DNA of 64,000 nucleotides from Mycobacterium sp. UM_CSW. GTDB lineage: Bacteria > Actinomycetota > Actinomycetes > Mycobacteriales > Mycobacteriaceae. The DNA lies in the NCBI RefSeq assembly GCF_000455205.1, contig NZ_AUWQ01000022.1:1-64000 (forward strand), in the 5' to 3' direction. How positions within the stretch are numbered: position 1 is the stretch's first letter; every line of letters begins with the position of its first letter. A program made the translations under genes and the position numbers. This document shows, one piece after another, positions 1 to 64,000 of this stretch. Under the pieces are notes generated by a model. The model ran no database searches, was not told the DNA's origin, and saw only the letters and a list, made by a program, of their open reading frames with translations.

Positions 1-10
1 GGAGAGCCGC

Positions 11-1141
11 ATGACAACTGACGTGAAGATGCAAGGCAGCCAGCACCTACAGGAGGGCTTCCGCGTCGATGCAGACCGCCTCAAGTCGTTCGTGCGGGTA
101 CCGCTGATCGCCGAGGGCATGACCGAGGAGGACGCTGACATCGTCGCAGAGGTCCTCGTTCGCACCGATCTCCGCGGCGTCCATTCGCACGGCACCCAGC
201 CTCTCTGGAGGTACCTGACCGGCCTGCGTGGCGGCGCCATCAACCCGCGCGGAGGCTTCACGGTCGTTTCGGAAACACCGGCGACGGCAGTGATTGAGGG
301 AGGTGGCGGGGAAGGTCACGTCCTCTCCTATAAAGCGACCAAGCTCGCCATGGCTAAGGCAGAGACCACCGGCGTCTCAACCGTGCTCGTACGCAACAGC
401 AATCATTTCGGGGCGGGCGGCTTCTACGCGCTCATGGCGGCGGAAGCCGGGTTCGCATCGCTGATCATGACAAGCACGCCGCTCGTCCTGGTGCCCACCG
501 GGGGGACTCGTGCCGCAATGGGTAACGGTCCGCTTGCTTATGGCTTCCCCAGCCGTGACGGAATTCCGGTCATTCTGGACCTGGCGATGAGCGTCACCGC
601 GGGCAGCGTCGTGGAAGCTGCCGCCATGCGCGGAGAGTCGGTGCGAGAAGGGTCGATCGTCGATAGGGACGGCCTGCCGACGACCGATCCCACCAAGGTC
701 GCCGGTCTCCTTCCTATCGCCGGCTACAAAGGCTATGGGCTGGCACTCATGTGCGAGCTTTTTGGTGGGGCGCTAGCCGGCGCAGATGTCGGATCGAAGG
801 TCAATGGCGGGGGGGACAACTCGGATAATCTCGCAAACTGGGCCCGAGTGCGTCCAGACGTGCCTTTTGGTGTCGGGCACTCGTTCATGCTCTTCAAGCC
901 GGAGTTCTTCCTGGACGAAGGGCGCCTCGAAGACACAGTCGCGGAGTACGCCGGTGAGCTCCGCAGCGAGCGCACCGCGCCCGGTGTCGACCGCATCTAT
1001 ACCCCTGGGGAAATGGAGCATTACCGCGAGCTTGACTACCGCGAGAACGGCATCGGATTCGACGAGGCGAGCATTGCGGCACTTCGCAAGATCGCGTCCG
1101 ACTACGACTGTGGCGAGCTGCTGGAGGCTGCGATCCACTGA
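11..1141 (+). CDS. Ldh2-type malate/L-lactate/ureidoglycolate dehydrogenase family oxidoreductase
   Basis: A 376-residue protein of the NAD(P)-dependent Ldh family, which reduces or oxidises 2-oxo/2-hydroxy acids and does not share the classical Rossmann LDH fold. Family features visible are the N-terminal LRGVHSHG segment (about residues 54-61), the RNSNHFGAGG segment (about 128-137), the ALDLA-like ILDLAMS stretch and the KGYGLAL motif near residue 239. Length is normal for the family (330-380). ATG is preceded by GGAGAG. The physiological substrate cannot be read from sequence. The next gene starts 37 bases downstream, so the two are probably cotranscribed. Confidence 0.85.
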   Translation: MTTDVKMQGSQHLQEGFRVDADRLKSFVRVPLIAEGMTEEDADIVAEVLVRTDLRGVHSHGTQPLWRYLTGLRGGAINPRGGFTVVSETPATAVIEGGGGEGHVLSYKATKLAMAKAETTGVSTVLVRNSNHFGAGGFYALMAAEAGFASLIMTSTPLVLVPTGGTRAAMGNGPLAYGFPSRDGIPVILDLAMSVTAGSVVEAAAMRGESVREGSIVDRDGLPTTDPTKVAGLLPIAGYKGYGLALMCELFGGALAGADVGSKVNGGGDNSDNLANWARVRPDVPFGVGHSFMLFKPEFFLDEGRLEDTVAEYAGELRSERTAPGVDRIYTPGEMEHYRELDYRENGIGFDEASIAALRKIASDYDCGELLEAAIH

Positions 1142-1178
1142 ATGGTCACCTGCGCAATACACCGATCGAAGGGTAAAT

Positions 1179-2300
1179 GTGCTTAATCCATTCGACGACT
1201 ACCCGATTCATTCCAGCGCGGATCCGATAGCGCATCTGGTCAGCGGCGACCCGAACCACTATGACCGGTACTGGTTCAACGGACACCAGAACGATGGCGG
1301 TCTTTTTTTCGGCGCGGCCATGGGGCTATATCCGGTCCGAGGAGTTATCGATGCTGCGTTCAGCGTGGTGCTGGACGGGGTCGAGCACTCGATCTTCGCA
1401 TCGGGAACGATGCCGCTCGACCGGACGACCAGCGTGGGGCCGGTCCATATGGAGGTGCTAGCCCCGATGCGAGTCATCCGCTTCTACGTCGAGCCAAACG
1501 AGCACGGTATTTCCTGCGATCTAACGTTCCGGGCAGTGACCGTTGCTGTGGAGGAACCGCGGCAGCGACGATTGAGTCCCGAAGGTGTACTCCTGATGGA
1601 TCACACGCGGATGACCCAATGGGGCACGTGGCAGGGCACCATCACCGTCGACGGCGTCAAGATTGGGGTCGAAGCATGGCAAGTTTCGGGCACCAGGGAC
1701 CGTTCCTGGGGTCTTCGCCCGTTGGGTGATCAGGTGCCGAACCAGCGTCAGATGGGCGAGTTTCAGTTGTTCTGGCTATGGGCACCACTTCATTTCAATG
1801 ATCGCTTCACCCACCTTGCGCTGCACGAGCACGCCGACGGATCGCGGTGGTTGGAGACCGCCCTGGTGCTGCAGCCCCTACCAACCGATGCTGCGCCGTG
1901 GAGTACCGCCGGCGTACGCCGCTGTCGGAATATCGAATACGAGTTGGAATGGAAGCCTGGAACGCGGGAAATGAAACGAGCGCAGCTGCGGTTCGAGGAC
2001 CCCGTGGAAGGACAAGTCACCATCGAATTGGAGAAACACTTCGCCTTTAGGATGCGCGGTATCGGCTACGCACATCCGTACTGGGCCCACGGCACACTGC
2101 ATGGAGCACTCGAGGTCGGGCGAGAGTCGCTTCCACTTCATGACGTCGACCCCGTGGACTTCAGCTCACTTCATGTGCAGAACGTCGTCACGGCAACGAT
2201 GGGTGACAGAACCGGCATCGGTGTGCTTGAGCAGATGCACATCGGCCCGCACGGTCCATCGGGGCTTACAGGACTGCTCGACGGCTATTCAGCCCGATGA
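1179..2300 (+). CDS. Conserved hypothetical protein, probable lipocalin/AttH-like beta-sandwich
   Basis: A 373-residue protein that I recognise as an actinobacterial family of unknown function. It begins VLNPFDDYPIH and contains the internal motif GTRDRSWGLRPLG. The fold is probably related to hydroxyneurosporene synthase/AttH-type beta barrels; this is inferred from the motif pattern, not shown. The start is the GTG at 1179, preceded by GAAGGG at a good spacing. The frame is open much further upstream, but that part overlaps the previous dehydrogenase and looks non-coding. Homologues usually sit beside lipid or steroid catabolism genes. No catalytic residues can be assigned. Confidence 0.7.
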   Translation: MLNPFDDYPIHSSADPIAHLVSGDPNHYDRYWFNGHQNDGGLFFGAAMGLYPVRGVIDAAFSVVLDGVEHSIFASGTMPLDRTTSVGPVHMEVLAPMRVIRFYVEPNEHGISCDLTFRAVTVAVEEPRQRRLSPEGVLLMDHTRMTQWGTWQGTITVDGVKIGVEAWQVSGTRDRSWGLRPLGDQVPNQRQMGEFQLFWLWAPLHFNDRFTHLALHEHADGSRWLETALVLQPLPTDAAPWSTAGVRRCRNIEYELEWKPGTREMKRAQLRFEDPVEGQVTIELEKHFAFRMRGIGYAHPYWAHGTLHGALEVGRESLPLHDVDPVDFSSLHVQNVVTATMGDRTGIGVLEQMHIGPHGPSGLTGLLDGYSAR

Positions 2301-2394
2301 GGGTCATCACCCCTGAGGTGAGCCAGCGGGATGGATGGACCTGCTAGACCGTGCCCTCGTACGTCTGAGCAGCGGGCACTGGACTCGCAACCCT

Positions 2395-3349
2395 ACCGGG
2401 CCACGTCATAACGATCCTCGGTGCCGTCACGGTGTGCATCGTGATGGCCGGACTGGCCTTAACCAACCAGCTGCCCTCCTCGGCCACGCGCCGTGGCCCT
2501 GGGCGATATGTCGCGGGAGCCGGCGATTTCCGCCCCCGCGCGTTTGGCACTAGTACAACCCTCCTACTCACCCTGCTGGTACTCGCCGATGATCACATCG
2601 TCGGCTGGGTGATCTACGAACTTCGGGTCAAGACCCCAGCGGTGGATCTGCGGTCGCCCGGGACCCGCGCGTCCCGATCGCCCACCTCTCAATGTTCATC
2701 GCGACGACCGGCTTGTTCTCCGCGGCCATTGTCACTTCGGTCGTCTTTCAAGCGCCGTCGGCGACAGGCATCGGCCTCGGCCAGACCGCCTTGGGCGCAG
2801 CGCTCGTCATCGCACCCGGGACGCTCATCGGCGGTGCTCTCTTCAGCCCACTCGCGGGCCGAATGTCCACGGACACGGGCGCTGGCGTCGCAATGCTGGT
2901 GGGAAGCCTCATCATCTTCGTCGGCTATACAGCCCTCGTGTTCGGCGGCACCAAGCCGCCGATCCTCATCGGCGGCGTCCTATTGGGGCTGATTGGCATC
3001 GCCTTCGTCTATTCGGCCATCCCGAATCTGTTGCTGCCGGCGGTCGCGTCAGAGCGCACCAGTGAGGCCGCCAACCTGAACCAGGTGATGAAGTCGATAG
3101 GTGCCGCCGTGGGCCCGCTGGTCTTCTCCGCGATTCCTCGCGAGCAACCTGGTACCGATCAACGGCGTGCCCATGCCCTCACCGACGTCCTACCTCGGAG
3201 CCTTCATCTTCATGTCGCTCTCCGGTCTGGCGCTCGTTGTCCTGTCCATGCTCGTCATCCGGTTCGAGCGCCAGCGACTCGACCGGCTGAAGAAAGATCC
3301 GGCCACTGACGACATCGAGGTGGAGGTGGTAACCGAGTCGGCCGACTGA
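2395..3349 (+). pseudogene. Decayed MFS (DHA2-like) transporter, C-terminal half
   Basis: Membrane-transporter coding sequence spread over three frames. Bases about 2395-2650 encode a hydrophobic helix ending in VKTPAVDLR. About 2660-3135 encode several transmembrane helices (AAIVTSVVFQ, GALFSPLAGRMSTD, LIGGVLLGLIGIAFVYSAI), with an SEAANLNQVMKSIGAAVG segment typical of 14-helix drug/H+ antiporters. About 3140-3349 encode a last helix and a charged tail. Two frameshifts (near 2650 and 3140) and the missing N-terminal half make this a pseudogene. The small stretch 3350-3588 holds nothing I recognise. Confidence 0.75.
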
Positions 3350-3588
3350 CCTGCCGGTGATCTTGGACGGCTGGACCCACGCCATGCCAGCGTCGCCGAA
3401 CAACGCCCACACCGCCGCCGCGGCCAGCGCCCTGGCGACCCTACAACTAATTGGTTCGGCCGCCCAGTGCCAGCACTTCACGGCGTTCGGCGTCATCGAG
3501 TGTCAAACCTGAACATCTCGCGACCCGCCGCAACACCGATGTGGCAACGGAAGAGGACCAACGTGCTTCGGCACCTCGTCACCTGACG

Positions 3589-4341
3589 TCAGTCTGTAGC
3601 CGCGAGGACTGCGAGCTCGGTACGCGATTGGCAGCCCGTTGTTGTCAGGGCCCGGCTCACGTACTTCTTGACGGTATCCTCGGTGAGCCACAATGCTTCG
3701 GCGATCTGGCGATTCGTCCGTCCGCGGGCAAGCAACTCCACCACGTCGCGTTGCCGTTTCGGCAACTGCGCCAGCGGGTCGAGTCGTACCCGAGAGGGCG
3801 CCAGCAGACGCGACAGCCCGCTCAAGCGGCGGCACAACGAGCGGAGTGCCGCCGCGTCACGGGCACTGACTGCATCCGGGTCGGGGTCGAACAAACCGAT
3901 CAGCCCGTGCGTCGCGGTCCCCATCGGAAAGGTGAACGCGTTACCCGACTGAACACCGGCCGCGTAGAGAAACTGCGTGACAAACGGCGGCGCGGAGTCC
4001 CGAACTGACGGCAAGTCAAGCAGGCTGACCGATCCAGCCGTGCGCAGCCGATCCAGGGCGGTTGGGGTCGCAAACACGTCGTGCTCGCGCCACCTGCTCA
4101 GATAGTCACCCAGCTTCGCTCCAGTAGCGTCGCCCGTGATCACCGGCGTGGTGTCGGCGAAGGCCTCGGCCAACGTCGCTCCGGTGAAAAACGTGACTCC
4201 TTGAACGTCGAACACCTCGCTGACCGCACGCACGACGGCCAGGCGGAACTCGGCAAAGTCGGCCGTGGTGTCACAGGCGTCGAGCACCGCGAACACCTTC
4301 TCGTAGTCTGCTACCCGCAGTTCAGAAGTGACGTCGCCCAC
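3589..4341 (-). CDS. LuxR-family transcriptional regulator
   Basis: About 250 residues with a C-terminal LuxR/FixJ-type helix-turn-helix: LPKRQRDVVELLARGRTNRQIAEAL followed by TEDTVKKYVSRAL. The N-terminal part resembles a GAF-like sensor region (AVVRAVSEVFDVQGVTFFTG). The frame stays open to 4533, but I place the start at GTG 4341, where conserved-looking sequence (GDVTSELRVADYEKVF) begins; GTG 4377 is an alternative, and neither has a strong Shine-Dalgarno. It is divergent from the SDR at 4524, which it may control. Ligand unknown. Confidence 0.75.
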   Translation of the reverse strand: MGDVTSELRVADYEKVFAVLDACDTTADFAEFRLAVVRAVSEVFDVQGVTFFTGATLAEAFADTTPVITGDATGAKLGDYLSRWREHDVFATPTALDRLRTAGSVSLLDLPSVRDSAPPFVTQFLYAAGVQSGNAFTFPMGTATHGLIGLFDPDPDAVSARDAAALRSLCRRLSGLSRLLAPSRVRLDPLAQLPKRQRDVVELLARGRTNRQIAEALWLTEDTVKKYVSRALTTTGCQSRTELAVLAATD

Positions 4342-4523
4342 GCATCGAGTAAACGTCGGCGCATGCGAACTGTCCACTTTCGTGCACTTTCGGCGATGTG
4401 GGGGCGAGGCTAATCTTGCCGCTGACAAGCACACACTTCGCGGCAAGGAGGCCTGGTGTCCCCGGCTCCGGTTTGGTTGTTTCACCGCCCGCCCAAGAAG
4501 TACGGGGCCGAAAGATCCAATAA

Positions 4524-5318
4524 ATGAGTGCATTTGACGGAAAAGTCGCTTTGGTAACTGGGGCCGCGTCAGGCATCGGACTGGCCGTCTCGCGGCAGTT
4601 GATCCAGGACGGTGCGAAAGTCGTCGGCGCCGACATCTCCGAGGACAATCTGAACCGGGCCGCAGCCGATATGGGTCCGAACTTCGCGCCCGCGATCACC
4701 GATGTCCGGATTGAGGAGCAGGTGATCGCGGCCGCTGCGATAGCCCAGAACCACTTCGGAGGCATGCACTTGGGGTTCAACATCGCCGGAGCGAGCAGCA
4801 TCGGCGCGATCACCGACATGGACGAATCCACCTGGGATTTCACCGTCGATGTCGTACTCAAGGGCACATTTCTGTGCACCAAGCACGAAGGGCGCCGCAT
4901 CACCGAAACCGGTGGCGGCGGGGCGATCATCAATGTAGCTTCGCTCAACGCCCATGTTCCGATGGAGTTGGGCAGCAGTTACGCCGCAGCCAAGGCAGGC
5001 GTCGAGATGTTCAGCAAGAACGCCGCTTTAGAGCTGGCTGCTCACGATATTCGCGTCAATGCCGTGCTGCCGGGATTGGTCGATACTCCGATGACGAGCC
5101 CGCTGCTGGGAATCGGACGAGTCCGCGAGGACTTCATGAATCGCATCCCGATGCGCCGAGCCGCCAGTCCGGAGGAAATCGCTGACGTATGCCTTTACCT
5201 GGCCGGAGATCGCGCGTCGTATGTCACGGGCACGAGCCTGGTGGTGGACGGAGGCTGGGAGATCACAAACTACCCGCCGCTCAGTCTGCACTTGGCGGCC
5301 CTGGCTGAAAGCCAGTGA
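4524..5318 (+). CDS. SDR-family NAD(P)-dependent oxidoreductase
   Basis: A 264-residue classical short-chain dehydrogenase. The cofactor loop TGAASGIG is at residues 12-19, catalytic Ser140, Tyr153 and Lys157 (YAAAK) are present, and the C-terminal VVDGGW motif is intact. The NNAG motif reads NIAG, and the Asn of the usual catalytic tetrad appears as Val111 (VVLKGTF). That variant may be normal in this subfamily, but it is worth noting. The gene is divergently transcribed from the LuxR regulator. The substrate is probably a secondary alcohol or ketone; not determinable further. Confidence 0.85.
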   Translation: MSAFDGKVALVTGAASGIGLAVSRQLIQDGAKVVGADISEDNLNRAAADMGPNFAPAITDVRIEEQVIAAAAIAQNHFGGMHLGFNIAGASSIGAITDMDESTWDFTVDVVLKGTFLCTKHEGRRITETGGGGAIINVASLNAHVPMELGSSYAAAKAGVEMFSKNAALELAAHDIRVNAVLPGLVDTPMTSPLLGIGRVREDFMNRIPMRRAASPEEIADVCLYLAGDRASYVTGTSLVVDGGWEITNYPPLSLHLAALAESQ

Positions 5319-5527
5319 GATCGGTGGCTACTTCACAAAATGACGCGATACTGTCCCGCTCGGCGGTGGTGGTACCTGGCCGGCCTCGCCGCGACGGATC
5401 ACGCCATCGCGAGGACGACGGACCGCAGGCTCGGCACATGGTGACGCCCTAGGGGCAAGGAGAGCTGCTCGTTCGGTCGAATACCGAGTCGAGACGCCGT
5501 GAACCGTCTACTACGAAGGGTGAGTGC

Positions 5528-6085
5528 ATGTCTGACGTATTGCCAACCGTCGAGCAAGGGAACGCTTCTGTCGACGCGACTGCCGGGCGGGCCCCGGGGA
5601 TCAGCGTCTACTCGGGAGCGTCGCTAGGGCCCGTTACCGACGTCATGAGCTATCCGGAGTTTCCACCAGGAATCGTCGAGCAATTCGACATCTCCTTTCT
5701 TCTCGCCGGAACTGTCGTCGACGTCGTATTCGAAGACAGCAGGCCGGACGGCTTCAGCCTCACCAACATTCGGCTGGCCCCCGACTTCATCCTGCCGGCT
5801 CACCACCACGACGTCGACTGCCTGTACTACGTTCAATGCGGATGGATCCTGCTCGGTCGCAGGCGCATCGACCCGGGCGGTGGATTCTTGGTCCTCGCCG
5901 AGCGGCCTTACGGTTACCGCGCGGGCCCGGAAGGGGCCACCGTCTTGGAGTTCCGGCTTGCCCGCAGTTTCAACATGGTCGTCACCGAGACGAGCCCGGC
6001 TAAGTGGAAAGAAATGGTCGGCGTCGCCGAAAAGCACGCCAACTGGCCGGGATTCACTGAATCAGTCGCCCTGCCGACAGACTGA
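5528..6085 (+). CDS. Cupin-domain protein
   Basis: A 185-residue protein with a single cupin-like barrel. The candidate metal-binding motif is PAHHHDVDCLYYVQCG in the first conserved box, followed by a PGGGF/RPYGYRAGPEG box. It resembles small cupins that act as dioxygenases, isomerases or sensors in catabolic loci, but I cannot assign a reaction. ATG is preceded by GAAGGGTGAGTGC. About 210 bases separate it from the SDR upstream (5319-5527, no recognisable feature), so it may have its own promoter. It ends just before the IS debris. Confidence 0.6.
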   Translation: MSDVLPTVEQGNASVDATAGRAPGISVYSGASLGPVTDVMSYPEFPPGIVEQFDISFLLAGTVVDVVFEDSRPDGFSLTNIRLAPDFILPAHHHDVDCLYYVQCGWILLGRRRIDPGGGFLVLAERPYGYRAGPEGATVLEFRLARSFNMVVTETSPAKWKEMVGVAEKHANWPGFTESVALPTD

Positions 6086-6121
6086 CGGTCGAGCTCGGCC
6101 AAATGCCTCCGCTGACCGATT

Positions 6122-6885
6122 TCATGTGCGCGGAGGCCCCATATTCCACGGCGTGCCGGGCGAAATGTGGGACAGACCGACCTTGTTCACGCAGAACTGT
6201 TGCAGCGCTTGAGAAACCAACGCCGGCCCGTTGTCCATCCGCAGCACCATCGGCGGTCCGCCGGTTGCGTCGAACACCTTCTCGAGCTCGACGACGAGAC
6301 GGTCGTCGATGATCGACCGTTCCACCAGATGCAGCAAGGATTCGCGGGTGTGCTCGTCGACCATCGAGGCGATTTTGATCGCCTTGCCGTCGACGGTCGA
6401 GCCGAATTGGAAGTCGATCGCCCACACCATCTTCGGGGCATCGGTGATCACCTCCGGCACCGAGGACACCCTGCGCGGGTTGTGCACGCGGCGCTGCAGC
6501 CCCTCCTGGCACCACAGCCGGTGCACCTTCTTCACGTTGAGCACCTGGCCCTCGTCGTGAGGCAGCGCCGCCCAGGCACGCCGGAACCCATGACACTGGT
6601 GTCTGGTGGCGTAGACACGCAACCACGCCCGCAGATCGGCATCGGGATCGGCTGGCGTCGCTGCCATCGGCAACGTCCGGTAGGTCGACCGGGCAAGCCC
6701 AACCGCTTTGCATGCCAACCGTTCCGACATGCTCCTCGTGTCCTTGAGCATGTCCACGGCGCGCCGCTTGGCGGCTGGGCTCAGAATTTTCCCTTGGCCA
6801 CCTCGCGCAGGGCGTCCTTCTCCAGCTCCGCGTCGGCGAGCTGCCGCTTGAGCCGCCCGTTCTGCTCGCGGCAGCTACCGCGAAC
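6122..6885 (-). pseudogene. IS3-family transposase remnant (orfA tail plus truncated orfB)
   Basis: Reading leftward, bases 6880-6781 encode the end of an IS3 OrfA (EQNGRLKRQLADAELEKDAL, then REVAKGKF and stop). OrfB follows in a shifted frame (KRRAVDMLKDTRSMSERLAC) with the HTH_21 and rve regions, WAIDFQFGSTVDGKAIKIAS containing the first catalytic Asp, and VLRMDNGPALVS containing the second. OrfB is cut off after TPWN, before the last catalytic Glu, so the element cannot be active. GGAAAATTC at the orfA/orfB junction fits the family's programmed frameshift. The right flank is joined to an IS5-type fragment. Confidence 0.85.
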
Positions 6886-6888
6886 ACG

Positions 6889-6960
6889 CCATGGATTTTG
6901 GTGGCCAACCCACCGCGCGACCGCCCGATCGCGTGACCTGCAGGTTCACACTCGGCCAGC
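6889..6960 (-). mobile_element. IS5-family transposase fragment
   Basis: About 70 bases encode GHAIGRSRGGLATKIHG, the highly conserved GRSRGGL-TKIH block of IS5/IS427-group DDE transposases. Nothing else of that gene is present. The fragment abuts the IS3 remnant, so two unrelated insertion sequences have been truncated and joined here. The following stretch to about 7129 holds no gene I can support. Confidence 0.65.
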
Positions 6961-7129
6961 GGAAGATTCGTGTCATTCGACCCAGCCCCTGTGTCCTGAT
7001 TGGGGCGCGGTGAACCGCCCCGGCGAGTCCGGAGACTTCAATGTGCGCCGGAGTTCCTGGTGAACTGAGTTGCCCCGATTCCGGTGACTACGACAAGGTC
7101 GCGCAGCGGATCGCCAGGCACAACGGTGC

Positions 7130-7366
7130 TCAAGCGCCCGGCCCAGTGACACGCCAAGCGCGGGCAGGCACGCGGCCAGTGACTGGGTCGAGGCGCGCAT
7201 GCGCAGGGCTGACCTTGACCAGTTCGGTCTTTGGCTCGCCGGGCATTGCGCCGGAAGCCTCCACGGCGGTATGCCACGTGGCAATGGCCAACGCACGATA
7301 CTGCTCGAGTTCGTCGGGATCACCAACGTCGTCGGGAACTTGCATCTCGTACACCCAATCGGCCAC
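7130..7366 (-). CDS. Small hypothetical protein
   Basis: A 78-residue acidic protein beginning VADWVYEMQVPDDVGDPDEL. GTG at 7366 has AAAGGA about 10 bases upstream. Codon positions are GC-biased as expected for a real gene, and the acidic N-terminal half looks like conserved protein rather than a chance frame. It lies directly after the remains of a thiolase on the same strand, so it may be what is left of that operon. No domain recognised. Confidence 0.45.
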   Translation of the reverse strand: MADWVYEMQVPDDVGDPDELEQYRALAIATWHTAVEASGAMPGEPKTELVKVSPAHARLDPVTGRVPARAWRVTGPGA

Positions 7367-7384
7367 GTCGTGAGATCCTTTCCG

Positions 7385-7600
7385 TTCGTCGCGGTCAGCG
7401 ACGCAGAATCGTCCCCGGCGCAGTTGCCGGCGGCGCCGAGGACGTGGGCCAAACCAACACGGGCTGAGTCGATCTGACGCTTACCGCTTCTCCCCGCAGT
7501 TGCTGCACGATCTCGACGACCTGTCCCAGATGCGACGCACCGACCGGCTCACCCTAACTGATAAAGCCTCCGTTGGCGTTGACGGGCTTAGAGCCCCAAT
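7385..7600 (-). pseudogene. C-terminal remnant of a thiolase/lipid-transfer acetyl-CoA acetyltransferase
   Basis: Reading leftward, the sequence encodes KPVNANGGFIS, a TAG stop, then GEPVGASHLGQVVEIVQQLRG, the counterpart of the thiolase block NPxGGLxxxGHPxGASG. After a frameshift it gives VGLAHVLGAAGNCAG, the usual tail of this family. The catalytic His of GHP is replaced by Glu in this remnant. An in-frame stop, a frameshift and loss of about 300 N-terminal residues make it a pseudogene. It is one of three broken thiolases in the window. Confidence 0.7.
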
Positions 7601-7626
7601 GTCGGTCACGCCGCGATCGATTGGCA

Positions 7627-9258
7627 CTAACTCAGGGCGTGGATGGAGGCTTCTCTAGCAAAGGTGAAGCCCTCGAAGCCGTCCGCCTCGACCTGGTAGC
7701 AGACATCGGCGTACAGGTTGAGGTTGCCGGGCAGGAAGAGCGCCGCGTGTTTCTTCCCCGGAATGTTGGCGCCGACGTTCCACGCCCGGACCCCGATGCC
7801 CGCCGTCAGGATCGATGGTCGGCTCAGCAGTTTCACCAGCCGCCCGTTCCACGCCTCGACCGCCTCGGCGGTCGGCTCGGCGGTCCCGATCCCCTTCTCC
7901 TCCATCCACGCCACCATGCGTCCGATCCAGGTCGCGGTGAAATCGATCACCAACGGGATGTTCGAGAAAACGGTCTGCGGACCGGAGATCATGAACAGGT
8001 TGGGGAATTCGTCGATCGCGATCCCGAGGTACGTCCTCGGACCGTCGGCCCACTTCTCGCGCAGGCTCCGACCGCCGCGTCCGCGGATGTCGATCGAGGT
8101 CATGGCGCCGGTGCCAGCGTCGAACCCGGTGGCGAGGATGATCATGTCCAGCTCGTACTCGGCATCGGCCGTCTTGAGACCGTTCGGTGTGATCCGCTCG
8201 ATCGGCGCCGTGCTGACGTCGACGAGCTCCACGTTCGGGCGGTTGTACATCTCGTAGTAGGAGTGCCCGAGAGGCGGACGCTTGGCCATCAAGGGATACC
8301 TCGGGCACAGAAGATCGGCGGTCTCCGGATCCTTGACGATCGCCCGGATCTTCTTCCGGATGTACTCGCAGGCGGCCTCGTTGATCTCCGGATTGGAGAA
8401 CATGTCGGAGACGGTTTCGAAGACGAAGTGGAACCCACCGCGTTCCCACCCGACGTCGAACGCCGCGCGAAGCTCCTCGGGGCTCATGTCGGCGCCATTG
8501 CGCGCCGGTTCTGTCATGTCGTACCCGTAGAAGTGGTTGTGGCAGCGCTCCCAGATCGTCGCGTAGTCGCGCTTGATCTCGGCCCGCTGGGCGTCGTCGA
8601 TCGGATGGTTACGGCCAGGCAGGACCCAGTTGGGCGTCCGCTGAAAGACCGTCAAGTGCTCGGCCAGGCGGCCGACCTCCGGCACCAGCTGGACGCCGGT
8701 CGCACCAGTTCCGATGATTCCGACCCGCTTCCCGTCGAATGACACTGTCTTGTCCTTCGGCCAACGGGCGCTGAGATAGAGCTCACCCGTGAAATCGTCG
8801 AGGCCCTCGAACGGCGGCACGTAGGTCGCCGAGAGAAGCCCCGTGGCGAAGACGACGTATCGGGAGGAGAGCGTGTCGCCCCCGGTCAGAGTGACCGTCC
8901 AGGTGCTCGAGTCCTCGTCGTATGCCGCGGCGTCGACGTGCGAGTCGAAGCGGATGTATTCCCGTAACCCGAGACGATCCGTCGCGAAGGAGAGGTAGCG
9001 CTGCACCTCCTCCTGACGGGGGAACCGGTGCGTCCAGTCCCACTCCTGGAGGATCTCCTGGGAGTGGCTCATCGCGTAGATCCAGGCCTCGCTGTCGGTA
9101 CGGGCGCCCGGATAGGAGTTCCAGTACCAGGTCCCACCGACGTCGGATCCGGCCTCGAGCAGGATTGTCGAGAGCTCGAGCCGACGGAACTCGTGAAGCG
9201 TGCGCAGGCCGCCGAAGCCCGCGCCGATGATGATCGCGTCGACGTCGATCTCCGTCAT
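7627..9258 (-). CDS. Baeyer-Villiger-type flavin monooxygenase (signature His replaced)
   Basis: A 543-residue class B flavoprotein monooxygenase. The FAD Rossmann motif is GAGFGG (12-17), the second BVMO fingerprint GGTWYWNSYPGARTD is at 41-55, and the NADPH Rossmann motif GTGATG is at about 183-188. The Arg-bearing MAKRPPLGHSYYEMYNRPNV segment follows. The diagnostic FxGxxxHxxxWP motif reads FTGELYLSARWP (156-167), so its His is Leu162 (codon CTC, bases 8773-8775). The family inserts oxygen next to ketones using NADPH and O2. The neighbouring alcohol dehydrogenase and esterase fit such a route. A TetR gene lies upstream on the same strand. Activity of this copy is uncertain because of the Leu. 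Confidence 0.85.
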   Translation of the reverse strand: MTEIDVDAIIIGAGFGGLRTLHEFRRLELSTILLEAGSDVGGTWYWNSYPGARTDSEAWIYAMSHSQEILQEWDWTHRFPRQEEVQRYLSFATDRLGLREYIRFDSHVDAAAYDEDSSTWTVTLTGGDTLSSRYVVFATGLLSATYVPPFEGLDDFTGELYLSARWPKDKTVSFDGKRVGIIGTGATGVQLVPEVGRLAEHLTVFQRTPNWVLPGRNHPIDDAQRAEIKRDYATIWERCHNHFYGYDMTEPARNGADMSPEELRAAFDVGWERGGFHFVFETVSDMFSNPEINEAACEYIRKKIRAIVKDPETADLLCPRYPLMAKRPPLGHSYYEMYNRPNVELVDVSTAPIERITPNGLKTADAEYELDMIILATGFDAGTGAMTSIDIRGRGGRSLREKWADGPRTYLGIAIDEFPNLFMISGPQTVFSNIPLVIDFTATWIGRMVAWMEEKGIGTAEPTAEAVEAWNGRLVKLLSRPSILTAGIGVRAWNVGANIPGKKHAALFLPGNLNLYADVCYQVEADGFEGFTFAREASIHALS

Positions 9259-9356
9259 TGCCTACCACCTCTCCCCTCGACGATGTCGTCTGAGACGATG
9301 GTTCAAGTTACCACATGGCTATTCGGTTTTTGAAGGTCGCGGACGAACCGACGGGA

Positions 9357-9977
9357 TCATGGGTTTCCGCGTATCTCCCCCAGCTCCCGGAGCAGGAGCC
9401 GCCGTGCGAGGACCCAGACCTCGCTGCTCACGCCGATGCTGTCCCTCGCCTGGGAGACGGCGACGCCTCGAGCGGTGTCGACGACGAGCCAGACGAATGT
9501 GAGCCAGTTGGGGTCCGCCGGCGCGACACCCACCTCCCAGCCCGCGGCGGCGATCTCGCTGATCTGACGTACGCCATCCTCGGAGATCCGGTCCAGAGCG
9601 AGGCGCAGTTCGGCATCGGTGCGGGCGACGACCTGCACCGACAGAAAGGCCTGGTAGAACGGTCCGTAGAAGACGATGAAGATGTCGTCGAGGATCCGTT
9701 CGTCGCGGTCGGGCAGGGATGCCGCCTTCTTCACCCGACGCCGGAACCGCTGCACTCCCCCAGCGACCGCATCCTCCAGGATCGCGAGGCAGAGGTCTTG
9801 CTTGCGCGGGAAGTAGTGGGCGAGTGCGCCGGTCGAGAGGCCTGCCCGTTTGGCGACATCGCTGAAGGTCATCGCGTCGTAGCCCTTCGCGGCCAGAGCC
9901 TCTAGCCCGGCGGACGTGATCTTCGCCCGGGCGAGGGCCCGTCGTTCCGCCTGGGTCCTGCGTTGAGTCTCCGGCAC
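9357..9977 (-). CDS. TetR-family transcriptional regulator
   Basis: A 206-residue repressor-type protein. Its N-terminal helix-turn-helix spans KITSAGLEALAAKGYDAMTF, then SDVAKRAGLSTGALAHYFPRK, and a helical ligand-binding domain follows. It is on the same strand as, and 98 bases upstream of, the BVMO-like gene, and divergent from the alcohol dehydrogenase at 10129. It therefore probably controls one or both. The inducer is unknown. Confidence 0.85.
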   Translation of the reverse strand: MPETQRRTQAERRALARAKITSAGLEALAAKGYDAMTFSDVAKRAGLSTGALAHYFPRKQDLCLAILEDAVAGGVQRFRRRVKKAASLPDRDERILDDIFIVFYGPFYQAFLSVQVVARTDAELRLALDRISEDGVRQISEIAAAGWEVGVAPADPNWLTFVWLVVDTARGVAVSQARDSIGVSSEVWVLARRLLLRELGEIRGNP

Positions 9978-10128
9978 CGGGTGGAGACTAGCCGATTGAC
10001 AGGGTCTCCGGCATGCCCTATAAAAAATAACCGAACCCTCATGTTAGATCTTGCCGCCGCGCCCTACCGCGAGCGGTCTACCCGGGGAGGACCAGTGTGA
10101 CCAGCGCGACCAGTGCGATGACCACACG

Positions 10129-11247
10129 ATGAAGACCCGGGCCGCGGTGTTGACAGAGCTGAACACCCCTTGGGAGATCCTCGAGTGCGACCTCGAGGGG
10201 CCGCGCCAGGGCGAGATCACCGTGAAGATTAAGGGCTCGGGCCTGTGCCATTCGGAGATCCACATCTCGGCGGGCCGGCTCGCGGTCGGCCACCTCCCCA
10301 TCTGCTGCGGCCACGAGGGCGCCGGCGTCGTCGTCGAGGTCGGGCCCGAAACGCCCGGATTCGTGGTCGGCGACCACGTCATCCTCTCGGCGCTCCCGTT
10401 CTGCGGCTACTGCCGCTGGTGCCAGAGCGGCCATTCGAACCTCTGCGATCTCAGCCGTCACCTGATGACCGGTGGTCGCTTCGAGGATCCACCGACCTTC
10501 CGCCTCAGCCATGAAGGCGAACGGGTGGGCCAGATCGTCGGCATCGGGGCCTTCTCCGAACTCACCACCGTCAGCACGATGTCGGTGGTGAAGATCGATC
10601 CCGAGGTGCCGCTCGACCGAGCCTGCCTAATCGGCTGCGCCGTGGCTACCGGCTGGGGCTCCGCGGTCAACCTCGGATCGATCGAGCCCGGCAACACCGT
10701 GATCGTAATGGGGACCGGCGGGCTCGGGGTCTTCGCGGTGCAGGGCGCCGTCCACGCCGGGGCGACGAACGTGATCGGCGTCGATCCCCTGCTCGATCGG
10801 CACGCCCAGGTCGAAGCGCTGGGCGCGACCCACACCTGCGCGAGCATCGAGGAGGGAACCGACCTGGCCCGCTCGATGACTAACGGGCAGGGCGCCGACA
10901 CGACGATCATCACGGTCGGCAACCTCGAACGCGACATGATCTCCCAGGCGCTCACCTCGGTCCGCAAGGGCGGCACGGTTGTCGTTACCGGGCTCGGCGA
11001 TCAGCGCAACTTCGACTACCCCTTCAGCATGGTCGATCTGACCTTGTCGCAGAAGCGGCTGCAAGGGTCACAATACGGCGGGATCGCGATGGGCCGGGAC
11101 ATGCCGCGTCTGATTGACATGTACCGGCGCGGCCACCTCAAGCTCGACGAGGTGATCACCAGGCGCTACACGCTCGACGAGATCAACAAGGGCTACGAGG
11201 ACCTCGAAGCCGGCCTCAACCTGCGCGGCGTCATCACCTTCGACTGA
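10129..11247 (+). CDS. Zinc-dependent alcohol dehydrogenase (MDR, NDMA/mycothiol-type subgroup)
   Basis: A 372-residue medium-chain dehydrogenase. Catalytic zinc ligands are Cys40 and His62 (GHEGAG), structural zinc ligands are Cys92, 95, 98 and 106, and the NAD Rossmann motif is GTGGLG at 195-200. The length and the DPLLDRHAQVEALGATH stretch resemble the actinobacterial NDMA-dependent subgroup. I start at ATG 10129, where homology begins (MKTRAAVLTE), not at the upstream in-frame ATG 10051. It probably interconverts an alcohol with an aldehyde or ketone beside the BVMO-like enzyme. Confidence 0.85.
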   Translation: MKTRAAVLTELNTPWEILECDLEGPRQGEITVKIKGSGLCHSEIHISAGRLAVGHLPICCGHEGAGVVVEVGPETPGFVVGDHVILSALPFCGYCRWCQSGHSNLCDLSRHLMTGGRFEDPPTFRLSHEGERVGQIVGIGAFSELTTVSTMSVVKIDPEVPLDRACLIGCAVATGWGSAVNLGSIEPGNTVIVMGTGGLGVFAVQGAVHAGATNVIGVDPLLDRHAQVEALGATHTCASIEEGTDLARSMTNGQGADTTIITVGNLERDMISQALTSVRKGGTVVVTGLGDQRNFDYPFSMVDLTLSQKRLQGSQYGGIAMGRDMPRLIDMYRRGHLKLDEVITRRYTLDEINKGYEDLEAGLNLRGVITFD

Positions 11248-11510
11248 TGCCCCGTCGACCGGCGGCAGCACGGTCCCGGTGAGGTAGCCGGCGTCGGACG
11301 AGGACGAGGACGAGGACGAGGACAGCGTCGGCGATCTCGGTCGGCTCGGCGAAGCGACCCATCGGGATCAGCGCTTCGATCGCCTTGGGACCCTCCTCGG
11401 GCATCGAGTCGATCATCCGCGCCCGGGCATCAGGCGAGATCGCTTTGACGGCGCCCCGAAGCGGGCAAGCTCCTCGGCCGCGGTCTTGGTGGACCAGCGC
11501 GTGTTTAAGA
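11240..11510 (-). pseudogene. C-terminal remnant of an SDR dehydrogenase
   Basis: Reading leftward, the sequence gives TAAEELARFG, then in another frame AISPDARARMIDSMPEEGPK and the segment GRFAEPTEIADAV. It then runs into a hexanucleotide repeat, after which the SDR tail SDAGYLTGTVLPPVDG continues in a different frame. The best match in this window is the intact SDR at 30800-31537 (NAISPNARTRMIESIPEDKR). The N-terminal half including the cofactor loop is absent. Confidence 0.7.
11297..11323. repeat. Hexanucleotide tandem repeat (GACGAG)4-GAC
   Basis: Four and a half perfect copies of GACGAG lie inside the SDR remnant, at the point where the conserved FLAS sequence is expected. They read as alternating Val-Leu on the minus strand and coincide with the loss of frame. 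This suggests slipped-strand expansion contributed to the gene's inactivation. Confidence 0.9.
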
Positions 11511-11634
11511 AGTTGATCACAAGCCGCTGTGGTCGGTGTGTCATGAGCGGAGACAGGTGAGATCTCCGGTAGATGCATCAACGACGAAGAGACCAAATAC
11601 CCGAGGCGGTGCGCCCAATGACTAGACTCGCGTC

Positions 11635-12255
11635 GTGTCGACCGAGCGGGTAGCGCCCCAGCGTCCCCCAATCCGGGAGTCGCAGAAGGCGGCGACCGCC
11701 AAGGTGCTACTGGACGCCAGCGAGGAGCTCTTTTTCGAGCAGGGCTACACCGCGACGACGATCGGTCAGATCGCCGCCCGAGCAGGCGCGAGTCGGGCCA
11801 CGTTCTACCTCCACTTCGACGCCAAGTGGCGCACGGTGGCGGAGTTGGCCCGGCTCAAGCTCGTGCCCGAGACGATCGACTTCTACCGACGACTTGACGC
11901 TCACACCGACATCTCGCGGCATGACATGCGCTCCTGGCTCGACGACGCCCTCGAGTTCTACGTGCGCAACCGCGACTTGGTGCTGATCGTCGTCCAGGTC
12001 CTGCAGCTCGAGCCGGAGTTCGCAGCCGAGAACGAGCGCATCGTCCGCACCTTCGCGGCCGAGATGCCCCACCTGCTGCAGCGGTGGGGACCGGACCGAC
12101 GCGCCGAAGTGCACCTGCGGCTCGGCTTGCTCATCTCCCAGCTCAGCGACTTCGCGGCCGGCTGGCTGACCGGGATCTGGAACGGCGTCGACCGCGCGGT
12201 GGCGATCGACGTGCTCACCGACTTCTGGATGGCCGGTCTGCGAGCCCAGGGGTGA
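11635..12255 (+). CDS. TetR-family transcriptional regulator
   Basis: A 206-residue TetR protein starting at GTG (VSTERVAPQRPP). The helix-turn-helix is ATAKVLLDASEELFFEQGYT plus IGQIAARAGASRATFYLHFD, followed by a helical C-terminal domain. It is convergent with the esterase at 12292-13488 and next to the decayed SDR, so its target is not obvious from position. Confidence 0.85.
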   Translation: MSTERVAPQRPPIRESQKAATAKVLLDASEELFFEQGYTATTIGQIAARAGASRATFYLHFDAKWRTVAELARLKLVPETIDFYRRLDAHTDISRHDMRSWLDDALEFYVRNRDLVLIVVQVLQLEPEFAAENERIVRTFAAEMPHLLQRWGPDRRAEVHLRLGLLISQLSDFAAGWLTGIWNGVDRAVAIDVLTDFWMAGLRAQG

Positions 12256-12291
12256 TCATGAGCGCGGGACGGACTTCGAGCCGATCGCGAG

Positions 12292-13488
12292 TCACAGGCA
12301 CTGTCGCAGCGCCTCCACGATGACCGCTGTCCGCACTTCTCCCACCAGGCTTCTGCTCAGCTGGTTCGGGGTGTAGCCGAAGCCCACCCCGTGCCCGACG
12401 TCGGCGAATCCGAGAGCGCCACCGGCTCCGGGGTGACCGAAGGAGTCGTCGCCGAGCAGCGGCGCACTCGGGCTTGCGAGCATGAAGCCCGAGGCGTAGC
12501 GGCTAGGCCCCAGGGTGACCCGGTCGGGGCCGCTGACGACCTCGGCCCGTGCGGCGTCGACCGTGTCGGATCGCAGCAGGCGCACGCCGTCGACCTCGCC
12601 CAGCGTCGCGGCGTACATCTTGGCCAAGGACCGGGCGTTGCTCACGCCGTTGGCCGCAGGCTGCTCGTGCCGAAGGGCGTCGCGGGTGTTCCAGGTTGCG
12701 GCGTGCGGTGTCGGGAGAGCCCCGTTGGTCGTGAACACCCGCGACATCAGCGACTGCGGATCGACCATCGCGGCCAGCATCGCCTCGACGCCGGCCCGGA
12801 CCTGCGGGTCGGCGATGCTTTCGACGGTCGAGAGGTCGGGCGTCCCGTCGAGCAGTGGCGCGAAGTCCACCTCGACCGCATCGGGGAGCCCGATCCAGAA
12901 GTCGAGCCCGAGGGGTCCCGCGACCAGATCGCCGAACAGCTCCGACACGCTCGAGCCGGTCGCGCGGAGCACCAGCTCGCTTACGAGCCACCCGAAGGTC
13001 AGCGCGTGGTAACCGTGCGCCGTCCCCGGCTCCCACAGCGGCTCCTGCGCGGCCAGCGCCTGCGCCGCCGGGGTCCCTGCGAAGAGCTCCTCCCGCGTGA
13101 GCTGCTCCGTCGGGACCGGCAGGCCCGCCTGGTGGCTCACGAGCTCGCGCACCGTGATCCGGTCTTTGCCGTGGGCGCCGAACTCGGGCCAGTAGTCGGC
13201 GAGGGGCCGCTCCAGGTCCAGTCGTCCCTCCTCGGCGAGTCGGTGCAGCACGATGCTGGTGGCGCCCTTGGTGGCCGAGTACACGAGCGTCACCGTGTCG
13301 GGCTTCCACGCCCGGTCGTGCGCGGGGTCCGCGAGGCCACCCCAGATGTCGACCACGCAGCGACCTCCGACGTATACGGCGAGCGCGGCGCCGACCTCCT
13401 CGCCGTCGGTGAAGTTCGAGCAGAAGGCGTCGGCCACGCTCTCGAAGCCGGGCTCCACGGTCCCCTCGACGCTCATTCGCTCAGCCAT
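12292..13488 (-). CDS. Beta-lactamase-fold serine hydrolase (EstB-like esterase)
   Basis: A 398-residue class C beta-lactamase/DD-peptidase-fold hydrolase. The catalytic SxxK is Ser71-Ala-Thr-Lys74, the Tyr is Tyr160 in GYHALTFGW, and the third motif is represented by HPGAGG. There is no signal peptide, so it is cytoplasmic and more likely an esterase or lactonase than a true beta-lactamase. The start is ATG 13488, preceded by GAGGGG. The frame opens further upstream without support. Next to a BVMO-like enzyme and an alcohol dehydrogenase, ester hydrolysis is a sensible role (inference). Confidence 0.8.
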   Translation of the reverse strand: MAERMSVEGTVEPGFESVADAFCSNFTDGEEVGAALAVYVGGRCVVDIWGGLADPAHDRAWKPDTVTLVYSATKGATSIVLHRLAEEGRLDLERPLADYWPEFGAHGKDRITVRELVSHQAGLPVPTEQLTREELFAGTPAAQALAAQEPLWEPGTAHGYHALTFGWLVSELVLRATGSSVSELFGDLVAGPLGLDFWIGLPDAVEVDFAPLLDGTPDLSTVESIADPQVRAGVEAMLAAMVDPQSLMSRVFTTNGALPTPHAATWNTRDALRHEQPAANGVSNARSLAKMYAATLGEVDGVRLLRSDTVDAARAEVVSGPDRVTLGPSRYASGFMLASPSAPLLGDDSFGHPGAGGALGFADVGHGVGFGYTPNQLSRSLVGEVRTAVIVEALRQCL

Positions 13489-13715
13489 GTGTCCCCTCTG
13501 GTGACAGTCATGGACGACCGTGGTGTGGCCGCCGGGTGTCAGCCACCGTAGCCCTGGCGACACTGGAGTACAACGATCAGATTCAGAGCCACTGTGCAAT
13601 CCTGGGAACTATCGCGAGACCTAAGTCTACTCGATTGACATTGGTATCCAGGAGGGGCACTCTGATCGGCAAAGCGTGACGGGCGTCACGTCCGCAGTGG
13701 ATCCGGGAGGCAGAC

Positions 13716-14885
13716 ATGCGTTGTGGGATCACCTTGTTCATCCAGGCCTACCAAGACTGGGACCGCTTCGAGGCAGCGGAGCGGGGTGAGCCTGTGCCGG
13801 CTCTCGACCCAGCCGCAGACGCCACGCGCTTCCAGGAGGAGATCGAGTCTGCCCTCGAGCTCGAGGACCTCGGCTTCGACTCCCTGTGGACCGTCGAGCA
13901 CCACGTCAGCCCCTACACGATGGTCACCAATCCGATCCAGCTGCTGACCTTCTTCGCCGGCGCCACCTCGCGGATGGACGTCGGGACGATGGTGGCGGTG
14001 CTGCCGTGGCACCACCCGCTCCGGATGGCCGAGGACATCACGATGCTCCAGTACGCGTTGCGCGGCCGCACGCCGTACATCGGCTTCGGTCGTGGGGCCG
14101 GTCGTCGGGAGTTCCGCCAGCTTGGCCTCAAGATGGAGGAGTCCAAGGAGCGCTTTTCGGAGAGTGTCGACATCGTCAAGCTGGCGCTGTCGCAGGAGTC
14201 GTTCTCCTATGCCGGTGAGTACTACAACTTCGAGAACATCACCATGCGCCCTCGACCGCGCGATGCCCAGCAGATCATCGACAACCTGCACTTCTCGTGG
14301 GGGACCCCGTCGTCGGCTCCAGTGGGGGCACGTCACGGGTTGAAGCCGCTCATCATCCCCCAGAAGCCGTGGGCCGAGTACGTCGACGACCTCGCCAGCT
14401 TCAGCGCTGCTCGTTCCGAGGTCGGCCTCGAGCCGGTCCGTCCCCGCATCCACATGAACGCCATCTGCGCCGAGACGGAGGAGGAGGCACGCGCGCTCGC
14501 CTACGAGTTCGTCCCGCAGTACGCCGACAGCGCGGCCCGGAACTACGAGACGGCGGGCGGCCACTTCGCCAGCATCAAGGGCTACGAGCACTACGCCGCC
14601 ATCGCCGAGGCAGCCGGCGGCGACAAGGACGCCGTCGTGGACAACATGGCGCAGACCTACCTCGACAACCACCTGTGGGGCACCCCGGAGCAGTGCATCG
14701 CCAAGCTGCAAAAGATCGCCGACTTATTCCACCCCGAGGAGTTCATGCTGGTGATGCGTTTCGGCAACATGCCGCGAGAGGTGGCCGATAAGAGCACGGC
14801 GCTCTTCGCGCGCGAGGTGCTGCCTGCCGTCCACGAGTTCGCCGTCCGCGAGCCGATCACCTACCAGGTGCCGGCCGGGGTCTGA
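13716..14885 (+). CDS. LLM-class (luciferase-like) flavin-dependent oxidoreductase
   Basis: A 389-residue TIM-barrel flavoprotein of the bacterial luciferase superfamily, with DSLWTVEHHVSPYTMVTNP in the first third and the typical DVGTMVAVLPWHHPLRMAED segment. This is followed by GFGRGAGRREF, the region that binds the flavin or F420 phosphate. Families of this type use FMN or F420 for monooxygenation or dehydrogenation. ATG has GGGAGGC upstream. It is divergent from the esterase gene, with a 227-base intergenic region between them. Confidence 0.8.
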   Translation: MRCGITLFIQAYQDWDRFEAAERGEPVPALDPAADATRFQEEIESALELEDLGFDSLWTVEHHVSPYTMVTNPIQLLTFFAGATSRMDVGTMVAVLPWHHPLRMAEDITMLQYALRGRTPYIGFGRGAGRREFRQLGLKMEESKERFSESVDIVKLALSQESFSYAGEYYNFENITMRPRPRDAQQIIDNLHFSWGTPSSAPVGARHGLKPLIIPQKPWAEYVDDLASFSAARSEVGLEPVRPRIHMNAICAETEEEARALAYEFVPQYADSAARNYETAGGHFASIKGYEHYAAIAEAAGGDKDAVVDNMAQTYLDNHLWGTPEQCIAKLQKIADLFHPEEFMLVMRFGNMPREVADKSTALFAREVLPAVHEFAVREPITYQVPAGV

Positions 14886-15050
14886 GCGACCAGCCCATCA
14901 GCTGGCCGACCCGACCCGATAGGCACGCGGCATGACGGCTGCTACGACTGCCTACGCGGCGGCAGCGACGTGGGAACAACCTCGCACCGTCTGAGCCTGC
15001 CGGGCCCCTCCGGCTCGCCGCCGCCTCGGCGGACTGAGGCCGCGGCGCAG

Positions 15051-15839
15051 TCAGGCAGGCGCGACGCGGGCGGCGTACGCCGCGTTCGACTCGCCGATCG
15101 CCACAGGCGATCCCGCGGCCCAGCCGCCGTCGACCACGAACTCCGACCCGGTGCAGTAGCTCGCCTCGTCCGAGGCCAGGAAGAGGACCACGCGTGAGAC
15201 CTCCTCGGAGGCGCCCATGCGTCGTAGGGGGACCTTCCCGACCACGACGTCGTCCTGGAGCGGGCCGAGGATCGGGGTGCGAATGAAGCCAGGGTGGACG
15301 GAATTGACCCGGATGCCGAGGTCGGCGACCTCCATGGCGAGGGCCTTGGTGAGCCCGACGAGGCCGAACTTGCTGGCGGTGTAGGGCGCGCTGGACGGGG
15401 CGCCACGCAGACCGGCCCACGAGGAGACGTTGATGATCGCGCCACTGCCGCCCGTCCGCATCGAGCCCAGCACGGCCCGCGACCCGAGGAACGCGCCGTC
15501 GAGGTTCACCGACACGACCGCCCGCCAGGTCTCCAGTGACGTGGTCTCCACCGGGCCCGCAGCGCCGATCCCCGCGTTATTCACCAACACGGAGACCAAG
15601 CCGAACTCGCTCTCGGCGTGCTGCACGATCTCACGCCACTGATCCTCCGCGGTGACGTCGAGGTGCTGGTAGCGCGCCGCCTCGCCGAGCTCCTCGGCGA
15701 GCCGCAAGCCCTCCTCGTCCAGCACGTCGCCGATGACGACGCGCCCGCCTTCGGCGACGAAGGCGCGGGCGTGGGCTGCGCCCATCCCCCTCGCTCCGCC
15801 ACTGATGAGGATCGTCTTCTCGTCGAACCGACGGGTCAT
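15051..15839 (-). CDS. SDR-family oxidoreductase (hydroxysteroid dehydrogenase-like)
   Basis: A 262-residue classical SDR: GGARGMG cofactor loop (14-20), NNAG, NVSSWAGLRGAPSSAPYTASK with catalytic Ser, Tyr and Lys, and FVVDGGW near the end. The pattern resembles 3-alpha/20-beta-hydroxysteroid dehydrogenases, but the substrate is not certain. ATG has AAAGGA upstream. It follows the zinc alcohol dehydrogenase by 39 bases on the same strand, so the two form an operon. Confidence 0.85.
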   Translation of the reverse strand: MTRRFDEKTILISGGARGMGAAHARAFVAEGGRVVIGDVLDEEGLRLAEELGEAARYQHLDVTAEDQWREIVQHAESEFGLVSVLVNNAGIGAAGPVETTSLETWRAVVSVNLDGAFLGSRAVLGSMRTGGSGAIINVSSWAGLRGAPSSAPYTASKFGLVGLTKALAMEVADLGIRVNSVHPGFIRTPILGPLQDDVVVGKVPLRRMGASEEVSRVVLFLASDEASYCTGSEFVVDGGWAAGSPVAIGESNAAYAARVAPA

Positions 15840-15878
15840 GTCGTTCCTTTCTGTGATGCGGTGCGATGGAGCCGGTGC

Positions 15879-16925
15879 TCAGGGCACCAGGACGGCTCGT
15901 CCGGGAATGCGGCCGTGATGGAGGTCATCGAAGGCGCTCAGTCCGTCGTCGAGGGCGTAGCGGTGCACGTCGACTCGCACCAGCTCCTGTCGGGCCAGCT
16001 CGAGAACCTGTCGCTGGTCGCGACGCGTCCCACCGTAGGACCGTCGGACGTCGACGCCCCACGGCAGCGGCTCGGGGAGGGTGTCGGCCCTGAAGGTGAA
16101 CCCCCCTCCGGCGACGCCCACGAAGCGCAGTGCGCCGTCGGGGGCCACAACGCGGGTCGCGAGGTCCACCGTCGCCTGGGCGCCGACGAAGTCGAAGACG
16201 GCATCGGCGCCGTAGCCGCCGGTGAGGTCGAGGATCGCGGCCGCCGCGTGGTCGTCCGCATCAAGGACGTGGTCGGCCCCGAGTGCCGTAGCCAACTCGC
16301 GCTTCGCCGGACTGGTGTCCACGGCGACCACGCGAACGCTGCTGGTGGCCCGCAGCACCTGCAGGCCGACGTGCCCGAGCCCGCCGACGCCCATGACCAC
16401 CGCGGTCGACCCGGGTGTCAGTCGGTGCCGTGCGCCGTTGATCGCGTGCATCGGGGTCAGGCCGGCGTCGGCCAGCGGCGCGGCGGAGACGGGGTCCAGC
16501 GTGCCGAGCGGCTCCAGGTAACGTGCATCGACCGCGATGTACTCCGCCATGCCACCGTGGGGACCAAGACCGGGGCATGGTGGCAGACCCAGGCGGCCAC
16601 CGGTCGTCTGACAGCAGTTGTCGCGGCCCTCCAGGCACGGACGGCAGCGGCCGCACGACCACACCAGGTAGACGAGGACAGGGTCTCCCTCTTTGACGTA
16701 AACGACGTCGCTGCCGACCGCAGCAGCCCAGCCCGCCGTCTCGTGACCGAGGGTCAGGGCGTTGGGCCAGGGGATCTGCAGCTGCACGAGGTGCAAGTCG
16801 GAGTGGCACACCCCGGCTCCGCCGACCTTCACCAGCACCTCGGTGGGGCCGATGTTGGGCACCGCGACCTCGCGGACCTCCAACTCGCCGGGACCAGTCA
16901 GCTGCAGCGCCCGCATCGTCGACAC
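15879..16925 (-). CDS. Zinc-dependent alcohol dehydrogenase (AdhP-like)
   Basis: A 348-residue medium-chain dehydrogenase: catalytic zinc residues Cys40 and His61 (GHETAG), structural zinc cysteines 91, 94, 97 and 104/105, and the nucleotide motif GVGGLGHVG. It is closest in pattern to propanol-preferring NAD-dependent AdhP enzymes. It starts at GTG 16925 (or ATG 16916). It is first in a two-gene operon with the SDR downstream, which suggests sequential or alternative oxidation of related alcohols. Confidence 0.85.
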   Translation of the reverse strand: MSTMRALQLTGPGELEVREVAVPNIGPTEVLVKVGGAGVCHSDLHLVQLQIPWPNALTLGHETAGWAAAVGSDVVYVKEGDPVLVYLVWSCGRCRPCLEGRDNCCQTTGGRLGLPPCPGLGPHGGMAEYIAVDARYLEPLGTLDPVSAAPLADAGLTPMHAINGARHRLTPGSTAVVMGVGGLGHVGLQVLRATSSVRVVAVDTSPAKRELATALGADHVLDADDHAAAAILDLTGGYGADAVFDFVGAQATVDLATRVVAPDGALRFVGVAGGGFTFRADTLPEPLPWGVDVRRSYGGTRRDQRQVLELARQELVRVDVHRYALDDGLSAFDDLHHGRIPGRAVLVP

Positions 16926-17319
16926 GTCTAAAATCTACTCACTGGACTGCAGAAAATTCACTGGTATCTGAGACAGCTTGGTTGATCGGAGCCTGAGAAG
17001 CCGCTGTCGCAGTGCGGCCGCGGACCCGCCTCGACTATCGGGACCCAGCTCGCGACCGCGTCGGGAGCCCCGCGCAGCCGACCGACCGAGGCCAGGGTCG
17101 CGGTGTCATGTCGCCGAGGTAAGACGTGCTCGGCGCCCGGGTCACCGCGGGCTTGGGCAATATCTGACTTCCTGATCGAGCCCACTTTTTGGTAGGGCGG
17201 CCTCGCACGCACGCTGGTTACGGGCGTCGTCGCACCTCATTACTATCGCCAGGTCCTTGCGCGCCAGCGACCGCCGTAAAGCCGTCCAAGAAAATCGAAT
17301 GGATACTTTCAACCAACGG
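16926..17319. other. Intergenic stretch without recognisable gene
   Basis: About 390 bases between the alcohol dehydrogenase start and the truncated thiolase. The first 50 bases are AT-richer than their surroundings (AAATCTACTCACTGGACTGC) and probably hold the promoter of the minus-strand operon. The rest gives no convincing coding sequence in any frame. It is probably debris from whatever event removed the thiolase body. Confidence 0.4.
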
Positions 17320-17496
17320 CTATGCGAAAGTGGCGGTGCGCACGGCGGACTGCAGCAAGGTGATGCTCGCCGCGGGGTCGATCCCGGTCCGCTCCACGAC
17401 CCGACGGATCGGGTGGGCACCGAGGTCGGCGGGGTGCACATCGGCGAGCCCGCCCTTGCGACGCCCTACCGCATCGACGATATAGGCCTCGCTCAT
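17320..17496 (-). pseudogene. N-terminal remnant of a thiolase (acetyl-CoA acetyltransferase)
   Basis: ATG at 17496 with GAGAGGA upstream opens a 58-codon frame, MSEAYIVDAVGRRKGGLADV then HPADLGAHPIRRVVERTGID. This is the usual start of thiolases (AYIVDAVRTPxGR...). Homology stops around Pro-Ala-Ala, and an unrelated tail (SITLLQSAVRTATFA) runs to a stop. The active-site Cys region and everything after it are missing. It follows the APH-like kinase on the same strand and was probably the last gene of that operon. Confidence 0.75.
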
Positions 17497-17550
17497 CAGG
17501 ACGTCCTCTCGTTCTGTGGTCGGGGGACGGTTCCCCGACGGTGGGATGGA

Positions 17551-18594
17551 TCAGTGCAGGTGACGCAGGGCCTGGTCGAACAACGCGACGGCGTTGCGGT
17601 GCAGTTTGTCGCCGGTCGCCTTGGGCGCCTTGCCGGCGCAAGCGCGGGCGTGAGTGCCCTCGAGGAGGATGCCGAGCTTGAAACAGGCAAGGATCTGGTA
17701 CCAGTCGATCGCGGAGAGGTCCCGGTCGGAGTGCTCGGCGTAGGCCGCGACGAGGTCCTCGCGGGTCGCCAGTCCCCCGGCCTCGGCGACGGGCGTCCCG
17801 GACCAGACACCGTCCTCGCCAGGCACCGGCCAGGTCGCCAGCAGCCACCCGAGGTCGAGCAACGGGTCGCCGACGGTGGCCATCTCCCAGTCGACGATCG
17901 CGGCGACCTCGGGGCGGTCCGCACGGAACATGATGTTGGCGAGGTGGAAGTCGCCGTGCATCAGCCCGGGCGGCGCGGGCGCCGGCCGGTGTCGTTCCAG
18001 CCAATCGCCGACGGCACCGACCTCGGGCAGCTGCGGTCCGGGGTAGCCGTCGAGCTCGGAGTAGGAGTCGAGTTCGCGGCGCCACCGGGGGACCTGCCGT
18101 TCGAGGAATCCCTTTGGACGGCCGAGATCGGTCAGGCCGACGGCGGCCGGGTCGACCGCACCGAGAGCAGCCGCGGCGCGCGCAGCCGCGAGACCCGCCT
18201 CGCACCGGACGGCCGAGTCGTTCGCGTACGTCGGAGGCAATTCGACGGTGAGGTTGACCCCGTCGACGTCGTCCATGAGGTAGAACACTGCGCCGCCCAA
18301 CACGTCGGTCGACGGGCACTGGGCGACGAGCCGGGGAGCGGGCACGGCGGTTCCGTTGAGTGCGTCAAGGACGCGCATCTCACGCCGCAGGGCGTCATTG
18401 CTCGTCGCACGCGGGTGTGGCGGAGGACGACGCAGCACGAGCCGTCTGCCACCGCGCCGGAAACGAACCATGACGTTCTGCGTCCCGCCGCCCATCGGAG
18501 AGACGTCGGTCAGCTCGGCGCCCGGCGGATGGTGTTCGTCGAGCCATCTCGCGACGCGCTCAAGGTCGGGGTGCGCCTCGAGGGCTGCGCTCAT
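17551..18594 (-). CDS. APH-family phosphotransferase (ACAD10-type kinase)
   Basis: A 347-residue aminoglycoside-phosphotransferase-fold kinase. The Brenner motif HGDFHLAN is at 213-220 and the metal-binding DWE at 235-237. In actinobacteria such genes accompany acyl-CoA dehydrogenases and resemble the N-terminal kinase domain of ACAD10/ACAD11, which phosphorylates 4-hydroxyacyl-CoA. Here an acyl-CoA dehydrogenase and SDR are immediately upstream, supporting the same role (inference). I chose ATG 18594, which overlaps the SDR stop as ATGA and has GGGGGA upstream; ATG 18600 is an alternative. Confidence 0.8.
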   Translation of the reverse strand: MSAALEAHPDLERVARWLDEHHPPGAELTDVSPMGGGTQNVMVRFRRGGRRLVLRRPPPHPRATSNDALRREMRVLDALNGTAVPAPRLVAQCPSTDVLGGAVFYLMDDVDGVNLTVELPPTYANDSAVRCEAGLAAARAAAALGAVDPAAVGLTDLGRPKGFLERQVPRWRRELDSYSELDGYPGPQLPEVGAVGDWLERHRPAPAPPGLMHGDFHLANIMFRADRPEVAAIVDWEMATVGDPLLDLGWLLATWPVPGEDGVWSGTPVAEAGGLATREDLVAAYAEHSDRDLSAIDWYQILACFKLGILLEGTHARACAGKAPKATGDKLHRNAVALFDQALRHLH

Positions 18595-19337
18595 CGCCAT
18601 CCCCCGTCGAGCCGCAGGAGCGATCCGGTGGCGTAGGACGACGCGACGGTGGCGAAGTACAGCACCGCGCCGACGATCTCGTGCGGCTCCCCGCAGCGGC
18701 CGAGGGCGACCTGCGACTCGGCATGCTCGCGCGTTCCCTCGGCCCAGTGCTCGGAGATGTCGGTGAGGAACGGCCCTGCCTGGATCGTGTTGATCCGCAC
18801 GGTGGGGCCGAACGCCTGCGCGAAGCCCTCGGTGAGCACGTGCAGACCGGCCTTAGCCGCGGCGTAGGGCAGCGCCTGCGGGGTCGGTCGGATCGCCTCG
18901 ATCGAGCCGATGTTGATGATCGACCCGCCACCGTCGGCGGCCATCCGCGAGCCGATCAGCGCCATGAGCCGGAACGGGCCGCGCAGGTTGACCGCGATGA
19001 CCTTGTCGAACAGGGCCGCGCTGACCTCGGGAAGGCTCGGGTAGAGCGGGGACAGCCCAGCGTTGTTGACGAGCACGTCCACGCGGCCCCAGTGGTCTCG
19101 GACCGTGTCGGCGAGGTGGTCGCACTGCGCCCAGTCGCTGACGTTGACCGCGACGGGGAGAGCCTCGGCGCCGAAGCGGTCGTGGACCTCGGCGGCCACC
19201 GCCTCGCACGCCTTGAGCTTGCGGCTCGCGATCACCACCCGCGCTCCCTGTTCGGCGCAGGCGAACACGATCTGCCGCCCCATGCCTCGGCTGCCGCCGG
19301 TCACCACAACGACCTTGTCCTTCAACTCGCTGTTCAC
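18591..19337 (-). CDS. SDR-family oxidoreductase
   Basis: A 248-residue classical SDR: TGGSRGMG cofactor loop, NNAG, INIGSIEAIRPTPQALPYAA with the catalytic Ser followed by YAAAK, and LRLDGGW at the end. GTG 19337 has GGGAGGGAA upstream; the frame is open beyond it but lacks homology. It overlaps the kinase gene by four bases and follows the acyl-CoA dehydrogenase by 34 bases, so the three form an operon. It probably oxidises a hydroxyacyl-CoA (inference). Confidence 0.85.
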   Translation of the reverse strand: MNSELKDKVVVVTGGSRGMGRQIVFACAEQGARVVIASRKLKACEAVAAEVHDRFGAEALPVAVNVSDWAQCDHLADTVRDHWGRVDVLVNNAGLSPLYPSLPEVSAALFDKVIAVNLRGPFRLMALIGSRMAADGGGSIINIGSIEAIRPTPQALPYAAAKAGLHVLTEGFAQAFGPTVRINTIQAGPFLTDISEHWAEGTREHAESQVALGRCGEPHEIVGAVLYFATVASSYATGSLLRLDGGWR

Positions 19338-19371
19338 GACCGATTCCCTCCCGCCCGTCGCGTCGATGCGT

Positions 19372-20631
19372 TCACCGGCTGAGCGCGAGGTGGGCGAGTT
19401 CGCCCCTCGGCCCGGACTCGACTGCCGCGGCGAAACGCCGCTGCTCGGTACGGGCCACCGCCCGACGGTGGACCTCGTCGGGCCCATCGACCATCCGCAT
19501 GATGCGAGCCTCCGCCGTCATCCGGGCGAGCGGCGTGGACTGGCTCAGCCCGCCGCCACCGTGGGCCTGCACGGCGCGGTCGACCACGCGGGAGACCATG
19601 GCCGGAACCGCCACCTTGATCCCCGAAATCTGGCTGGCCGCGGCCCTGTTGCCGACAGTGTCCATCAGGTGCGCGGCATAGAGGGTGTAAAGCCGGGCCT
19701 GGTCGATCTCCATGCGCGAGTCGGCGATCCACTCCTGCACGACGCCCTGATCGGCGAGCGGACGCCCAAAGGCGACCCGTGAGCGCACCCGGTCGATCAT
19801 GAGCTCCAGGGCCCGTTCGGCCATCCCGATGTTGCGCATGCAGTGGTGGATGCGACCTGGCCCGAGGCGGGCCTGGGACATTGCGAACCCCGCGCCGGGC
19901 TCCCCGAGCATGTTGCCGACCGGCACCCGGACATCGGTGAGGCGAAGCTCGACGTGGCTGTCGAACGGGTTGTAACCGAGCACAGTCAGGTCACGCACGA
20001 TCTCGACCCCGGGCGTGTTCTTCGGCACCAGCACCATCCCGTGGCGGTGGTGGCGATCCGCACCCTCTTCGTCGGTCACGCCCATGACGATCAGTAGCTC
20101 GCAACGGTCCCGCCGGGCGCCCGAGATCCACCACTTGTGCCCGTTGATCACCCAGTCGTCGCCGTCGCGCACGATGGTGGTCTTGATGTTGCCGGCGTCT
20201 GACGATGCGACGTCCGGTTCGGTCATGGCGTAGGACGAGCGGATTTCGCCGTCGAGCAGCGGCCGCAACCACCGGGTCTTCTGCTCTGGCGTGCCGAACA
20301 TCGACAGCAGTTCCATGTTGCCGGTGTCGGGCGCCGAGCAGTTCATCGCCTCGGGCGCCACGTACACGCTGCGGCCGCTGAGCTCGGCCAGGAACGCGTA
20401 GTCCGAGTTGCTCATCGGCTCGTGCCCGTCCTCGGCGTGGGGCAGGAACAGGTTCCACAGCCCGAGCTGCCGCGCGCGCGCCTTCAGCTTCTCCATCACC
20501 AACGGCTGCTTCCGTTCGGCATCGAGCGGTGCGTCGTGCGGCAGCAGCGCTTCGGCGGGATAAACGTCCTCGGCCAGGAACGTCTTCATCGTCTCGATCA
20601 GGGCTGCCGCGCGCGGACTCGGCTGGAACAC
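19372..20631 (-). CDS. Acyl-CoA dehydrogenase (ACAD10/11-like)
   Basis: A 419-residue FAD enzyme. SYAMTEPDVASSDAGNIKTT is the flavin/substrate segment, followed by GHKWWISGA, a central VLGYNPFDSHVELRLTDVRV block and RVAFGRPLADQGVVQ. The C-terminal motif is MRMVDGPDEVHRR, as in the ACAD10/11 group. GTG start at 20631 with GGAGG upstream. The downstream SDR and APH kinase match the known 4-hydroxyacid route, where phosphorylation and elimination precede beta-oxidation. It is the first gene of the operon and divergent from the TetR at 20794. Confidence 0.88.
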   Translation of the reverse strand: MFQPSPRAAALIETMKTFLAEDVYPAEALLPHDAPLDAERKQPLVMEKLKARARQLGLWNLFLPHAEDGHEPMSNSDYAFLAELSGRSVYVAPEAMNCSAPDTGNMELLSMFGTPEQKTRWLRPLLDGEIRSSYAMTEPDVASSDAGNIKTTIVRDGDDWVINGHKWWISGARRDRCELLIVMGVTDEEGADRHHRHGMVLVPKNTPGVEIVRDLTVLGYNPFDSHVELRLTDVRVPVGNMLGEPGAGFAMSQARLGPGRIHHCMRNIGMAERALELMIDRVRSRVAFGRPLADQGVVQEWIADSRMEIDQARLYTLYAAHLMDTVGNRAAASQISGIKVAVPAMVSRVVDRAVQAHGGGGLSQSTPLARMTAEARIMRMVDGPDEVHRRAVARTEQRRFAAAVESGPRGELAHLALSR

Positions 20632-20793
20632 GGGACCTCCGGAAGCAAGGGGAACGATCGACCGGTGGCGATCGACGCGTTGAGGAAAGCACGTTTAATG
20701 CATCTGACACAGGATACCCCGCGCGTGCCTTAACTCTTCGCGCTACTCTGCGGGGGGCTCGTGCCGGAGGAGCGCTAGAGGCCGAGGAGGCAG

Positions 20794-21519
20794 ATGAGCA
20801 GCATGGCCGCCCGTGTCCCCGCCGGGCGATCGGCACTGATCGCCGCCGCCGAGCGCTTGTTCGCCGAACGCGGCATCGAGGCCGTCTCCCTGCGGGAGAT
20901 CATGCGGGCCGCCGGTCAACGCAACACCACGTCATTGCAGTACCACTTCGGCGACCGCTCCGGCTTGGTACGAGCCGTGGTGGACCGGCACGTCGAGCAG
21001 GTGTCGCTCCGCCGACTCGCACTGCTCGACCTCCTCGACGACATGAGCCTGCGCGACGCCGCGAAGGTGCTCGTCCAGCCCCTCGTGGCCAAGCTCGCGG
21101 ACCCGGACGGCGGAGCCGAGTTCCTCCGGATCGCGGGCCAGCTCGTGAACGCGACCGAGCGCGTGGTCGAAGCAGACGACCCGGTAGCGCCGCTGATCTA
21201 CGATCCGGCCGGCAGCATGCGACGCTGGGCCGAGCTCGTCGACCCGCTGATGCCGCCCGGGGTAGCGGGTCCCCCGCTGCATCGTCGCTACGCCGCCGTG
21301 CGGTTCACCCATCTCGAGCTCGCGCGCCGCGCGCACGCAAACCCGAAGGGCGATCAGGCCCTGTTCTCCAGTCACCTGACCGACCTGGTGTGCGCGATCC
21401 TCGGCACCCCGCTCTCCTCCGAGACGGCGAACCTGCTCTCGCGGCGGCCTTCCCGTACACATCCGCCGACCAGCACTGCCGTCGGCGAGATCGATCTCCA
21501 AGGTCCGCAGCACCCATGA
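20794..21519 (+). CDS. TetR-family transcriptional regulator
   Basis: A 241-residue TetR protein. The helix-turn-helix is IAAAERLFAERGIEAVSLRE with IMRAAGQRNTTSLQYHFGDR, followed by a long ligand domain. It is divergent from the acyl-CoA dehydrogenase operon 20631-17551 across a 162-base intergenic region, so it is the natural candidate regulator of that operon. The ACADs at 22-25 kb have a different nearby TetR. Confidence 0.85.
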   Translation: MSSMAARVPAGRSALIAAAERLFAERGIEAVSLREIMRAAGQRNTTSLQYHFGDRSGLVRAVVDRHVEQVSLRRLALLDLLDDMSLRDAAKVLVQPLVAKLADPDGGAEFLRIAGQLVNATERVVEADDPVAPLIYDPAGSMRRWAELVDPLMPPGVAGPPLHRRYAAVRFTHLELARRAHANPKGDQALFSSHLTDLVCAILGTPLSSETANLLSRRPSRTHPPTSTAVGEIDLQGPQHP

Positions 21520-21696
21520 GTTCGCCGCGACCTACGGCTCTCCGCGAGTGTGGCTCGAGCTGCGCCGGCAAGGAGTCGGGTGCAAGCGCGTCGAGAGAGT
21601 CAGGCGCGAGCGCGGCCTGCGAGGCGCTCACCCGCATTGCGGCTGGCGCCATAGAAGCACCCGAACCGCACCGCCGCCCCGGAACTCGTCGTTCAA

Positions 21697-22428
21697 CTAC
21701 TCCCCCCCGCGGCGGCGCTTCGCCGAGGCTCTCGTTGGTCGGGGTCCTAGCCGGAGACCGTGGCGCTCCGAGGCGACGGCGAGCAAGCTCAGGAGCTCTT
21801 CGCGTTGTGCGTCCATCTCCTGATCGACTTTTGCGGAGTCGTGCACTCCTGGCGCTGTACCGAGTCCCTCTAGGAAGATGTTGCAAAAGGATCGCGACAG
21901 GGTGCGGGCATCTAGCGGGCCAGACGGGTCGAGCCAGACCGAGGTGTAGCTGTGCATTCCGATGAAAGCCAGGCGGGCGACCGAGACGTCTGTGTCGCGG
22001 AACTCCCCGTTGCTAATACCTTCGACGATCACCCGCTGAAACATCTCGTCGTACGAGGCGCGACGGGCGAGGAAGCGTTCCTGGCGCTCTCCTTCGAGGC
22101 GCCGCAGTTCTGCGAGTAGAAGCCGAGCTTGATGGAGGTGATCGAATTGAACTGTCAGGAGGACCTCGGACAGCAGCCGGAGGCGAGCAGTCGCCGAGAT
22201 GGGCAGGCTGACGATGACCCGGCCCACCGTGATGAGCGGCGCCAGGATGGACTCCTGGAGGTCGGACAGCAGATCGTCCTTGGTTCTTACGTAGTGGTAA
22301 AGCCCCCCCTTGCCGAGCCCGACCGCTTCGCCGATGTCGGCCATGGTGGTGCGGTCATAACCGCGCGTCGCGAAAAGCTCGGCGGCGGTGTCCAGGATTT
22401 CATGCCATCGGTTGCCGTCTCGTCTCAT
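21697..22428 (-). CDS. TetR-family transcriptional regulator
   Basis: A 243-residue TetR protein: EILDTAAELFATRGYDRTTM and ADIGEAVGLGKGGLYHYVRT form the HTH. A basic C-terminal tail (RPTRASAKRRRGG) is present. It is the last gene of the minus-strand run after the two coupled acyl-CoA dehydrogenases, only 22 bases from the second. That position makes it the best candidate to bind the CRACCG-N6-CGGTCG dyads upstream of the run and at 30.3 kb (inference). Confidence 0.85.
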   Translation of the reverse strand: MRRDGNRWHEILDTAAELFATRGYDRTTMADIGEAVGLGKGGLYHYVRTKDDLLSDLQESILAPLITVGRVIVSLPISATARLRLLSEVLLTVQFDHLHQARLLLAELRRLEGERQERFLARRASYDEMFQRVIVEGISNGEFRDTDVSVARLAFIGMHSYTSVWLDPSGPLDARTLSRSFCNIFLEGLGTAPGVHDSAKVDQEMDAQREELLSLLAVASERHGLRLGPRPTRASAKRRRGGE

Positions 22429-22450
22429 CGCGCGGTGACCGTATACCCTT

Positions 22451-23590
22451 CTAGTGTCGTGAGTCGTTCGGGCCCTTCAACACTATGTCGGCGAGACGGT
22501 CCCGCCCGGTCCAACCGTTGACAAGATAGCGCTCATCGAACTTCGCTCGCTTGAGCAGCAGATGACACTCGTGCTCCCACGTGTAGCCGATCGCCCCGTG
22601 GATCTGCATTGCTGAGCCCACCACCTCCGACGCCGAGTGTCGCGCGTAGGCGCCTGCTGTGGCCACGAGGCGAGGGGCCAGGGGGTCTCTGCGGTCGATC
22701 GCCTCGGCGGCTGCCCGCACACAGGCACCGGACGCGCTGACCGCGGTGTACATGTTGGCGAGCATGTGCTTGACGGCCTGGAACGAACCGATCGGTCGGC
22801 CGAATTGATGACGTTGTTTGGCGTACTGCAGAGCCAGATCGAGGGCGCGACGGGCGGCGCCGTGGGCGTCCGCGGCGAGGATGACGACCGCATTGGCCGC
22901 AACGCGCTCGAAGAGCGAACGCGCCTGATCCCCCTGTGCGATGACATCAGCAGCCGGGGCGTCAGAGAGTCGGACATGGGCAAGCCGATGGCCACGGTTG
23001 ATCGTGGGGACCGGCGTGACGTCCACTCCACTGGTCTGGGGGTCGACGCGGACGATAACCAGTTCCCCGTCCGTGGTTCGAGCAGCCACCAGGACCAGAT
23101 CGGCAAACGCAGCGTCGCCGGCGAAGTTCGCCTCCCCCGTGAGGGTCAGCCCATCGCCTGAGGAGGGCTGCGCGCAGACGTCGAGCAGTTGCGGGTCGGC
23201 CAGCCCCGCTCGGCCGGTGCAGCAGTAGGCCCCGAGCGACCGGCCGGCCGCAAGTTCGGGCAACCACGTCTCGGCGACGGTGTTGTCGCCGCTGCCCAGC
23301 GCCGTCGTGGCCAAGACGGCGCTGGAGATGAACGGTACGCAGGTGTTGTGGTACGCGAGTTCCTCCACGATCGTGGTGGCGGCGAGCATGCCGAGGCCGG
23401 CGCCGCCGTGTTGTTCCTCGGTCATGGCGCCGAGCCAGCCGAGAGAGGCCATGCGCTCCCAGAGCTCGACGTCGTAGCCGTCGCCGTGGCTCAACGCCCT
23501 CGCGAGGCTCGTTGCGCTGTGGTTAGACAGGACGGCCCGCACCGAGGCGCGGAGGTCTTCGATGACTTCCTTGTCTACGGTGGCGGTCAT
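22451..23590 (-). CDS. Acyl-CoA dehydrogenase, FadE beta-type subunit
   Basis: A 379-residue ACAD-fold protein. QRHQFGRPIGSFQAVKHMLA and AMQIHGAIGYTWEHECHLLL are typical of the shorter partner in mycobacterial heteromeric FadE pairs. Its ATG overlaps the stop of the 408-residue ACAD upstream by four bases (ATGA), which argues for an alpha2beta2 enzyme like those acting on steroid side chains. Substrate not determinable. Confidence 0.85.
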   Translation of the reverse strand: MTATVDKEVIEDLRASVRAVLSNHSATSLARALSHGDGYDVELWERMASLGWLGAMTEEQHGGAGLGMLAATTIVEELAYHNTCVPFISSAVLATTALGSGDNTVAETWLPELAAGRSLGAYCCTGRAGLADPQLLDVCAQPSSGDGLTLTGEANFAGDAAFADLVLVAARTTDGELVIVRVDPQTSGVDVTPVPTINRGHRLAHVRLSDAPAADVIAQGDQARSLFERVAANAVVILAADAHGAARRALDLALQYAKQRHQFGRPIGSFQAVKHMLANMYTAVSASGACVRAAAEAIDRRDPLAPRLVATAGAYARHSASEVVGSAMQIHGAIGYTWEHECHLLLKRAKFDERYLVNGWTGRDRLADIVLKGPNDSRH

Positions 23591-24813
23591 ACCCCTGGCT
23601 CCCTCGGTAGCCCCAGCACACGCTCGCTGATGATGTTCCTCTGGATTTCGTTGCTGCCGGCGGCAATCGTCTGGGTCCAGGACCGTATGTGGTCGACCAG
23701 CCAGTCACCAGAAACCCATCCGGCGTCGGTGATTGCACCCGAGTCGATGTCGGCCGCCACGCCGCGGATCCGGGCGGCGAGTCCGGTAAGTCGCTGCAGC
23801 GTTTCGGTGTAGAACAGCTTGAGCACCGATCCCTCCGGTCCCACTTCGCCGTGCTTCGAGACACCTCCCACCACCGACGAGGCGAGCAGCCCGAGCGCGT
23901 CGACCTCCGAGACGCGGGCGGCGAGTTCCTGGCGGATCGCGGGGTCGTTGGCGGCGGTCACTCCCGAAGCGACGATCGTGCGGTGGCATTCGGCGGCGAT
24001 CCACTCGACGGCCTGCTCTAATTCCGCGTGGTACGCCACGATTTGGGACATGCGCTCGGTGGCGAGGGTCGTGTTCGCGACGCGCCAACCGTGGTTCTCG
24101 CCTCCGACGAGCTCCGAACAGGGGATTCGGACGTCATCCAGGAAGATCTCGCAGAACTCGAGGACTCCGAGGGCCTGACGGATCGGTCGAATCTCGATCC
24201 CTGGCAGCGAGAGGTCGAGGAGAAAAACGCTGAGTCCACGATGCTTCGGGGCTTGTCGATCGGTGCGGGCGAGGAGCAGACACCAGTCTGAGCGATGGGC
24301 ATTGGTCGACCAGATCTTGTTGCCATTGACGACGTAGTAGTCGCCCTGCTTCTGGGCAACGGTCCTCAAGCCCGCGAGGTCGGATCCCGCCTCAGGCTCG
24401 GAGAAACCTTGACACCACACCTCGCCGCCGAGGATCGCCTTGAGGTGCTGCTGCTGTTGGTACTGGCTGCCGTGGTGCATGAGCGTGGCCGCGACATGAC
24501 CGAGCGCGATGCTCTGCAGCGTTGGCATCGGGAACTGGGCCCGCACAAGCTCCTGTTGCAGAACGACCTGCTGGTCGAGAGAGAGACCTGATCCACCAAA
24601 CTCCACGGGCCAATGCGGGGCGAGGAACCCCTCCGCATGCAGGGTCGCGGCCTGCGTTCTCATCAGCTGGCGGAGTTGATCGTCGTCCGCCACCCGCAAC
24701 TGGTCGTACCACGTCGGATCGGCGTGCTCCTGCGCCCACGTGCGGACTCGCAGTCGGAAGGCTCTGAGCTCGGCCGTCTCGCCACTGGTACCGGACACGC
24801 CACGAGTGAACAC
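23587..24813 (-). CDS. Acyl-CoA dehydrogenase, FadE alpha-type subunit
   Basis: A 408-residue ACAD: QGFSEPEAGSDLAGLRTVAQ, NGNKIWSTNAHRSDWCLLLA and AAGSNEIQRNIISERVLGLP are characteristic of the FAD-binding partner in FadE heteromers. It starts at GTG 24813; the CRACCG-N6-CGGTCG dyad lies only about 18 bases upstream, so repression near the transcription start is likely. It heads an operon with the second ACAD (4-base overlap) and the TetR gene. Confidence 0.87.
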   Translation of the reverse strand: MFTRGVSGTSGETAELRAFRLRVRTWAQEHADPTWYDQLRVADDDQLRQLMRTQAATLHAEGFLAPHWPVEFGGSGLSLDQQVVLQQELVRAQFPMPTLQSIALGHVAATLMHHGSQYQQQQHLKAILGGEVWCQGFSEPEAGSDLAGLRTVAQKQGDYYVVNGNKIWSTNAHRSDWCLLLARTDRQAPKHRGLSVFLLDLSLPGIEIRPIRQALGVLEFCEIFLDDVRIPCSELVGGENHGWRVANTTLATERMSQIVAYHAELEQAVEWIAAECHRTIVASGVTAANDPAIRQELAARVSEVDALGLLASSVVGGVSKHGEVGPEGSVLKLFYTETLQRLTGLAARIRGVAADIDSGAITDAGWVSGDWLVDHIRSWTQTIAAGSNEIQRNIISERVLGLPREPGV

Positions 24814-24830
24814 CAGCGCCTCAATTTAGT

Positions 24831-24850
24831 CAACCGGTCAGTCGGTCGTT
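24831..24850. promoter_or_regulatory. Putative TetR operator, site A
   Basis: CAACCGGTCAGTCGGTCGTT: a dyad CAACCG-N6-CGGTCG immediately upstream of the acyl-CoA dehydrogenase operon start at 24813. It matches three other sites in this window at 24937, 30260 and 30371. Probably bound by the TetR at 21697-22428 (inference from position). Confidence 0.6.
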
Positions 24851-24936
24851 CCGCGCGCAGAACCACGATGTGGACGGCTCGCCCGGCCTACGGAGGACCT
24901 ACCTGCATCTTGACGGCTCTACCGCTTGCTACTGTC

Positions 24937-24956
24937 CGACCGGCCAGTCGGTCGTC
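24937..24956. promoter_or_regulatory. Putative TetR operator, site B
   Basis: CGACCGGCCAGTCGGTCGTC: perfect inverted repeat CGACCG-N6-CGGTCG, 106 bases from site A in the same intergenic region. It may provide cooperative repression of the operon reading leftward from 24813. Confidence 0.6.
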
Positions 24957-24959
24957 TAG

Positions 24960-25262
24960 GTCAGTGCAGGGGTGCACAATGCCGTTCGGGCTCTCGTTCG
25001 CTCCCCGCCCTGGCGCTGGACCCTTGCATCGGTGAGATCGCAGCCCTCGGCTTCAACATCAGCTGCGGAACCCGGGGTGAAGCGTTTGTGCTGGAAGTTC
25101 CCGACCGGCCGCCCGAACACCTCCCGCTTCTCGACGTATTGCAGCGTGGTGGCGAAGGCCGCCTGGGCACGCGCCAGGTTGACCACGGCGGTGTGTTGCC
25201 GCTCCTGCGGCAGCCGCTCCATCATCGCCGGGAAGCCGCCGTTCAGATCCCCGTGATCCGAT
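24960..25262 (-). pseudogene. Acyl-CoA dehydrogenase fragment
   Basis: Minus-strand sequence beginning near 25255 encodes DLNGGFPAMMERLPQERQHT, then ATTLQYVEKREVFGRPVGNF and QHKRF. This is the mid-to-late part of an acyl-CoA dehydrogenase. It then shifts frame and loses homology within about 25 codons. Both the N-terminal two thirds and the C-terminal domain are absent. It directly follows the acyl-CoA ligase and was probably once a full gene of that operon. Confidence 0.7.
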
Positions 25263-25264
25263 TC

Positions 25265-26824
25265 TCATCTCACGCTCCTGTCGATCGCGGCCGCGCTGAG
25301 CTTGAGCTCATCGCGCCGCACCTTGAAGGTCGCATTGCGAGGCAGCGAATCGCGCAGCTCGAGGTAGCGGGGCACCTTGAATCCGATCAGGTGGCTGCCG
25401 CAGTGTTCGAACAGATCTTCCGGGGTGACCGGCATCGAGTCGCGGACGACGACGAAGGCGGCGACCTCTTCGCCGCGAACCTTGTCGCGGATCCCGACCA
25501 CGGCCGCCTCGACCACCGCTGGATGCATTTCCAGCACGTCCTCGATCTCGCGCGGGGCGATGTTCTCGCCGCTGCGCCTGATCATCGCTGACTGACGCTC
25601 GAGCATGTAGAGGTCGCCGCTCGGTGAGAAGTAGCCCACGTCCCCCGTCTTGAACCACCCGTCCTCGGTGAAAGTGCTCGCGGTCACCTCAGGCGTGCCG
25701 AAGTAGCGTTCGAAGACCGCGGGCCCCGTCACCTCGATGGCGCCCGGCACGTCGGCATCGCAGGGATCGCCGGCTTCGTCGACGACACGGACCGTGCTGC
25801 CCGGTTCGAAGCGACCGCCGCACAGAATCCCTCCGTGTGCACCGTGGATCCGGGAAGCATCGACTAGACCGCTGCGCCGGCCGCCGGTCATCGTCACGAT
25901 GGTCGTCTCGGTGGAGCCGTAGCCGCTGTTCATCGAGATGTCGAAACGCTGCTGGAATTTGTTCCAGTCTTCCAGGGCGATCGATCCCTGGATCCACGCC
26001 AGCGTGTGGTCCCGATCGTCAGGACGAGCAGGCATTTCGAGCAGGTAGCGAGGGACCGGCTGCATCATCACGGCCCAGGTGAGCCGATTGGCATCGACCG
26101 TCTCCCAGAAGGTCCGGCGGTCGAAGCGGTCGACGTGGAACACAGGCGCACCGAGGCTGAACGGGGCGAGGAAGCCGCAGACAAGTCCTGCCTGGTGGTT
26201 GAGTGGCAGGAAGTTCAGGATCCGGTCCTCAGCCTCCATCACGTGCCTGCCCCAGACCCGGAGGAAGTACGCGTAGTCCGCCTGCGTGCGCTCGACGCCC
26301 TTCGGGATGCCGGTGGTGCCGGAGGTGAACAGGATCACCGCGAGGTCGTCGGGTTGCGGAAGCACCGGCTCCAGCGGCGAGACCGCGGTCTGCGTGACCT
26401 CCGCCAACCCGCGGACGGAGTGGTCGTCCTGGATCCCGTCGTGCACCCGCCGCTCGGTGCCGTCGTCGCAGAGGACGACCACCGGGTCGACCACTCCCGC
26501 GGCGATCCCTATTTCGCGGGCCTGGAATCGGAAGTTGACCGGGACGGCGACCGCCCCCGACAAGACGATGCCGAAGAAGGCGACCACCCAATCGACGCTC
26601 GGTTCGGAGACGATCATCACCCGCTCGCCGGGCTCGACCCCGATGGAGCGCAGGGCGCTCGCGGCCCGCAGACCGTGGTCGACCAGATCCTCGAAGGTGA
26701 TGGAGGCGACGGCGCGGTTCTCGTCCGCCGCGATCAGCGTGAAGCACTCGCGTGACCCGTGGGCGGTCCCGCCCAGGAGGATCTCGGTGAGCGTCCCGGG
26801 CTCCGATCGCATCTCTACCGTCAT
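25265..26824 (-). CDS. AMP-dependent acyl-CoA synthetase/ligase
   Basis: A 519-residue adenylating enzyme. Motif LFTSGTTGIPKGVERT (P-loop-like), core motif NSGYGSTETT, GWFKTGDVGYFSPSGDLYML with the conserved Asp, RSGENIAPREIEDVLEMHP, and a C-terminal catalytic lysine region (PRNATFKVRRDEL). It activates a carboxylic acid to its CoA thioester. ATG 26824 is preceded by GGAGTGAAATAA. The LLM oxidoreductase lies 176 bases upstream on the same strand. Confidence 0.88.
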   Translation of the reverse strand: MTVEMRSEPGTLTEILLGGTAHGSRECFTLIAADENRAVASITFEDLVDHGLRAASALRSIGVEPGERVMIVSEPSVDWVVAFFGIVLSGAVAVPVNFRFQAREIGIAAGVVDPVVVLCDDGTERRVHDGIQDDHSVRGLAEVTQTAVSPLEPVLPQPDDLAVILFTSGTTGIPKGVERTQADYAYFLRVWGRHVMEAEDRILNFLPLNHQAGLVCGFLAPFSLGAPVFHVDRFDRRTFWETVDANRLTWAVMMQPVPRYLLEMPARPDDRDHTLAWIQGSIALEDWNKFQQRFDISMNSGYGSTETTIVTMTGGRRSGLVDASRIHGAHGGILCGGRFEPGSTVRVVDEAGDPCDADVPGAIEVTGPAVFERYFGTPEVTASTFTEDGWFKTGDVGYFSPSGDLYMLERQSAMIRRSGENIAPREIEDVLEMHPAVVEAAVVGIRDKVRGEEVAAFVVVRDSMPVTPEDLFEHCGSHLIGFKVPRYLELRDSLPRNATFKVRRDELKLSAAAIDRSVR

Positions 26825-27000
26825 TTATTTCACTCCTGCTCGGCGGCCAGTAGGCGTGCGGCGTCGCCGAGGACCGAATCGCCCCTCGAGCTGAGAGAAC
26901 CCGACCGCGATGATCAGCACGGCGCCGGAGGCTTCAGTCGATCCGGTCGATTCCCTGGACGAGCTGCTGCACACGCGTCGACCTGTTGGAGGAAGCAGGA

Positions 27001-28251
27001 CTATCTGAACGAGGGCATCACCTTGTTCATGAACAAGTCGAGCTGCTCGAGCTGCTCGTCGAGGGAATGGGTTCCCTGGAAGAAGAAGTTCCAACTCAGC
27101 CATTCAAGCTCGCCGGAATCCCCGTAGCACTTGTGCAGCCCGTCAACCTGGCGCTTGACGTCCTCGACGGTCCCGCAGATCAGGGCGCCGGTCTCGATCA
27201 TGCGCTTGGTCAACTCGACCTCGTCCTTGAAGCTGACCTTCTTGTTCGGGTCGTCGGCGGCGGTGCGGAAGACCTCACCGAAGCCGAATTTGTTGAAGTA
27301 GTTGTGGAACTCATAGCCCGCGGTGGTGACCGCGTTCCCGAAGGCCTCTTCCGTGGTCTTGCCCAGCGCAATATTGCGGACAGCGCCGCAGAAGTGTCCG
27401 AGCTCGCGTTCGTGCCCGGCCTTCGCGGACTCCTCCCGGTAGGTTTCGCACCATTTGCGGAAGCGCTCGGGATTGGCCTCGAGCATGAAGGGGATGGCCG
27501 AGCGGCCGGCGGCCTGAACCAGCGTCGCGGGTGAAGCCGTGAAGGGCACGAAGACCTGCGGATGTGGGTCCTGGTAGGGCCTGGGGATGACGCCGATCCG
27601 GCGGATGATGCCCTCGTCGTCGATCTCGCCATCGGAGCCGAAGCGGCGCGTCCACTCGACCCCCGCCCAGCCACTGATCCCGTCTTTGTGGGGGAAGGGC
27701 ACCTGGTAGTGCTTGCCGTCGTAGTCCCAGGCGTCCTTGGTCCAGGCATTGATCAGGATGTCGTAGTACTCGTTGAAGATCTCGCGGTTCAGTTGCTCTG
27801 TCTCAGACGGCTTGAGTTGGTCGTTCAGCGGCACGCTGCCGCCCTGGGAGAGGATCTGCACCCATCGCTTCTGGTAGCCACGGGCAAGACCGACGGCGGC
27901 GCGCCCCTTGGTCAGCTGGTCGAGCAGCGCGATATCCTCGGCGACCCGGATCGGGTCGTGAGTCGGAAGGACTATCGACAGCGGCATCAGCATGATGTTT
28001 TTCGTGCGCCCCGCAAGATCGGCGAAGAGCATCAGCGGGTTCGGCATCGCCTCGCCACCCTCGGTGTGGAGGTGATGCTCGGTTGTCGAGAAGGCATCCA
28101 CGCCCATATCATCGGCGGCCGCCACCAAGGCGCGAAGTTCCTCGATCATCATCTGGTAGCGCTCGGTGCTGCGCCCGATCGGCCGCAGCTTCTCCCGTTC
28201 CTCCCAGGAGTCCGCGTGGATCGTCGGCATCGCAAAAAGATCGATCTTCAT
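27001..28251 (-). CDS. LLM-class flavin-dependent oxidoreductase
   Basis: A 416-residue luciferase-superfamily protein: DAFSTTEHHLHTEGGEAMPN, LPLSIVLPTHDPIRVAED-like block (MPLSIVLPTHDPIRVAEDIA), and LARGYQKRWVQ. Close in layout to the other LLM enzymes here but not a recent duplicate. Probably an FMN- or F420-dependent monooxygenase acting on the operon's substrate. ATG has AGGAGAAAT directly upstream. It sits between the cyclase-family hydrolase and the acyl-CoA ligase. Confidence 0.82.
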   Translation of the reverse strand: MKIDLFAMPTIHADSWEEREKLRPIGRSTERYQMMIEELRALVAAADDMGVDAFSTTEHHLHTEGGEAMPNPLMLFADLAGRTKNIMLMPLSIVLPTHDPIRVAEDIALLDQLTKGRAAVGLARGYQKRWVQILSQGGSVPLNDQLKPSETEQLNREIFNEYYDILINAWTKDAWDYDGKHYQVPFPHKDGISGWAGVEWTRRFGSDGEIDDEGIIRRIGVIPRPYQDPHPQVFVPFTASPATLVQAAGRSAIPFMLEANPERFRKWCETYREESAKAGHERELGHFCGAVRNIALGKTTEEAFGNAVTTAGYEFHNYFNKFGFGEVFRTAADDPNKKVSFKDEVELTKRMIETGALICGTVEDVKRQVDGLHKCYGDSGELEWLSWNFFFQGTHSLDEQLEQLDLFMNKVMPSFR

Positions 28252-28319
28252 ATTTCTCCTATCGCTCCGACCGGCCCTCCGGCGCGGTCGACTTTTGAAA
28301 ACCGTGACCGAGCATGTCG

Positions 28320-29312
28320 TTACTTCAGAGCCACGGGATTGAGTGGCGACCCCACCGCGCCGACGACTCGCAGCGGGGGCGCGATCAGCTGGAACTCGTA
28401 GACGCCGTCGGCGGCGCAGTCGGCGGCGAGCGCCCTGACGTCCCAGAACTCACCCAGCATCAGGCCCATGTCCCGCAGGCAGAGCATGTGCAGCGGGAAG
28501 AACGTGCCGTCGATGCCGGAGGTCGCGTCCTCGACCTGAAGGTTGTCCGCGGCGATTGCGGCGACCTCGCGCTCGTGCAGCCATGAAGCGCAGCGCCAAT
28601 CGAGTCCGGCGGCGATCGACGCGTCGCCTTTGCCGGTCTCGAGGAAGCGCGACCACCAACCGGTATGCACGAGGACGATGTCCCCCGTACCGATCTCAAC
28701 GCCTTGAGCCCGCGCGACCTCGTCGAGCTCCTCCGGGGTGATCGGCTGTCCGTGTTCGAGATAGGTTTCCGCTCCACGGTGGCGGACGAGGTCGAGCAGG
28801 ACGCCGCGCGACACGATGCCCTTGCAATCGACCTTGTCGATTCCGCACCGGTACGCGCCCTGACTGGTGACCGAGCTCGCCGGAAACCCGTTGTAGAGCT
28901 TGTCCTCGTAGTAGACGTGGGAGAACGCGTCCCACTGGGTCGCCGCCTGCAGAGGCATGATGATCATGTCGTCGTTGAAGCGGAACAGCTGGTTATCGAA
29001 GGCGTCGCTGAGCTGCTTGGCCGTGGGATTTCCGAGCCAGCTCCGCCCGTAATCCGTCAGGGTGTGAGCGTCGCCGCCGTCGACGGTCATGATGTGCACC
29101 GGGTTCTGGCGGAACTTGAAGGCCCCCTGCGGCCCGCCGGAACTGAAATCGACGTTGAGCGGGAAGACCTTGCCCGCACGCACGAGGCCGGCGGACTCCC
29201 GGACCTTCTCGGCCGTGATCAGGTTCAGCGTGCCGAGCTCGTCCTCGGACCCCCACCGACCCCAGTTGCGGACCTCGTCGGCGACCTTACGGAAATCCGT
29301 CAGGCTAGCCAC
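28320..29312 (-). CDS. Cyclase-family (kynurenine formamidase-like) metal-dependent hydrolase
   Basis: A 330-residue member of the putative cyclase/KynB-like family. The key region is ATQWDAFSHVYYEDKLYNG; in this subfamily it replaces the usual HxGTHxDAPxH, keeping the WDAxxH residues. It also has GDIVLVHTGWWSRF and a C-terminal PLHMLCLRDMGLMLGEFWDV stretch. These enzymes hydrolyse cyclic amides, lactones or formyl groups. GTG 29312 has GAGAGGTGG upstream. It probably opens a ring or hydrolyses a product of the adjacent LLM enzyme (inference). Confidence 0.78.
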   Translation of the reverse strand: MASLTDFRKVADEVRNWGRWGSEDELGTLNLITAEKVRESAGLVRAGKVFPLNVDFSSGGPQGAFKFRQNPVHIMTVDGGDAHTLTDYGRSWLGNPTAKQLSDAFDNQLFRFNDDMIIMPLQAATQWDAFSHVYYEDKLYNGFPASSVTSQGAYRCGIDKVDCKGIVSRGVLLDLVRHRGAETYLEHGQPITPEELDEVARAQGVEIGTGDIVLVHTGWWSRFLETGKGDASIAAGLDWRCASWLHEREVAAIAADNLQVEDATSGIDGTFFPLHMLCLRDMGLMLGEFWDVRALAADCAADGVYEFQLIAPPLRVVGAVGSPLNPVALK

Positions 29313-29395
29313 GTCGCCACCTCTCGCTTCCTTCGACCCGGTCGGAGACTCCGACCACCGGTCGTCGTGTTGGCGATATCGCTCGCATATGTGCG

Positions 29396-30253
29396 TTATC
29401 CCCGCTCGAAGAACAGTCGCATGGCGTTGTCCCGCGCATACTTGCGAAGGACGTCCTCAGATCGGACGTCGAGCCCTGCCAGCTGCTCGAGGGATTGCTC
29501 GAATCCGATGACCGGATAGTCGGTCGCCCAGATGATCTTGTCGCTGCCGCTGCGGTTCAGGAAGTCGATAACGGGTGCCGGTACGCGACGAGGAGCGTAC
29601 GCGGAGGTCATGTAGTAGAGCTCGGGCCACTTGCGCAACAGATGGATACACTCGTCGACCCACGGCGCGCCACCGTGGGAGAGCACGACTTGCAGCTCCG
29701 GAAAGTAAGCGCAGACGCTGTCGACCGCGAGCGGATGCTGGACCTGCCCGGCAACCCGCGGCCCGGGAAGCCCCACATTGATCCCGACCGGAACACCGAG
29801 CTCGGCACAGACCGTGTACACGGGGAAGTAGACAGCGTCGTCGTACGGCCGTTGCACCTCGTAGGCGAGCAATCGGACTAGCCGGACATCGGCTTCGAGC
29901 ACGGCCCGGCGGATCAGCCGAACAGTCTCCATGGCCTGCAGCGGATCCACGACCAACGACGCGGCGAACCGGTTCGGCGCGGCATCCACGGCACTGGTCA
30001 GGGCCTCGAGACCCTCGACGCCTCGCCCCTGAAAGCCGGAAGTGAGCACCGCACGCTCGACCCCCGCCGCGTCCATCGCCGCCAGCAGCTGCTCCACGCC
30101 GGTGCCCTGCTCGAGCCGCTCAGCCAGGCCCGGGAACAGGTAGTCGACGTCGAGTCCCACCGACGCCGGCGAGGCGAAGTCGAGGTTGACCCAGCCATCG
30201 ACCGGCTTGAAGTCGAGCGCCGTAGGCAACCGAACCTCCGTAATCTTGTCCAT
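29396..30253 (-). CDS. Amidohydrolase (TIM-barrel decarboxylase/hydrolase family 2)
   Basis: A 285-residue ACMSD-related amidohydrolase lacking the N-terminal HxH in usual form. Conserved parts include VVLSHGGAPWVDECIHLLRK and DKIIWATDYPVIGFEQSLEQ, with the metal-binding His and final Asp, and the NAMRLFFERG tail. I start at ATG 30253 (MDKITEVRLP); the frame opens further upstream across an operator-like dyad. It is the first gene of the leftward operon and divergent from the thiolase/SDR operon. Confidence 0.75.
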   Translation of the reverse strand: MDKITEVRLPTALDFKPVDGWVNLDFASPASVGLDVDYLFPGLAERLEQGTGVEQLLAAMDAAGVERAVLTSGFQGRGVEGLEALTSAVDAAPNRFAASLVVDPLQAMETVRLIRRAVLEADVRLVRLLAYEVQRPYDDAVYFPVYTVCAELGVPVGINVGLPGPRVAGQVQHPLAVDSVCAYFPELQVVLSHGGAPWVDECIHLLRKWPELYYMTSAYAPRRVPAPVIDFLNRSGSDKIIWATDYPVIGFEQSLEQLAGLDVRSEDVLRKYARDNAMRLFFERG

Positions 30254-30259
30254 CGATGG

Positions 30260-30279
30260 ACCGACCGACCAACCGGTTG
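30260..30279. promoter_or_regulatory. Putative TetR operator, site C
   Basis: On the minus strand CAACCGGTTGGTCGGTCGGT, the dyad CAACCG-N6-CGGTCG. It lies about 6 bases upstream of the amidohydrolase start, within the divergent promoter region 30254-30460. Same pattern as sites A and B. Confidence 0.6.
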
Positions 30280-30370
30280 CACAATATGACCGTCGTCGGA
30301 GGCGTGTCAAACTGCAAGTTCATCGCAGCTCTGGAGCACGGCGGTCGGCGGATGCACTCAGCGCAAGCTG

Positions 30371-30390
30371 AACGACCGACCAGCCGGTTG
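30371..30390. promoter_or_regulatory. Putative TetR operator, site D
   Basis: On the minus strand CAACCGGCTGGTCGGTCGTT, dyad CAACCG-N6-CGGTCG, 111 bases from site C. The pair C/D mirrors the spacing of the A/B pair (106 bases). It probably controls the rightward thiolase/SDR/acyl-CoA dehydrogenase operon. Confidence 0.6.
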
Positions 30391-30459
30391 ACCGTCGGGC
30401 GGCGAGTGAGGTTTACTCCTCTTGTGTTCCTGACATCCGCCGCCACCCGTCGGCGCCGG

Positions 30460-30800
30460 GTGACGGGCCTCTCCCGCGAGATCATGGGACTCGGACCGCT
30501 CGAGGCCGGTCATCAGGTGCTGGCCCGCGCCGGGATGACGGTCGACGACATCGAGATCAACGAGGCGTTCGCGGCCCAGGTCCTGCTGTCCGCCCGGGAC
30601 CTGGGCATCGATCCCTCGGCGATCGGCTCAACGTGCACGGCGGCGCAATCGCCCTCGGGCATCCCTACGGCATGACGGGGTCCCGCATCACCACGACCCT
30701 GCTCAACGGGCTCCGCGCCCGAGATCGCAGCGTCGGCCTGAAGACCGTGTGTGTAGGCGGCGGTCAGGGAATGGCCATGATCATGGAGAGGCTGGCCTGA
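30460..30800 (+). pseudogene. C-terminal remnant of a thiolase (acetyl-CoA C-acyltransferase)
   Basis: Encodes GLGPLEAGHQVLARAGMTVD, EINEAFAAQVLLSARDLGID, then after a frameshift near 30625 LNVHGGAIALGHPYGMTGSR and KTVCVGGGQGMAMIMERLA. These are the thiolase NEAFA, GGAIALGHP and CxGGGxG motifs, with catalytic His and Cys still readable. The first about 280 residues are missing and the frame is broken. The stop overlaps the next SDR start (TGATG), so the decayed gene was the operon's first member. Confidence 0.85.
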
Positions 30801-31537
30801 TGCCGACCACCACCTTCGACTTCACCGACCGAACCGTGATCGTCACGGGCGGCGCACGCGGGGTCGGCCTCGCGATCGGGAAGACCTTTGCGTCCGCCGG
30901 CGCTTCCGTGTACCTCGTGGACCACGACGGCGACGAGGTCGCGACCGCCGCCGCGCGCATTGGCGCAGTCGGGATTGCGGCTGACGTCACCTCGACCAAG
31001 CAGGTGAACGGGGTCGTCGAGCGGGCCGCCGAGGAGTCCGGCCGGATCGATGTGCTCGTGAACAACGCCGGCATCTTGCGCGACGGCGTCGTCTGGAAGC
31101 TCGACGACGACGACTTCGAGGCCGTCATGGCTGTGCACAGCGGCGGGACGTTCCGCTTCACCCGCGCCGTCGTTCCGCACCTGCGGGCCCGCGGCACGGG
31201 GCGCATCGTGAACGTCACGTCGTTCACCGGGCTGCGCGGCAACCCCGGTCAGTCGAACTACGCGATGGCGAAGGCGGGCATCATCGGGTTCACGCGGACG
31301 ACCGCACGGGAGCTGGCGCGGTTCGGGATCACGGTCAACGCCATCTCCCCCAACGCCCGGACTCGGATGATCGAGTCGATCCCCGAGGACAAGCGGGCGG
31401 CGATCACCGCATCGATCCCGCTCGGCCGCTTCGGCGAACCGTCGGAGATGGCGGCCGCCGTCGCGTTCCTGGCCTCCGACGAGGCCGCCTACATCACCGG
31501 CGTGGTCCTGCCCGTCGACGGCGGACTCGCGATCTGA
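30800..31537 (+). CDS. SDR-family oxidoreductase (FabG/3-hydroxyacyl-CoA dehydrogenase-like)
   Basis: A 245-residue SDR: TGGARGVG cofactor loop, VNNAGILRDGVVWKLDDDDF as in peroxisomal-type hydroxyacyl-CoA dehydrogenases, NVTSFTGLRGNPGQSNYAMA followed by K, and LPVDGG at the end. The start overlaps the thiolase remnant's stop. It probably oxidises a 3-hydroxyacyl-CoA. The degraded SDR at 11240-11510 appears to be a relative. Confidence 0.85.
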   Translation: MPTTTFDFTDRTVIVTGGARGVGLAIGKTFASAGASVYLVDHDGDEVATAAARIGAVGIAADVTSTKQVNGVVERAAEESGRIDVLVNNAGILRDGVVWKLDDDDFEAVMAVHSGGTFRFTRAVVPHLRARGTGRIVNVTSFTGLRGNPGQSNYAMAKAGIIGFTRTTARELARFGITVNAISPNARTRMIESIPEDKRAAITASIPLGRFGEPSEMAAAVAFLASDEAAYITGVVLPVDGGLAI

Positions 31538-31546
31538 GGTGCGACA

Positions 31547-32314
31547 GTGAGTGCTGAGCTCTTCGACCTGTCCGGCCGGGTCGCCATCGTCACCGGAGGA
31601 AGCCGGGGCATCGGGATGATGGCGGCGCGCGGGCTGCTGCGGGCGGGCGCTGCGGTGGTGATCTCATCCCGGGACGCTCGCGCGTGCGCCCAGGCGTGCG
31701 CCGACCTCGGTGGTGCCGTCTCCGCGGTGCCAGCCGACCTCTCCGGCGACGAGGAATGCCGCCGACTCGCTGCCGAGGTCGGTCGACGCCACGGCGCCGT
31801 CGACATCCTGGTCAACAACGCCGGCGCGACGTGGGGTGCGCCGCTCGAAGAGTTCCCGGCGGCCGCGTGGGACAAAGTCCTCGACCTCAACCTGAAGGCG
31901 CCGTTCTTCCTGACCAGAGCGTTCCTTCCGCTGCTGGAACGGGCCAGCACCCCGCGCACCCCGGCACGGGTGGTCAACATTGGTTCCATCGACGGGTTGA
32001 GCGTGCCGGGGATGCCGACCTACGCCTACTCGGCCAGCAAGGCCGGCCTGCACCACCTGACCCGCGTCCTCGCCCACGAACTGGGGCCCCGGAACGTGAC
32101 ATGCAACGCGATCGCACCGGGCCCGTTCCCGACGAAGATGATGAACCGCACGCTCGAGCAGCATCCCGAACGCTACACATCGACGTCCACGGTGAACGGT
32201 CCGGGTGAACCCGACGACATCGCCGGCGCCGTCGTGTACCTGACCTCGCGGGCCGGCCGTCACGTCACCGGGATCGTCCTCACGGTCGACGGTGGCCTGA
32301 CGCTGGCCCGCTGA
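31547..32314 (+). CDS. SDR-family oxidoreductase
   Basis: A 255-residue SDR: TGGSRGIG cofactor loop, VNNAGATWGAPLEEFP, NIGSIDGLSVPGMPTYAYSA with Ser/Tyr followed by SK, and LTVDGGL. GTG start nine bases after the previous stop, with GAGGTG upstream. It is in one operon with the SDR before it and the large acyl-CoA dehydrogenase after it (18-base gap). Two adjacent SDRs may act on different hydroxyacyl intermediates (inference). Confidence 0.85.
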   Translation: MSAELFDLSGRVAIVTGGSRGIGMMAARGLLRAGAAVVISSRDARACAQACADLGGAVSAVPADLSGDEECRRLAAEVGRRHGAVDILVNNAGATWGAPLEEFPAAAWDKVLDLNLKAPFFLTRAFLPLLERASTPRTPARVVNIGSIDGLSVPGMPTYAYSASKAGLHHLTRVLAHELGPRNVTCNAIAPGPFPTKMMNRTLEQHPERYTSTSTVNGPGEPDDIAGAVVYLTSRAGRHVTGIVLTVDGGLTLAR

Positions 32315-32332
32315 CACGTACAAGGAGGGGTC

Positions 32333-34138
32333 GTGCCCGCACCGTCACTCATCCTGTCCCGCAGGGACGTCGACTTCCTGCTCGACGACTGGCTCGACGT
32401 CGCGTCACTTACCGCGCGTCCGCGGTTCGCCGAGCACTCCGCGGAGTCCTTCTCCGCGGTCCTCGACCTCTGCGCGGAGATCGCGGAGAAGGAGTTCGCG
32501 CCGCACAACAAGGCGAACGACGTCACCGAGCCCCACGTCGATGACGACGGTCGCGTCGTGCTGAATCCGGAGGTGAAGAGCGCGCTCGACACCATCGCCG
32601 ATGTGGGCTTCCTCGCCGCGACGGCCGATGCCGACGTCGGCGGCCTGCAGCTCCCCCACGCCATCCGTACGGCCTGCACGGCCTGGTTCGCCGCGGCGAA
32701 CATCGCCACGTGGTCCTACGCGATGCTGACCGTCGCGAACGCCAACCTGCTGCTGGCACACGGAAGCGGCGAGCAGATCCGACGGTTCGTGCTCCCGATG
32801 CTGGAGGGCCGCTTCCACGGGACGATGTGCCTGTCCGAGCCGCAGGCGGGGTCGTCGCTGGCCGACATCACCACACTCGCGAGGCCCGCCGGCGACGGCA
32901 CGCATCGCCTGACCGGGACGAAGATGTGGATCTCCGGTGGAGACCATGAGCTGGGCGAGAACATCATCCACCTCGTGCTCGCACGCATCCCGGGGTCACC
33001 ACCGGGAACGAAGGGGATCTCGTTGTTCGCCGTGCCCAAGTACCTGGTGGACGACGACGGCGCGCTCGGCGAGCGCAACGACGTGGTCCTCGCCGGGCTC
33101 AACCACAAGATGGGCTACCGCGGCACGGTCAACACTGTCCTGAACTTCGGCGATGGCGTTCATCGTCCGGGTGCGCGCACCGGCGCAGTCGGGTACCTCG
33201 TCGGCGAGCCGAGCACGGGCCTGGCCCAGATGTTCCACATGATGAACGAGGCCCGGATCGCGGTCGGGACCGGAGCGGCGGCGATCGGCTACACAGCGTT
33301 CCTCAAGTCGGTCGACTACGCGCGCACCAGGCGCCAGGGCCGCCTCCCGTCGGCGAAGAGCCCGACCGCAGAACCGCTTCCGCTCATCGAGCACGCCGAC
33401 GTCCGACGCATGCTGCTCGCGCAGAAGTCCTACGTCGAGGGCGGCCTGGCACTCAGTCTCTACTGCGGGCGACTGCTTGACGAGGAGCAGACCGGGGTGA
33501 CGGAGCAGGACCGCATCGACGCGCAGCTGCTGCTGGAGGTCCTCACGCCGATCGCCAAGAGCTGGCCTTCGCAGTGGTGTCTGGCCGCCAACGATCTCGC
33601 GATCCAGATCCACGGCGGGTACGGCTACACCCGCGACTACGACGTCGAGCAGCACTACCGGGACAACCGTCTGAACCCCATCCACGAGGGCACGCACGGC
33701 ATCCAGGCGATCGACCTCCTCGGCCGCCGGACCGCGGTACGAAACGGCGCCGCGCTCACCGCGCTCCTCGTGCGGCTGCGGGCCACCGCGGACCGGGCCG
33801 GATCTGCCGGCGTCGAAGCTGCCGACCTGGGCAGTGCCCTGCACACCGCCGTCGACAGGCTCGAGGAGGTCACGGCCGTGCTGCACGCCGAGGCCGACGC
33901 CGACCTCCGGCTCGCGAACGCCACCAGCTACTTGGAGGCCGCAGGCCACGTGGTGATCGCCTGGATCTGGTTGGAACAGTTCCTCGCCACGGCCGGCCGC
34001 GGCGACCCCTTCCATCACGGCAAGCGGCAGACTGCGCGGTACTTCTTCCGCCACGAACTTCCGTGCACGATTGCGCAGTTCGATCTACTGGCGTCCCTCG
34101 ACCGAACGACGCTCGATGCGGCGCCGGACTGGTTCTGA
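32333..34138 (+). CDS. Acyl-CoA dehydrogenase with extra C-terminal domain (FadE5-like)
   Basis: A 601-residue ACAD, longer than the usual 380-420, with an added C-terminal helical domain as in the FadE5/very-long-chain group. CLSEPQAGSSLADITTLARP, MWISGGDHELGENI, GTVNTVLNFGDGVH and IQIHGGYGYTRDYDVEQHYR are visible, and NPIHEGTHGIQAIDLLGRR carries the catalytic Glu region. GTG start with AAGGAGGGG upstream. Last gene of the rightward operon. Confidence 0.9.
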   Translation: MPAPSLILSRRDVDFLLDDWLDVASLTARPRFAEHSAESFSAVLDLCAEIAEKEFAPHNKANDVTEPHVDDDGRVVLNPEVKSALDTIADVGFLAATADADVGGLQLPHAIRTACTAWFAAANIATWSYAMLTVANANLLLAHGSGEQIRRFVLPMLEGRFHGTMCLSEPQAGSSLADITTLARPAGDGTHRLTGTKMWISGGDHELGENIIHLVLARIPGSPPGTKGISLFAVPKYLVDDDGALGERNDVVLAGLNHKMGYRGTVNTVLNFGDGVHRPGARTGAVGYLVGEPSTGLAQMFHMMNEARIAVGTGAAAIGYTAFLKSVDYARTRRQGRLPSAKSPTAEPLPLIEHADVRRMLLAQKSYVEGGLALSLYCGRLLDEEQTGVTEQDRIDAQLLLEVLTPIAKSWPSQWCLAANDLAIQIHGGYGYTRDYDVEQHYRDNRLNPIHEGTHGIQAIDLLGRRTAVRNGAALTALLVRLRATADRAGSAGVEAADLGSALHTAVDRLEEVTAVLHAEADADLRLANATSYLEAAGHVVIAWIWLEQFLATAGRGDPFHHGKRQTARYFFRHELPCTIAQFDLLASLDRTTLDAAPDWF

Positions 34139-34179
34139 GTCCCCGACCGGGACTCGACAACGGCTGCTGAGTCCGGTCA

Positions 34180-34480
34180 GCCGAACCGAGCCCACCGGTC
34201 GGCCGACATCAGACCGGTCGACTCCTCGGCGAGCGCGTCGACACGGCCACGGACGAGATCGGCGAGCTCGCACACGAGGGCGAGCTACGCCGGGGTCATC
34301 TGGTCAATCAGGACCCGTCGTACATCGGCCACGTGCGGTGATGCGGCAGCCTTGATGAGCGCACGGCCCTCGAGCGTCAGCTCGACGATGTTGCCACGCT
34401 GATCGCTGCTACATCGCCGATGCCGGTGATCGTCCTCGAGCCAGATACCAATGCGGCCGGGCGTGATCAAGAACGGCGCC
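34180..34480 (-). pseudogene. MarR-family regulator remnant
   Basis: Minus-strand sequence reads GRIGIWLEDDHRHRRCSSDQ, RGNIVELTLEGRALIKAAAS and VRRVLIDQMTPA, then a TAG stop. The same frame continues LALVCELADLVRGRVDALAE. This is the wing and C-terminal helices of a MarR-type repressor (D-R-G-x-x-V-L-T-x-x-G). The recognition helix and everything before it are missing. Its lost N-terminus is replaced by the small gene at 34451 on the other strand. Confidence 0.7.
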
Positions 34481-34765
34481 CGCCTGCAGTCCCAGGTCTG
34501 CGACACCCAGGTCATCGTCGTGCGCGCCTCCGACGCACTCGACGACCTGCGCATCGGCTGCGTCCCCGCCATCGCGCTGAACGCCGAGAAGGACACCAGC
34601 CTCACCCTCGACGACGCCCTGGCCGGCGGCACGCTCATAGGAAAACGCTACGTCGACGCCGACGGAGCCGAGGTGCTCGTCACCAAGGCCGGAAAAGGCA
34701 CACTGACCGTTGGCACCACACCCCTGGAAATCAAGGAAGCCAAACCGCTGCCCGCCAGCGACTGA
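34451..34765 (+). CDS. Conserved hypothetical protein, small
   Basis: About 104 residues, of a family I recognise as conserved but uncharacterised in mycobacterial lipid-catabolism loci: KNGARLQSQVCDTQVIVV near the start, GGTLIGKRYVDADGAEVLVT in the middle, and a KPLPASD end. The single Cys in the QVCDTQVIVVR block may be functional. The exact start is unclear (ATG 34451 or GTG 34463, no clear ribosome site), because the 5' end abuts the MarR remnant. Confidence 0.6.
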   Translation: MRPGVIKNGARLQSQVCDTQVIVVRASDALDDLRIGCVPAIALNAEKDTSLTLDDALAGGTLIGKRYVDADGAEVLVTKAGKGTLTVGTTPLEIKEAKPLPASD

Positions 34766-35021
34766 CCACGGTTGTTGGTCTACTCATCGCACTCGACCAA
34801 GGCAGAAACCCGATGCCTTGTTTCACCGGAACTGCGGCGGCCACCTCCTCCGACAAAGCGGGCCTTGCTAGCTAAGCTAGCCTCGATTTTTCGTGGTGAT
34901 TGTTGGGGCTGAGTCTGATACCGAATCGGATCAAGTTCACCTCGACGACCTTTTTGAAGGGCGTCGAGCGGTCCACGAATGTGCTTCCTTTCGGTAGCTC
35001 GACCTGCTGGTTGGTTGAGGC

Positions 35022-36107
35022 TTATACCCAGTCGCGCAGAACGGCTTCGTTGTCGGCTCCCGGAACACCGGGTGCGGCCGGTGCATCGAGGCGGGTGCGG
35101 GAGAACCGCGGGGCCGGCGCAGGGAAGGTCGAGCCCGCCTCGGTGTAGAAGCCATTGCGCTCGGTGTTGTGCGGTTCGGTGGCGACTTCGGCGAACGACA
35201 GCACCGGCGTGCAGCAGGCGTCGCTGCCGGCGAAGACCTTGGCCCAGTGGTCGCGGTCGTGGCCGGCGAAGGCCTTGGTGAGCACCGCCCGCAGTTCTGG
35301 CCAGCGGGCGATGTCGTTTTGGCCGGGCAGATCGGCGGCGTTCAGGCCGAGCTTGTCGAGCAGCTCGGCGTAGAACTGCTGCTCGATCGCGCCGACCGCG
35401 ACGTAGCGACCGTCGGAGCATTCGTAGGTGTCGTAGTATGGCGCGCCGGTGTCGAGCATGTTGGTACCGCGCACGTCGCCCCACATGCCCATGTGGCGGA
35501 AAGCCCACATCATCTGAGCCAGCACGCTCGAGCCGTCCACCATCGCCGCGTCGATCACCTGGCCCAGGCCCGAGCGCTCCCGCTCCCACAGCGCTGACAG
35601 GATGCCGACCAGCAGGAACATCGAGCCGCCACCGAAGTCGCCGGCGAGATTCAGCGGCGGGACGGGACGTTCGTCGACCCGGCCGATGGCGTGCAACAGG
35701 CCGTTGAGCGATATGTAGTTGATGTCGTGGCCGGCCTGCTGGCTGCGCGGGCCTTCCTGACCCCATCCGGTCATCCGGCCGTAGATCAGCCGGGGGTTGA
35801 CCTTGGCGCACTCCTCCGGGCCCAGACCGAGGCGTTCGGTGACGCCGGGGCGGAAACCCTCGATCAGGACATCGGCCTTAGCGATCAAGCCGAGCACCAT
35901 GTCACGGTCGGCCGGGTTCTTGAGATCGGCGCCCACCGAGCGACGGCTACGCAGCAGGTAGTCGTTGCTTGGGATTCCGGTGCCCTTATCGAGTCGGTCG
36001 ATGCGGACGACGTCTGCGCCCAAGTCACCGAGAATCATCGCGGCGTGCGGGCCGGGCCCGATACCGGCCAATTCGACGACGCGCAAACCGTCCAATGGTC
36101 CGGCCAT
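35022..36107 (-). CDS. mcr: Alpha-methylacyl-CoA racemase (CaiB/CoA-transferase family III)
   Basis: A 361-residue protein strongly resembling mycobacterial Mcr from the first residues ([20 protein letters not shown]). Catalytic residues correspond to His127 (QQAGHDINY), Asp157 (NLAGDFGGG) and Glu242, one position beyond the His126/Asp156/Glu241 set established for M. tuberculosis MCR. It epimerises 2-methylacyl-CoA esters, needed before beta-oxidation of methyl-branched chains such as steroid side chains. The 34766-35021 gap contains only a short palindrome near 34867. Confidence 0.9.
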
Positions 36108-36364
36108 AGCTGTGCACCCTCCAGTCGATCGATCGCCGCGTTAACTATTTACACCTGGACTGGGCCAGCGCGGGCTGCGCCCCAGCCCGGGCTAGGGACC
36201 CTCTCAAGGGGACTGGTCGACCTTGAGCCAGTGGTACAAGTCGACCGAGCTCCACTGCTTCGGGGAACTTACCAGTAAAGAGGCGAACTGTAAGTTGACC
36301 TAGCATTGTGTACAACGTTAGCCAAGGTCCGCCCCGTCTACTTAACAGATGTTCGTCCGCGAAG

Positions 36365-36640
36365 GCGCACGCGCACCGCTGACTGATCGCCGATCGCCCC
36401 GTCGAGGTCGACGATCGGGTACAAGTCGGGCATTGGGAAGGTGACTGCATCATGGGTAGTGGAAACCGTTCGGCGATAGGCACTCTCGTCGAACGCACTA
36501 CCCGATTCCTGATACTGGTCCACCTACCCGCGGGGCGGGCGGCCGCTGAAAACATGCGTGACGGCATCGCCAATGCCCTAGGTGGGCTGCCGCCTCACCT
36601 TCGGCGGACGCTGACCTGGGACCGTGCGGCACCGAGGATC
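36365..36640 (+). pseudogene. IS30-family transposase fragment
   Basis: Reading rightward: ADRPVEVDDRVQVGHWEGD, CIMGSGNRSAIGTLVERTTR and FLILVHLPAGRAAAENMRDG, then GLPPHLRRTLTWDR. These are the IS30 DDE core blocks (HWEGD carries the first catalytic Asp, LTWD the second). N-terminal HTH and the last third are missing, and a stop lies just upstream (HAHR-stop-LIADRP). No intact terminal repeats are seen. Confidence 0.85.
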
Positions 36641-37010
36641 TGTCGGCGGCGAGCGTCGCGGTGCGCCTGCGTGACGCGCGGCATGGATGACCTCTCGTCA
36701 TGATGTGAGAAGCGACGCTAGCCTACGTTGCGTCCGCACGTTCGAGATGCGCACCACGTGTGCCGCGGAGATTATGGTCAACCAACCGATCGGCCCCAGC
36801 GACACATGGAATGCCAGGCGCGCCCACACCTACCGCGGACGCCGGTGGCCCTCAGGAACGCCGGTTCAAGCTCGCCCGTTGGTTGTCGAGCGCGAAACAT
36901 GTTGAAATTGTTTGTTTCAGTGCGCCGCCAGATTCGTCGATAATCGGCCGATTCGTCAAAGCGACGATTAATCGCCCAATTACGTTGCGCGCCAGCATCT
37001 TCCCGTATGC
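36641..37010. other. Non-coding stretch after IS30 fragment
   Basis: About 370 bases of lower GC than the surroundings with no convincing coding sequence. It probably contains insertion-sequence flank and decayed DNA, and ends at the 28-base palindrome at 37011. Confidence 0.4.
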
Positions 37011-37038
37011 TTCATGGTTAATCTACATTATCCATGAA
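37011..37038. promoter_or_regulatory. AT-rich palindrome, copy 1
   Basis: Inverted repeat TTCATGGTTAAT-CTAC-ATTATCCATGAA, 12-base arms with one mismatch. A near-identical, perfect copy lies at 39308-39337. It is either a TetR-type operator for the LLM gene at 37364 or the adjacent regulator, or an element-associated repeat. Confidence 0.55.
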
Positions 37039-37264
37039 GATGCCGGGACGCGAGCAGCTCGAAAGCCGCTTGCTTGTTCGGCACGTCGTAATACACCGAC
37101 GGCACGGCGGCACCGAGTTCAGCGGCGAGCTCACGCATCGTCACGCGTTCCACGCCGACCCGGCGCGCCAGCTCACGCAAGACCGCGACCTGATCACGGT
37201 CGAGTTCGCCATACGCGCGTCGCGCGGCGCCGGCCGTTGCGCCGCGCTTACCCGCGACGGGCAC
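37028..37264 (-). pseudogene. Truncated TetR-family regulator (HTH only)
   Basis: A 78-codon frame starting at GTG 37264. ELARRVGVERVTMRELAAEL with GAAVPSVYYDVPNKQAAFEL is the TetR helix-turn-helix. The frame ends with RHLHG and a stop inside the palindrome at 37011-37038, so the ligand-binding domain is lost. It may be a remnant or, less likely, a small DNA-binding peptide. Confidence 0.65.
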
Positions 37265-37363
37265 GATCAGATTCTATCGGCGTTCGAAATCTTTCGAGCA
37301 TTGTTAGGATCTACCCGCGATGGGTTCGGCCGCACCAGCCTGCCTCTTGGTAAAATCGCCGCG

Positions 37364-38230
37364 ATGGCGAAACTGTCGGTAGCCACGCCCGTGGTCATGC
37401 TGCCCGCCGCCAACGGCAGCTGGGAGAAGGACGCCTCGATCGAGGACCTCGCCCAGATCGCCGAGGCCGCAGACCGCCTGGGCTACCACCACCTGACCTG
37501 CGCCGAACACATCGGGCTGCCCGCCGCCGAGCGAGAACGCCGGGGCACCCGCTACTGGGATCCGCTGGCGACGTTCGGCTACCTGGCCGCCCGCACCCAG
37601 CGAATACGCTTGACCACCTACGTCCTGGTGCTCGGCTATCACCACCCGCTCGAGATCGCCAAGCGCTACGGCACATTGGACAAGGTCAGCAATGGGAGGC
37701 TCATTCTCGGAGTGGGCGTCGGCAGCCTCAAGGAAGAGTTCGAGCTGCTCGGCGCTTCGTTCGACGACCGCGGAGCACGGGGCGACGACGCGTTGCGGGC
37801 GCTGCGGGCGTCACTGTCGGTGCCCGAGCCCACCTACCACGGTGAGTTCTATTCGTTCAGCGGGATGGTCGTCGACCCGTGCGCGGTCCAGGATCGCGTC
37901 CCGATCTGGATCGGTGGGCGCACGCTGCGATCGCTGCGCCGCGCGGTCACGTTGGCCGACGGCTGGGCGCCGTTCAACGTGAGCCCGCAGCAGGCCCGGG
38001 AATGGCTGGGCCGCTTTGACATTCAGCCCGGATTCGAGGTTCTGCTGCCGCCGCTGGCGCCGTTGAACCCGATCGACGAACCGGACCGCACGCGCCACAT
38101 CATCGCCGATACCGTCGCGCACGGTGCCACGATCGTCAGCACAATGTTCCGCCATAGGTCGCTGCAGAACTACTTAGAGAACCTGCACGCGCTCGCCGAG
38201 ATCTATCCGCCCGATGGAGGTGCCGCGTGA
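37364..38230 (+). CDS. LLM-class F420-dependent oxidoreductase
   Basis: A 288-residue luciferase-like TIM barrel, with GYHHLTCAEHIGLPAAERER, TYVLVLGYHHPLEIAKRYGT, LDKVSNGRLILGVGVGSLKE and VPIWIGGRTLRSLRRAVTLA. These match the F420-dependent mycobacterial group. I start at ATG 37364 (MAKLSVATPV); the open frame upstream overlaps the regulator fragment and shows no homology. The stop overlaps the next gene's GTG, so the two are translationally coupled. Confidence 0.85.
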   Translation: MAKLSVATPVVMLPAANGSWEKDASIEDLAQIAEAADRLGYHHLTCAEHIGLPAAERERRGTRYWDPLATFGYLAARTQRIRLTTYVLVLGYHHPLEIAKRYGTLDKVSNGRLILGVGVGSLKEEFELLGASFDDRGARGDDALRALRASLSVPEPTYHGEFYSFSGMVVDPCAVQDRVPIWIGGRTLRSLRRAVTLADGWAPFNVSPQQAREWLGRFDIQPGFEVLLPPLAPLNPIDEPDRTRHIIADTVAHGATIVSTMFRHRSLQNYLENLHALAEIYPPDGGAA

Positions 38231-38964
38231 ACCGGGTCAAGGCAGGCGTTTTCAGCCTCACTCCGCCGGCACCGGCCGACGACGACGGCAGTTATCTGCG
38301 GTGGCACCTGTTGGATCACATGCCCGAGCAGTATCAGCTTCCGGGCATCGTGCACGGATTGCGCTGGATCGCCGACGGCGACTACGCCGACCACCGGCTG
38401 GCGGCCAACGGACCACTGAGCCAAATCGGCAATGCTGTGCACTATCTGGTCAGTGATCCCGTCGAAGAGACGCTCGACGACTTCGTGGCTTTAGGGAGTG
38501 CGCTGCGGGAAAACGGTCGCTTTCCCATCTCGCGGCCGTACCTGCAAGTTGCCGGACTGCGCCTGCTGCAATGGCATTCCGCACCGCAGGCGCTGATTTC
38601 CGGGGAGGTAGTGCCGTTCCGCCCGCATCGCGGAATCCTGCTGATCGTCGAGGAGCCCGCCGACGGCCGCTCGAACGAGTGGCTGCAATGGTTGCATGCC
38701 GAACACTATCCGGCATTGCTGGCCACGCCAGGCACCGTCGGCGCCTGGACGTTCGGAACGAGCACCGGGTGGATTCACCTGCCCGCGGGCTGGCGCACCG
38801 ACCAGCAATACATCACCGTCGTGTACCTCGACGCCGACCCGCTCGCGACTACCGATGCCGTCGCCGCCCTTGTCGAAGACCGCTGGCGGTCAGCAGCCGT
38901 TCGGCCGGTATTCGCCGGCCCGTTGCGGACCATGATCAGCTGGGACGCCTGGCCCACGAGTTAG
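38227..38964 (+). CDS. EthD-like/dimeric alpha-beta barrel protein of unknown function
   Basis: A 245-residue protein starting at GTG 38227, overlapping the LLM stop by four bases. Two repeats resembling the EthD/ABM fold are visible: YLRWHLLDHMPEQYQLPGIV and WLQWLHAEHYPALLATPGTV, each with the His-x-x-x-His/Tyr-Pro pattern near a strand. This suggests a two-domain ferredoxin-like barrel. Function unknown; coupling to the LLM enzyme suggests it acts on the same substrate or accompanies it. Confidence 0.65.
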   Translation: MNRVKAGVFSLTPPAPADDDGSYLRWHLLDHMPEQYQLPGIVHGLRWIADGDYADHRLAANGPLSQIGNAVHYLVSDPVEETLDDFVALGSALRENGRFPISRPYLQVAGLRLLQWHSAPQALISGEVVPFRPHRGILLIVEEPADGRSNEWLQWLHAEHYPALLATPGTVGAWTFGTSTGWIHLPAGWRTDQQYITVVYLDADPLATTDAVAALVEDRWRSAAVRPVFAGPLRTMISWDAWPTS

Positions 38965-39458
38965 CGGCCGCAGTTCGTTTGTTTGCTACGGAATTGAGGG
39001 CTTTCGGCAACGATTAAGTCTTAGGACTACCTCGCGGTGCACAACCACGGGGGTATCGACCGGGTCGGCTTCTCGAGCATTGATATGACATCCCACGAAC
39101 GCGGCTATCCTGCCCTGCTTGATATCAGCGGCGGCGTCCCTGTGGGGGCTCTGGTGTTCCGGGCTTGTCAACGCATTCGTCGGAAAGCCATGCGCCCCAA
39201 GGCAGTTCGTCACAGTGACGCGTTGCTAGGAGGAGAGGGAGGAAGGCTGGTCTATCACCGGCTACGTGGCCGGACCGCGGGGGTTCGCTCAAGGTTTCAC
39301 CGCTCCATTTCATGGATAATCCGCATTATCCATGAAAGCTCGCCATGGCGGGGATTCACATCGAGTGTTGGACATGGGCCCAGCCTCAACAACTCAAGTT
39401 GCATTCGCACTGGATTGCGGTTGCGAGGCAGCAAAGCCAGTTGGGCCCGCGCGACGCG
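38965..39458. other. Intergenic region with perfect palindrome
   Basis: About 490 bases with no gene I can support, between the EthD-like gene and a TetR gene read in the opposite direction. Its only clear structure is the palindrome at 39308-39337, listed separately. Confidence 0.45.
39308..39337. promoter_or_regulatory. AT-rich palindrome, copy 2 (perfect)
   Basis: Inverted repeat with 13-base arms, TTTCATGGATAAT-CCGC-ATTATCCATGAAA. Same sequence family as 37011-37038. The two copies flank the LLM/EthD-like pair at about 2.3 kb spacing. There is no T-run after it, so it is not a typical terminator. Confidence 0.65.
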
Positions 39459-40076
39459 TTATGCGTTGTTTGTCGTGCGCACTGCTGGCAGGACCAGGGT
39501 GTCGATGACTTGGCGCACGAAATTGGCGTCGACGGTTTGGCCGCGCGCGACCTGCAGCAGGCCCATGGCTACAAGGACATCAGCGACCAGTGACCAGTCA
39601 CGGTCGCCGGAGATCTCGCCGCGTTTAGCGGCGTGGGTCAAGATCGCCGTCATCGTGCGCTTGCCTTTGCCGAGCATGAGATCATCGAGCGCAGAAGCAA
39701 GTTCGGGTTCATGCGCGGCTTCCATCGCGACTCGCAGTACCAGGTCGTTGCTGACCAGGTCACTATCACTGCGTTTGATGCGCTCGACCAGGGCATCCAG
39801 GTCGCCGGCCAAGCTGCCCGTGTCAGGAACGTCGGCGCTGAGCAGATCGGGTCGCCAGTACACCAAGGCGTCGGTCATCAGCGCGGCTTTGGATGACCAA
39901 CGCCGGTAGATCGCAGCCTTTCCCACACCTGCCCGGGCGGCGATGTCGTCCATGTTGGTGGCGTGGTACCCGTGTTCTGCCAGGGCTGCAAGCGCGGCGT
40001 TGAGGATGGCCGGGTCGCGTGATCGATTCAGTCGCCCGTCAGTGCGCTGGCGCAATCTTGGTTCTTGGTCTGTCAT
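39459..40076 (-). CDS. TetR-family transcriptional regulator
   Basis: A 205-residue TetR protein: ILNAALAALAEHGYHATNMD and DIAARAGVGKAAIYRRWSSK form the HTH, with a TetR C-terminal domain of the AcrR-like C_11 type. The start is ATG 40076 (MTDQEPRLRQ); the open frame extends upstream without homology. It is 80 bases downstream of a P450 transcribed in the opposite sense of the LLM pair; its targets may include the palindromic sites. Confidence 0.82.
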   Translation of the reverse strand: MTDQEPRLRQRTDGRLNRSRDPAILNAALAALAEHGYHATNMDDIAARAGVGKAAIYRRWSSKAALMTDALVYWRPDLLSADVPDTGSLAGDLDALVERIKRSDSDLVSNDLVLRVAMEAAHEPELASALDDLMLGKGKRTMTAILTHAAKRGEISGDRDWSLVADVLVAMGLLQVARGQTVDANFVRQVIDTLVLPAVRTTNNA

Positions 40077-40156
40077 GGGTCCTGGTTTGCTTATTGACGA
40101 CGCTGTCGCTGACAGTGTGGCAGAAGGGTAGCTCCGTGCTCGTGCGCTGTTACGCG

Positions 40157-41374
40157 CTATCGAGTCGCCAAGTGCAGGCGCTCCAAACGCCGAACCAGGA
40201 TGCTCGGCAACCACTCTCCGATCTCGGCAGCCTCAATCCAGTCGGTTCGTTCGAGAAGGATGCCTAATACGACTCGAGCCTCCAGCCGGGCTAGTGCTGC
40301 GCCGATGCAGAAGTGCGCGCCCTTGCCGAAGGTGACGTGCCCTTTGGCCCCGCCGCGATCAAGTCGGAACTCATCAGGCGACTCGAATTGTGCGGCATCG
40401 CGATTGGCCGCTCCCCACATCAGAAGGAGGTGCGCGTCCGCTGGTAGCTCGACCCCGGCGAGAGCGGTATGCCGGCGGACGTGGCGGTAATGCGCACGAA
40501 ACGGTGGCTCGTAGCGCAGTGTTTCCTCGATGAACGGGCCCAGGAGATCGGGATGGGCACGCACCTGCTCCTGAATGTCGGGTCGGCTGACCAGAATCCA
40601 GGCCGCGCTGCCCAGCAGCGACGCCGTCGATTCACCAGCGGCGCTAAAGAGGGTGAGCATCATGGACAAGGCGACGGGTTGATCCAGCTGACCGGAGGCG
40701 CAGCGCGCGGCCAGGTCGCTCATCAATCCGGGTTGTGCATCGGTGGCGGCCTTGTCGAAATGGTCCAGGACGTACGCACTTAACTCCATGACAGCCGTCC
40801 CGGCGGCTTCGAGCTGCGCCGGCGTGACGAGCCCGTCTAGCAGCGTGGTGGTGGCGAACCCCAGTCGAATCAACGTGTCGACATCGTCGTGCGGCAGCCC
40901 CAGCAGACGGGCCACCACCATCATCGGCAGCCGGTTGGCAACCGTGCTCATCCACTCGATGCGTCCGTCGACCAACGACTCGGACAGCAGCCGGCGCGCC
41001 GTTTCCTGTGCGAACTCCTCGATGACCCGCACGCGTTTTGCCGATAGATGTGGCAGCAGGATCTTGCGATGAACGGCGTGTGCGGGATCGTCGGCGGTGG
41101 CCAGCGAGTGCATCGGATCCCCGAGCGGCATCATGGAGTACGGTTCGACAGATCCGGTGTCCCCCTCGAAGACCACCGTCGCGGTGAGATTCGAGGAGAA
41201 GTCATCCACGCGCGCAACAGCTTCGACGACGGCGTCCCACCCGCAAACTGCGTAAAAGTCGGAGTCACCGATGCGGTGCACGGGGGATGCGGCGCGCATC
41301 TGCTCGTACAAGGGGTACGGATTCTGGATGGCGTCAGTGCCGAAGAACATGGCGGGATCCATGAGCGTTTCCAC
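40157..41374 (-). CDS. Cytochrome P450
   Basis: A 405-residue bacterial class I P450. I-helix AGEST at 246-250, ExxR Glu284-Arg287, heme-binding FGKGAHFCIG with Cys356. The N-terminal FFGTDAIQNPYPLYEQMRAA fits soluble actinobacterial P450s. No ferredoxin or reductase gene adjoins it, so it must use partners encoded elsewhere, possibly the 51.5-53.5 kb cassette (inference). Substrate unknown. Confidence 0.88.
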   Translation of the reverse strand: METLMDPAMFFGTDAIQNPYPLYEQMRAASPVHRIGDSDFYAVCGWDAVVEAVARVDDFSSNLTATVVFEGDTGSVEPYSMMPLGDPMHSLATADDPAHAVHRKILLPHLSAKRVRVIEEFAQETARRLLSESLVDGRIEWMSTVANRLPMMVVARLLGLPHDDVDTLIRLGFATTTLLDGLVTPAQLEAAGTAVMELSAYVLDHFDKAATDAQPGLMSDLAARCASGQLDQPVALSMMLTLFSAAGESTASLLGSAAWILVSRPDIQEQVRAHPDLLGPFIEETLRYEPPFRAHYRHVRRHTALAGVELPADAHLLLMWGAANRDAAQFESPDEFRLDRGGAKGHVTFGKGAHFCIGAALARLEARVVLGILLERTDWIEAAEIGEWLPSILVRRLERLHLATR

Positions 41375-41586
41375 CGCTTCAGCCTCGGTGTTACCTCAAC
41401 CTCACGTCAACGGGCCCGCAAAGGTTGCAACACCGCGTGCGACATTGTCGCCGGCCGACCTCGCATACACGGCCGTTCACCTGCACGTACTTATGAGAAC
41501 ATCGACGCTCAATCTCTCACGATGAGAAGACGGTGGAAGCGCCACGCGGCGCCGAGGGTGTTCGAGGCGACTCCCGTAGCTCTCGT

Positions 41587-42144
41587 CTAGCTCCCCGCGG
41601 CGTCATACGGCGGTCCGAGGAATCGCTGCAACATCTGCAGCTCGGCCTCGGCATCCTTCATCGGCCATATCCACAGTGCCAGAAAGACGTGAATCAGCCA
41701 CTGCTGCGCAAGCGGATCGGGGTCATGCTGCCCGAGGACCTCCTGGGCGCATTGCACGACGACCTCGCTGGACGGCATCCAATCGTCGTCGATAGGAGGG
41801 CGCGTAGACCGGATCATCTGAGTCAGGGGATCGGATCGGATCCGTTGCAGCGCGATCGCGGTCGCCGACACGACGCGCTCCGCCCCTGTGAGCCCTTCGA
41901 TGGCATCGCGCATCGATTCGATCACGCGGGCGGCATGAATGTTGACGACGGCATTGCGAATCGCGGTCCTGCCGCCGGCGTGGCGGTAGATGGTGGCGGG
42001 CGAACAGTGCACTTTGGCTGCGAGCGCGCCGATGGTGAAACCCTCCCACCCGCGTTCGGAGACCAGGTCGGCGGCTGCGGCGTGAATGCGCGCGGTCGCC
42101 TCGGATCCGCGGTCCTGCCCTACCAACCAGTCGACTCCTGCCAT
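41587..42144 (-). CDS. TetR-family transcriptional regulator
   Basis: A 185-residue TetR protein: ARIHAAAADLVSERGWEGFT and IGALAAKVHCSPATIYRHAG form the HTH. It lies upstream of the P450 on the same strand and divergent from the alpha/beta hydrolase at 42372, so it may regulate the hydrolase. The 42145-42371 region holds the divergent promoters. Confidence 0.8.
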   Translation of the reverse strand: MAGVDWLVGQDRGSEATARIHAAAADLVSERGWEGFTIGALAAKVHCSPATIYRHAGGRTAIRNAVVNIHAARVIESMRDAIEGLTGAERVVSATAIALQRIRSDPLTQMIRSTRPPIDDDWMPSSEVVVQCAQEVLGQHDPDPLAQQWLIHVFLALWIWPMKDAEAELQMLQRFLGPPYDAAGS

Positions 42145-42371
42145 TCGTGGGGCTCCTTTTCTCAGGTCACCGGCGACCCGGAGGCGTCGTTGAACATCTA
42201 TGCAAATTATGTCACTATGTTCCCGAAATGAACGCCACTTGTCCGGCCTGAACCCACAGCGGGGATCCTTCCCAGGGAGTACGAGCCCGGCCGCGAGGCG
42301 TGCGCCCCACGTTCCCCGCTGGCCGCGAGAAACGTTGGCGGACTGCCGATCCGATGTCTGAAAGGGTGAAT

Positions 42372-43235
42372 ATGCCGGTCGTGATGCAAGGTGACCTCGA
42401 GATCGCTTACGAGATTATCGGCGAAGGTGAGCCTTATATCCTCACGGGGGGTGGCCGTTTCAGCAAGGATGCGGGCGGTGTCCGTGAGCTCGCGGAGGCG
42501 ATCGCGGATCGAGGCAAGAAGGTGGTCATCTACGATCGCCTCAACTGCGGTGCGTCCGCGGTGTGCTTCGAAGGCAGCTCGGAGTCGGTGATGCAGGCCG
42601 AGTCGCTCGCTCGCCTCATCGTGGACCTGGACCTCGGCCCGACAGTGTTGCTCGGTGGTTCCGGTGGAGCCCGGATCTCGTTGCTTGCCGCGGCGCGTCA
42701 CCCCGAGATCGCGCGCGCGGTGGTGATGTGGTGGCCTAGCGGCGGTGCGTTCGGCAGCATGTCGCTGGCCGAGGTGTACAACTTCCCCTCCATCCGAGCC
42801 GCGTGGAACGGGACGATGGCCGATGTCGCCGACGATCCCACGTGGGCCGAAGTCATCACGCGCAATCCGCGTAACCGCGACCGATTCCTGGCTCAGGACA
42901 AGCAAACGTTCATCGAAACGATGGAACGCTGGGCCCACGTCTACTGCGCATGCGGCAATCCGCTCGTAGCGGGCCTCACCGACGAAGAAGCCGCGGCGAT
43001 AACGCTGCCGGTACTCGTCTTTCGCAGTGGGAAGAGCGACTACTTTCACACCCGCGCGACGTCGGAACGTCTCGCGGCGAACCTACAGAACGCCGAGATC
43101 ATCGACCCGGTGTGGGGCGACCGGGAGTTCCTCGATCGATATGAGGACAGTCGAGACAACGGGGTGTCGGTCTGGATCAATTGGAAACAGCTTGCGCCTC
43201 AGATCGTCGACTGGACGGAGAAGGTCCTCGATTGA
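42372..43235 (+). CDS. Alpha/beta hydrolase
   Basis: A 287-residue alpha/beta-hydrolase fold protein. The nucleophile elbow GGSGGARISLLAAARHP supplies the catalytic Ser, GGGRFSKDAGG the oxyanion region, and LPVLVFRSGKSDYFHTRATS the late Asp/His region. I chose ATG 42372 because GAAAGGGTG precedes it; ATG 42354 lacks a ribosome site. Similar proteins hydrolyse C-C bonds or esters, which cannot be decided here. Confidence 0.8.
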   Translation: MPVVMQGDLEIAYEIIGEGEPYILTGGGRFSKDAGGVRELAEAIADRGKKVVIYDRLNCGASAVCFEGSSESVMQAESLARLIVDLDLGPTVLLGGSGGARISLLAAARHPEIARAVVMWWPSGGAFGSMSLAEVYNFPSIRAAWNGTMADVADDPTWAEVITRNPRNRDRFLAQDKQTFIETMERWAHVYCACGNPLVAGLTDEEAAAITLPVLVFRSGKSDYFHTRATSERLAANLQNAEIIDPVWGDREFLDRYEDSRDNGVSVWINWKQLAPQIVDWTEKVLD

Positions 43236-43370
43236 TCACCCCGAGGCGAGGGCGCCCGTCGGTAGCAAGCACGGTATGAGCGACCAACACGGCCATCCAC
43301 AAGGACGTCTCAGCTCGCGCGGATCGGCTCAGCTTTTGAAAGGCACTCGGCGGCAGCCGATGTCACGATG

Positions 43371-44597
43371 TCAGGCAATGGCGCCGGCGTCCTTGAGGGC
43401 CTCGATGCGGTCCCATTCCATCCCGAGTTCCATTAGCACGATCTCGGTGTGCTCCGAGGCCTGGGGCGCACGCGTCGTCTCGAGCGGCTCGTGGTTGAAC
43501 TGCACCGGACCCCGCACCACCCGGAACGGCTTGTCGCCCGCGGAGGCCTCGTACTCGACGATCATGTCGTTGGCGATGGCCTGCTCGTCTGAAGCCAGTT
43601 CAAGAAGGCTCTGGAAGGGTGCCCACTGACCCTTCATGGTCTTGAGATGCTCACGCCAGTAGTCGAACGATTTTCCGCGAATGGCCTTTGCGACGAGTTC
43701 CGCTGCCTCCGCGGCGTTTCGGATCAGCGGCATCACGTCGGAGAACCGAGGGTCGTCTGCGAGCTCCGGCAGTCCGAGATGCTCGAAGGTATCGCGGATG
43801 TAGCCGGTGGGGCTGACGATGCAGAGGTTGATGGTGCCGCCGTCGGAGGTGAGGAAGTTACCGAGGAATGGATTAAATATTGGCGGGGTCTCGTCGGGCA
43901 TCGTCGAACGCATCGTCTCACCGGTCTCCATGCCCTGCGTGACGCTGGCGCCCGCGGCCCACCACGCCGTCGATAGCAGGGAAACATCGATCTCGACGGC
44001 CTCACCGGTCTTCTCGCGATGGAACAGTGCCGCCGAGATACCGCCGGCGATGTTCATCCCACCGATCGAGTCACCGAAGGCCGGGATTCCCTGTGGCAGT
44101 GCGCCACCGAGCGCTTCGGGAGTTAGCGCGTGTCCCACGCCGCTGCGTGTCCAGAATGCGGTGCCGTCGAACCCGCCGACCAACCGCTCTGGACCCTTGT
44201 CACCGTAGGCGCTGCCGCGCGCGTAGATGATGTTCGGGTTGGCCGCTCGAATGTGCTCGACGTCGAACTTGTTCTTCTGCCGCGCCTGCGGCATGTAGTT
44301 GGTGAGAAACACGTCGGAGGTCTTCGCGAGCTCGTAGAGCACCTCTTGACCACCCGGCGTGGAGACATCGACGCCCACGCTGCGCTTGCCACGGTTGGGG
44401 TGCTCGATCAGCGGGTGCCGGTCGGCTTCGAGCTTGATGCCGCCCATGTAGAGGAAGCCGCGCTGGGTGTCACCGCGCACCGGATGCTCGACCTTGATGA
44501 CGTCAGCCCCCCAGTCCGCGAGGATGGCCCCCGCCGCGGGCACGAAAGTGTATTGCGCCAATTCGAGGACCCGCACGCCCTCCATCACCTTGATCAC
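43371..44597 (-). CDS. CaiB/BaiF family (type III) CoA transferase
   Basis: A 408-residue family III CoA transferase: GVRVLELAQYTFVPAAGAIL with WGADVIKVEHPVRGD, NRGKRSVGVDV, and IPAFGDSIGGMNIAGGI carrying the expected catalytic Asp. These enzymes move CoA between carboxylic acids. GTG 44597 is preceded by AGGAGGGAC. A thioesterase gene is 250 bases upstream on the same strand; the gap 44598-44847 shows no gene. Confidence 0.88.
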   Translation of the reverse strand: MIKVMEGVRVLELAQYTFVPAAGAILADWGADVIKVEHPVRGDTQRGFLYMGGIKLEADRHPLIEHPNRGKRSVGVDVSTPGGQEVLYELAKTSDVFLTNYMPQARQKNKFDVEHIRAANPNIIYARGSAYGDKGPERLVGGFDGTAFWTRSGVGHALTPEALGGALPQGIPAFGDSIGGMNIAGGISAALFHREKTGEAVEIDVSLLSTAWWAAGASVTQGMETGETMRSTMPDETPPIFNPFLGNFLTSDGGTINLCIVSPTGYIRDTFEHLGLPELADDPRFSDVMPLIRNAAEAAELVAKAIRGKSFDYWREHLKTMKGQWAPFQSLLELASDEQAIANDMIVEYEASAGDKPFRVVRGPVQFNHEPLETTRAPQASEHTEIVLMELGMEWDRIEALKDAGAIA

Positions 44598-44847
44598 GTT
44601 GTCCCTCCTGGCCGTTTGGGCGGGGATGACTGAGCGGCGATGCGCTTTTCGCCGCTGACGAATAGCCCGATAGCTGGTAATCGGTTGTGCGACAACCCAT
44701 GGACTCGAATTGACACCCGACTGAGGCGAAGCCCAGCTAGCTGGGTCACGGTCGACGACACGGACGGCTGAGGTGTCCAGCGGTGGTCGAAGTCCCAGGA
44801 ATGCGCGGTTTGGGGGCAGCAGGGCATGCCTGTGCGTCCCGAGCCCT

Positions 44848-45537
44848 TCACGGCTGATTCGACTTCAACTGGATCATCAAGCCGCTGGCCTCGGAGAGCA
44901 CGCTGCCGTCGGAGTCGGTCATTGTCGCGGTGACGAAGACTTTCCTTCCGTCGATGGTTTCTATGCGGCCACGAGAAGTCAGGGGTTGATTGATCGGCGT
45001 GACCTTGCGGTACTCGATGTGCAAGTACGCTGTGCGGCTGTCTCTTCGGTCGACGGCGGAGACGATCATCCCGAATTGCCAGTCATACAGCAGGGGGATC
45101 ACGCCGCCATTCACGGCATTGTTGCTGCCGACGTGGTACTGACTGAAGTGACCCTGCATCGTCACCCCGTCGGGGCCGTACTCGGTCATCATCCATGGCG
45201 GCATGAGCGGATGACCCAGTCCAGGCAGGTGTGGTCCGCGGCCCCGAAGTCCGAAGCCTGCTGGGACACGGTGGAGCTCAAACCGCTCGCACAGGTCGTT
45301 CACCTCGCGCGCTGCGCTACCCCATAGCTCGTTGTCCGGATCCGTCGATACGACGACGTCTTGTAAACGCCGCATGGCCGCCATGAAGTGGCCCACCTCG
45401 GTACTCTTGCCGCCGGACTCGATGCCCGGAAACGATTCGACCGTATCCTCGACGTCGGTCACGGGGTCGTCCACGGGTCTCGGCCGCCCTTCGGAGTGGT
45501 CGTGGCCACGACGCCGCGAAATCGGTTCATGTGACAC
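44848..45537 (-). CDS. Hotdog-fold acyl-CoA thioesterase (PaaI-like)
   Basis: A 229-residue protein with a hotdog (4HBT) domain in its C-terminal two thirds: SQYHVGSNNAVNGGVIPLLY, where the Asn/Gly-Gly helix start is typical, then RTAYLHIEYRKVTPINQPLT. Hydrolyses or accepts CoA thioesters. The N-terminal acidic stretch before residue 30 is poorly conserved, so a start inside it is possible. A GTCA-N5-TGAC dyad lies about 70 bases upstream. Confidence 0.72.
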   Translation of the reverse strand: MSHEPISRRRGHDHSEGRPRPVDDPVTDVEDTVESFPGIESGGKSTEVGHFMAAMRRLQDVVVSTDPDNELWGSAAREVNDLCERFELHRVPAGFGLRGRGPHLPGLGHPLMPPWMMTEYGPDGVTMQGHFSQYHVGSNNAVNGGVIPLLYDWQFGMIVSAVDRRDSRTAYLHIEYRKVTPINQPLTSRGRIETIDGRKVFVTATMTDSDGSVLSEASGLMIQLKSNQP

Positions 45538-45605
45538 GTCATGTCCAGTAATCGATCGTTCCTCACGGCGGCCACCTCAACCATCGAAGTTCACTTACTG
45601 CCAAA

Positions 45606-45621
45606 AGTCAACTAATGACAG
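45606..45621. promoter_or_regulatory. Putative operator dyad GTCA-N5-TGAC
   Basis: AGTCAACTAATGACAG contains the inverted repeat GTCA-ACTAA-TGAC, upstream of the thioesterase gene. The same dyad geometry occurs at 47842-47854 (GTCA-ATAAC-TGAC). Confidence 0.4.
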
Positions 45622-45786
45622 TTTAGGGGGCCCTGCGCGGCTCCGCACGAACGCATGCAGCGACCGCGCAAAAAGTGCCCGCGCTGGGATGTTGACGAAA
45701 CCTGATGGGAGCACTTCGCATACGCTCACGTGCACCGCGAGTCGTTCCTCGACGCTCGCCGGACCGGGCGGGTCTGACGAACACGG

Positions 45787-47325
45787 TCATGGGGTCGAAT
45801 TGCCCTGAGCGTACGCACTGCGCAAGTCAGCCTTACGCAACTTACCGGTTGGTGTGCGTGGCAGCTGTTCTAGGAAATCGACGGAACGTGGACATTTGAA
45901 GCTTGCCAACCGCGCCCGAGTGAACGCGATCAGCTGGCCGGCCAACTCAGGCGTGGCAGTAACGCCCGGCTTCAGCTGGACAGCGGCTTTAACCTCCTCA
46001 CCGAACTCGTGGTGCGGTATGCCGAATACCGCAACGTCCTGCACGTCGGAATGCAGTATCAGCACGTCCTCCGCTTCCCGGGGATAGATATTGACCCCTC
46101 CGGAGATGATCGTGAACTCCTTGCGGTCGGTGAGATAGAGGTAGCCGTCGGCGTCCAGGTAACCGATGTCACCCATCGTCGACAACTCACCACCCGCACG
46201 ACGTGACCGCTCCGTCTTTTCGGGGTCACCCTTGTATACGAAGCCCGGATCGCCGCTGAAATAGACCGTGCCGGTCTGCCCGGGCCCAACGACGGCGTCC
46301 GCGTCTTCGTCGACGATGTAGACCGCGCCGGTCCGCGAACGTCCGACGGAACCGGGATGGGCAAGCCAATCCAAGGAATCGATCACAGTGAAGCCGCCGC
46401 CATCGGAACCGCCGTAGTACTCGACAAGTATGGGACCCCACCAATCGATCATCTGCCGCTTGATCTCCGGCGGGCACGGCGCTCCCGCATGCAGGGCAAC
46501 ACTGTGAGTGCTCAGATCCGCTGCCTGCTTGTCCTCTGGTGACAAGGCCAGCATCCGAACGAACATCGTTGGTACCCACTGACTGTGGGTAACGCCGTGC
46601 ATGTCGATCGCCTTCAGCGCATCGCGGGCGTCGAACTTCTCCATCATCACGACGGTGGCGCCGGCACGGTGCGCAGCGAGTGTGAAGGTCAGCGGCGCAG
46701 CATGGTATTGCGGAGCCGGCGACAGGTACGTTGACTGCTCATCGATACCGAACAGAGCAGCCAATCGGTGAGAAGCGGCGTCGAGATCGCCTGGTTTAGT
46801 ATCGGGAAGCGGGCGGAGCACACCCTTGGGACGTCCGGTCGTGCCCGAGGTGTAGAGCATGGCGGCACCGCTTGACTCCTCGGCTGGCTCTCCCTCGAAC
46901 GCAACGACACTCTCGTACGGCTCGAAACCGGTCGTGGTTCCGTCGGCCATCACACGGGTGGTCAGCGCCGGCAGGGTCCTCCAGTCTATGTCTTCAACCA
47001 GATCCGACTGCCTCGCCGAAGTGAAAAGCAACTTCGCCTCACAGTCGCCGATGACATAGGCAACTTCATCAGGCTTGAGGTGCCAGTTCACCGGCGTGAC
47101 GTACATCCCGGATCGCAATGCAGCCCAGAGCATTTCAAAATAGCGCACATCGTTGTGCATCAGAATCGCGACATGGTCACCGCGCCGTAGCCCCCGCGAC
47201 CATAAAAAGCCAGCCAAGCATCGTGAGCGCCGGTCGAGTTCACCGTAGGTGATCGTTTCACGCGTACCGGCCATGATGACGGCCGGGTGATCGGGCTTGG
47301 TAATCCCCCAATGCCCTGGATACAT
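45787..47325 (-). CDS. AMP-dependent acyl-CoA synthetase/ligase (FadD-like)
   Basis: A 512-residue adenylating enzyme: AAMLYTSGTTGRPKGVLRPL, VEYYGGSDGGGFTVIDSLDW, GELSTMGDIGYLDADGYLYL, ISGGVNIYPREAEDVLILHS and the catalytic lysine in LPRTPTGKLRKADLRSAYAQ are all present. The tail is normal length. The start is ATG 47325, preceded by GAGGTGAG; the upstream in-frame extension shows no homology. It probably activates the carboxylate handled by the adjacent thioesterase/CoA-transferase genes. Confidence 0.9.
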   Translation of the reverse strand: MYPGHWGITKPDHPAVIMAGTRETITYGELDRRSRCLAGFLWSRGLRRGDHVAILMHNDVRYFEMLWAALRSGMYVTPVNWHLKPDEVAYVIGDCEAKLLFTSARQSDLVEDIDWRTLPALTTRVMADGTTTGFEPYESVVAFEGEPAEESSGAAMLYTSGTTGRPKGVLRPLPDTKPGDLDAASHRLAALFGIDEQSTYLSPAPQYHAAPLTFTLAAHRAGATVVMMEKFDARDALKAIDMHGVTHSQWVPTMFVRMLALSPEDKQAADLSTHSVALHAGAPCPPEIKRQMIDWWGPILVEYYGGSDGGGFTVIDSLDWLAHPGSVGRSRTGAVYIVDEDADAVVGPGQTGTVYFSGDPGFVYKGDPEKTERSRRAGGELSTMGDIGYLDADGYLYLTDRKEFTIISGGVNIYPREAEDVLILHSDVQDVAVFGIPHHEFGEEVKAAVQLKPGVTATPELAGQLIAFTRARLASFKCPRSVDFLEQLPRTPTGKLRKADLRSAYAQGNSTP

Positions 47326-47878
47326 TCCACTCACCTCTTCTCGTAGCGGGCTACGCAGTCGCCGCCGGCGGACTGCGCACCGCAGGCCACTACCGCGATG
47401 TGGATCCGGCTCATACTCGCTGATTGTGCTGTGCAGCAGGACGCTCTCGGCCGTGAGAGCCGAACAGGGGGCCTGCGCCCGTACGGATTTCGATGCGGCC
47501 ACGCTGCAATCCCGCGGACTGCGGCGCGGACGCACGGCCACCTCGACTCTGAGGCCGGCCCAGTCGCCTGAGTGTGAGGTCTGCTCAAATCTGCTGTGTT
47601 CGGGTTCCGCCTGCCCGCCCAACCGCGCAACGTCGGTGCCGTTGAGGACATCTCGTCGACCTCCGCATTCCTGCGAGCACCCATAGCCCGTACCAGATGA
47701 CGTCACGCCACGAAGCCGGGGATCCGCGGAAAGGCTTGTGCTCTAGGCACTACGAGCGCGTCGCATCGGTCAGCGCTGCCAGCGCATCCGGCGATCAATC
47801 CCGATCGTGCGTGACAAACTCTATGGTCAGAGGTGACACTTGTCAATAACTGACAAATAACCACGCCGAATGCTGAAC
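47326..47878. other. Intergenic/promoter region between ligase and TetR
   Basis: About 550 bases with no gene I can support. Contains the ligase promoter region and, near its right end, a strong dyad repeat listed separately (47834-47856). Confidence 0.45.
47834..47856. promoter_or_regulatory. Putative TetR operator, TGACA-type dyads
   Basis: TGACACTTGTCAATAA (47834-47849) overlaps TTGTCA-ATAAC-TGACAA (47840-47856), giving two overlapping inverted repeats. The first 16 bases recur exactly, on the other strand, at 50105-50120 upstream of the amidohydrolase. It sits just after the 3' end of the TetR gene at 47879 and upstream of the ligase, so that regulator is the likely binder. Confidence 0.55.
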
Positions 47879-48544
47879 TCAGCGTCGGCCCGTTGGAGCT
47901 CGTCGGGTCGGCGCCGTGTTCGCGGCGCTGACGCGGCCGACCCGTCGGCCGTCTGCCGATTGCCTGCCCTTGTCGAAAGCGACACACACACGGTCGACGA
48001 TATCCTGCAGCGCGACGAGGTCGAACGGTTCCTCGGAGACATACCACCGGCGAAACGCTGCACTCGTAGTCGATACCAACACTGAGGCGAACACCGTGGC
48101 CTCGAGGGACGCCACTTCACCCCAGTCCTCGGCAATGGCTGCGGTCAGGCACTGCTGATAACCCTCGCCAATCCGCAAAAACTCGGCCAACAGGGGCGGC
48201 GTCTCGTAGATGGCACGCATTCGCTCGCGCGACTCGGGTGTCTCCATCAGCGGCAGCGTCTCATTGCGGAAATTTCGCCAGCACGTGACGGCGTCGGTTT
48301 CGCGGACACCCAACTGGGCGCGGAATGACTCGAGAAGCTCGTGCTCGCCAGCCAGGGCCAACGCTTCCTTGGTGTTGAAATACCGCAAGATCGTGCGCAC
48401 CGACATCACGCAGGCGTCGGCAATCTGCTCCAAGGTGACAGCGTCGTAACCGTACTTGCGAAACATCTTGTTCGCCACCTGAAGCACCTGACGCCGGGCG
48501 TCTAGCTTCTTTCGTTCACGCAAGCTCACTCGGGGTTCGGTCAC
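47879..48544 (-). CDS. TetR-family transcriptional regulator
   Basis: A 221-residue TetR protein: RRQVLQVANKMFRKYGYDAV and LEQIADACVMSVRTILRYFN form the HTH, with NTKEAL after it and a helical ligand domain containing TTSAAFRRWYVSE. GTG start (VTEPRVSLRE). Its neighbours with shared TGACA dyads (ligase, amidohydrolase at 48653) form a plausible regulon. A GACATATGTC palindrome lies at 48578, upstream of its start. Confidence 0.83.
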   Translation of the reverse strand: MTEPRVSLRERKKLDARRQVLQVANKMFRKYGYDAVTLEQIADACVMSVRTILRYFNTKEALALAGEHELLESFRAQLGVRETDAVTCWRNFRNETLPLMETPESRERMRAIYETPPLLAEFLRIGEGYQQCLTAAIAEDWGEVASLEATVFASVLVSTTSAAFRRWYVSEEPFDLVALQDIVDRVCVAFDKGRQSADGRRVGRVSAANTAPTRRAPTGRR

Positions 48545-48652
48545 CGCGTCAGCCTAACACCCAAATATGCCGATCCAGACATATGTCAGTCACCGGCAGA
48601 ATCGTGTCGGTGGTTTGCGCGCAGGGCCTCCGCTCGCGTTGCAGCGAATCGC

Positions 48653-49933
48653 TCAGTCCGCGCCTACACCCCTGGCGTTGAACTCCGCGATGTTCGAGCC
48701 GCCGTGGTCGTACTTGCTCAGTGCGCGGATGGACACATCGTGGCCTTGGGCCGCCCTACGCAGGGCGCCAATTGTGGCTTGTTCCTTGCTGATGTGGGTG
48801 AACGGATCCCAGTGGTACCAGCGCATCGCGTTCTCGTAGGTCATCTTGTTGATCTCGTCGTCGGGCACGTTGTGCTGCTTGAGCACCTCGTCGAGCTGCT
48901 CGGGAGCGCCCGGCCACATCGAGTCGCTGTGCGGGTAGTCGGCCTCCCAACAGATGTTGTCGATGCCGACGTCGTTGCGCAGCTTCACGCCCACGTGGTC
49001 GGAGATGAAGCACGTCAGGAAGTGCTCCCGGAACACCTCACTGGGCAGTTTTCCGCCGAAGTCCTGATGCGTCCACGTCGAGTGCATTTCGTAGGTGCGA
49101 TCGGCCCTCTCCAGGAAGTACGGGATCCACCCGGTGCCACCCTCGGACAGCGCGATCTTGAGGTCGGGATACTTCTTGATCGGCTTGGACCACAACAGGT
49201 CGGCTGCGGCTTGGACGATGTTCATCGGCTGCAAGGTGATCATCACATCCATCGGCGCATCCGGCGCGGTGATCGCCAACCGGCCCGACGACCCGATGTG
49301 CACGTTGAGCACCGTGTCGGTGTCTACCAACGCTTTCCACAACGGGTTCCAGTAGTCGTCGTGGAAGCTCTTGTAGCCCATGGCGGCAGGGTTCTCGGTG
49401 AACGTCAGCGAGTGCACGCCCCGCTTGGCGTTGCGCCGCACCTCTGCTGCACACGCCTCGGCATCCCAAATGACCGGCAGCGTCATCGGAATGAAGCGCG
49501 CCGGGTAGGCCCCGCACCACTCCTCGACATGCCAATCGTTGTAGGCCTGCACCAACGCCAGCGAAAACTCGGGATCCTCGGTGGCGAACAAGCGGCCCGC
49601 GAAGCCGGGGAAGGAGGGAAAGCACATCGAGCCCAGGATGCCGCCCGCGTTCATGTCCTTCACGCGTTCGTCGACGTCGTAGCAGCCGGGCCGGATCTCG
49701 TCGAGGCCCTGCGGCTCGAGGCCGTACTCCTCCTTGGGGCGACCGGCGACGGCGTTGAGCGCGACGTTGGGAATCACGGTGTCGCGGAACTGCCATGTAT
49801 CGCTGCCGTCGGGGTTGTGTACCAGCCGCGGCGCCTCGCCCTGGTATTTCTTGGGCAGGTGGTTCTTGAACATATCGGGCGGCTCAACAATGTGGTCGTC
49901 CACGCTGACAAGGATCATGTCGTCTTTGTTCAT
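48653..49933 (-). CDS. Amidohydrolase family 2 (ACMSD/LigJ-like) metal-dependent enzyme
   Basis: A 426-residue TIM-barrel amidohydrolase: SVDDHIVEPPDMFKNHLPKK at the start (metal-binding region in the DxH form), VLNVHIGSSGRLAITAPDAP, EGGTGWIPYFLERADRTYEM, and NICWEADYPHSDSMWPGAPE with the final Asp. Members include decarboxylases and ring-cleavage product hydrolases. The start is ATG 49933, preceded by GGAGGGAAC; the 27 codons above it do not look coding. One of three related genes in the window (also 53543 and 54711). Confidence 0.85.
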   Translation of the reverse strand: MNKDDMILVSVDDHIVEPPDMFKNHLPKKYQGEAPRLVHNPDGSDTWQFRDTVIPNVALNAVAGRPKEEYGLEPQGLDEIRPGCYDVDERVKDMNAGGILGSMCFPSFPGFAGRLFATEDPEFSLALVQAYNDWHVEEWCGAYPARFIPMTLPVIWDAEACAAEVRRNAKRGVHSLTFTENPAAMGYKSFHDDYWNPLWKALVDTDTVLNVHIGSSGRLAITAPDAPMDVMITLQPMNIVQAAADLLWSKPIKKYPDLKIALSEGGTGWIPYFLERADRTYEMHSTWTHQDFGGKLPSEVFREHFLTCFISDHVGVKLRNDVGIDNICWEADYPHSDSMWPGAPEQLDEVLKQHNVPDDEINKMTYENAMRWYHWDPFTHISKEQATIGALRRAAQGHDVSIRALSKYDHGGSNIAEFNARGVGAD

Positions 49934-50104
49934 ACCTGTTCCCTCCACCGAAGTCGTCGGCTCATCGCTGCCGGCCCAACCTGAGGCGTCCACGGATTGG
50001 GTGAGCCGCAACATCCACAGTAGCGACTCGCGTTCCGAGATGACACTGATGGACAGATATCACTCATTGCCACCCATCTCCTACCACTTCAACACATATG
50101 GCAT

Positions 50105-50120
50105 TTATTGACAAGTGTCA
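50105..50120. promoter_or_regulatory. Putative TetR operator, second copy of TGACACTTGTCAATAA
   Basis: TTATTGACAAGTGTCA, the exact reverse complement of the 16-base motif at 47834. It lies in the 378-base region between the amidohydrolase start (49934) and the SDR start (50312), so it can control either or both. The rest of that region shows no gene. Confidence 0.6.
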
Positions 50121-50311
50121 GCAAAGGGCACTAGCGTCGCATCGAGACTATAGGCACCTGCAGAGACGGATCCCGTTCCGGAGAATGAACTTTCGCGGCC
50201 TGGACCGTGCGGTGCACAATAGGCGCACGCGTCATGTGAAATCTTCCTGCCAGAACGGACGCTGCCCCCGCTGCTCGCGTTTGGGCACCAGACGAATAGA
50301 GAGCTCGAACG

Positions 50312-51091
50312 ATGAACGCACAGCGCAAAGTGGTGGTCGTCGGCGCCGGTTCGGGAATCGGCGCGGCGACTGCCGCTCTATTCCATGATGCGGGCGACCA
50401 CGTACTTGCGGTCGACCGCGACAACCGGAACGCCGTCGCGTCCGAGTACGTACAACTGGACTTGCGTGACTCATCCGCGATCGCCGATCTCCTGGCCGAA
50501 ATCGGGCCTGGTTGGGACGTGCTTGCCCACGTTGCCGGCGTGCCCGGAACGCTGCCCGCACACGACGTATTGACGATCAACTTTCTGGGATTCCGTTTGA
50601 TGGCAGAGGGCTTCCTCCCGCTGATGCGGCGCGGCGGATCCGTCATTGCGGTCGCCTCGACGGCGGGAGCGGCATGGGCTTACCGCGCTTCGGATCTAGA
50701 AGGCCTTCTTCAATGCACCACCGCTTCGGAGGTCGCCGATTGGCAGTCTGCCCAGGACGACACATATCCCCCCTACAACACCTCGAAGGAAGCGCTCATC
50801 CTCTTCGCGAAACGACTCGCGCCGCCGGCCTGGGCTCAACGCGGCATCCGAGTGAATACCGTGAGTCCAGGACCCGTCGAGACGCCAATCCTCCGCGACT
50901 TCGAACAGTCGATGGGCACAGAAATCTTGGAGCTGTCTCGAACTACGGTTGGTCGCCACGCGACGGTCGCCGACATTGCGCCCGTCATCGGATTCTTGGC
51001 GTCTCCGGCGTCAAATTGGATTGTCGGACAGGACATCCAAGTAGATGGTGGATTCGCGAATTCGATCATGTCTGCGGTACCAACATCGTAG
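50312..51091 (+). CDS. SDR-family oxidoreductase
   Basis: A 259-residue SDR: VVGAGSGIGAATAALF cofactor loop, DVLAHVAGVPG in place of NNAG, an ASTAGAAWAYRASDLEGLLQ segment with the catalytic Ser, PYNTSKEALILFAKRLAPPA with Tyr/Lys, and a VDGGF end. The insertion between Ser and Tyr is longer than usual and fits the 3-alpha-hydroxysteroid dehydrogenase-like branch. Divergent from the amidohydrolase, sharing the TGACA operator region. Confidence 0.82.
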   Translation: MNAQRKVVVVGAGSGIGAATAALFHDAGDHVLAVDRDNRNAVASEYVQLDLRDSSAIADLLAEIGPGWDVLAHVAGVPGTLPAHDVLTINFLGFRLMAEGFLPLMRRGGSVIAVASTAGAAWAYRASDLEGLLQCTTASEVADWQSAQDDTYPPYNTSKEALILFAKRLAPPAWAQRGIRVNTVSPGPVETPILRDFEQSMGTEILELSRTTVGRHATVADIAPVIGFLASPASNWIVGQDIQVDGGFANSIMSAVPTS

Positions 51092-51477
51092 ACGCCCCAC
51101 GTGAGGGAGGTCGACGCAACGAACGATTCGCAGCCCTCGCATCAAGTTTCCTGGGTCGGCAGCGGATTCTGCGAGTTACCTAGAACGTCGTTGATATCGC
51201 CGCCGATGGCTGGGGGGATGGAACGGCCGCTGAGGAGTTTCTCGAGAACCGGCGCGGAGAGATTTCAAGAGCCCGAAGTCCCGTTGCTCGGGAGCAGCAC
51301 ATAGTCCGACGCTCAAGGCACGTTTAGCTCTCTCATCACAAGAAAGCGTCCGCGCAGCGAACTAAGGGCCCACCATATTGGCGGCGTTGGTGCGCCAGAA
51401 GCCAGTGATCCTGACGCTGGGCGATATAGATCAACTTCTTTACGAGATTCGCATGGGTCTCGAAGCCACCACCAGGG
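51092..51477. other. Intergenic region, possible amidohydrolase tail remnant
   Basis: About 385 bases between two convergent genes. Most is featureless. On the minus strand near 51370-51410 a short frame reads GFWRTNAANMVGP before a stop, similar in pattern to the WRNAAHLYG tail of the amidohydrolases nearby. This may be decayed coding DNA, but the evidence is thin. Confidence 0.25.
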
Positions 51478-51789
51478 TTACCGAACGAATTCTGAAATTG
51501 CTTCGTTGTCATCGGTTTTTGGGTGGGGCTCGGGCGCTTCGTGCGCTTCGTGGTGCTGCGCCGAACCGCCGCGTGGCCGTCGTTCACCGACAGTCGCGAT
51601 GGCGTGCACAGGGCAGTCGAGCAGGGCGCGCATCACCCCGTGGCGGTCGTTCTGGGAAATAGTGCCGTCACCGATCAGCGTCGCGTAACCCCAGTCGTCC
51701 AACGAAAAGGTTTCCGGCGCATGCCTTGCGCAGATCCCGAACCCGTCGCACATGGTGCGGTCAAGCCGAATTCGCAAAGTTTCGCTCAC
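51478..51789 (-). CDS. Small ferredoxin, [3Fe-4S]/[4Fe-4S] type
   Basis: A 103-residue protein: RLDRTMCDGFGICARHAPET then ALLDCPVHAIATVGE. The Cys-x5-Cys ... Cys-Pro pattern fits actinobacterial [3Fe-4S] ferredoxins that feed P450s. GTG 51789 overlaps the NuoF-like stop (GTGA), confirming the start. It has a long Gly/Pro/His-rich tail after the Fe-S domain. Last gene of the electron-transfer operon. Confidence 0.85.
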   Translation of the reverse strand: MSETLRIRLDRTMCDGFGICARHAPETFSLDDWGYATLIGDGTISQNDRHGVMRALLDCPVHAIATVGERRPRGGSAQHHEAHEAPEPHPKTDDNEAISEFVR

Positions 51790-53084
51790 GAAGAACGCGC
51801 CTCCTCCACTTCGTAGGGCCGCTCTGCGGTGAAGACTCCAGCCCGGCACGTCGTGCACTGGTCAACGAGGTGATGCTCCACCGTTGTCGGAAACTGCTTC
51901 AGCAGACTCGACGCGATGTTGGCGGCGCCGTCGAGAGTGCCGCAGGCACCTCGGCCGCGTAGCACGACCGACCAGCGTTCCAACCGGGACACATCCTCGT
52001 GGTTCGCCACTCCGTCACGCAACGCCGACATGACGGCTGCCATCGCGGCGGTGCCGTTGAAGCACGAACCGCACTGACCGGCGTTCTCCCGGTCGAAGTA
52101 GGACAGCACAGCAGCAGCGACGGCTACGGGACAGTCATCAACGAGGATCGAGATCGCGCCGCATCCCAGACCGCTGCCGAGCCGGCGAATCGTTTCGTGG
52201 TCCAGTGTGGCATCCAAAATGTCGCGGTTGACCAGGCCTGCGAAGTAGCCCCCCATCAGTACTCCGCGCACGGTATCGGCGGTCACGCCGTGCAGCGCCA
52301 GTAGCGTGGAAAACTTAGCGCCGTGCGGGATCTCGTAGAGCGTGGCCGGCCGTCCGGCACCGGTGACCGTGGCCAGGAAGGTCCCGGATGACATGGTGGT
52401 GCCGACGTCACGAAATCGTTGCGCGCCGTTCTGGTGAAGGTAGGGCAGGTTGGCCAGCGTCTCGACGTTGCTGACGAGCGTCGGAAGACCCGAGACGCCT
52501 TCTTCGAACGGCCTGGGCGGCTTATCGGTGGGTTTGGCCGGTCCTCCGTTGATACGGCGCACCGCCGCAGTCTCCTCCCCGGCGACGTACCCCGGGTCCA
52601 CTGTCTGCACCGTGACGGCGGCCGAACCGTGGGCGTCCGCGTCGACTTCCGCCAGTGCGGTCGTTAGGGCGTTGGCCGACTGAGCATCCGACACGTACAC
52701 GTACGCGCGTCGCGCTCCGACCATCGCCGCTGCCAGTCGAAGTCCGTCCAGCACGAGGTGGGGCCGGTGGCGCAGCAGCCAGCGATCCTTGACCGACGCG
52801 GGCTCACCCTCTTCACCGTTCGCGACGACGACGGTGTCCAAACCACGGCGGCTTGCGTCGCGGACAGTCCTTAGCTTCGTAGCGGTCGGGAACGCTGCGC
52901 CACCACGACCGAGGAGACCCGACCGATGTACTTGCTCAAGCAGTGCGTCGGCGTTGGCGAGGGCCCGGTATCCGCCCGCGCTGGTGTAGTCGGCGTACTG
53001 CTCGCGTCCAGCGTCGCCCGGTCGGAGTAGTCGCGGCGCGCAGTCCGGCCATGCCGCGACGGCGAGATGGGTAGAGGTCGTCAT
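51786..53084 (-). CDS. Stand-alone NuoF-like NADH dehydrogenase flavoprotein
   Basis: A 432-residue homologue of the 51-kDa NADH:ubiquinone oxidoreductase subunit. LLGRGGAAFPTATKLRTVRD (58-77) and NGEEGEPAS (89-97) form the NADH/FMN site, GYVAGEETAAVRRINGGPAK and PTLVSNVETLANL follow. The C-terminal cluster region has Cys338-x2-Cys341 and Cys381, but the third Cys of the usual CxxCxxC is Gly344. Cys410 and Cys413 at the tail might compensate. Coupled by 4-base overlaps to the Rieske ferredoxin before it and the small ferredoxin after it. Likely oxidises NADH and reduces one of these ferredoxins (inference). Confidence 0.85.
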   Translation of the reverse strand: MTTSTHLAVAAWPDCAPRLLRPGDAGREQYADYTSAGGYRALANADALLEQVHRSGLLGRGGAAFPTATKLRTVRDASRRGLDTVVVANGEEGEPASVKDRWLLRHRPHLVLDGLRLAAAMVGARRAYVYVSDAQSANALTTALAEVDADAHGSAAVTVQTVDPGYVAGEETAAVRRINGGPAKPTDKPPRPFEEGVSGLPTLVSNVETLANLPYLHQNGAQRFRDVGTTMSSGTFLATVTGAGRPATLYEIPHGAKFSTLLALHGVTADTVRGVLMGGYFAGLVNRDILDATLDHETIRRLGSGLGCGAISILVDDCPVAVAAAVLSYFDRENAGQCGSCFNGTAAMAAVMSALRDGVANHEDVSRLERWSVVLRGRGACGTLDGAANIASSLLKQFPTTVEHHLVDQCTTCRAGVFTAERPYEVEEARSS

Positions 53085-53512
53085 GCCTGCACCCGGACCT
53101 CATTGCCGACAACCCGCACCGGATAGGTGCGGATGCTCCATTCGGGTTTGACCGCGGTGGTGCCGGTCGCCAATTCGAAACCCCATTGATGCCATGGGCA
53201 GTAGATGTATTCGAGGTCGCGAACCATCACCGCATCACCCGGCACGGCCTCGTCGACGATCGTGCGTCCGCGGGCACGCCCAGAGCACAGGGGTCCGCCT
53301 TCGTGTGGACAGTAGTTGGCGATGGCATAGAACGTCCCGTTGACGTTGTAGACGCCGACGCCGTGTCTGCCGATCGGCACCAGTTTGTGCTTCCCAGGGG
53401 CGATTTCGTCGACGGTGGCCACGACGTGCTCGCGCCCCTGCGCCAGCCTCGGCGTCGCCCGTTCCTCAGTCACCCTGACCGACTCTTCCGGCGGCGGCCC
53501 GACCGCAGACAT
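53081..53512 (-). CDS. Rieske [2Fe-2S] ferredoxin
   Basis: A 143-residue soluble Rieske protein: Cys68-x-His70 in NYCPHEGGPLCSG and Cys105-x2-His108 in YCPWHQWGFELATG are the cluster ligands. There is no catalytic domain, so it is an electron-transfer component of the kind that feeds Rieske oxygenases. ATG 53512 has GAGGGC upstream, and its stop overlaps the NuoF-like ATG. It follows the amidohydrolase at 53543 by 30 bases. Confidence 0.9.
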   Translation of the reverse strand: MSAVGPPPEESVRVTEERATPRLAQGREHVVATVDEIAPGKHKLVPIGRHGVGVYNVNGTFYAIANYCPHEGGPLCSGRARGRTIVDEAVPGDAVMVRDLEYIYCPWHQWGFELATGTTAVKPEWSIRTYPVRVVGNEVRVQA

Positions 53513-53542
53513 GTGATGCCCTCGGCACTTGTCTGGCTTGCA

Positions 53543-54685
53543 TCAGAACACCCGCACCTGACCCTCGAGGGCCGGCACGGTTTCGGGTAGATGGTAGGTC
53601 GCAATGCCGTTGCGGAACATGACTGCCTCCCGTGCGTGCTCGGGCAGATGCTTGACCAGCCAGCGCGGGTCGTCGAACGTCCAGTGCGGGTAATCGGAAG
53701 AGAACAGCAGGATCTTTTCGCACTCCATCCACTCGAGCGCGCGAGTCAGTTCCGACTTGTCCTCCGGATAGTCGAGCGGTTGAGTCGTGAACTTGATGTG
53801 ATCCTTCACGTACTCCGAGGGCTTGCGTTTGATGTCCATCCACGACTTTCGTGCCTCGTAAATGGCGTCCATCCGCCACATCAGCGGCAGGATCCAGTTG
53901 AACGCATGCTCGACGAGCACGATCCGTAGCGTCGGGAATCGGTCGAACAGGCCGTCGAAGATCATGCTCATCACCTGATTGGCGGCCAGTAGCGAGTAGG
54001 TGACCATGAAATCGTGGTTGTAGCTGGGGAAGCCGACGGGCGGCATCGGCAGTTCCTCGTGATGACTGCGCGACAGATGGCACGTCACCGTGATGTCGTG
54101 TTTGGTGGCGGCCTGCCATACCGGGTTGTACTTCGGGTCGCCCCACGCCGGCCTGGGCTCGGCTTTGATGAGGATCTGGCTCATGTAGGGATGCCCGGCC
54201 CAACGTTCGATTTCGCGGGCCGCGTCCTCGGGTGCCTCGATCGTTGCGCAGATGGATCCGCGCCAGCGCTCGTGCCAATTGTTGTGACTGTCCAGCCAGT
54301 GCTCGGCTTGCCATTCGTTGAGGGCACAGCTCATCGCGTGGGTCACTTCGGGGAAGCGCGACGGGTACGCACCAGGCTCGAGAATCGCTATGTCGGTGCC
54401 GGCCGCCATGATCAGCTGCTGGAACGCGAGGTCCGGATCACTGCCGGGGAACTCGCCATCAGCCGGGAAGGAGTCCACCCGCATCGCGTAGGCATGGGCG
54501 TAATCCGGTGCGTCGTAGTAGATCTGATCGCCGACCTTCTTCGACAGGAAGTACTTGCTGCGCCACGGTTCGGGGATGTACTGCGCCAGCACGCCGATCT
54601 TGGGAACAGGGTGCACATCGGAGTCGACGCACCGGACTCCGATGCGTTCCGCTGCGGGCTTGCGTTCTGTAGCTGAGATTGTCAT
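53543..54685 (-). CDS. Amidohydrolase family 2 protein
   Basis: A 380-residue TIM-barrel amidohydrolase: GVRCVDSDVHPVPKIGVLAQ supplies the DxH-type metal site, DITVTCHLSRSHHEELPMPP the middle His, IVLVEHAFNWILPLMWRMDA and ILLFSSDYPHWTFDDPRWLV the final Asp. The start is ATG 54685 with GAGGAG upstream. Same operon as the amidohydrolase at 54711, which it resembles but is not a recent copy of. Confidence 0.85.
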   Translation of the reverse strand: MTISATERKPAAERIGVRCVDSDVHPVPKIGVLAQYIPEPWRSKYFLSKKVGDQIYYDAPDYAHAYAMRVDSFPADGEFPGSDPDLAFQQLIMAAGTDIAILEPGAYPSRFPEVTHAMSCALNEWQAEHWLDSHNNWHERWRGSICATIEAPEDAAREIERWAGHPYMSQILIKAEPRPAWGDPKYNPVWQAATKHDITVTCHLSRSHHEELPMPPVGFPSYNHDFMVTYSLLAANQVMSMIFDGLFDRFPTLRIVLVEHAFNWILPLMWRMDAIYEARKSWMDIKRKPSEYVKDHIKFTTQPLDYPEDKSELTRALEWMECEKILLFSSDYPHWTFDDPRWLVKHLPEHAREAVMFRNGIATYHLPETVPALEGQVRVF

Positions 54686-54710
54686 TGTGGGCTCCTCGTC
54701 AAACGTCTCA

Positions 54711-55817
54711 TCAACTTGCGCCGACGCCGGCGTCGACGTCGATTCCGTACAGGTGGGCGGCATTTCGCCAACACAGCTTGTCGCGCTGTTCGTCTGAGAA
54801 TGCCTGGGGCACAGCTAGCTCGTTCAACTGCCAGTGCGGGTAGCTGGACCCGTACATCACCATGTCGTCTTTACCTGTGAAGCTCGCCCACTCCCCGGCG
54901 AACTCCACATCTCCTGGACCGTCCATTGCGCCCTGGACGAAGAACGTGTGGCCGGGTAGATAATCACTCGGCATCTTCGGAGCCCACGGCGTCTGCTCCA
55001 GATGCGGACGGCCAAAGCAGTCCATCCGCCAGATGAACGGCGTCAGCATGTCGGCGGCGCCGTCGGCCCACACGAACTTCAATGTCGGCATTCGCTCGAA
55101 CACACCCTCGACGATGAGATTCATCTGGTGGTAGAGGAAGTTGAGGGCCATGAAGCTGAGGTAGTTCTCGTAGGTGCGCGGAACCCCCGACGGAGTCGGC
55201 GAGAATTGCACGCCTGATCCCACTTCGATGTGCACCGCGACAGGCAGGTTGGCGGCGGCCGCGGCCTCCCAGAGCGGCCAGTACTGCGGTTTTCCGTAGA
55301 GTTCGCGTGATTGCAGGGGGACACCGATCTGCACGACGCGCGGGTGATCCTTGAGCCTGTTGACCTCGCGTACGGCCCCGACGATGTCGTCGGGATTGAC
55401 GCGAATCGTCCCGCGGTAGCGTTCGGCGAAGGGGTTATCTTCCAGCCAGCGTGACACCATCATCTCGTTATGCGCGGATGCGATCGCGGTCCCCAGGTGT
55501 CGATCCGGCATTATTCCCCTGGTCATGGGGTGGAGTATTGCGATATCGACACCGCGCTTGTCGAACAGGTGCCTGCCCGCGATCTCGGGATCGGAACCCG
55601 GATACCCGTCGTCGGGGCCCTCGGTGCCCGGAGCGTACTCGCCACCAGGCGCGCCGAACCAGTCCATCTCGTAGTCCGGGAACCCGCGGCTCTTGAACGG
55701 CTCGCGAAGGAAGTTGCGCCGCAGATCCTTGTTCGACTTGCTGAAGATGTGCACGCTGGCGTCGATGAGGGGCGTGCTGGTGCCGTCCGGATGCAGCATC
55801 ACCACGGCCGTGCCCAT
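54711..55817 (-). CDS. Amidohydrolase family 2 protein
   Basis: About 368 residues: LIDASVHIFSKSNKDLRRNF replaces the usual N-terminal HxH with an AxVH form, LPVAVHIEVGSGVQFSPTPS, LKFVWADGAADMLTPFIWRM, and MVMYGSSYPHWQLNELAVPQ. The final catalytic position where most members have Asp (SDYPH) reads Ser (SSYPH), so the metal site may be altered. ATG 55817 or GTG 55835 could be the start; neither has a strong ribosome site. It heads the five-gene operon 55817-51478. Confidence 0.78.
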   Translation of the reverse strand: MGTAVVMLHPDGTSTPLIDASVHIFSKSNKDLRRNFLREPFKSRGFPDYEMDWFGAPGGEYAPGTEGPDDGYPGSDPEIAGRHLFDKRGVDIAILHPMTRGIMPDRHLGTAIASAHNEMMVSRWLEDNPFAERYRGTIRVNPDDIVGAVREVNRLKDHPRVVQIGVPLQSRELYGKPQYWPLWEAAAAANLPVAVHIEVGSGVQFSPTPSGVPRTYENYLSFMALNFLYHQMNLIVEGVFERMPTLKFVWADGAADMLTPFIWRMDCFGRPHLEQTPWAPKMPSDYLPGHTFFVQGAMDGPGDVEFAGEWASFTGKDDMVMYGSSYPHWQLNELAVPQAFSDEQRDKLCWRNAAHLYGIDVDAGVGAS

Positions 55818-56164
55818 TCGTGAGTGCCTATGCACCCGTCGAGGATGCGGAGTGAATCCGCAACGCCCTTGCGGGCCGAGTGCATGGGGTTATTTCTCAC
55901 GTCCCACCTCCTAGCAGTGGTTTTCATCCCGGTCTCGTCCAACGGTTCCTCACACCCGCAACGGTGATGACGCCCGCGGCGTCCGCCGGAGCAGGTCGTT
56001 TGCCATCCACGTTCCTTTGACGACGACGAGGAGCCGCCGACCGTCCGCGAAGCACGTCGCGCTGCCTCCATTGACGATAGGACATTTTTTGACCTAATGT
56101 ACAGCATGGCAGCGGTTCGAATCGTCCGAACCGGCTAAAACGGTGATGGGTCTTCACGCGGATT

Positions 56165-57535
56165 ATGCGTTCGGATCTCGAACTCGACGCCGCCGTTGTA
56201 CACGATCGAGGTCGGCAACTTAGACGTTGTGACGCACAGATCCCTCAGGCTAGGAGAGAAGCGATTACTACGACCACATCAAGTTCACCACGGCGGTACC
56301 ACCGCCACAACATCTCGTCCGCGAGTTTCTGGGACTTGGGGTTTCGTGAGCGCGACGACGTCTTCGCCGAGCTGCGATCCGAAGACGGATTGACCTGGCA
56401 CGAGCCGTTCAATTCCCCGTTTCCGCATGAGGAAACGGGCTTCTGGGCGGTCACCAAGCACGCTGACGTGAGGTTCGTCAGCATGAACAGCGACCTCTTC
56501 GTGTCCAGCGAGGGCATCTCCATCGAGCCGATGCCGGCCGAGATCCAACGGGCGACCGCCTTCTTCCTCACCATGGATCCACCGCAGCACACGCGCTACC
56601 GGCGCCTGATCAGTTCGGCGTTCACTCCACGGCAGGTGCGCAAAATCGAGCAGCAGATTCGCGACAACGCACGCGAGATCGTCGACGACCTCCTCGATGC
56701 ACTGCAGGACGGCGCCGAGGTCGACTTCGTCGCCGAGTGCGCGTGCAAACTTCCCATGCACACGATTTCCGACATGATCGGGATCGACCGCACCGATCGA
56801 GACGTCATACTGGCTGCAGCGGAAGCGCTGTCCGGGGCGGGCGACGACGACTACACCGCGTCCGAAGACAAAGCGATCCACATGATGACGCAGTTCGGAG
56901 TGCTGACCCAGGCCGGCATCGACCTGGCTCAACGACGTCGCGTAGAAGGTCGCGACGACCTGATGACCAACATTGTCAATGCCGAAATCGATGGGCACCG
57001 GTTAACCGACGACGAGATCGGAGCGTTCCTCGTCTTGCTGTCGGTAGCGGGCAGCGACACGACCAAACAGGCGACGTCTCACGCCCTGAAGGCCTTGATG
57101 GACCGTCCGGAGCAACTCGCCTGGCTGATGGCCGATTTCGACAATCGCATCGACTCGGCGATCGACGAGTTCGTCCGGTGGGCGACACCCGTGCTGTCCT
57201 TCGCGCGGCACGCAGCCGTGGACACCGAAGTCGGCGGAACGCCCGTGAGGGCCGGCGAAAAGCTCGGCCTCTTCTACTGTTCGGCAAATCGCGACGCCGC
57301 GGTGTTCGACGACCCGCACGAGTTCCGTCTGAATCGCACGCCCAACAACCACTTCGGTTTTGGCGGCGGGGGCACGCACTTCTGCCTCGGCAGTAATTTG
57401 GCCCGGATGGAGTTGCGCAGCCTGTTCTTCGAACTGCTCACCCGGCTGCCGCAGGTGTCGATCGGCGCACCTGAATATCTCAGTGGCAGCAGCGTGATTC
57501 ACGGCATCAAGCGAATGCCCATCAAGCGCGTGTGA
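56165..57535 (+). CDS. Cytochrome P450
   Basis: A P450 of the CYP125/142-like shape: EEIGFWAVTKHADV-type N-terminal strand (ETGFWAVTKHADVRFVSMNS), I-helix VAGSDTTK, ExxR in DEFVRW, and heme-binding FGFGGGGTHFCLG. The start is uncertain: ATG 56165 gives 456 residues, but homology starts about residue 48 and the only good ribosome site (AGGAGAGAAGCG) precedes an ATT at 56264, not a normal start codon. It is divergent from the amidohydrolase operon, which carries a ferredoxin set that could serve it. Confidence 0.85.
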   Translation: MRSDLELDAAVVHDRGRQLRRCDAQIPQARREAITTTTSSSPRRYHRHNISSASFWDLGFRERDDVFAELRSEDGLTWHEPFNSPFPHEETGFWAVTKHADVRFVSMNSDLFVSSEGISIEPMPAEIQRATAFFLTMDPPQHTRYRRLISSAFTPRQVRKIEQQIRDNAREIVDDLLDALQDGAEVDFVAECACKLPMHTISDMIGIDRTDRDVILAAAEALSGAGDDDYTASEDKAIHMMTQFGVLTQAGIDLAQRRRVEGRDDLMTNIVNAEIDGHRLTDDEIGAFLVLLSVAGSDTTKQATSHALKALMDRPEQLAWLMADFDNRIDSAIDEFVRWATPVLSFARHAAVDTEVGGTPVRAGEKLGLFYCSANRDAAVFDDPHEFRLNRTPNNHFGFGGGGTHFCLGSNLARMELRSLFFELLTRLPQVSIGAPEYLSGSSVIHGIKRMPIKRV

Positions 57536-57908
57536 CGCGCCACGGTCCTTCCGCGGCCGCGTCGCGGACCTCCTTCCACATCGGAAGGGGCCAGGGCAGC
57601 ATGTCTCGATCGACGCCCTAGGACGACCATGGCATGCGAACCTGTTGATGCTCAACTACGGGGACTGGCCTCAGCGATCAGGCGAACCCTGCCGGTCTCA
57701 CGCACGTTCTTCGCGGGGCACAGGATGTAGTCGATTACACGCCGTTCTTCACGTCTGCTAATCAAACGCCGAGGGCGCAGAGCCAGCGTCGCCGCTGATC
57801 CGCCCAGTGACGTCCCCGCCACGGCGCTACAGCACCGGCCTGTCGATCACCGTGCGAACGTATCGGTTGTCGACGCTGTGCCCGTTGAATGCGGCCGGAC
57901 CGACCGCG
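57536..57908. other. Intergenic region with small overlapping frame
   Basis: About 370 bases between convergent P450 and Rieske oxygenase genes. A minus-strand 31-codon frame (MTPTDDAVGPAAFNGHSVDN, ending DRPVL) begins inside the oxygenase stop with an ATGA overlap and ends near 57827. It could be a remnant or a tiny gene; no function seen. The rest holds nothing recognisable. Confidence 0.35.
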
Positions 57909-59315
57909 TCATCCGTCGGCGTCATCGACTCCGAAGATGAACCGATCGGCGATCCGGTGCTCGTTGCGGATCGACATCTCTTGATTGGTGTTGAGCCACA
58001 GTCCCTCAAATCCACGCGAGTGCATGCCCGCATGGATGGCATCGATGTTCATGAGGTCTTGCGTGGGCAGCTCCCCCCACCCGTCATGGTCCTGCCAGCG
58101 CTCGAACTCGAGCCAGCTGGTCTCAGGGACCTCGCCGGGCGGGAAGTGCTCGAGCGAGAACATTTCGAACACACAGCGATTGGGGTCTTCGGCGTCGGGA
58201 AGCATCCGGTAGCCCAGCACGCACGACTTCTCCACGAGGATGACCAGGGTGGGAAAGACGTGCCAGTCGCCATTGCCCGCGAAGTACTCCTCCATCGACA
58301 TCTTCGGGTAATCGACACCCTCGGCAATGGCGAGTTCCTCGCACATCTGGTGGTAGATCACAAAGGGCGGGATGGGACCGGGTTCCATGTCGGCCATCTG
58401 CTGTGCGACGCGGTAATCGCGTTCGGTGACCAGGGAGTTGATCTCGAGATACTGGTATTGCATCCCATTGGCGAAGATCTTGGGCGATTTCTCCCGCTCC
58501 TCGCGGGCTTTCCCACCGGTGCTGTCGGGACGCGCGGTGTAGATGAAGCGCGAGTGGTTGCGGTACGGAGTGGTCGGGGTATAGGGCGCGTAGATGTACT
58601 CCTGGGGTTCGGCCGGCGCGGTGGAGGCCCGCACGCCCTGGTCGGCCCTGACCGTCTGCGGATGCGTACCGGGGCTGTGATAACCCTCGATGAATGCGTC
58701 GATGACTGTCTTGTAGTTGGCCGCCAACGGAGTCCGCTTCCGCCACCGGAACCGCATGTCATGCAGGCGGAACGGCGCAAGCGCCGTCGGAAGCGGGTCG
58801 AGCCAGTCGAGCAACGCCGGCGGATCCTCGGCCATCGTGATGAATACCCAGCCGCCCCAGGTATCGACCTTCACTGGCCGCAGAGCCCACTGCTCACGCG
58901 GCCGGTCGAGAAACTCGTCGCGGGACGGGACGAACGAGGAGCGACCGTCGAGCGCATATCGCCACCCGTGGAACTCGCACCGTAGGTGACCGCCGACAGC
59001 GCAGCCGTGACCCCGCACCACTTTCATTCCGCGATGGGCGCACGTGTTGTAGAACGCCTTGATACTCCCGTCCTTTTGCCGTACCACCATGATCGACTCC
59101 CTGCCGATGGTGTACTCGTGATAGCTACCTGGATCAGGGATCTCCTCCTCTCGACAAGCCGGTTGCCACACCTGCGTAAAGAGGCGGTCGAGTTCGAGTT
59201 GGAGGAACTCGCGGTCGATGTAGCGCCCTTTGGGGACGAACGTTTCACCGCACGCATAACGCGGGGGCACCTTACCCGTTGCCCTCAGATCGGTTGCCTC
59301 ATCGATGGCGGTCAT
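57909..59315 (-). CDS. Rieske non-heme iron oxygenase, alpha subunit
   Basis: A 468-residue ring-hydroxylating-type oxygenase. Rieske cluster Cys92-x-His94 and Cys113-x2-His116, then the mononuclear iron region NYKTVIDAFIEGYHSPGTH with His213 and His218, and Asp206 bridging. No beta subunit gene adjoins, so it resembles single-subunit (type III/IV-like) oxygenases. Requires a ferredoxin; the Rieske ferredoxin at 53081 is a candidate. Divergent from the SRPBCC gene at 59521. Confidence 0.9.
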   Translation of the reverse strand: MTAIDEATDLRATGKVPPRYACGETFVPKGRYIDREFLQLELDRLFTQVWQPACREEEIPDPGSYHEYTIGRESIMVVRQKDGSIKAFYNTCAHRGMKVVRGHGCAVGGHLRCEFHGWRYALDGRSSFVPSRDEFLDRPREQWALRPVKVDTWGGWVFITMAEDPPALLDWLDPLPTALAPFRLHDMRFRWRKRTPLAANYKTVIDAFIEGYHSPGTHPQTVRADQGVRASTAPAEPQEYIYAPYTPTTPYRNHSRFIYTARPDSTGGKAREEREKSPKIFANGMQYQYLEINSLVTERDYRVAQQMADMEPGPIPPFVIYHQMCEELAIAEGVDYPKMSMEEYFAGNGDWHVFPTLVILVEKSCVLGYRMLPDAEDPNRCVFEMFSLEHFPPGEVPETSWLEFERWQDHDGWGELPTQDLMNIDAIHAGMHSRGFEGLWLNTNQEMSIRNEHRIADRFIFGVDDADG

Positions 59316-59520
59316 TGAGTACTCCTTCCGGTGCCCGAACGTGCGAGCGACTTGTCGAAGCTGCTGATTTCACGTACCGCTGCCTGGGGGTCGCGTCGAA
59401 CTCGTCCGAAGCGGTGGGTCCCGGCACCGCCAACGGGCAAAAGCCAACACGATCGTCGATCGATGGTAGAACAATTGGACCGAAATTGTACATCTGATTA
59501 TCCCCTGTTAGGGTCCTGCC

Positions 59521-59955
59521 ATGGTTTGCATCGCCGTCACTAAGGAAGTCGCGGCACCAGCCGCAGCCGTTTGGGAACTACTCGCGGACTTCGGCGACAT
59601 CAGCTGGATGCCCGTCGGGGACCGCGTCGACGTCGACGGGGACGGCATCGGCATGAGTCGGTCCATCCACGGCGCCGGAGACAAGCCAATAGTTGAGACG
59701 CTGACTCACCTCGACCCAGACCGCATGGAACTCGGCTACGCAATCAGCGACAACCCACTGCCGGTCTCACGATTCGAGGCGATAGTCGCGGTACGGCCCG
59801 TCGAGGCTGGTTCCAGCATCATCTGGAACGTGGATTATGACCCGCTCGGTCCGTCTGAATCAGACGCCGAAGCCGCTCGCCAGGCCGTCGAAGCCGTATA
59901 CGGGATGATGGCCGGCTGGCTCGCAGACGCCGCCGCGAATCGAAAGCAAGTGTGA
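59521..59955 (+). CDS. SRPBCC (START-like) family protein
   Basis: A 144-residue polyketide-cyclase/START-like ligand-binding fold: VTKEVAAPAAAVWELLADFG at the start, YDPLGPSESDAEAARQAVEA and a C-terminal helix. Such proteins bind or cyclise hydrophobic ligands. Divergent from the Rieske oxygenase, 205 bases apart; the CAGATGT-containing region between may be a shared operator. The 59956-60125 gap has no gene. Confidence 0.75.
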   Translation: MVCIAVTKEVAAPAAAVWELLADFGDISWMPVGDRVDVDGDGIGMSRSIHGAGDKPIVETLTHLDPDRMELGYAISDNPLPVSRFEAIVAVRPVEAGSSIIWNVDYDPLGPSESDAEAARQAVEAVYGMMAGWLADAAANRKQV

Positions 59956-60125
59956 CCCGGCGGCAGCGACTGCACCCGAAGTTCGCCGGCGACAACGCGA
60001 TCACCAAATCCGGTCGTCAAAAGGCATAGCGCCAAAGCACATTGCGCGGACCAATTCAGCCGGAAGCCATTCTCACATTCAGCGCCACGGCAGCCCATAG
60101 CATCGAAGGGCCGCACGGTCGCGCG

Positions 60126-61379
60126 TCAGGATTCACTTCGTCGGCGTCGAACCTCGCGGAAGGGCACACCCCGATCTGCGGCAAACTCCCTGGGAAAGCC
60201 TAATACGCGCTCTGCGATGATGTTTCGGGCAATTTCCGTCGTTCCCCCGCCGATGCAGATTACCTGTCGCGAAAGGTACTTCTTTCCGATCGCCGCAATC
60301 GTCGGACCATCACCGATCACGCCTGCGGGACCCGCCAACTCGAGCGCGGCATCGACCCCGATGTTTTCGGCAAGCCCGTAGAAGAGGCGCGATATGGACC
60401 CAGCCGCGGGAGGCAATTGCCCCATGGCTACGCCGTGAAAGATGCTCTCGCCCAGCGCCTTTCCGACCATATGATGAGTTATGGCGCGTCCCGCCAGTCG
60501 GCGGGCGCCAACGTCGTCGCCCCTGCCAAAAGTATTCATCACCTCGACCAGGTCGGTCCGCCCGGACTCACCCTGTTCCTCGGCGGCAGAGTTGGCAAAC
60601 TCAGAGCCCTTGGCTACCGCCCGCCGCTCGTGAAACAACTGTCGCGACGCAACCTCCCACCCCTTGTTTACTTCACCCACTACGTAATCGTCTCCTAGGT
60701 CGAGGTCGTCGAAGAACTCCTCACAGAACTCCTCGGAGCCGTTGACCTGCTTGATGCGACGCAGAGTGAGATTCGGATGTTTCAGGGGGACGAGGAACAT
60801 CGTCAGCCCTTCGTGCTTGGGTACGTCCCAGTTGGTGCGCGCCAAACACAAGCCATGATCCGCGGCGAACGCGCTGCTGCTCCACGTCTTGGCCCCGTTC
60901 AGTATCCATTTGTCAGCACGCCGCTCGGCCCGGGTGATCACGCCGGCGAGATCAGACCCGCCGCCCGGTTCCGACAGAAGCTGGCACAGCACTTCATCGC
61001 CGCGTAGCGCGGCGCTGATGTACTTGCGCTTCAGTTCCTCACCTGCCGTGTCAAGCAGCGTTGGAGCGCAGATCGTCAGGCTCGGAATGTTGAGCACGAC
61101 AGGCATCTCGTAGCCGATCGCTTCCTCGTTGAAAGCCTGTTGAAACGAAAAATTCAACCCCAGGCCCCCGTACTCGCGCGGAAAGCAAATGCCCGCGAAG
61201 CCTCCGTCGAAAAGCCTGCGCTGCAGCTCCCGCGCGCGCTGCCACGTTGCCTCGTCCGCGCGGTTGCTCAGCGGGGCCTCGCCTCCGAGCTTCGGCATCG
61301 CCTCCGCGAGCCACATGCGCGCGCGTTCGCGAAAGTCGTCGACTGAGTTGCAGGCCATGGTCACATCGCGGTTGGTCAC
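60126..61379 (-). CDS. Acyl-CoA dehydrogenase, FadE alpha-type subunit
   Basis: About 417 residues: CQLLSEPGGGSDLAGVITRA, LNGAKTWSSSAFAADHGLCL, NGSEEFCEEFFDDLDLGDDY and IGGGTTEIARNIIAERVLGF are typical of the long partner in FadE pairs. I choose GTG 61379, which overlaps the upstream gene's stop as GTGA; ATG 61358 is the other option. Coupled to the 383-residue ACAD before it, so probably an alpha2beta2 enzyme. Confidence 0.85.
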   Translation of the reverse strand: MTNRDVTMACNSVDDFRERARMWLAEAMPKLGGEAPLSNRADEATWQRARELQRRLFDGGFAGICFPREYGGLGLNFSFQQAFNEEAIGYEMPVVLNIPSLTICAPTLLDTAGEELKRKYISAALRGDEVLCQLLSEPGGGSDLAGVITRAERRADKWILNGAKTWSSSAFAADHGLCLARTNWDVPKHEGLTMFLVPLKHPNLTLRRIKQVNGSEEFCEEFFDDLDLGDDYVVGEVNKGWEVASRQLFHERRAVAKGSEFANSAAEEQGESGRTDLVEVMNTFGRGDDVGARRLAGRAITHHMVGKALGESIFHGVAMGQLPPAAGSISRLFYGLAENIGVDAALELAGPAGVIGDGPTIAAIGKKYLSRQVICIGGGTTEIARNIIAERVLGFPREFAADRGVPFREVRRRRSES

Positions 61380-62527
61380 AACGCCGTTCCCATCTCGTCG
61401 AAGTGCGCATAGACGCGCTCGTAGTGCTCCTCGGTGGTGCCGTAAAGCGCACGGTTCACCTCGATCCGCCGCAGAAAGACGTGCAGGTCGTGCTCCCACG
61501 TAACACCGATCCCGCCGTGAAGCTGAACGCAGTCCTGCGCGATGCGCACCGAGTACTCCCCTACGTAGGCCTTCGCTGCGCTGACCACGACGGCGGCGCT
61601 GGCTGAGCGCGATGCCACCTCTCGGACCGCTCGGTCGAGGATGGCGCGGCTGGCCTCGAGTTGCATCTTCATATCGGCGAGGCGGTGCTTGAGCGCTTGA
61701 TACGACGCCAGCGGTCGACCAAAGCTGTGCCGGTCCTGCACCCACGACACCGTCATCCCAAAAACCGCATCGAGCGCACCAACGATCTCTGCGCATTGCA
61801 ATAGCTGCGCTACCTGAGACTGACGGGAGATCAGATGCGCCGCCTCGGCGGCGGTTCCGACCGCTGCCTCACGGGGAACCTCCACCCCATTGAAGCGTAC
61901 GGTCCCGAATCCGCGAACGAGGTCAACGGACGCGACTTCTTCGACGTCGACGCCAGCGTCGGCGGCACCAACGACAAATTGCATGACTCCGTCGTCAGCC
62001 CGCGCCGTCACCATGAAAAAGTCGCAGTCACAGGCAGTTTCGACTCGGTCCTTTACCCCGTCGAGGCGATACCCGCCATCGATCTCGGTGGCCCGTGTCG
62101 AGGGAGAGGAACCGAAAGGCGTCCCGGGCTCGTCGATGGCCCACGTCGCGACCGCAGAACCGTCGACCAACGCGGATATCACGTTGAGGAACGACGCTGA
62201 GGTGCTTGCCCCGGCGAGCCCTGCTAGCACAACGCTCACTGGAATTAGCGGCCCAGGCGCGACGACACCACCTAGCTGCTGCATGACGAGGGTAAGGTCT
62301 GAAACCCCGTCGCCAGATGCGCTGCCTCCGCCGAGCTCTTCGGGAACGAGAAGGCTGGTCCATCCGAGATTCGCTGCACGTCGCCACCAGTCACGTTCGA
62401 AATTTTTGCCTTGCCGGTGCAGTTCTCTCACTTGAGAGATCGACGCCTCTCGGTCGATGAACGATCGAGTCGTCGAAAGGAAGATCTCCAGCTCGGCGTT
62501 ATCTGGCGCCGCGTTCACCCGAACCAT
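61376..62527 (-). CDS. Acyl-CoA dehydrogenase, FadE beta-type subunit
   Basis: A 383-residue ACAD-fold protein: RHSFGRPLASYQALKHRLAD and QLHGGIGVTWEHDLHVFLRR are typical of the shorter FadE partner, as at 22451. ATG 62527 is preceded by GGAGGAGTCC. It comes first in this operon, whereas in the 22-25 kb pair the long partner comes first. A CAGATG-T-CATCTG palindrome lies just upstream. The 62528-62813 gap shows no gene. Confidence 0.85.
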   Translation of the reverse strand: MVRVNAAPDNAELEIFLSTTRSFIDREASISQVRELHRQGKNFERDWWRRAANLGWTSLLVPEELGGGSASGDGVSDLTLVMQQLGGVVAPGPLIPVSVVLAGLAGASTSASFLNVISALVDGSAVATWAIDEPGTPFGSSPSTRATEIDGGYRLDGVKDRVETACDCDFFMVTARADDGVMQFVVGAADAGVDVEEVASVDLVRGFGTVRFNGVEVPREAAVGTAAEAAHLISRQSQVAQLLQCAEIVGALDAVFGMTVSWVQDRHSFGRPLASYQALKHRLADMKMQLEASRAILDRAVREVASRSASAAVVVSAAKAYVGEYSVRIAQDCVQLHGGIGVTWEHDLHVFLRRIEVNRALYGTTEEHYERVYAHFDEMGTAL

Positions 62528-62549
62528 TCCGACCGGACTCCTCCTCGCG

Positions 62550-62562
62550 CAGATGTCATCTG
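62550..62562. promoter_or_regulatory. Perfect 13-base palindrome upstream of the acyl-CoA dehydrogenase pair
   Basis: CAGATG-T-CATCTG, 23 bases from the start codon of the gene at 62527. Related CAGATGT-containing sites occur at 59486 and 63742, each in a promoter region of this cluster. Confidence 0.4.
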
Positions 62563-62813
62563 AAGCTCAGACGACCTCGGAGACTTCAACGCCTGCCTCC
62601 CACAACGAAACCTCGGCTGTTCGCTTGGACGAACACCCATCGTCCGCTTCCCGTCCCTAAGCGGCGCGATGAGTCGTTCGCATGCGTAACGCGCACTACT
62701 GACCTCGCCGACCGATCGACAGCCCGACGGCGCAGACGGGTCGCGGATCAAACCCTGCCTGCCGTGCCGTCTCGGGATCACAATCGGCGTGCCGGCGGAA
62801 GTCGGAGCCGATC

Positions 62814-63707
62814 TCAGACACGTTCGGCGAATTCGATGACCGCTCCGTGGCAGCTGCTTGGATCCGCGATCAGGCGGCGTCCATCCCGCTCGGCGATCTC
62901 GACACCGTGCTCGATCAGGTGCGACTCGGCCGCATCGAGGTCCGCCGTTTCGAAAACGCACGCATGGATGATTTCACCGTTGGCCGCGAGATCGCGTGCG
63001 GCGACGGTGTCCTTCGAGGCCGGCCGCACGAGCTCGACTGTCGTGTCGGTGCCCAGCCGGATCCGTCGCCGATGGGCGGCAGCGCTGATCTCGTCTGCGA
63101 CGATGTCGCCGCCCAGCGCACGATAGACGTTTGTCGCTCTGTCGAGATCCTCCACTACCACGCCTATGCGCCAGCCCTCGACAGCCAGAGGGTGGGTGCG
63201 CCAGGGTTCCAGGGACCAACCCGGATCGTAGCGAGGGTCACCCCATCGGCCGGGGAACCCGAGTGGACCCGGCCGATCAGCGTTGAAGGGCATGAATTCC
63301 AACTGTCCCGCGGTGTCTTTCGGGTGCGTGAAGACCGGACCCCTTGGCCTAGCGACCATTTCGTCTCGACCCGATCCGCCGAGTCCGAAACACCGCACGC
63401 CTGCAGCGGTGAGCGTGTCGTAGACGTCGACGGATGGGCTGTCAACGAAGAACGCCATCGCGTGCAAATGAGGACCGAAGCGCTTCAGGAATCTGCCCAG
63501 GGGAAGATCTGCACCCGCCTGCGTCGGTTCCATGACGTCGATGGCGAGATCACCGACGACGACCATGGAAGCCCAGCGCTTTTCGACTTCCAGCCATTCA
63601 TCGGTAAAGACATCGACGGCGCCGAAGACCGTCCGGTACCAGTCGGCGACGGTGCGATAGTCGTCCACGACGTGGTTGACATGCCACTGCTGGCCGATAC
63701 GAATCAC
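62814..63707 (-). CDS. VOC-superfamily (glyoxalase/bleomycin resistance-like) protein
   Basis: A 297-residue protein with two VOC modules: HVNHVVDDYRTVADWYRTVF at the start and GWRIGVVVEDLDRATNVYRA in the second half. This is the extradiol dioxygenase/glyoxalase fold that binds a divalent metal. Candidate metal ligands include His9 and a late Glu near EFAERV. GTG 63707 has AGAAGGGTG upstream. It is divergent from the MaoC-like gene at 63812. Could be a ring-cleavage or epimerase-type enzyme; not resolved. Confidence 0.8.
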   Translation of the reverse strand: MIRIGQQWHVNHVVDDYRTVADWYRTVFGAVDVFTDEWLEVEKRWASMVVVGDLAIDVMEPTQAGADLPLGRFLKRFGPHLHAMAFFVDSPSVDVYDTLTAAGVRCFGLGGSGRDEMVARPRGPVFTHPKDTAGQLEFMPFNADRPGPLGFPGRWGDPRYDPGWSLEPWRTHPLAVEGWRIGVVVEDLDRATNVYRALGGDIVADEISAAAHRRRIRLGTDTTVELVRPASKDTVAARDLAANGEIIHACVFETADLDAAESHLIEHGVEIAERDGRRLIADPSSCHGAVIEFAERV

Positions 63708-63741
63708 AACGCACCCTTCTCTGCTGCTCGGAACACTATGA

Positions 63742-63758
63742 CAGATGTTGTATATCTG
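63742..63758. promoter_or_regulatory. Putative operator dyad in divergent promoter region
   Basis: CAGAT-GTTGTAT-ATCTG, an inverted repeat in the 104-base region between the VOC gene and the MaoC-like gene. TTGTAYATCTG is shared with 59486-59496, upstream of the SRPBCC gene. The shared sequence suggests one regulator for the 57.9-64 kb genes (inference). Confidence 0.4.
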
Positions 63759-63811
63759 GGGTAGCGTTCGGTGGTCAGTTCGGCAGCCGCCGCGAAGGGA
63801 GACCGAGCAAG

Positions 63812-64000
63812 GTGAATGACACCCTGATCAGCGACCGTCTCGCGTCCGTGCTCGGCGTGTGGCACGACCAGGGAGCACCGTCGGCCCCCATCGACCGGTC
63901 CGACATCCGGCGTTGGGCGATTGCGACGTACTGGCCTCAGCGACCACCCCGTTTGTACTGGGACGAGAACTACGCGCAAACCACGCGATGGGGCGGCATC
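63812..64000 (+). CDS. MaoC-like dehydratase, N-terminal (FAS1-like) part, cut by window end
   Basis: GTG 63812 opens a frame of 63 codons still open at the window end: IDRSDIRRWAIATYWPQRPP and RLYWDENYAQTTRWGGI match the start of FAS1-like dehydratase-domain proteins, which pair with or are fused to MaoC hydratases. It likely supplies the hydration step after the ACAD pair. The C-terminal part lies outside this window. Confidence 0.75.
   Translation, partial: MNDTLISDRLASVLGVWHDQGAPSAPIDRSDIRRWAIATYWPQRPPRLYWDENYAQTTRWGGI

Follow-up and report, generated by a model that had tools for sequence, protein, structure and literature searches.

Which enzyme receives the electrons of a NuoF-like flavoprotein that is encoded between two different ferredoxins in Mycobacterium sp. 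UM_CSW? The window, the whole stretch of 64,000 nucleotides analysed here, carries these genes in a five-gene run (Table 1). As an earlier note on this DNA had described, each of the two junctions among the Rieske, NuoF-like and small ferredoxin genes is a 4-bp overlap: the Rieske/NuoF overlap is ATGA (53084–53081) and the NuoF/ferredoxin overlap is GTGA (51789–51786), with the GTG start of the small ferredoxin lying inside the latter. The two amidohydrolases that the note placed upstream in the same run were confirmed, both as PF04909 by Pfam; homology places the likely start of AH2 near 54685. The P450 and Rieske oxygenase genes that the note described in the vicinity are present too, and neither NuoE nor NuoG was found among the 20 window ORFs scanned with Pfam. 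The note's reading, which left the amidohydrolases as bystanders and sought the acceptor among the P450s and the Rieske oxygenase, did not hold up, since sequence, gene order and neighbourhood point to the amidohydrolases as the oxygenase. We consider it probable, on sequence comparison, that the five genes encode a multicomponent monooxygenase from among the amidohydrolase-related dinuclear oxygenases (AROs), in which an AH1/AH2 hydroxylase would be fed from NADH through the NuoF-like protein, the small ferredoxin and the Rieske ferredoxin.

Table 1. Coordinates of the five-gene run and of nearby oxygenase genes in the window
Feature	Coordinates	Strand	Assignment
AH1	54711-55835	-	Amidohydro_2, PF04909 (Pfam, above gathering score)
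AH2	53543-54763	-	Amidohydro_2, PF04909 (Pfam, above gathering score)
Rieske [2Fe-2S] ferredoxin	53081-53512	-	Pfam Rieske
NuoF-like NADH:acceptor flavoprotein (putative)	51786-53084	-	Pfam Complex1_51K + NADH_4Fe-4S
Small ferredoxin	51478-51789	-	Pfam Fer4_15/Fer4_13
P450	40157-41374	-	Pfam
Divergent P450, adjoining AH1	56165-57535	+	Pfam
Rieske oxygenase alpha subunit	57909-59315	-	Pfam

When the amidohydrolases were searched against the PDB by sequence, AROs (8SM7, AibH1H2, SfbO) were the top matches for both. AH1 matched 8sm7 (6.9e-46), followed by 8sm8, 8sm6 (SfbO) and 6m1w, while AH2 matched 8sm7 (3.6e-57) and AibH2 (6m1w_B, 1.9e-51), so that the closest characterised relatives of the pair in the PDB are AROs and not mononuclear PF04909 enzymes. 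This bears on the alternative that the electron carriers supply only a P450 or the Rieske oxygenase, with the amidohydrolases serving the same pathway as ordinary hydrolases or decarboxylases. The presence of P450s and a Rieske oxygenase in the window agrees with that alternative, but both amidohydrolases are nearest to oxygenases, far above decarboxylases (for AH2, 4icm at 1.7e-12), and in the three plasmid records examined, from 20 found, the Rieske gene accompanies amidohydrolases with no annotated P450. We therefore hold it to be improbable.

The metal sites were compared with those given for AibH1H2 in the structural passages of PMC7782822. All six dinuclear ligands of AibH2 (D25, H27, H211, E265, D337, H340) have counterparts in AH2 (D49, H51, H229, E285, D357, H360), with no substitutions in 96 rows, gaps aside. 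As a specificity test for AROs the six-ligand pattern failed: of 39 further PF04909 loci checked in the same genome, 31 also show it, three of them ARO candidates themselves (L193, L194, L200), and at four of the 39 (L184, L185, L189, L191) the reading is unsure because the ORF selected had a score close to zero. The pattern is thus necessary but not sufficient. In AH1, likewise a TIM-barrel protein of PF04909, the site is degenerate, with S27, H29, H202, D258, S331 and H334 each present in 85–88 of 88 rows. AibH1 has a five-ligand mononuclear zinc site (D24, H26, H201, E255, D328; same passages of PMC7782822); placed by motif position and not by alignment, AH1 has S27, D258 and S331 in place of D24, E255 and D328. 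Asp342 of AibH2, whose loss is reported to lower activity, corresponds to Thr in 94 of the 96 AH2 rows; this and the changed AH1 site count against an AibH1H2-like reading. Taken on sequence, the pair nevertheless probably belongs to a dinuclear oxygenase, with AH2 as its catalytic alpha (AibH2-like) subunit and AH1 as its alpha' (AibH1-like) one.

A small Rieske protein with the C-x-H...C-x2-H motif adjoins the amidohydrolase pair, as it does in AROs. The CxH...CxxH motif is present in 94 of 95 relatives, the sole miss being the fragmented L125, and the strict CPHEG pattern is absent from 21 of the 95. Compared with the Rieske proteins from other probable ARO sets, the window protein shows 46–52% identity to three and 27% to a fourth. 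It is a putative AibG-like electron donor to AH2.

The NuoF-like protein consists of an FMN domain, a three-cysteine cluster site and a C-terminal CxxC. With TIGR01959 it scores 224.5 bits, under the NuoF equivalog cut-off of 558.65, and the real nuoF of the genome is a separate gene on another contig (L001). The first N3 cysteine is Ala in the window protein and Ala or Ser in 134/134 family rows, and Cys in 17/17 other rows. A four-Cys relative lies near a Rieske protein gene on a Variovorax plasmid (L129), indicating that such a neighbourhood can occur with the cysteine retained. Position 191 is F, Y or W in all 17 four-Cys relatives and Arg in all 100 ARO-linked rows, so NADH binding by the ARO-linked proteins may differ from that of the four-Cys relatives. 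In the tree the ARO-linked NuoFs group together in a single clade with support of 100/99.

The best PDB relatives of the NuoF-like protein include HydB and NfnB subunits, one entry being named bifurcating, and we take these relatives to be of the electron-bifurcating type. Together with the two ferredoxins in the same run, they raise the idea that the protein bifurcates NADH electrons, as HydB or NfnB would, between a high-potential Rieske protein and a low-potential [3Fe-4S] ferredoxin. We give this very little credence: the 20 scanned ORFs of the window include no HydC/NuoE-like partner, all 74 homologous places of a class sample lack the first N3 cysteine, and one ring-hydroxylating-oxygenase operon shows a single ferredoxin beside NuoF.

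These 74 places were divided into three groups by NuoF identity. At 55% identity or more, all 29 places are ARO-linked, each also with a Rieske ferredoxin. At 45–51%, seven of ten have a ring-hydroxylating oxygenase and one a heme oxygenase. At 44% or less, no ARO, ring-hydroxylating or heme oxygenase was found in the 35 places at the thresholds used, and a looser search of this branch gave one weak ring-hydroxylating-oxygenase match (G548/L157). The family therefore co-occurs with oxygenases in 37 of 39 places in the two closer branches and in 0/35 in the third. To this extent the dedicated NADH-to-oxygenase supply proposed in the earlier note stands; the part that changes is the recipient, since by sequence the amidohydrolase pair, rather than the nearby P450s or Rieske oxygenase, is the likeliest oxygenase. 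The gene is present in 25 of 26 class-sample genomes carrying the same genus code as the window, and no relatives were found in viral contigs.

The pairing of NuoF with the small ferredoxin is constant. The ferredoxin has a long C-terminal tail and the motif CDGFGIC...CP, which is of a type conserved among its relatives and fits the CXX?XXC(X)nCP pattern of P450-type ferredoxins, with Phe at the variable position; from this motif and its similarity to the PDB relative 4id8, its cluster is likely to be [3Fe-4S]. The variable residue follows the oxygenase partner: it is Phe in 29/29 ARO-linked places, and Tyr in nine and Arg in one of the ten places of the 45–51% group. There is one Phe exception in the group at 44% or less. 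Two seeming exceptions to Phe among the ferredoxins of ARO loci proved to be false first pattern matches. It may be, with about as much to be said for as against, that NuoF-like protein and small ferredoxin form a general plug-in NADH reductase for oxygenases unrelated to one another, namely AROs, ring-hydroxylating oxygenases and a heme oxygenase. This would be a third, undescribed ferredoxin-reductase type beside FNR and GR, one that arose through loss of NuoE, of NuoG and of one N3 cysteine, and whose ferredoxin cluster residue (Phe, Tyr or Arg) is matched to the oxygenase. A dedicated NuoF supply is disfavoured by the report, from a partial text, that the conventional reductase FdR1 sufficed to drive several mycobacterial ferredoxins of the small-ferredoxin type.

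Gene order was compared in the best 80 of the 357 loci found. The order AH1-AH2-Rieske-ABH1-NuoF-Fd is present in 72 of them, and the other eight start within this run at the edge of the available sequence; linkage of the five genes is not a matter of chance. ABH1, an alpha/beta hydrolase, lies between Rieske and NuoF in all 78 of these loci that have both, and a CYP190-like P450 is downstream in 74 of the 80. The usual presence of ABH1 and the usual closeness of P450s both count against our preferred explanation. The window copy departs from this layout in having neither, and three further loci (G343, G604, G883) likewise hold the five genes consecutively, with no ABH1 between them and no CYP190 in the stretch examined; the five-gene set can therefore exist on its own. 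The canonical mycobacterial operon also holds two acyl-CoA dehydrogenases, a ChsH2-OB/thiolase fusion and 3-hydroxyisobutyrate-dehydrogenase-like enzymes, which, with the CYP190-like P450s, suggest that a branched acyl-CoA or a terpenoid-like compound is broken down.

These P450s bring in a further alternative, that supply is branched: NuoF would have two parallel acceptors, the Rieske protein serving the ARO and the small [3Fe-4S] ferredoxin serving either a P450 (in the canonical operon, CYP190) or the Rieske oxygenase, and the ARO would be only one of two oxygenases supplied. Besides the downstream CYP190-like genes, this is favoured by a P450 near the ARO genes in five of six further loci (G854, G904, G895, G833 and G845, not G883), by a ring-hydroxylating oxygenase immediately downstream of AH1-AH2-Rieske-NuoF-Fd in G343, and by the ferredoxin type, a known P450 partner, with M. 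marinum Fdx6 lying near CYP190A3 (ferredoxin passages of PMC6237146). In the window, the P450 adjoining AH1, which shares just 32% identity with the canonical operon's CYP190-like P450, and the Rieske oxygenase are possible second acceptors. However, G343, G604 and G883 keep the ferredoxin with no P450 in the 13–20 kb around them, so a P450 is not a fixed part of the system. In the class sample a P450 is close in 22 of 29 ARO-linked places; the seven without one within 6.5 kb argue less strongly than they appear to, because some may have a P450 further off, as L058, L062 and L076 do. A branched supply is possible, and we rate it as somewhat doubtful.

For the preferred linear scheme, the following steps are proposed. 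AH1 and AH2 would form an AibH1H2-like hydroxylase with AH1 as the non-catalytic partner, and a dinuclear Mn/Fe or diiron centre in AH2 would activate O2 and hydroxylate a C-H bond. NADH would give its electrons to the NuoF-like protein, which would carry them from its FMN to its three-cysteine cluster; they would then reach the small [3Fe-4S] ferredoxin, the Rieske ferredoxin and finally AH2. NuoF and the small ferredoxin would jointly substitute for a one-piece FMN/[2Fe-2S] reductase of AibF or VanB type, the small ferredoxin taking the part of its ferredoxin domain. We infer the use of NADH, the cluster types, the direction and order of electron flow and the hydroxylation itself from these comparisons.

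To our knowledge, it is not established which reductases serve many mycobacterial ferredoxins and most amidohydrolase-type oxygenases in the cell. The genes described here offer one candidate reductase family for AROs and a set of Rieske oxygenases, and a conserved operon across mycobacteria in which a probable Mn/Fe or diiron monooxygenase is annotated as hydrolases. They also provide a set of natural variants whose ferredoxin cluster residue changes along with the oxygenase partner, and suggest a route by which a respiratory-complex subunit became a stand-alone reductase. No NuoF-type reductase for ARO-type oxygenases was found among the top-ranked papers of the literature searched, whose coverage mostly excludes subscription journals. 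'NuoF' occurs alongside P450 or Rieske in PMC10157215, PMC13274426 and PMC13374859, which, judged from partial texts, deal with omics of poly-lysine, with NADH-supplemented PAH degradation and with transcriptomes from oil sands.

Among known systems, 2-aminoisobutyrate monooxygenase of Rhodococcus wratislaviensis, with the cluster order aibH1-aibH2-aibG-aibF (cluster descriptions in PMC7782822; PMC10401708), has two PF04909 subunits, a Rieske protein and a reductase in the same order as here, the six dinuclear ligands likewise in the second subunit, and a 3-hydroxyisobutyrate-dehydrogenase-like gene, as in our canonical loci. It differs in the AH1 site and in Asp342, which is Thr in AH2; its amino-acid catabolic genes were not seen among the annotated neighbours here, and a different substrate is expected. 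In place of the FMN/[2Fe-2S] reductase AibF there is a NuoF-like protein with a separate small three-cysteine ferredoxin. SfbO and other AROs (PDB 8SM6–8SM9) share the PF04909 oxygenase family and an adjoining small Rieske protein; unlike them, the present set has a heteromeric pair and a candidate reductase module, and the available portion of PMC10811679 names no NuoF-type reductase.

Complex I NuoF and HydB/HoxF/FdhB share the FMN/NADH and cluster domains, whereas the protein described here has Ala or Ser for the first N3 cysteine, Arg for the aromatic residue at 191, an extra C-terminal CxxC and a paired [3Fe-4S]-type ferredoxin, with no NuoE/NuoG seen. Fdx6 (CXXFXXC, 97 aa; PMC6237146) resembles the small ferredoxin in its Phe, its long chain and its CYP190 neighbour; the two are, on this description, inferred to be orthologous. 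That paper (Child 2018) contains neither 'NuoF' nor 'NADH dehydrogenase' and favours FdR1 and FdR2 as the likely reductases of mycobacterial ferredoxins. Type V ring-hydroxylating oxygenases ([3Fe-4S] ferredoxin with GR-type reductase; PMC2358900, in part) also use a [3Fe-4S]-type ferredoxin, while the ring-hydroxylating-oxygenase-linked relatives here have a NuoF-like reductase; neither 'Nuo' nor 'NADH dehydrogenase' occurs in the main text of that source. A reductase candidate at L222:3518-4486 proved by Pfam to be an esterase, which leaves the C12 amidohydrolase pair with no adjoining reductase among the ORFs called. In related AH/Rieske/AH sets, one on R. jostii RHA1 plasmid pRHL2 and another, a probable ARO set, on contig C69 (L223) of the genome from which the window comes, a VanB-type reductase (Fer2/NAD_binding_1 in the latter) stands last, in the place taken here by NuoF and the small ferredoxin.

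The five genes of the run lie on one strand (see table). As the earlier note had claimed, two amidohydrolase genes, AH1 and AH2 (Amidohydro_2 twice by Pfam), stand ahead of the Rieske gene; the Rieske, NuoF-like and small ferredoxin (Fd) genes overlap, at ATGA and GTGA junctions; and the NuoF-like gene is apart from complex I. The nuoF of the genome's own complex I sits elsewhere. Judged by its best relatives, this genome is probably Mycolicibacterium-like.

Genes of the window run
Gene	Position	Strand	Pfam
AH1	54711-55835	minus	Amidohydro_2
AH2	53543-54763 (likely start 54685)	minus	Amidohydro_2
Rieske ferredoxin	53081-53512	minus	Rieske
NuoF-like protein	51786-53084	minus	Complex1_51K + NADH_4Fe-4S
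Small ferredoxin	51478-51789	minus	Fer4_15

The amidohydrolases were compared with proteins of the PDB. AH2 matched amidohydrolase-related dinuclear oxygenases (AROs) best (8sm7, 3.6e-57; AibH2, 1.9e-51; SfbO, 3.4e-51), its best match outside the AROs being a decarboxylase at 1.7e-12. AH1 also found an ARO first (8sm7, 6.9e-46), with the same decarboxylase at 3.2e-10. AH2 residues D49, H51, H229, E285, D357 and H360 align with the six AibH2 ligands D25, H27, H211, E265, D337 and H340 (Hibi 2021, PMC7782822) and, gaps aside, show no substitution over 96 rows, in which a place can be represented more than once. Thr takes the place of AibH2 Asp342 in 94 of these rows. AH1 reads S, H, H, D, S and H at the ligand motifs, with each residue conserved in 85-88 of 88 rows, and the AibH1 zinc motif is not retained. 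The gene order of the run is the same as that of aibH1-aibH2-aibG-aibF, and AROs have been located through their Rieske neighbourhood (Liu 2024, PMC10811679).

As a control, 39 of the 45 PF04909 loci of the same genome were aligned, leaving out AH1, AH2, a further window gene (AH3), the pair on contig C68 and one more. All six ligand residues were present in 31 of the 39, three of the 31 being ARO candidates, and AH3 likewise has all six. Because so many paralogues pass, the six-ligand test is necessary but not specific. What supports reading AH1-AH2 as a putative ARO is therefore closeness to AibH2, 8SM7 and SfbO, together with a partner whose site is degenerate, a Rieske gene next to the pair and the order of the genes. 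The 31 paralogues reflect either many undescribed oxygenases or a pattern common to other enzymes.

The conserved gene order that the earlier note proposed to seek was found, with an alpha/beta hydrolase gene (ABH1) interposed. A scan of named genomes gave 357 relatives, of which the best 80, all titled as Mycobacteriaceae, were retained. Among these 80, AH1-AH2-Rieske-ABH1-NuoF-Fd was complete in 72, and the other eight start within the run, at the first bases of available sequence; Fd comes after NuoF in all 80, and each of the 78 loci containing both Rieske and NuoF has ABH1 between them. Neighbours of the same best 80 were counted at at least 45% identity to one Pfam-annotated representative, several loci ending at contig ends. 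Downstream of Fd are a ChsH2-like OB-fold/thiolase fusion (77/80), 3-hydroxyisobutyrate-dehydrogenase-like proteins (74/80), at least one CYP190-like P450 (74/80) and a second alpha/beta hydrolase; an upstream pair of acyl-CoA dehydrogenase genes, divergently oriented, is present in 64/80. The CYP190 label reflects likeness of context, rather than sequence comparison, to the M. marinum locus in which Fdx6 (97 aa, CXXFXXC motif) lies near CYP190A3 (Child 2018, PMC6237146). One genome holds, beside an unbroken copy (L121), a second copy (L125, G392:C1:1-12000) whose genes read as several fragments, and this copy is therefore broken or badly sequenced.

The window copy is without ABH1 and everything downstream of Fd in the canonical operon. 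A window ORF at 42300-43235 (+) has 38% identity to the missing hydrolase. A second operon copy of the same genome, ABH1 included, is on contig C68 (L114), and contig C17 carries the genome's OB-thiolase and CYP190-like genes close to its start. Phylogenetically, the window copy groups with canonical copies from other species (support 100/99) and the C68 copy falls in a different group (91/87).

A family sample comprised 201 genomes, and 21 of them had a match at E <= 1e-100. A survey of neighbourhoods (±6.5 kb, with several truncated at contig ends) covered each of the 74 places that a sample of 394 class genomes gave at E <= 1e-58, the window included. The three identity groups are kin by descent, so the 74 places are not independent events. 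The co-occurrence with oxygenases expected by the earlier note was observed: at at least 55% identity, all 29 places have an ARO alpha gene, a Rieske ferredoxin and a Phe-type ferredoxin. A P450 is within reach in 22 of the 29, and G343 and the window additionally have a ring-hydroxylating oxygenase; Fd may additionally feed such P450s or Rieske oxygenases in a branched route, the canonical operon being a possible setting. At 45-51% identity, there is a ring-hydroxylating oxygenase in 7/10 and a heme oxygenase, identified by Pfam, in 1/10, and in two places, one starting near a contig end, no oxygenase was found within ±6.5 kb; ferredoxins were Tyr-type (9) or Arg-type (1). In one run (L139, G570:C18), a heme oxygenase, NuoF-like protein, Arg-type ferredoxin and VIT1-like protein occur together, which places the NuoF-Fd pair next to an oxygenase of a third kind. 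At 44% or less, ARO, ring-hydroxylating and heme oxygenases were found in 0/35 places at the thresholds used, and a looser search gave one weak ring-hydroxylating oxygenase match (L157, G548). In 32/35 this sister branch (L119, L124, L128, L148-L163 and others) is accompanied by an FAD:protein FMN transferase, a ferric-reductase-like membrane protein or both, which suggests a membrane electron-transfer complex; 21/35 fit the strict ferredoxin pattern, with Arg in 11, His in 7 and one each with Ala, Lys and Phe (the Phe case being G482). In a tree of 75 rows, ARO-linked rows form a single clade (100/99) and ferric-reductase rows another (100/100); Rieske-oxygenase rows do not.

Five of 120 plasmid records with a match were examined. 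NuoF accompanies RHO (ring-hydroxylating oxygenase) beta, RHO alpha, isochorismatase and ferredoxin in R. pyridinivorans YF3, RHO alpha and permease in R. opacus pR1CP1, and FMN transferase, ferric-reductase-like protein and ferredoxin in R. qingshengii. The other two hold four-Cys relatives, the Variovorax one with a Rieske protein gene ~7 kb away.

The NuoF-like protein scored well under the NuoF equivalog cut-off (224.5 against 558.65 bits). Cysteines were compared in 151 rows after known duplicates had been taken out; over the stretch aligned, 149 of these rows are distinct. The first cysteine position of N3, the cluster site of complex I NuoF, is Ala or Ser in 134/134 family members (Ala 72, Ser 2 over the 74 surveyed places) and Cys in 17/17 complex I, hydrogenase and other relatives; the other three are present in all 151. 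Rows were assigned to the ARO group by neighbourhood or, for a few contig-cut loci (L025 and L041 among them), by the operon part present. A C-terminal CxxC is found in 100/100 ARO-linked and 7/9 Rieske-oxygenase-linked rows, its second Cys in 1/22 ferric-reductase-linked rows. Residue 191, presumably the one stacking on NADH in Thermus Nqo1, is Arg in 112/112 oxygenase-branch rows, three of them without ARO or Rieske-oxygenase link, and F, Y or W in 17/17 four-Cys rows. The Fd tail extends 13-60 residues past the last CP in ARO loci (93 loci), often 42-43, and just 8 in 11/12 other oxygenase-branch loci.

The earlier note's NADH-to-oxygenase supply is partly supported; the position of NuoF-Fd in the operons points to the ARO as acceptor, rather than to P450s or a Rieske oxygenase as sole target. 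Electrons would pass in series from NADH through FMN, the three-Cys cluster, Fd and Rieske to AH2. No NuoF-type reductase for AROs, Rieske oxygenases or P450s appeared in the titles and abstract openings listed for the literature searched on NuoF, which mostly excludes subscription journals; NuoF or Nuo is likewise absent from the main texts of Hibi 2021 (PMC7782822), Powell 2023 (PMC10401708), Child 2018 (PMC6237146), the M. neoaurum redox-partner screen and the Rieske oxygenase classification (Kweon 2008, PMC2358900).

Plasmid pRHL2 of R. jostii RHA1 carries its genes in the order AH-Rieske-AH-VanB-type reductase, and in the present operon NuoF and Fd fill the place of that reductase. The same set is on contig C69 (L223) of the window's genome, its reductase having 57% identity to that of pRHL2; L223:4248-11965 is a probable ARO set with this reductase plus a separate AH-Rieske pair. 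Another probable set, Rieske-AH-AH, is at L222:4916-7574 (contig C12), with no reductase among called ORFs. As the VanB-type protein has a built-in [2Fe-2S] ferredoxin domain (Fer2), the small ferredoxin would most simply be the counterpart of that domain. AROs with Rieske partners are already known; what this system would add is a reductase that is split in two and unrelated to theirs.
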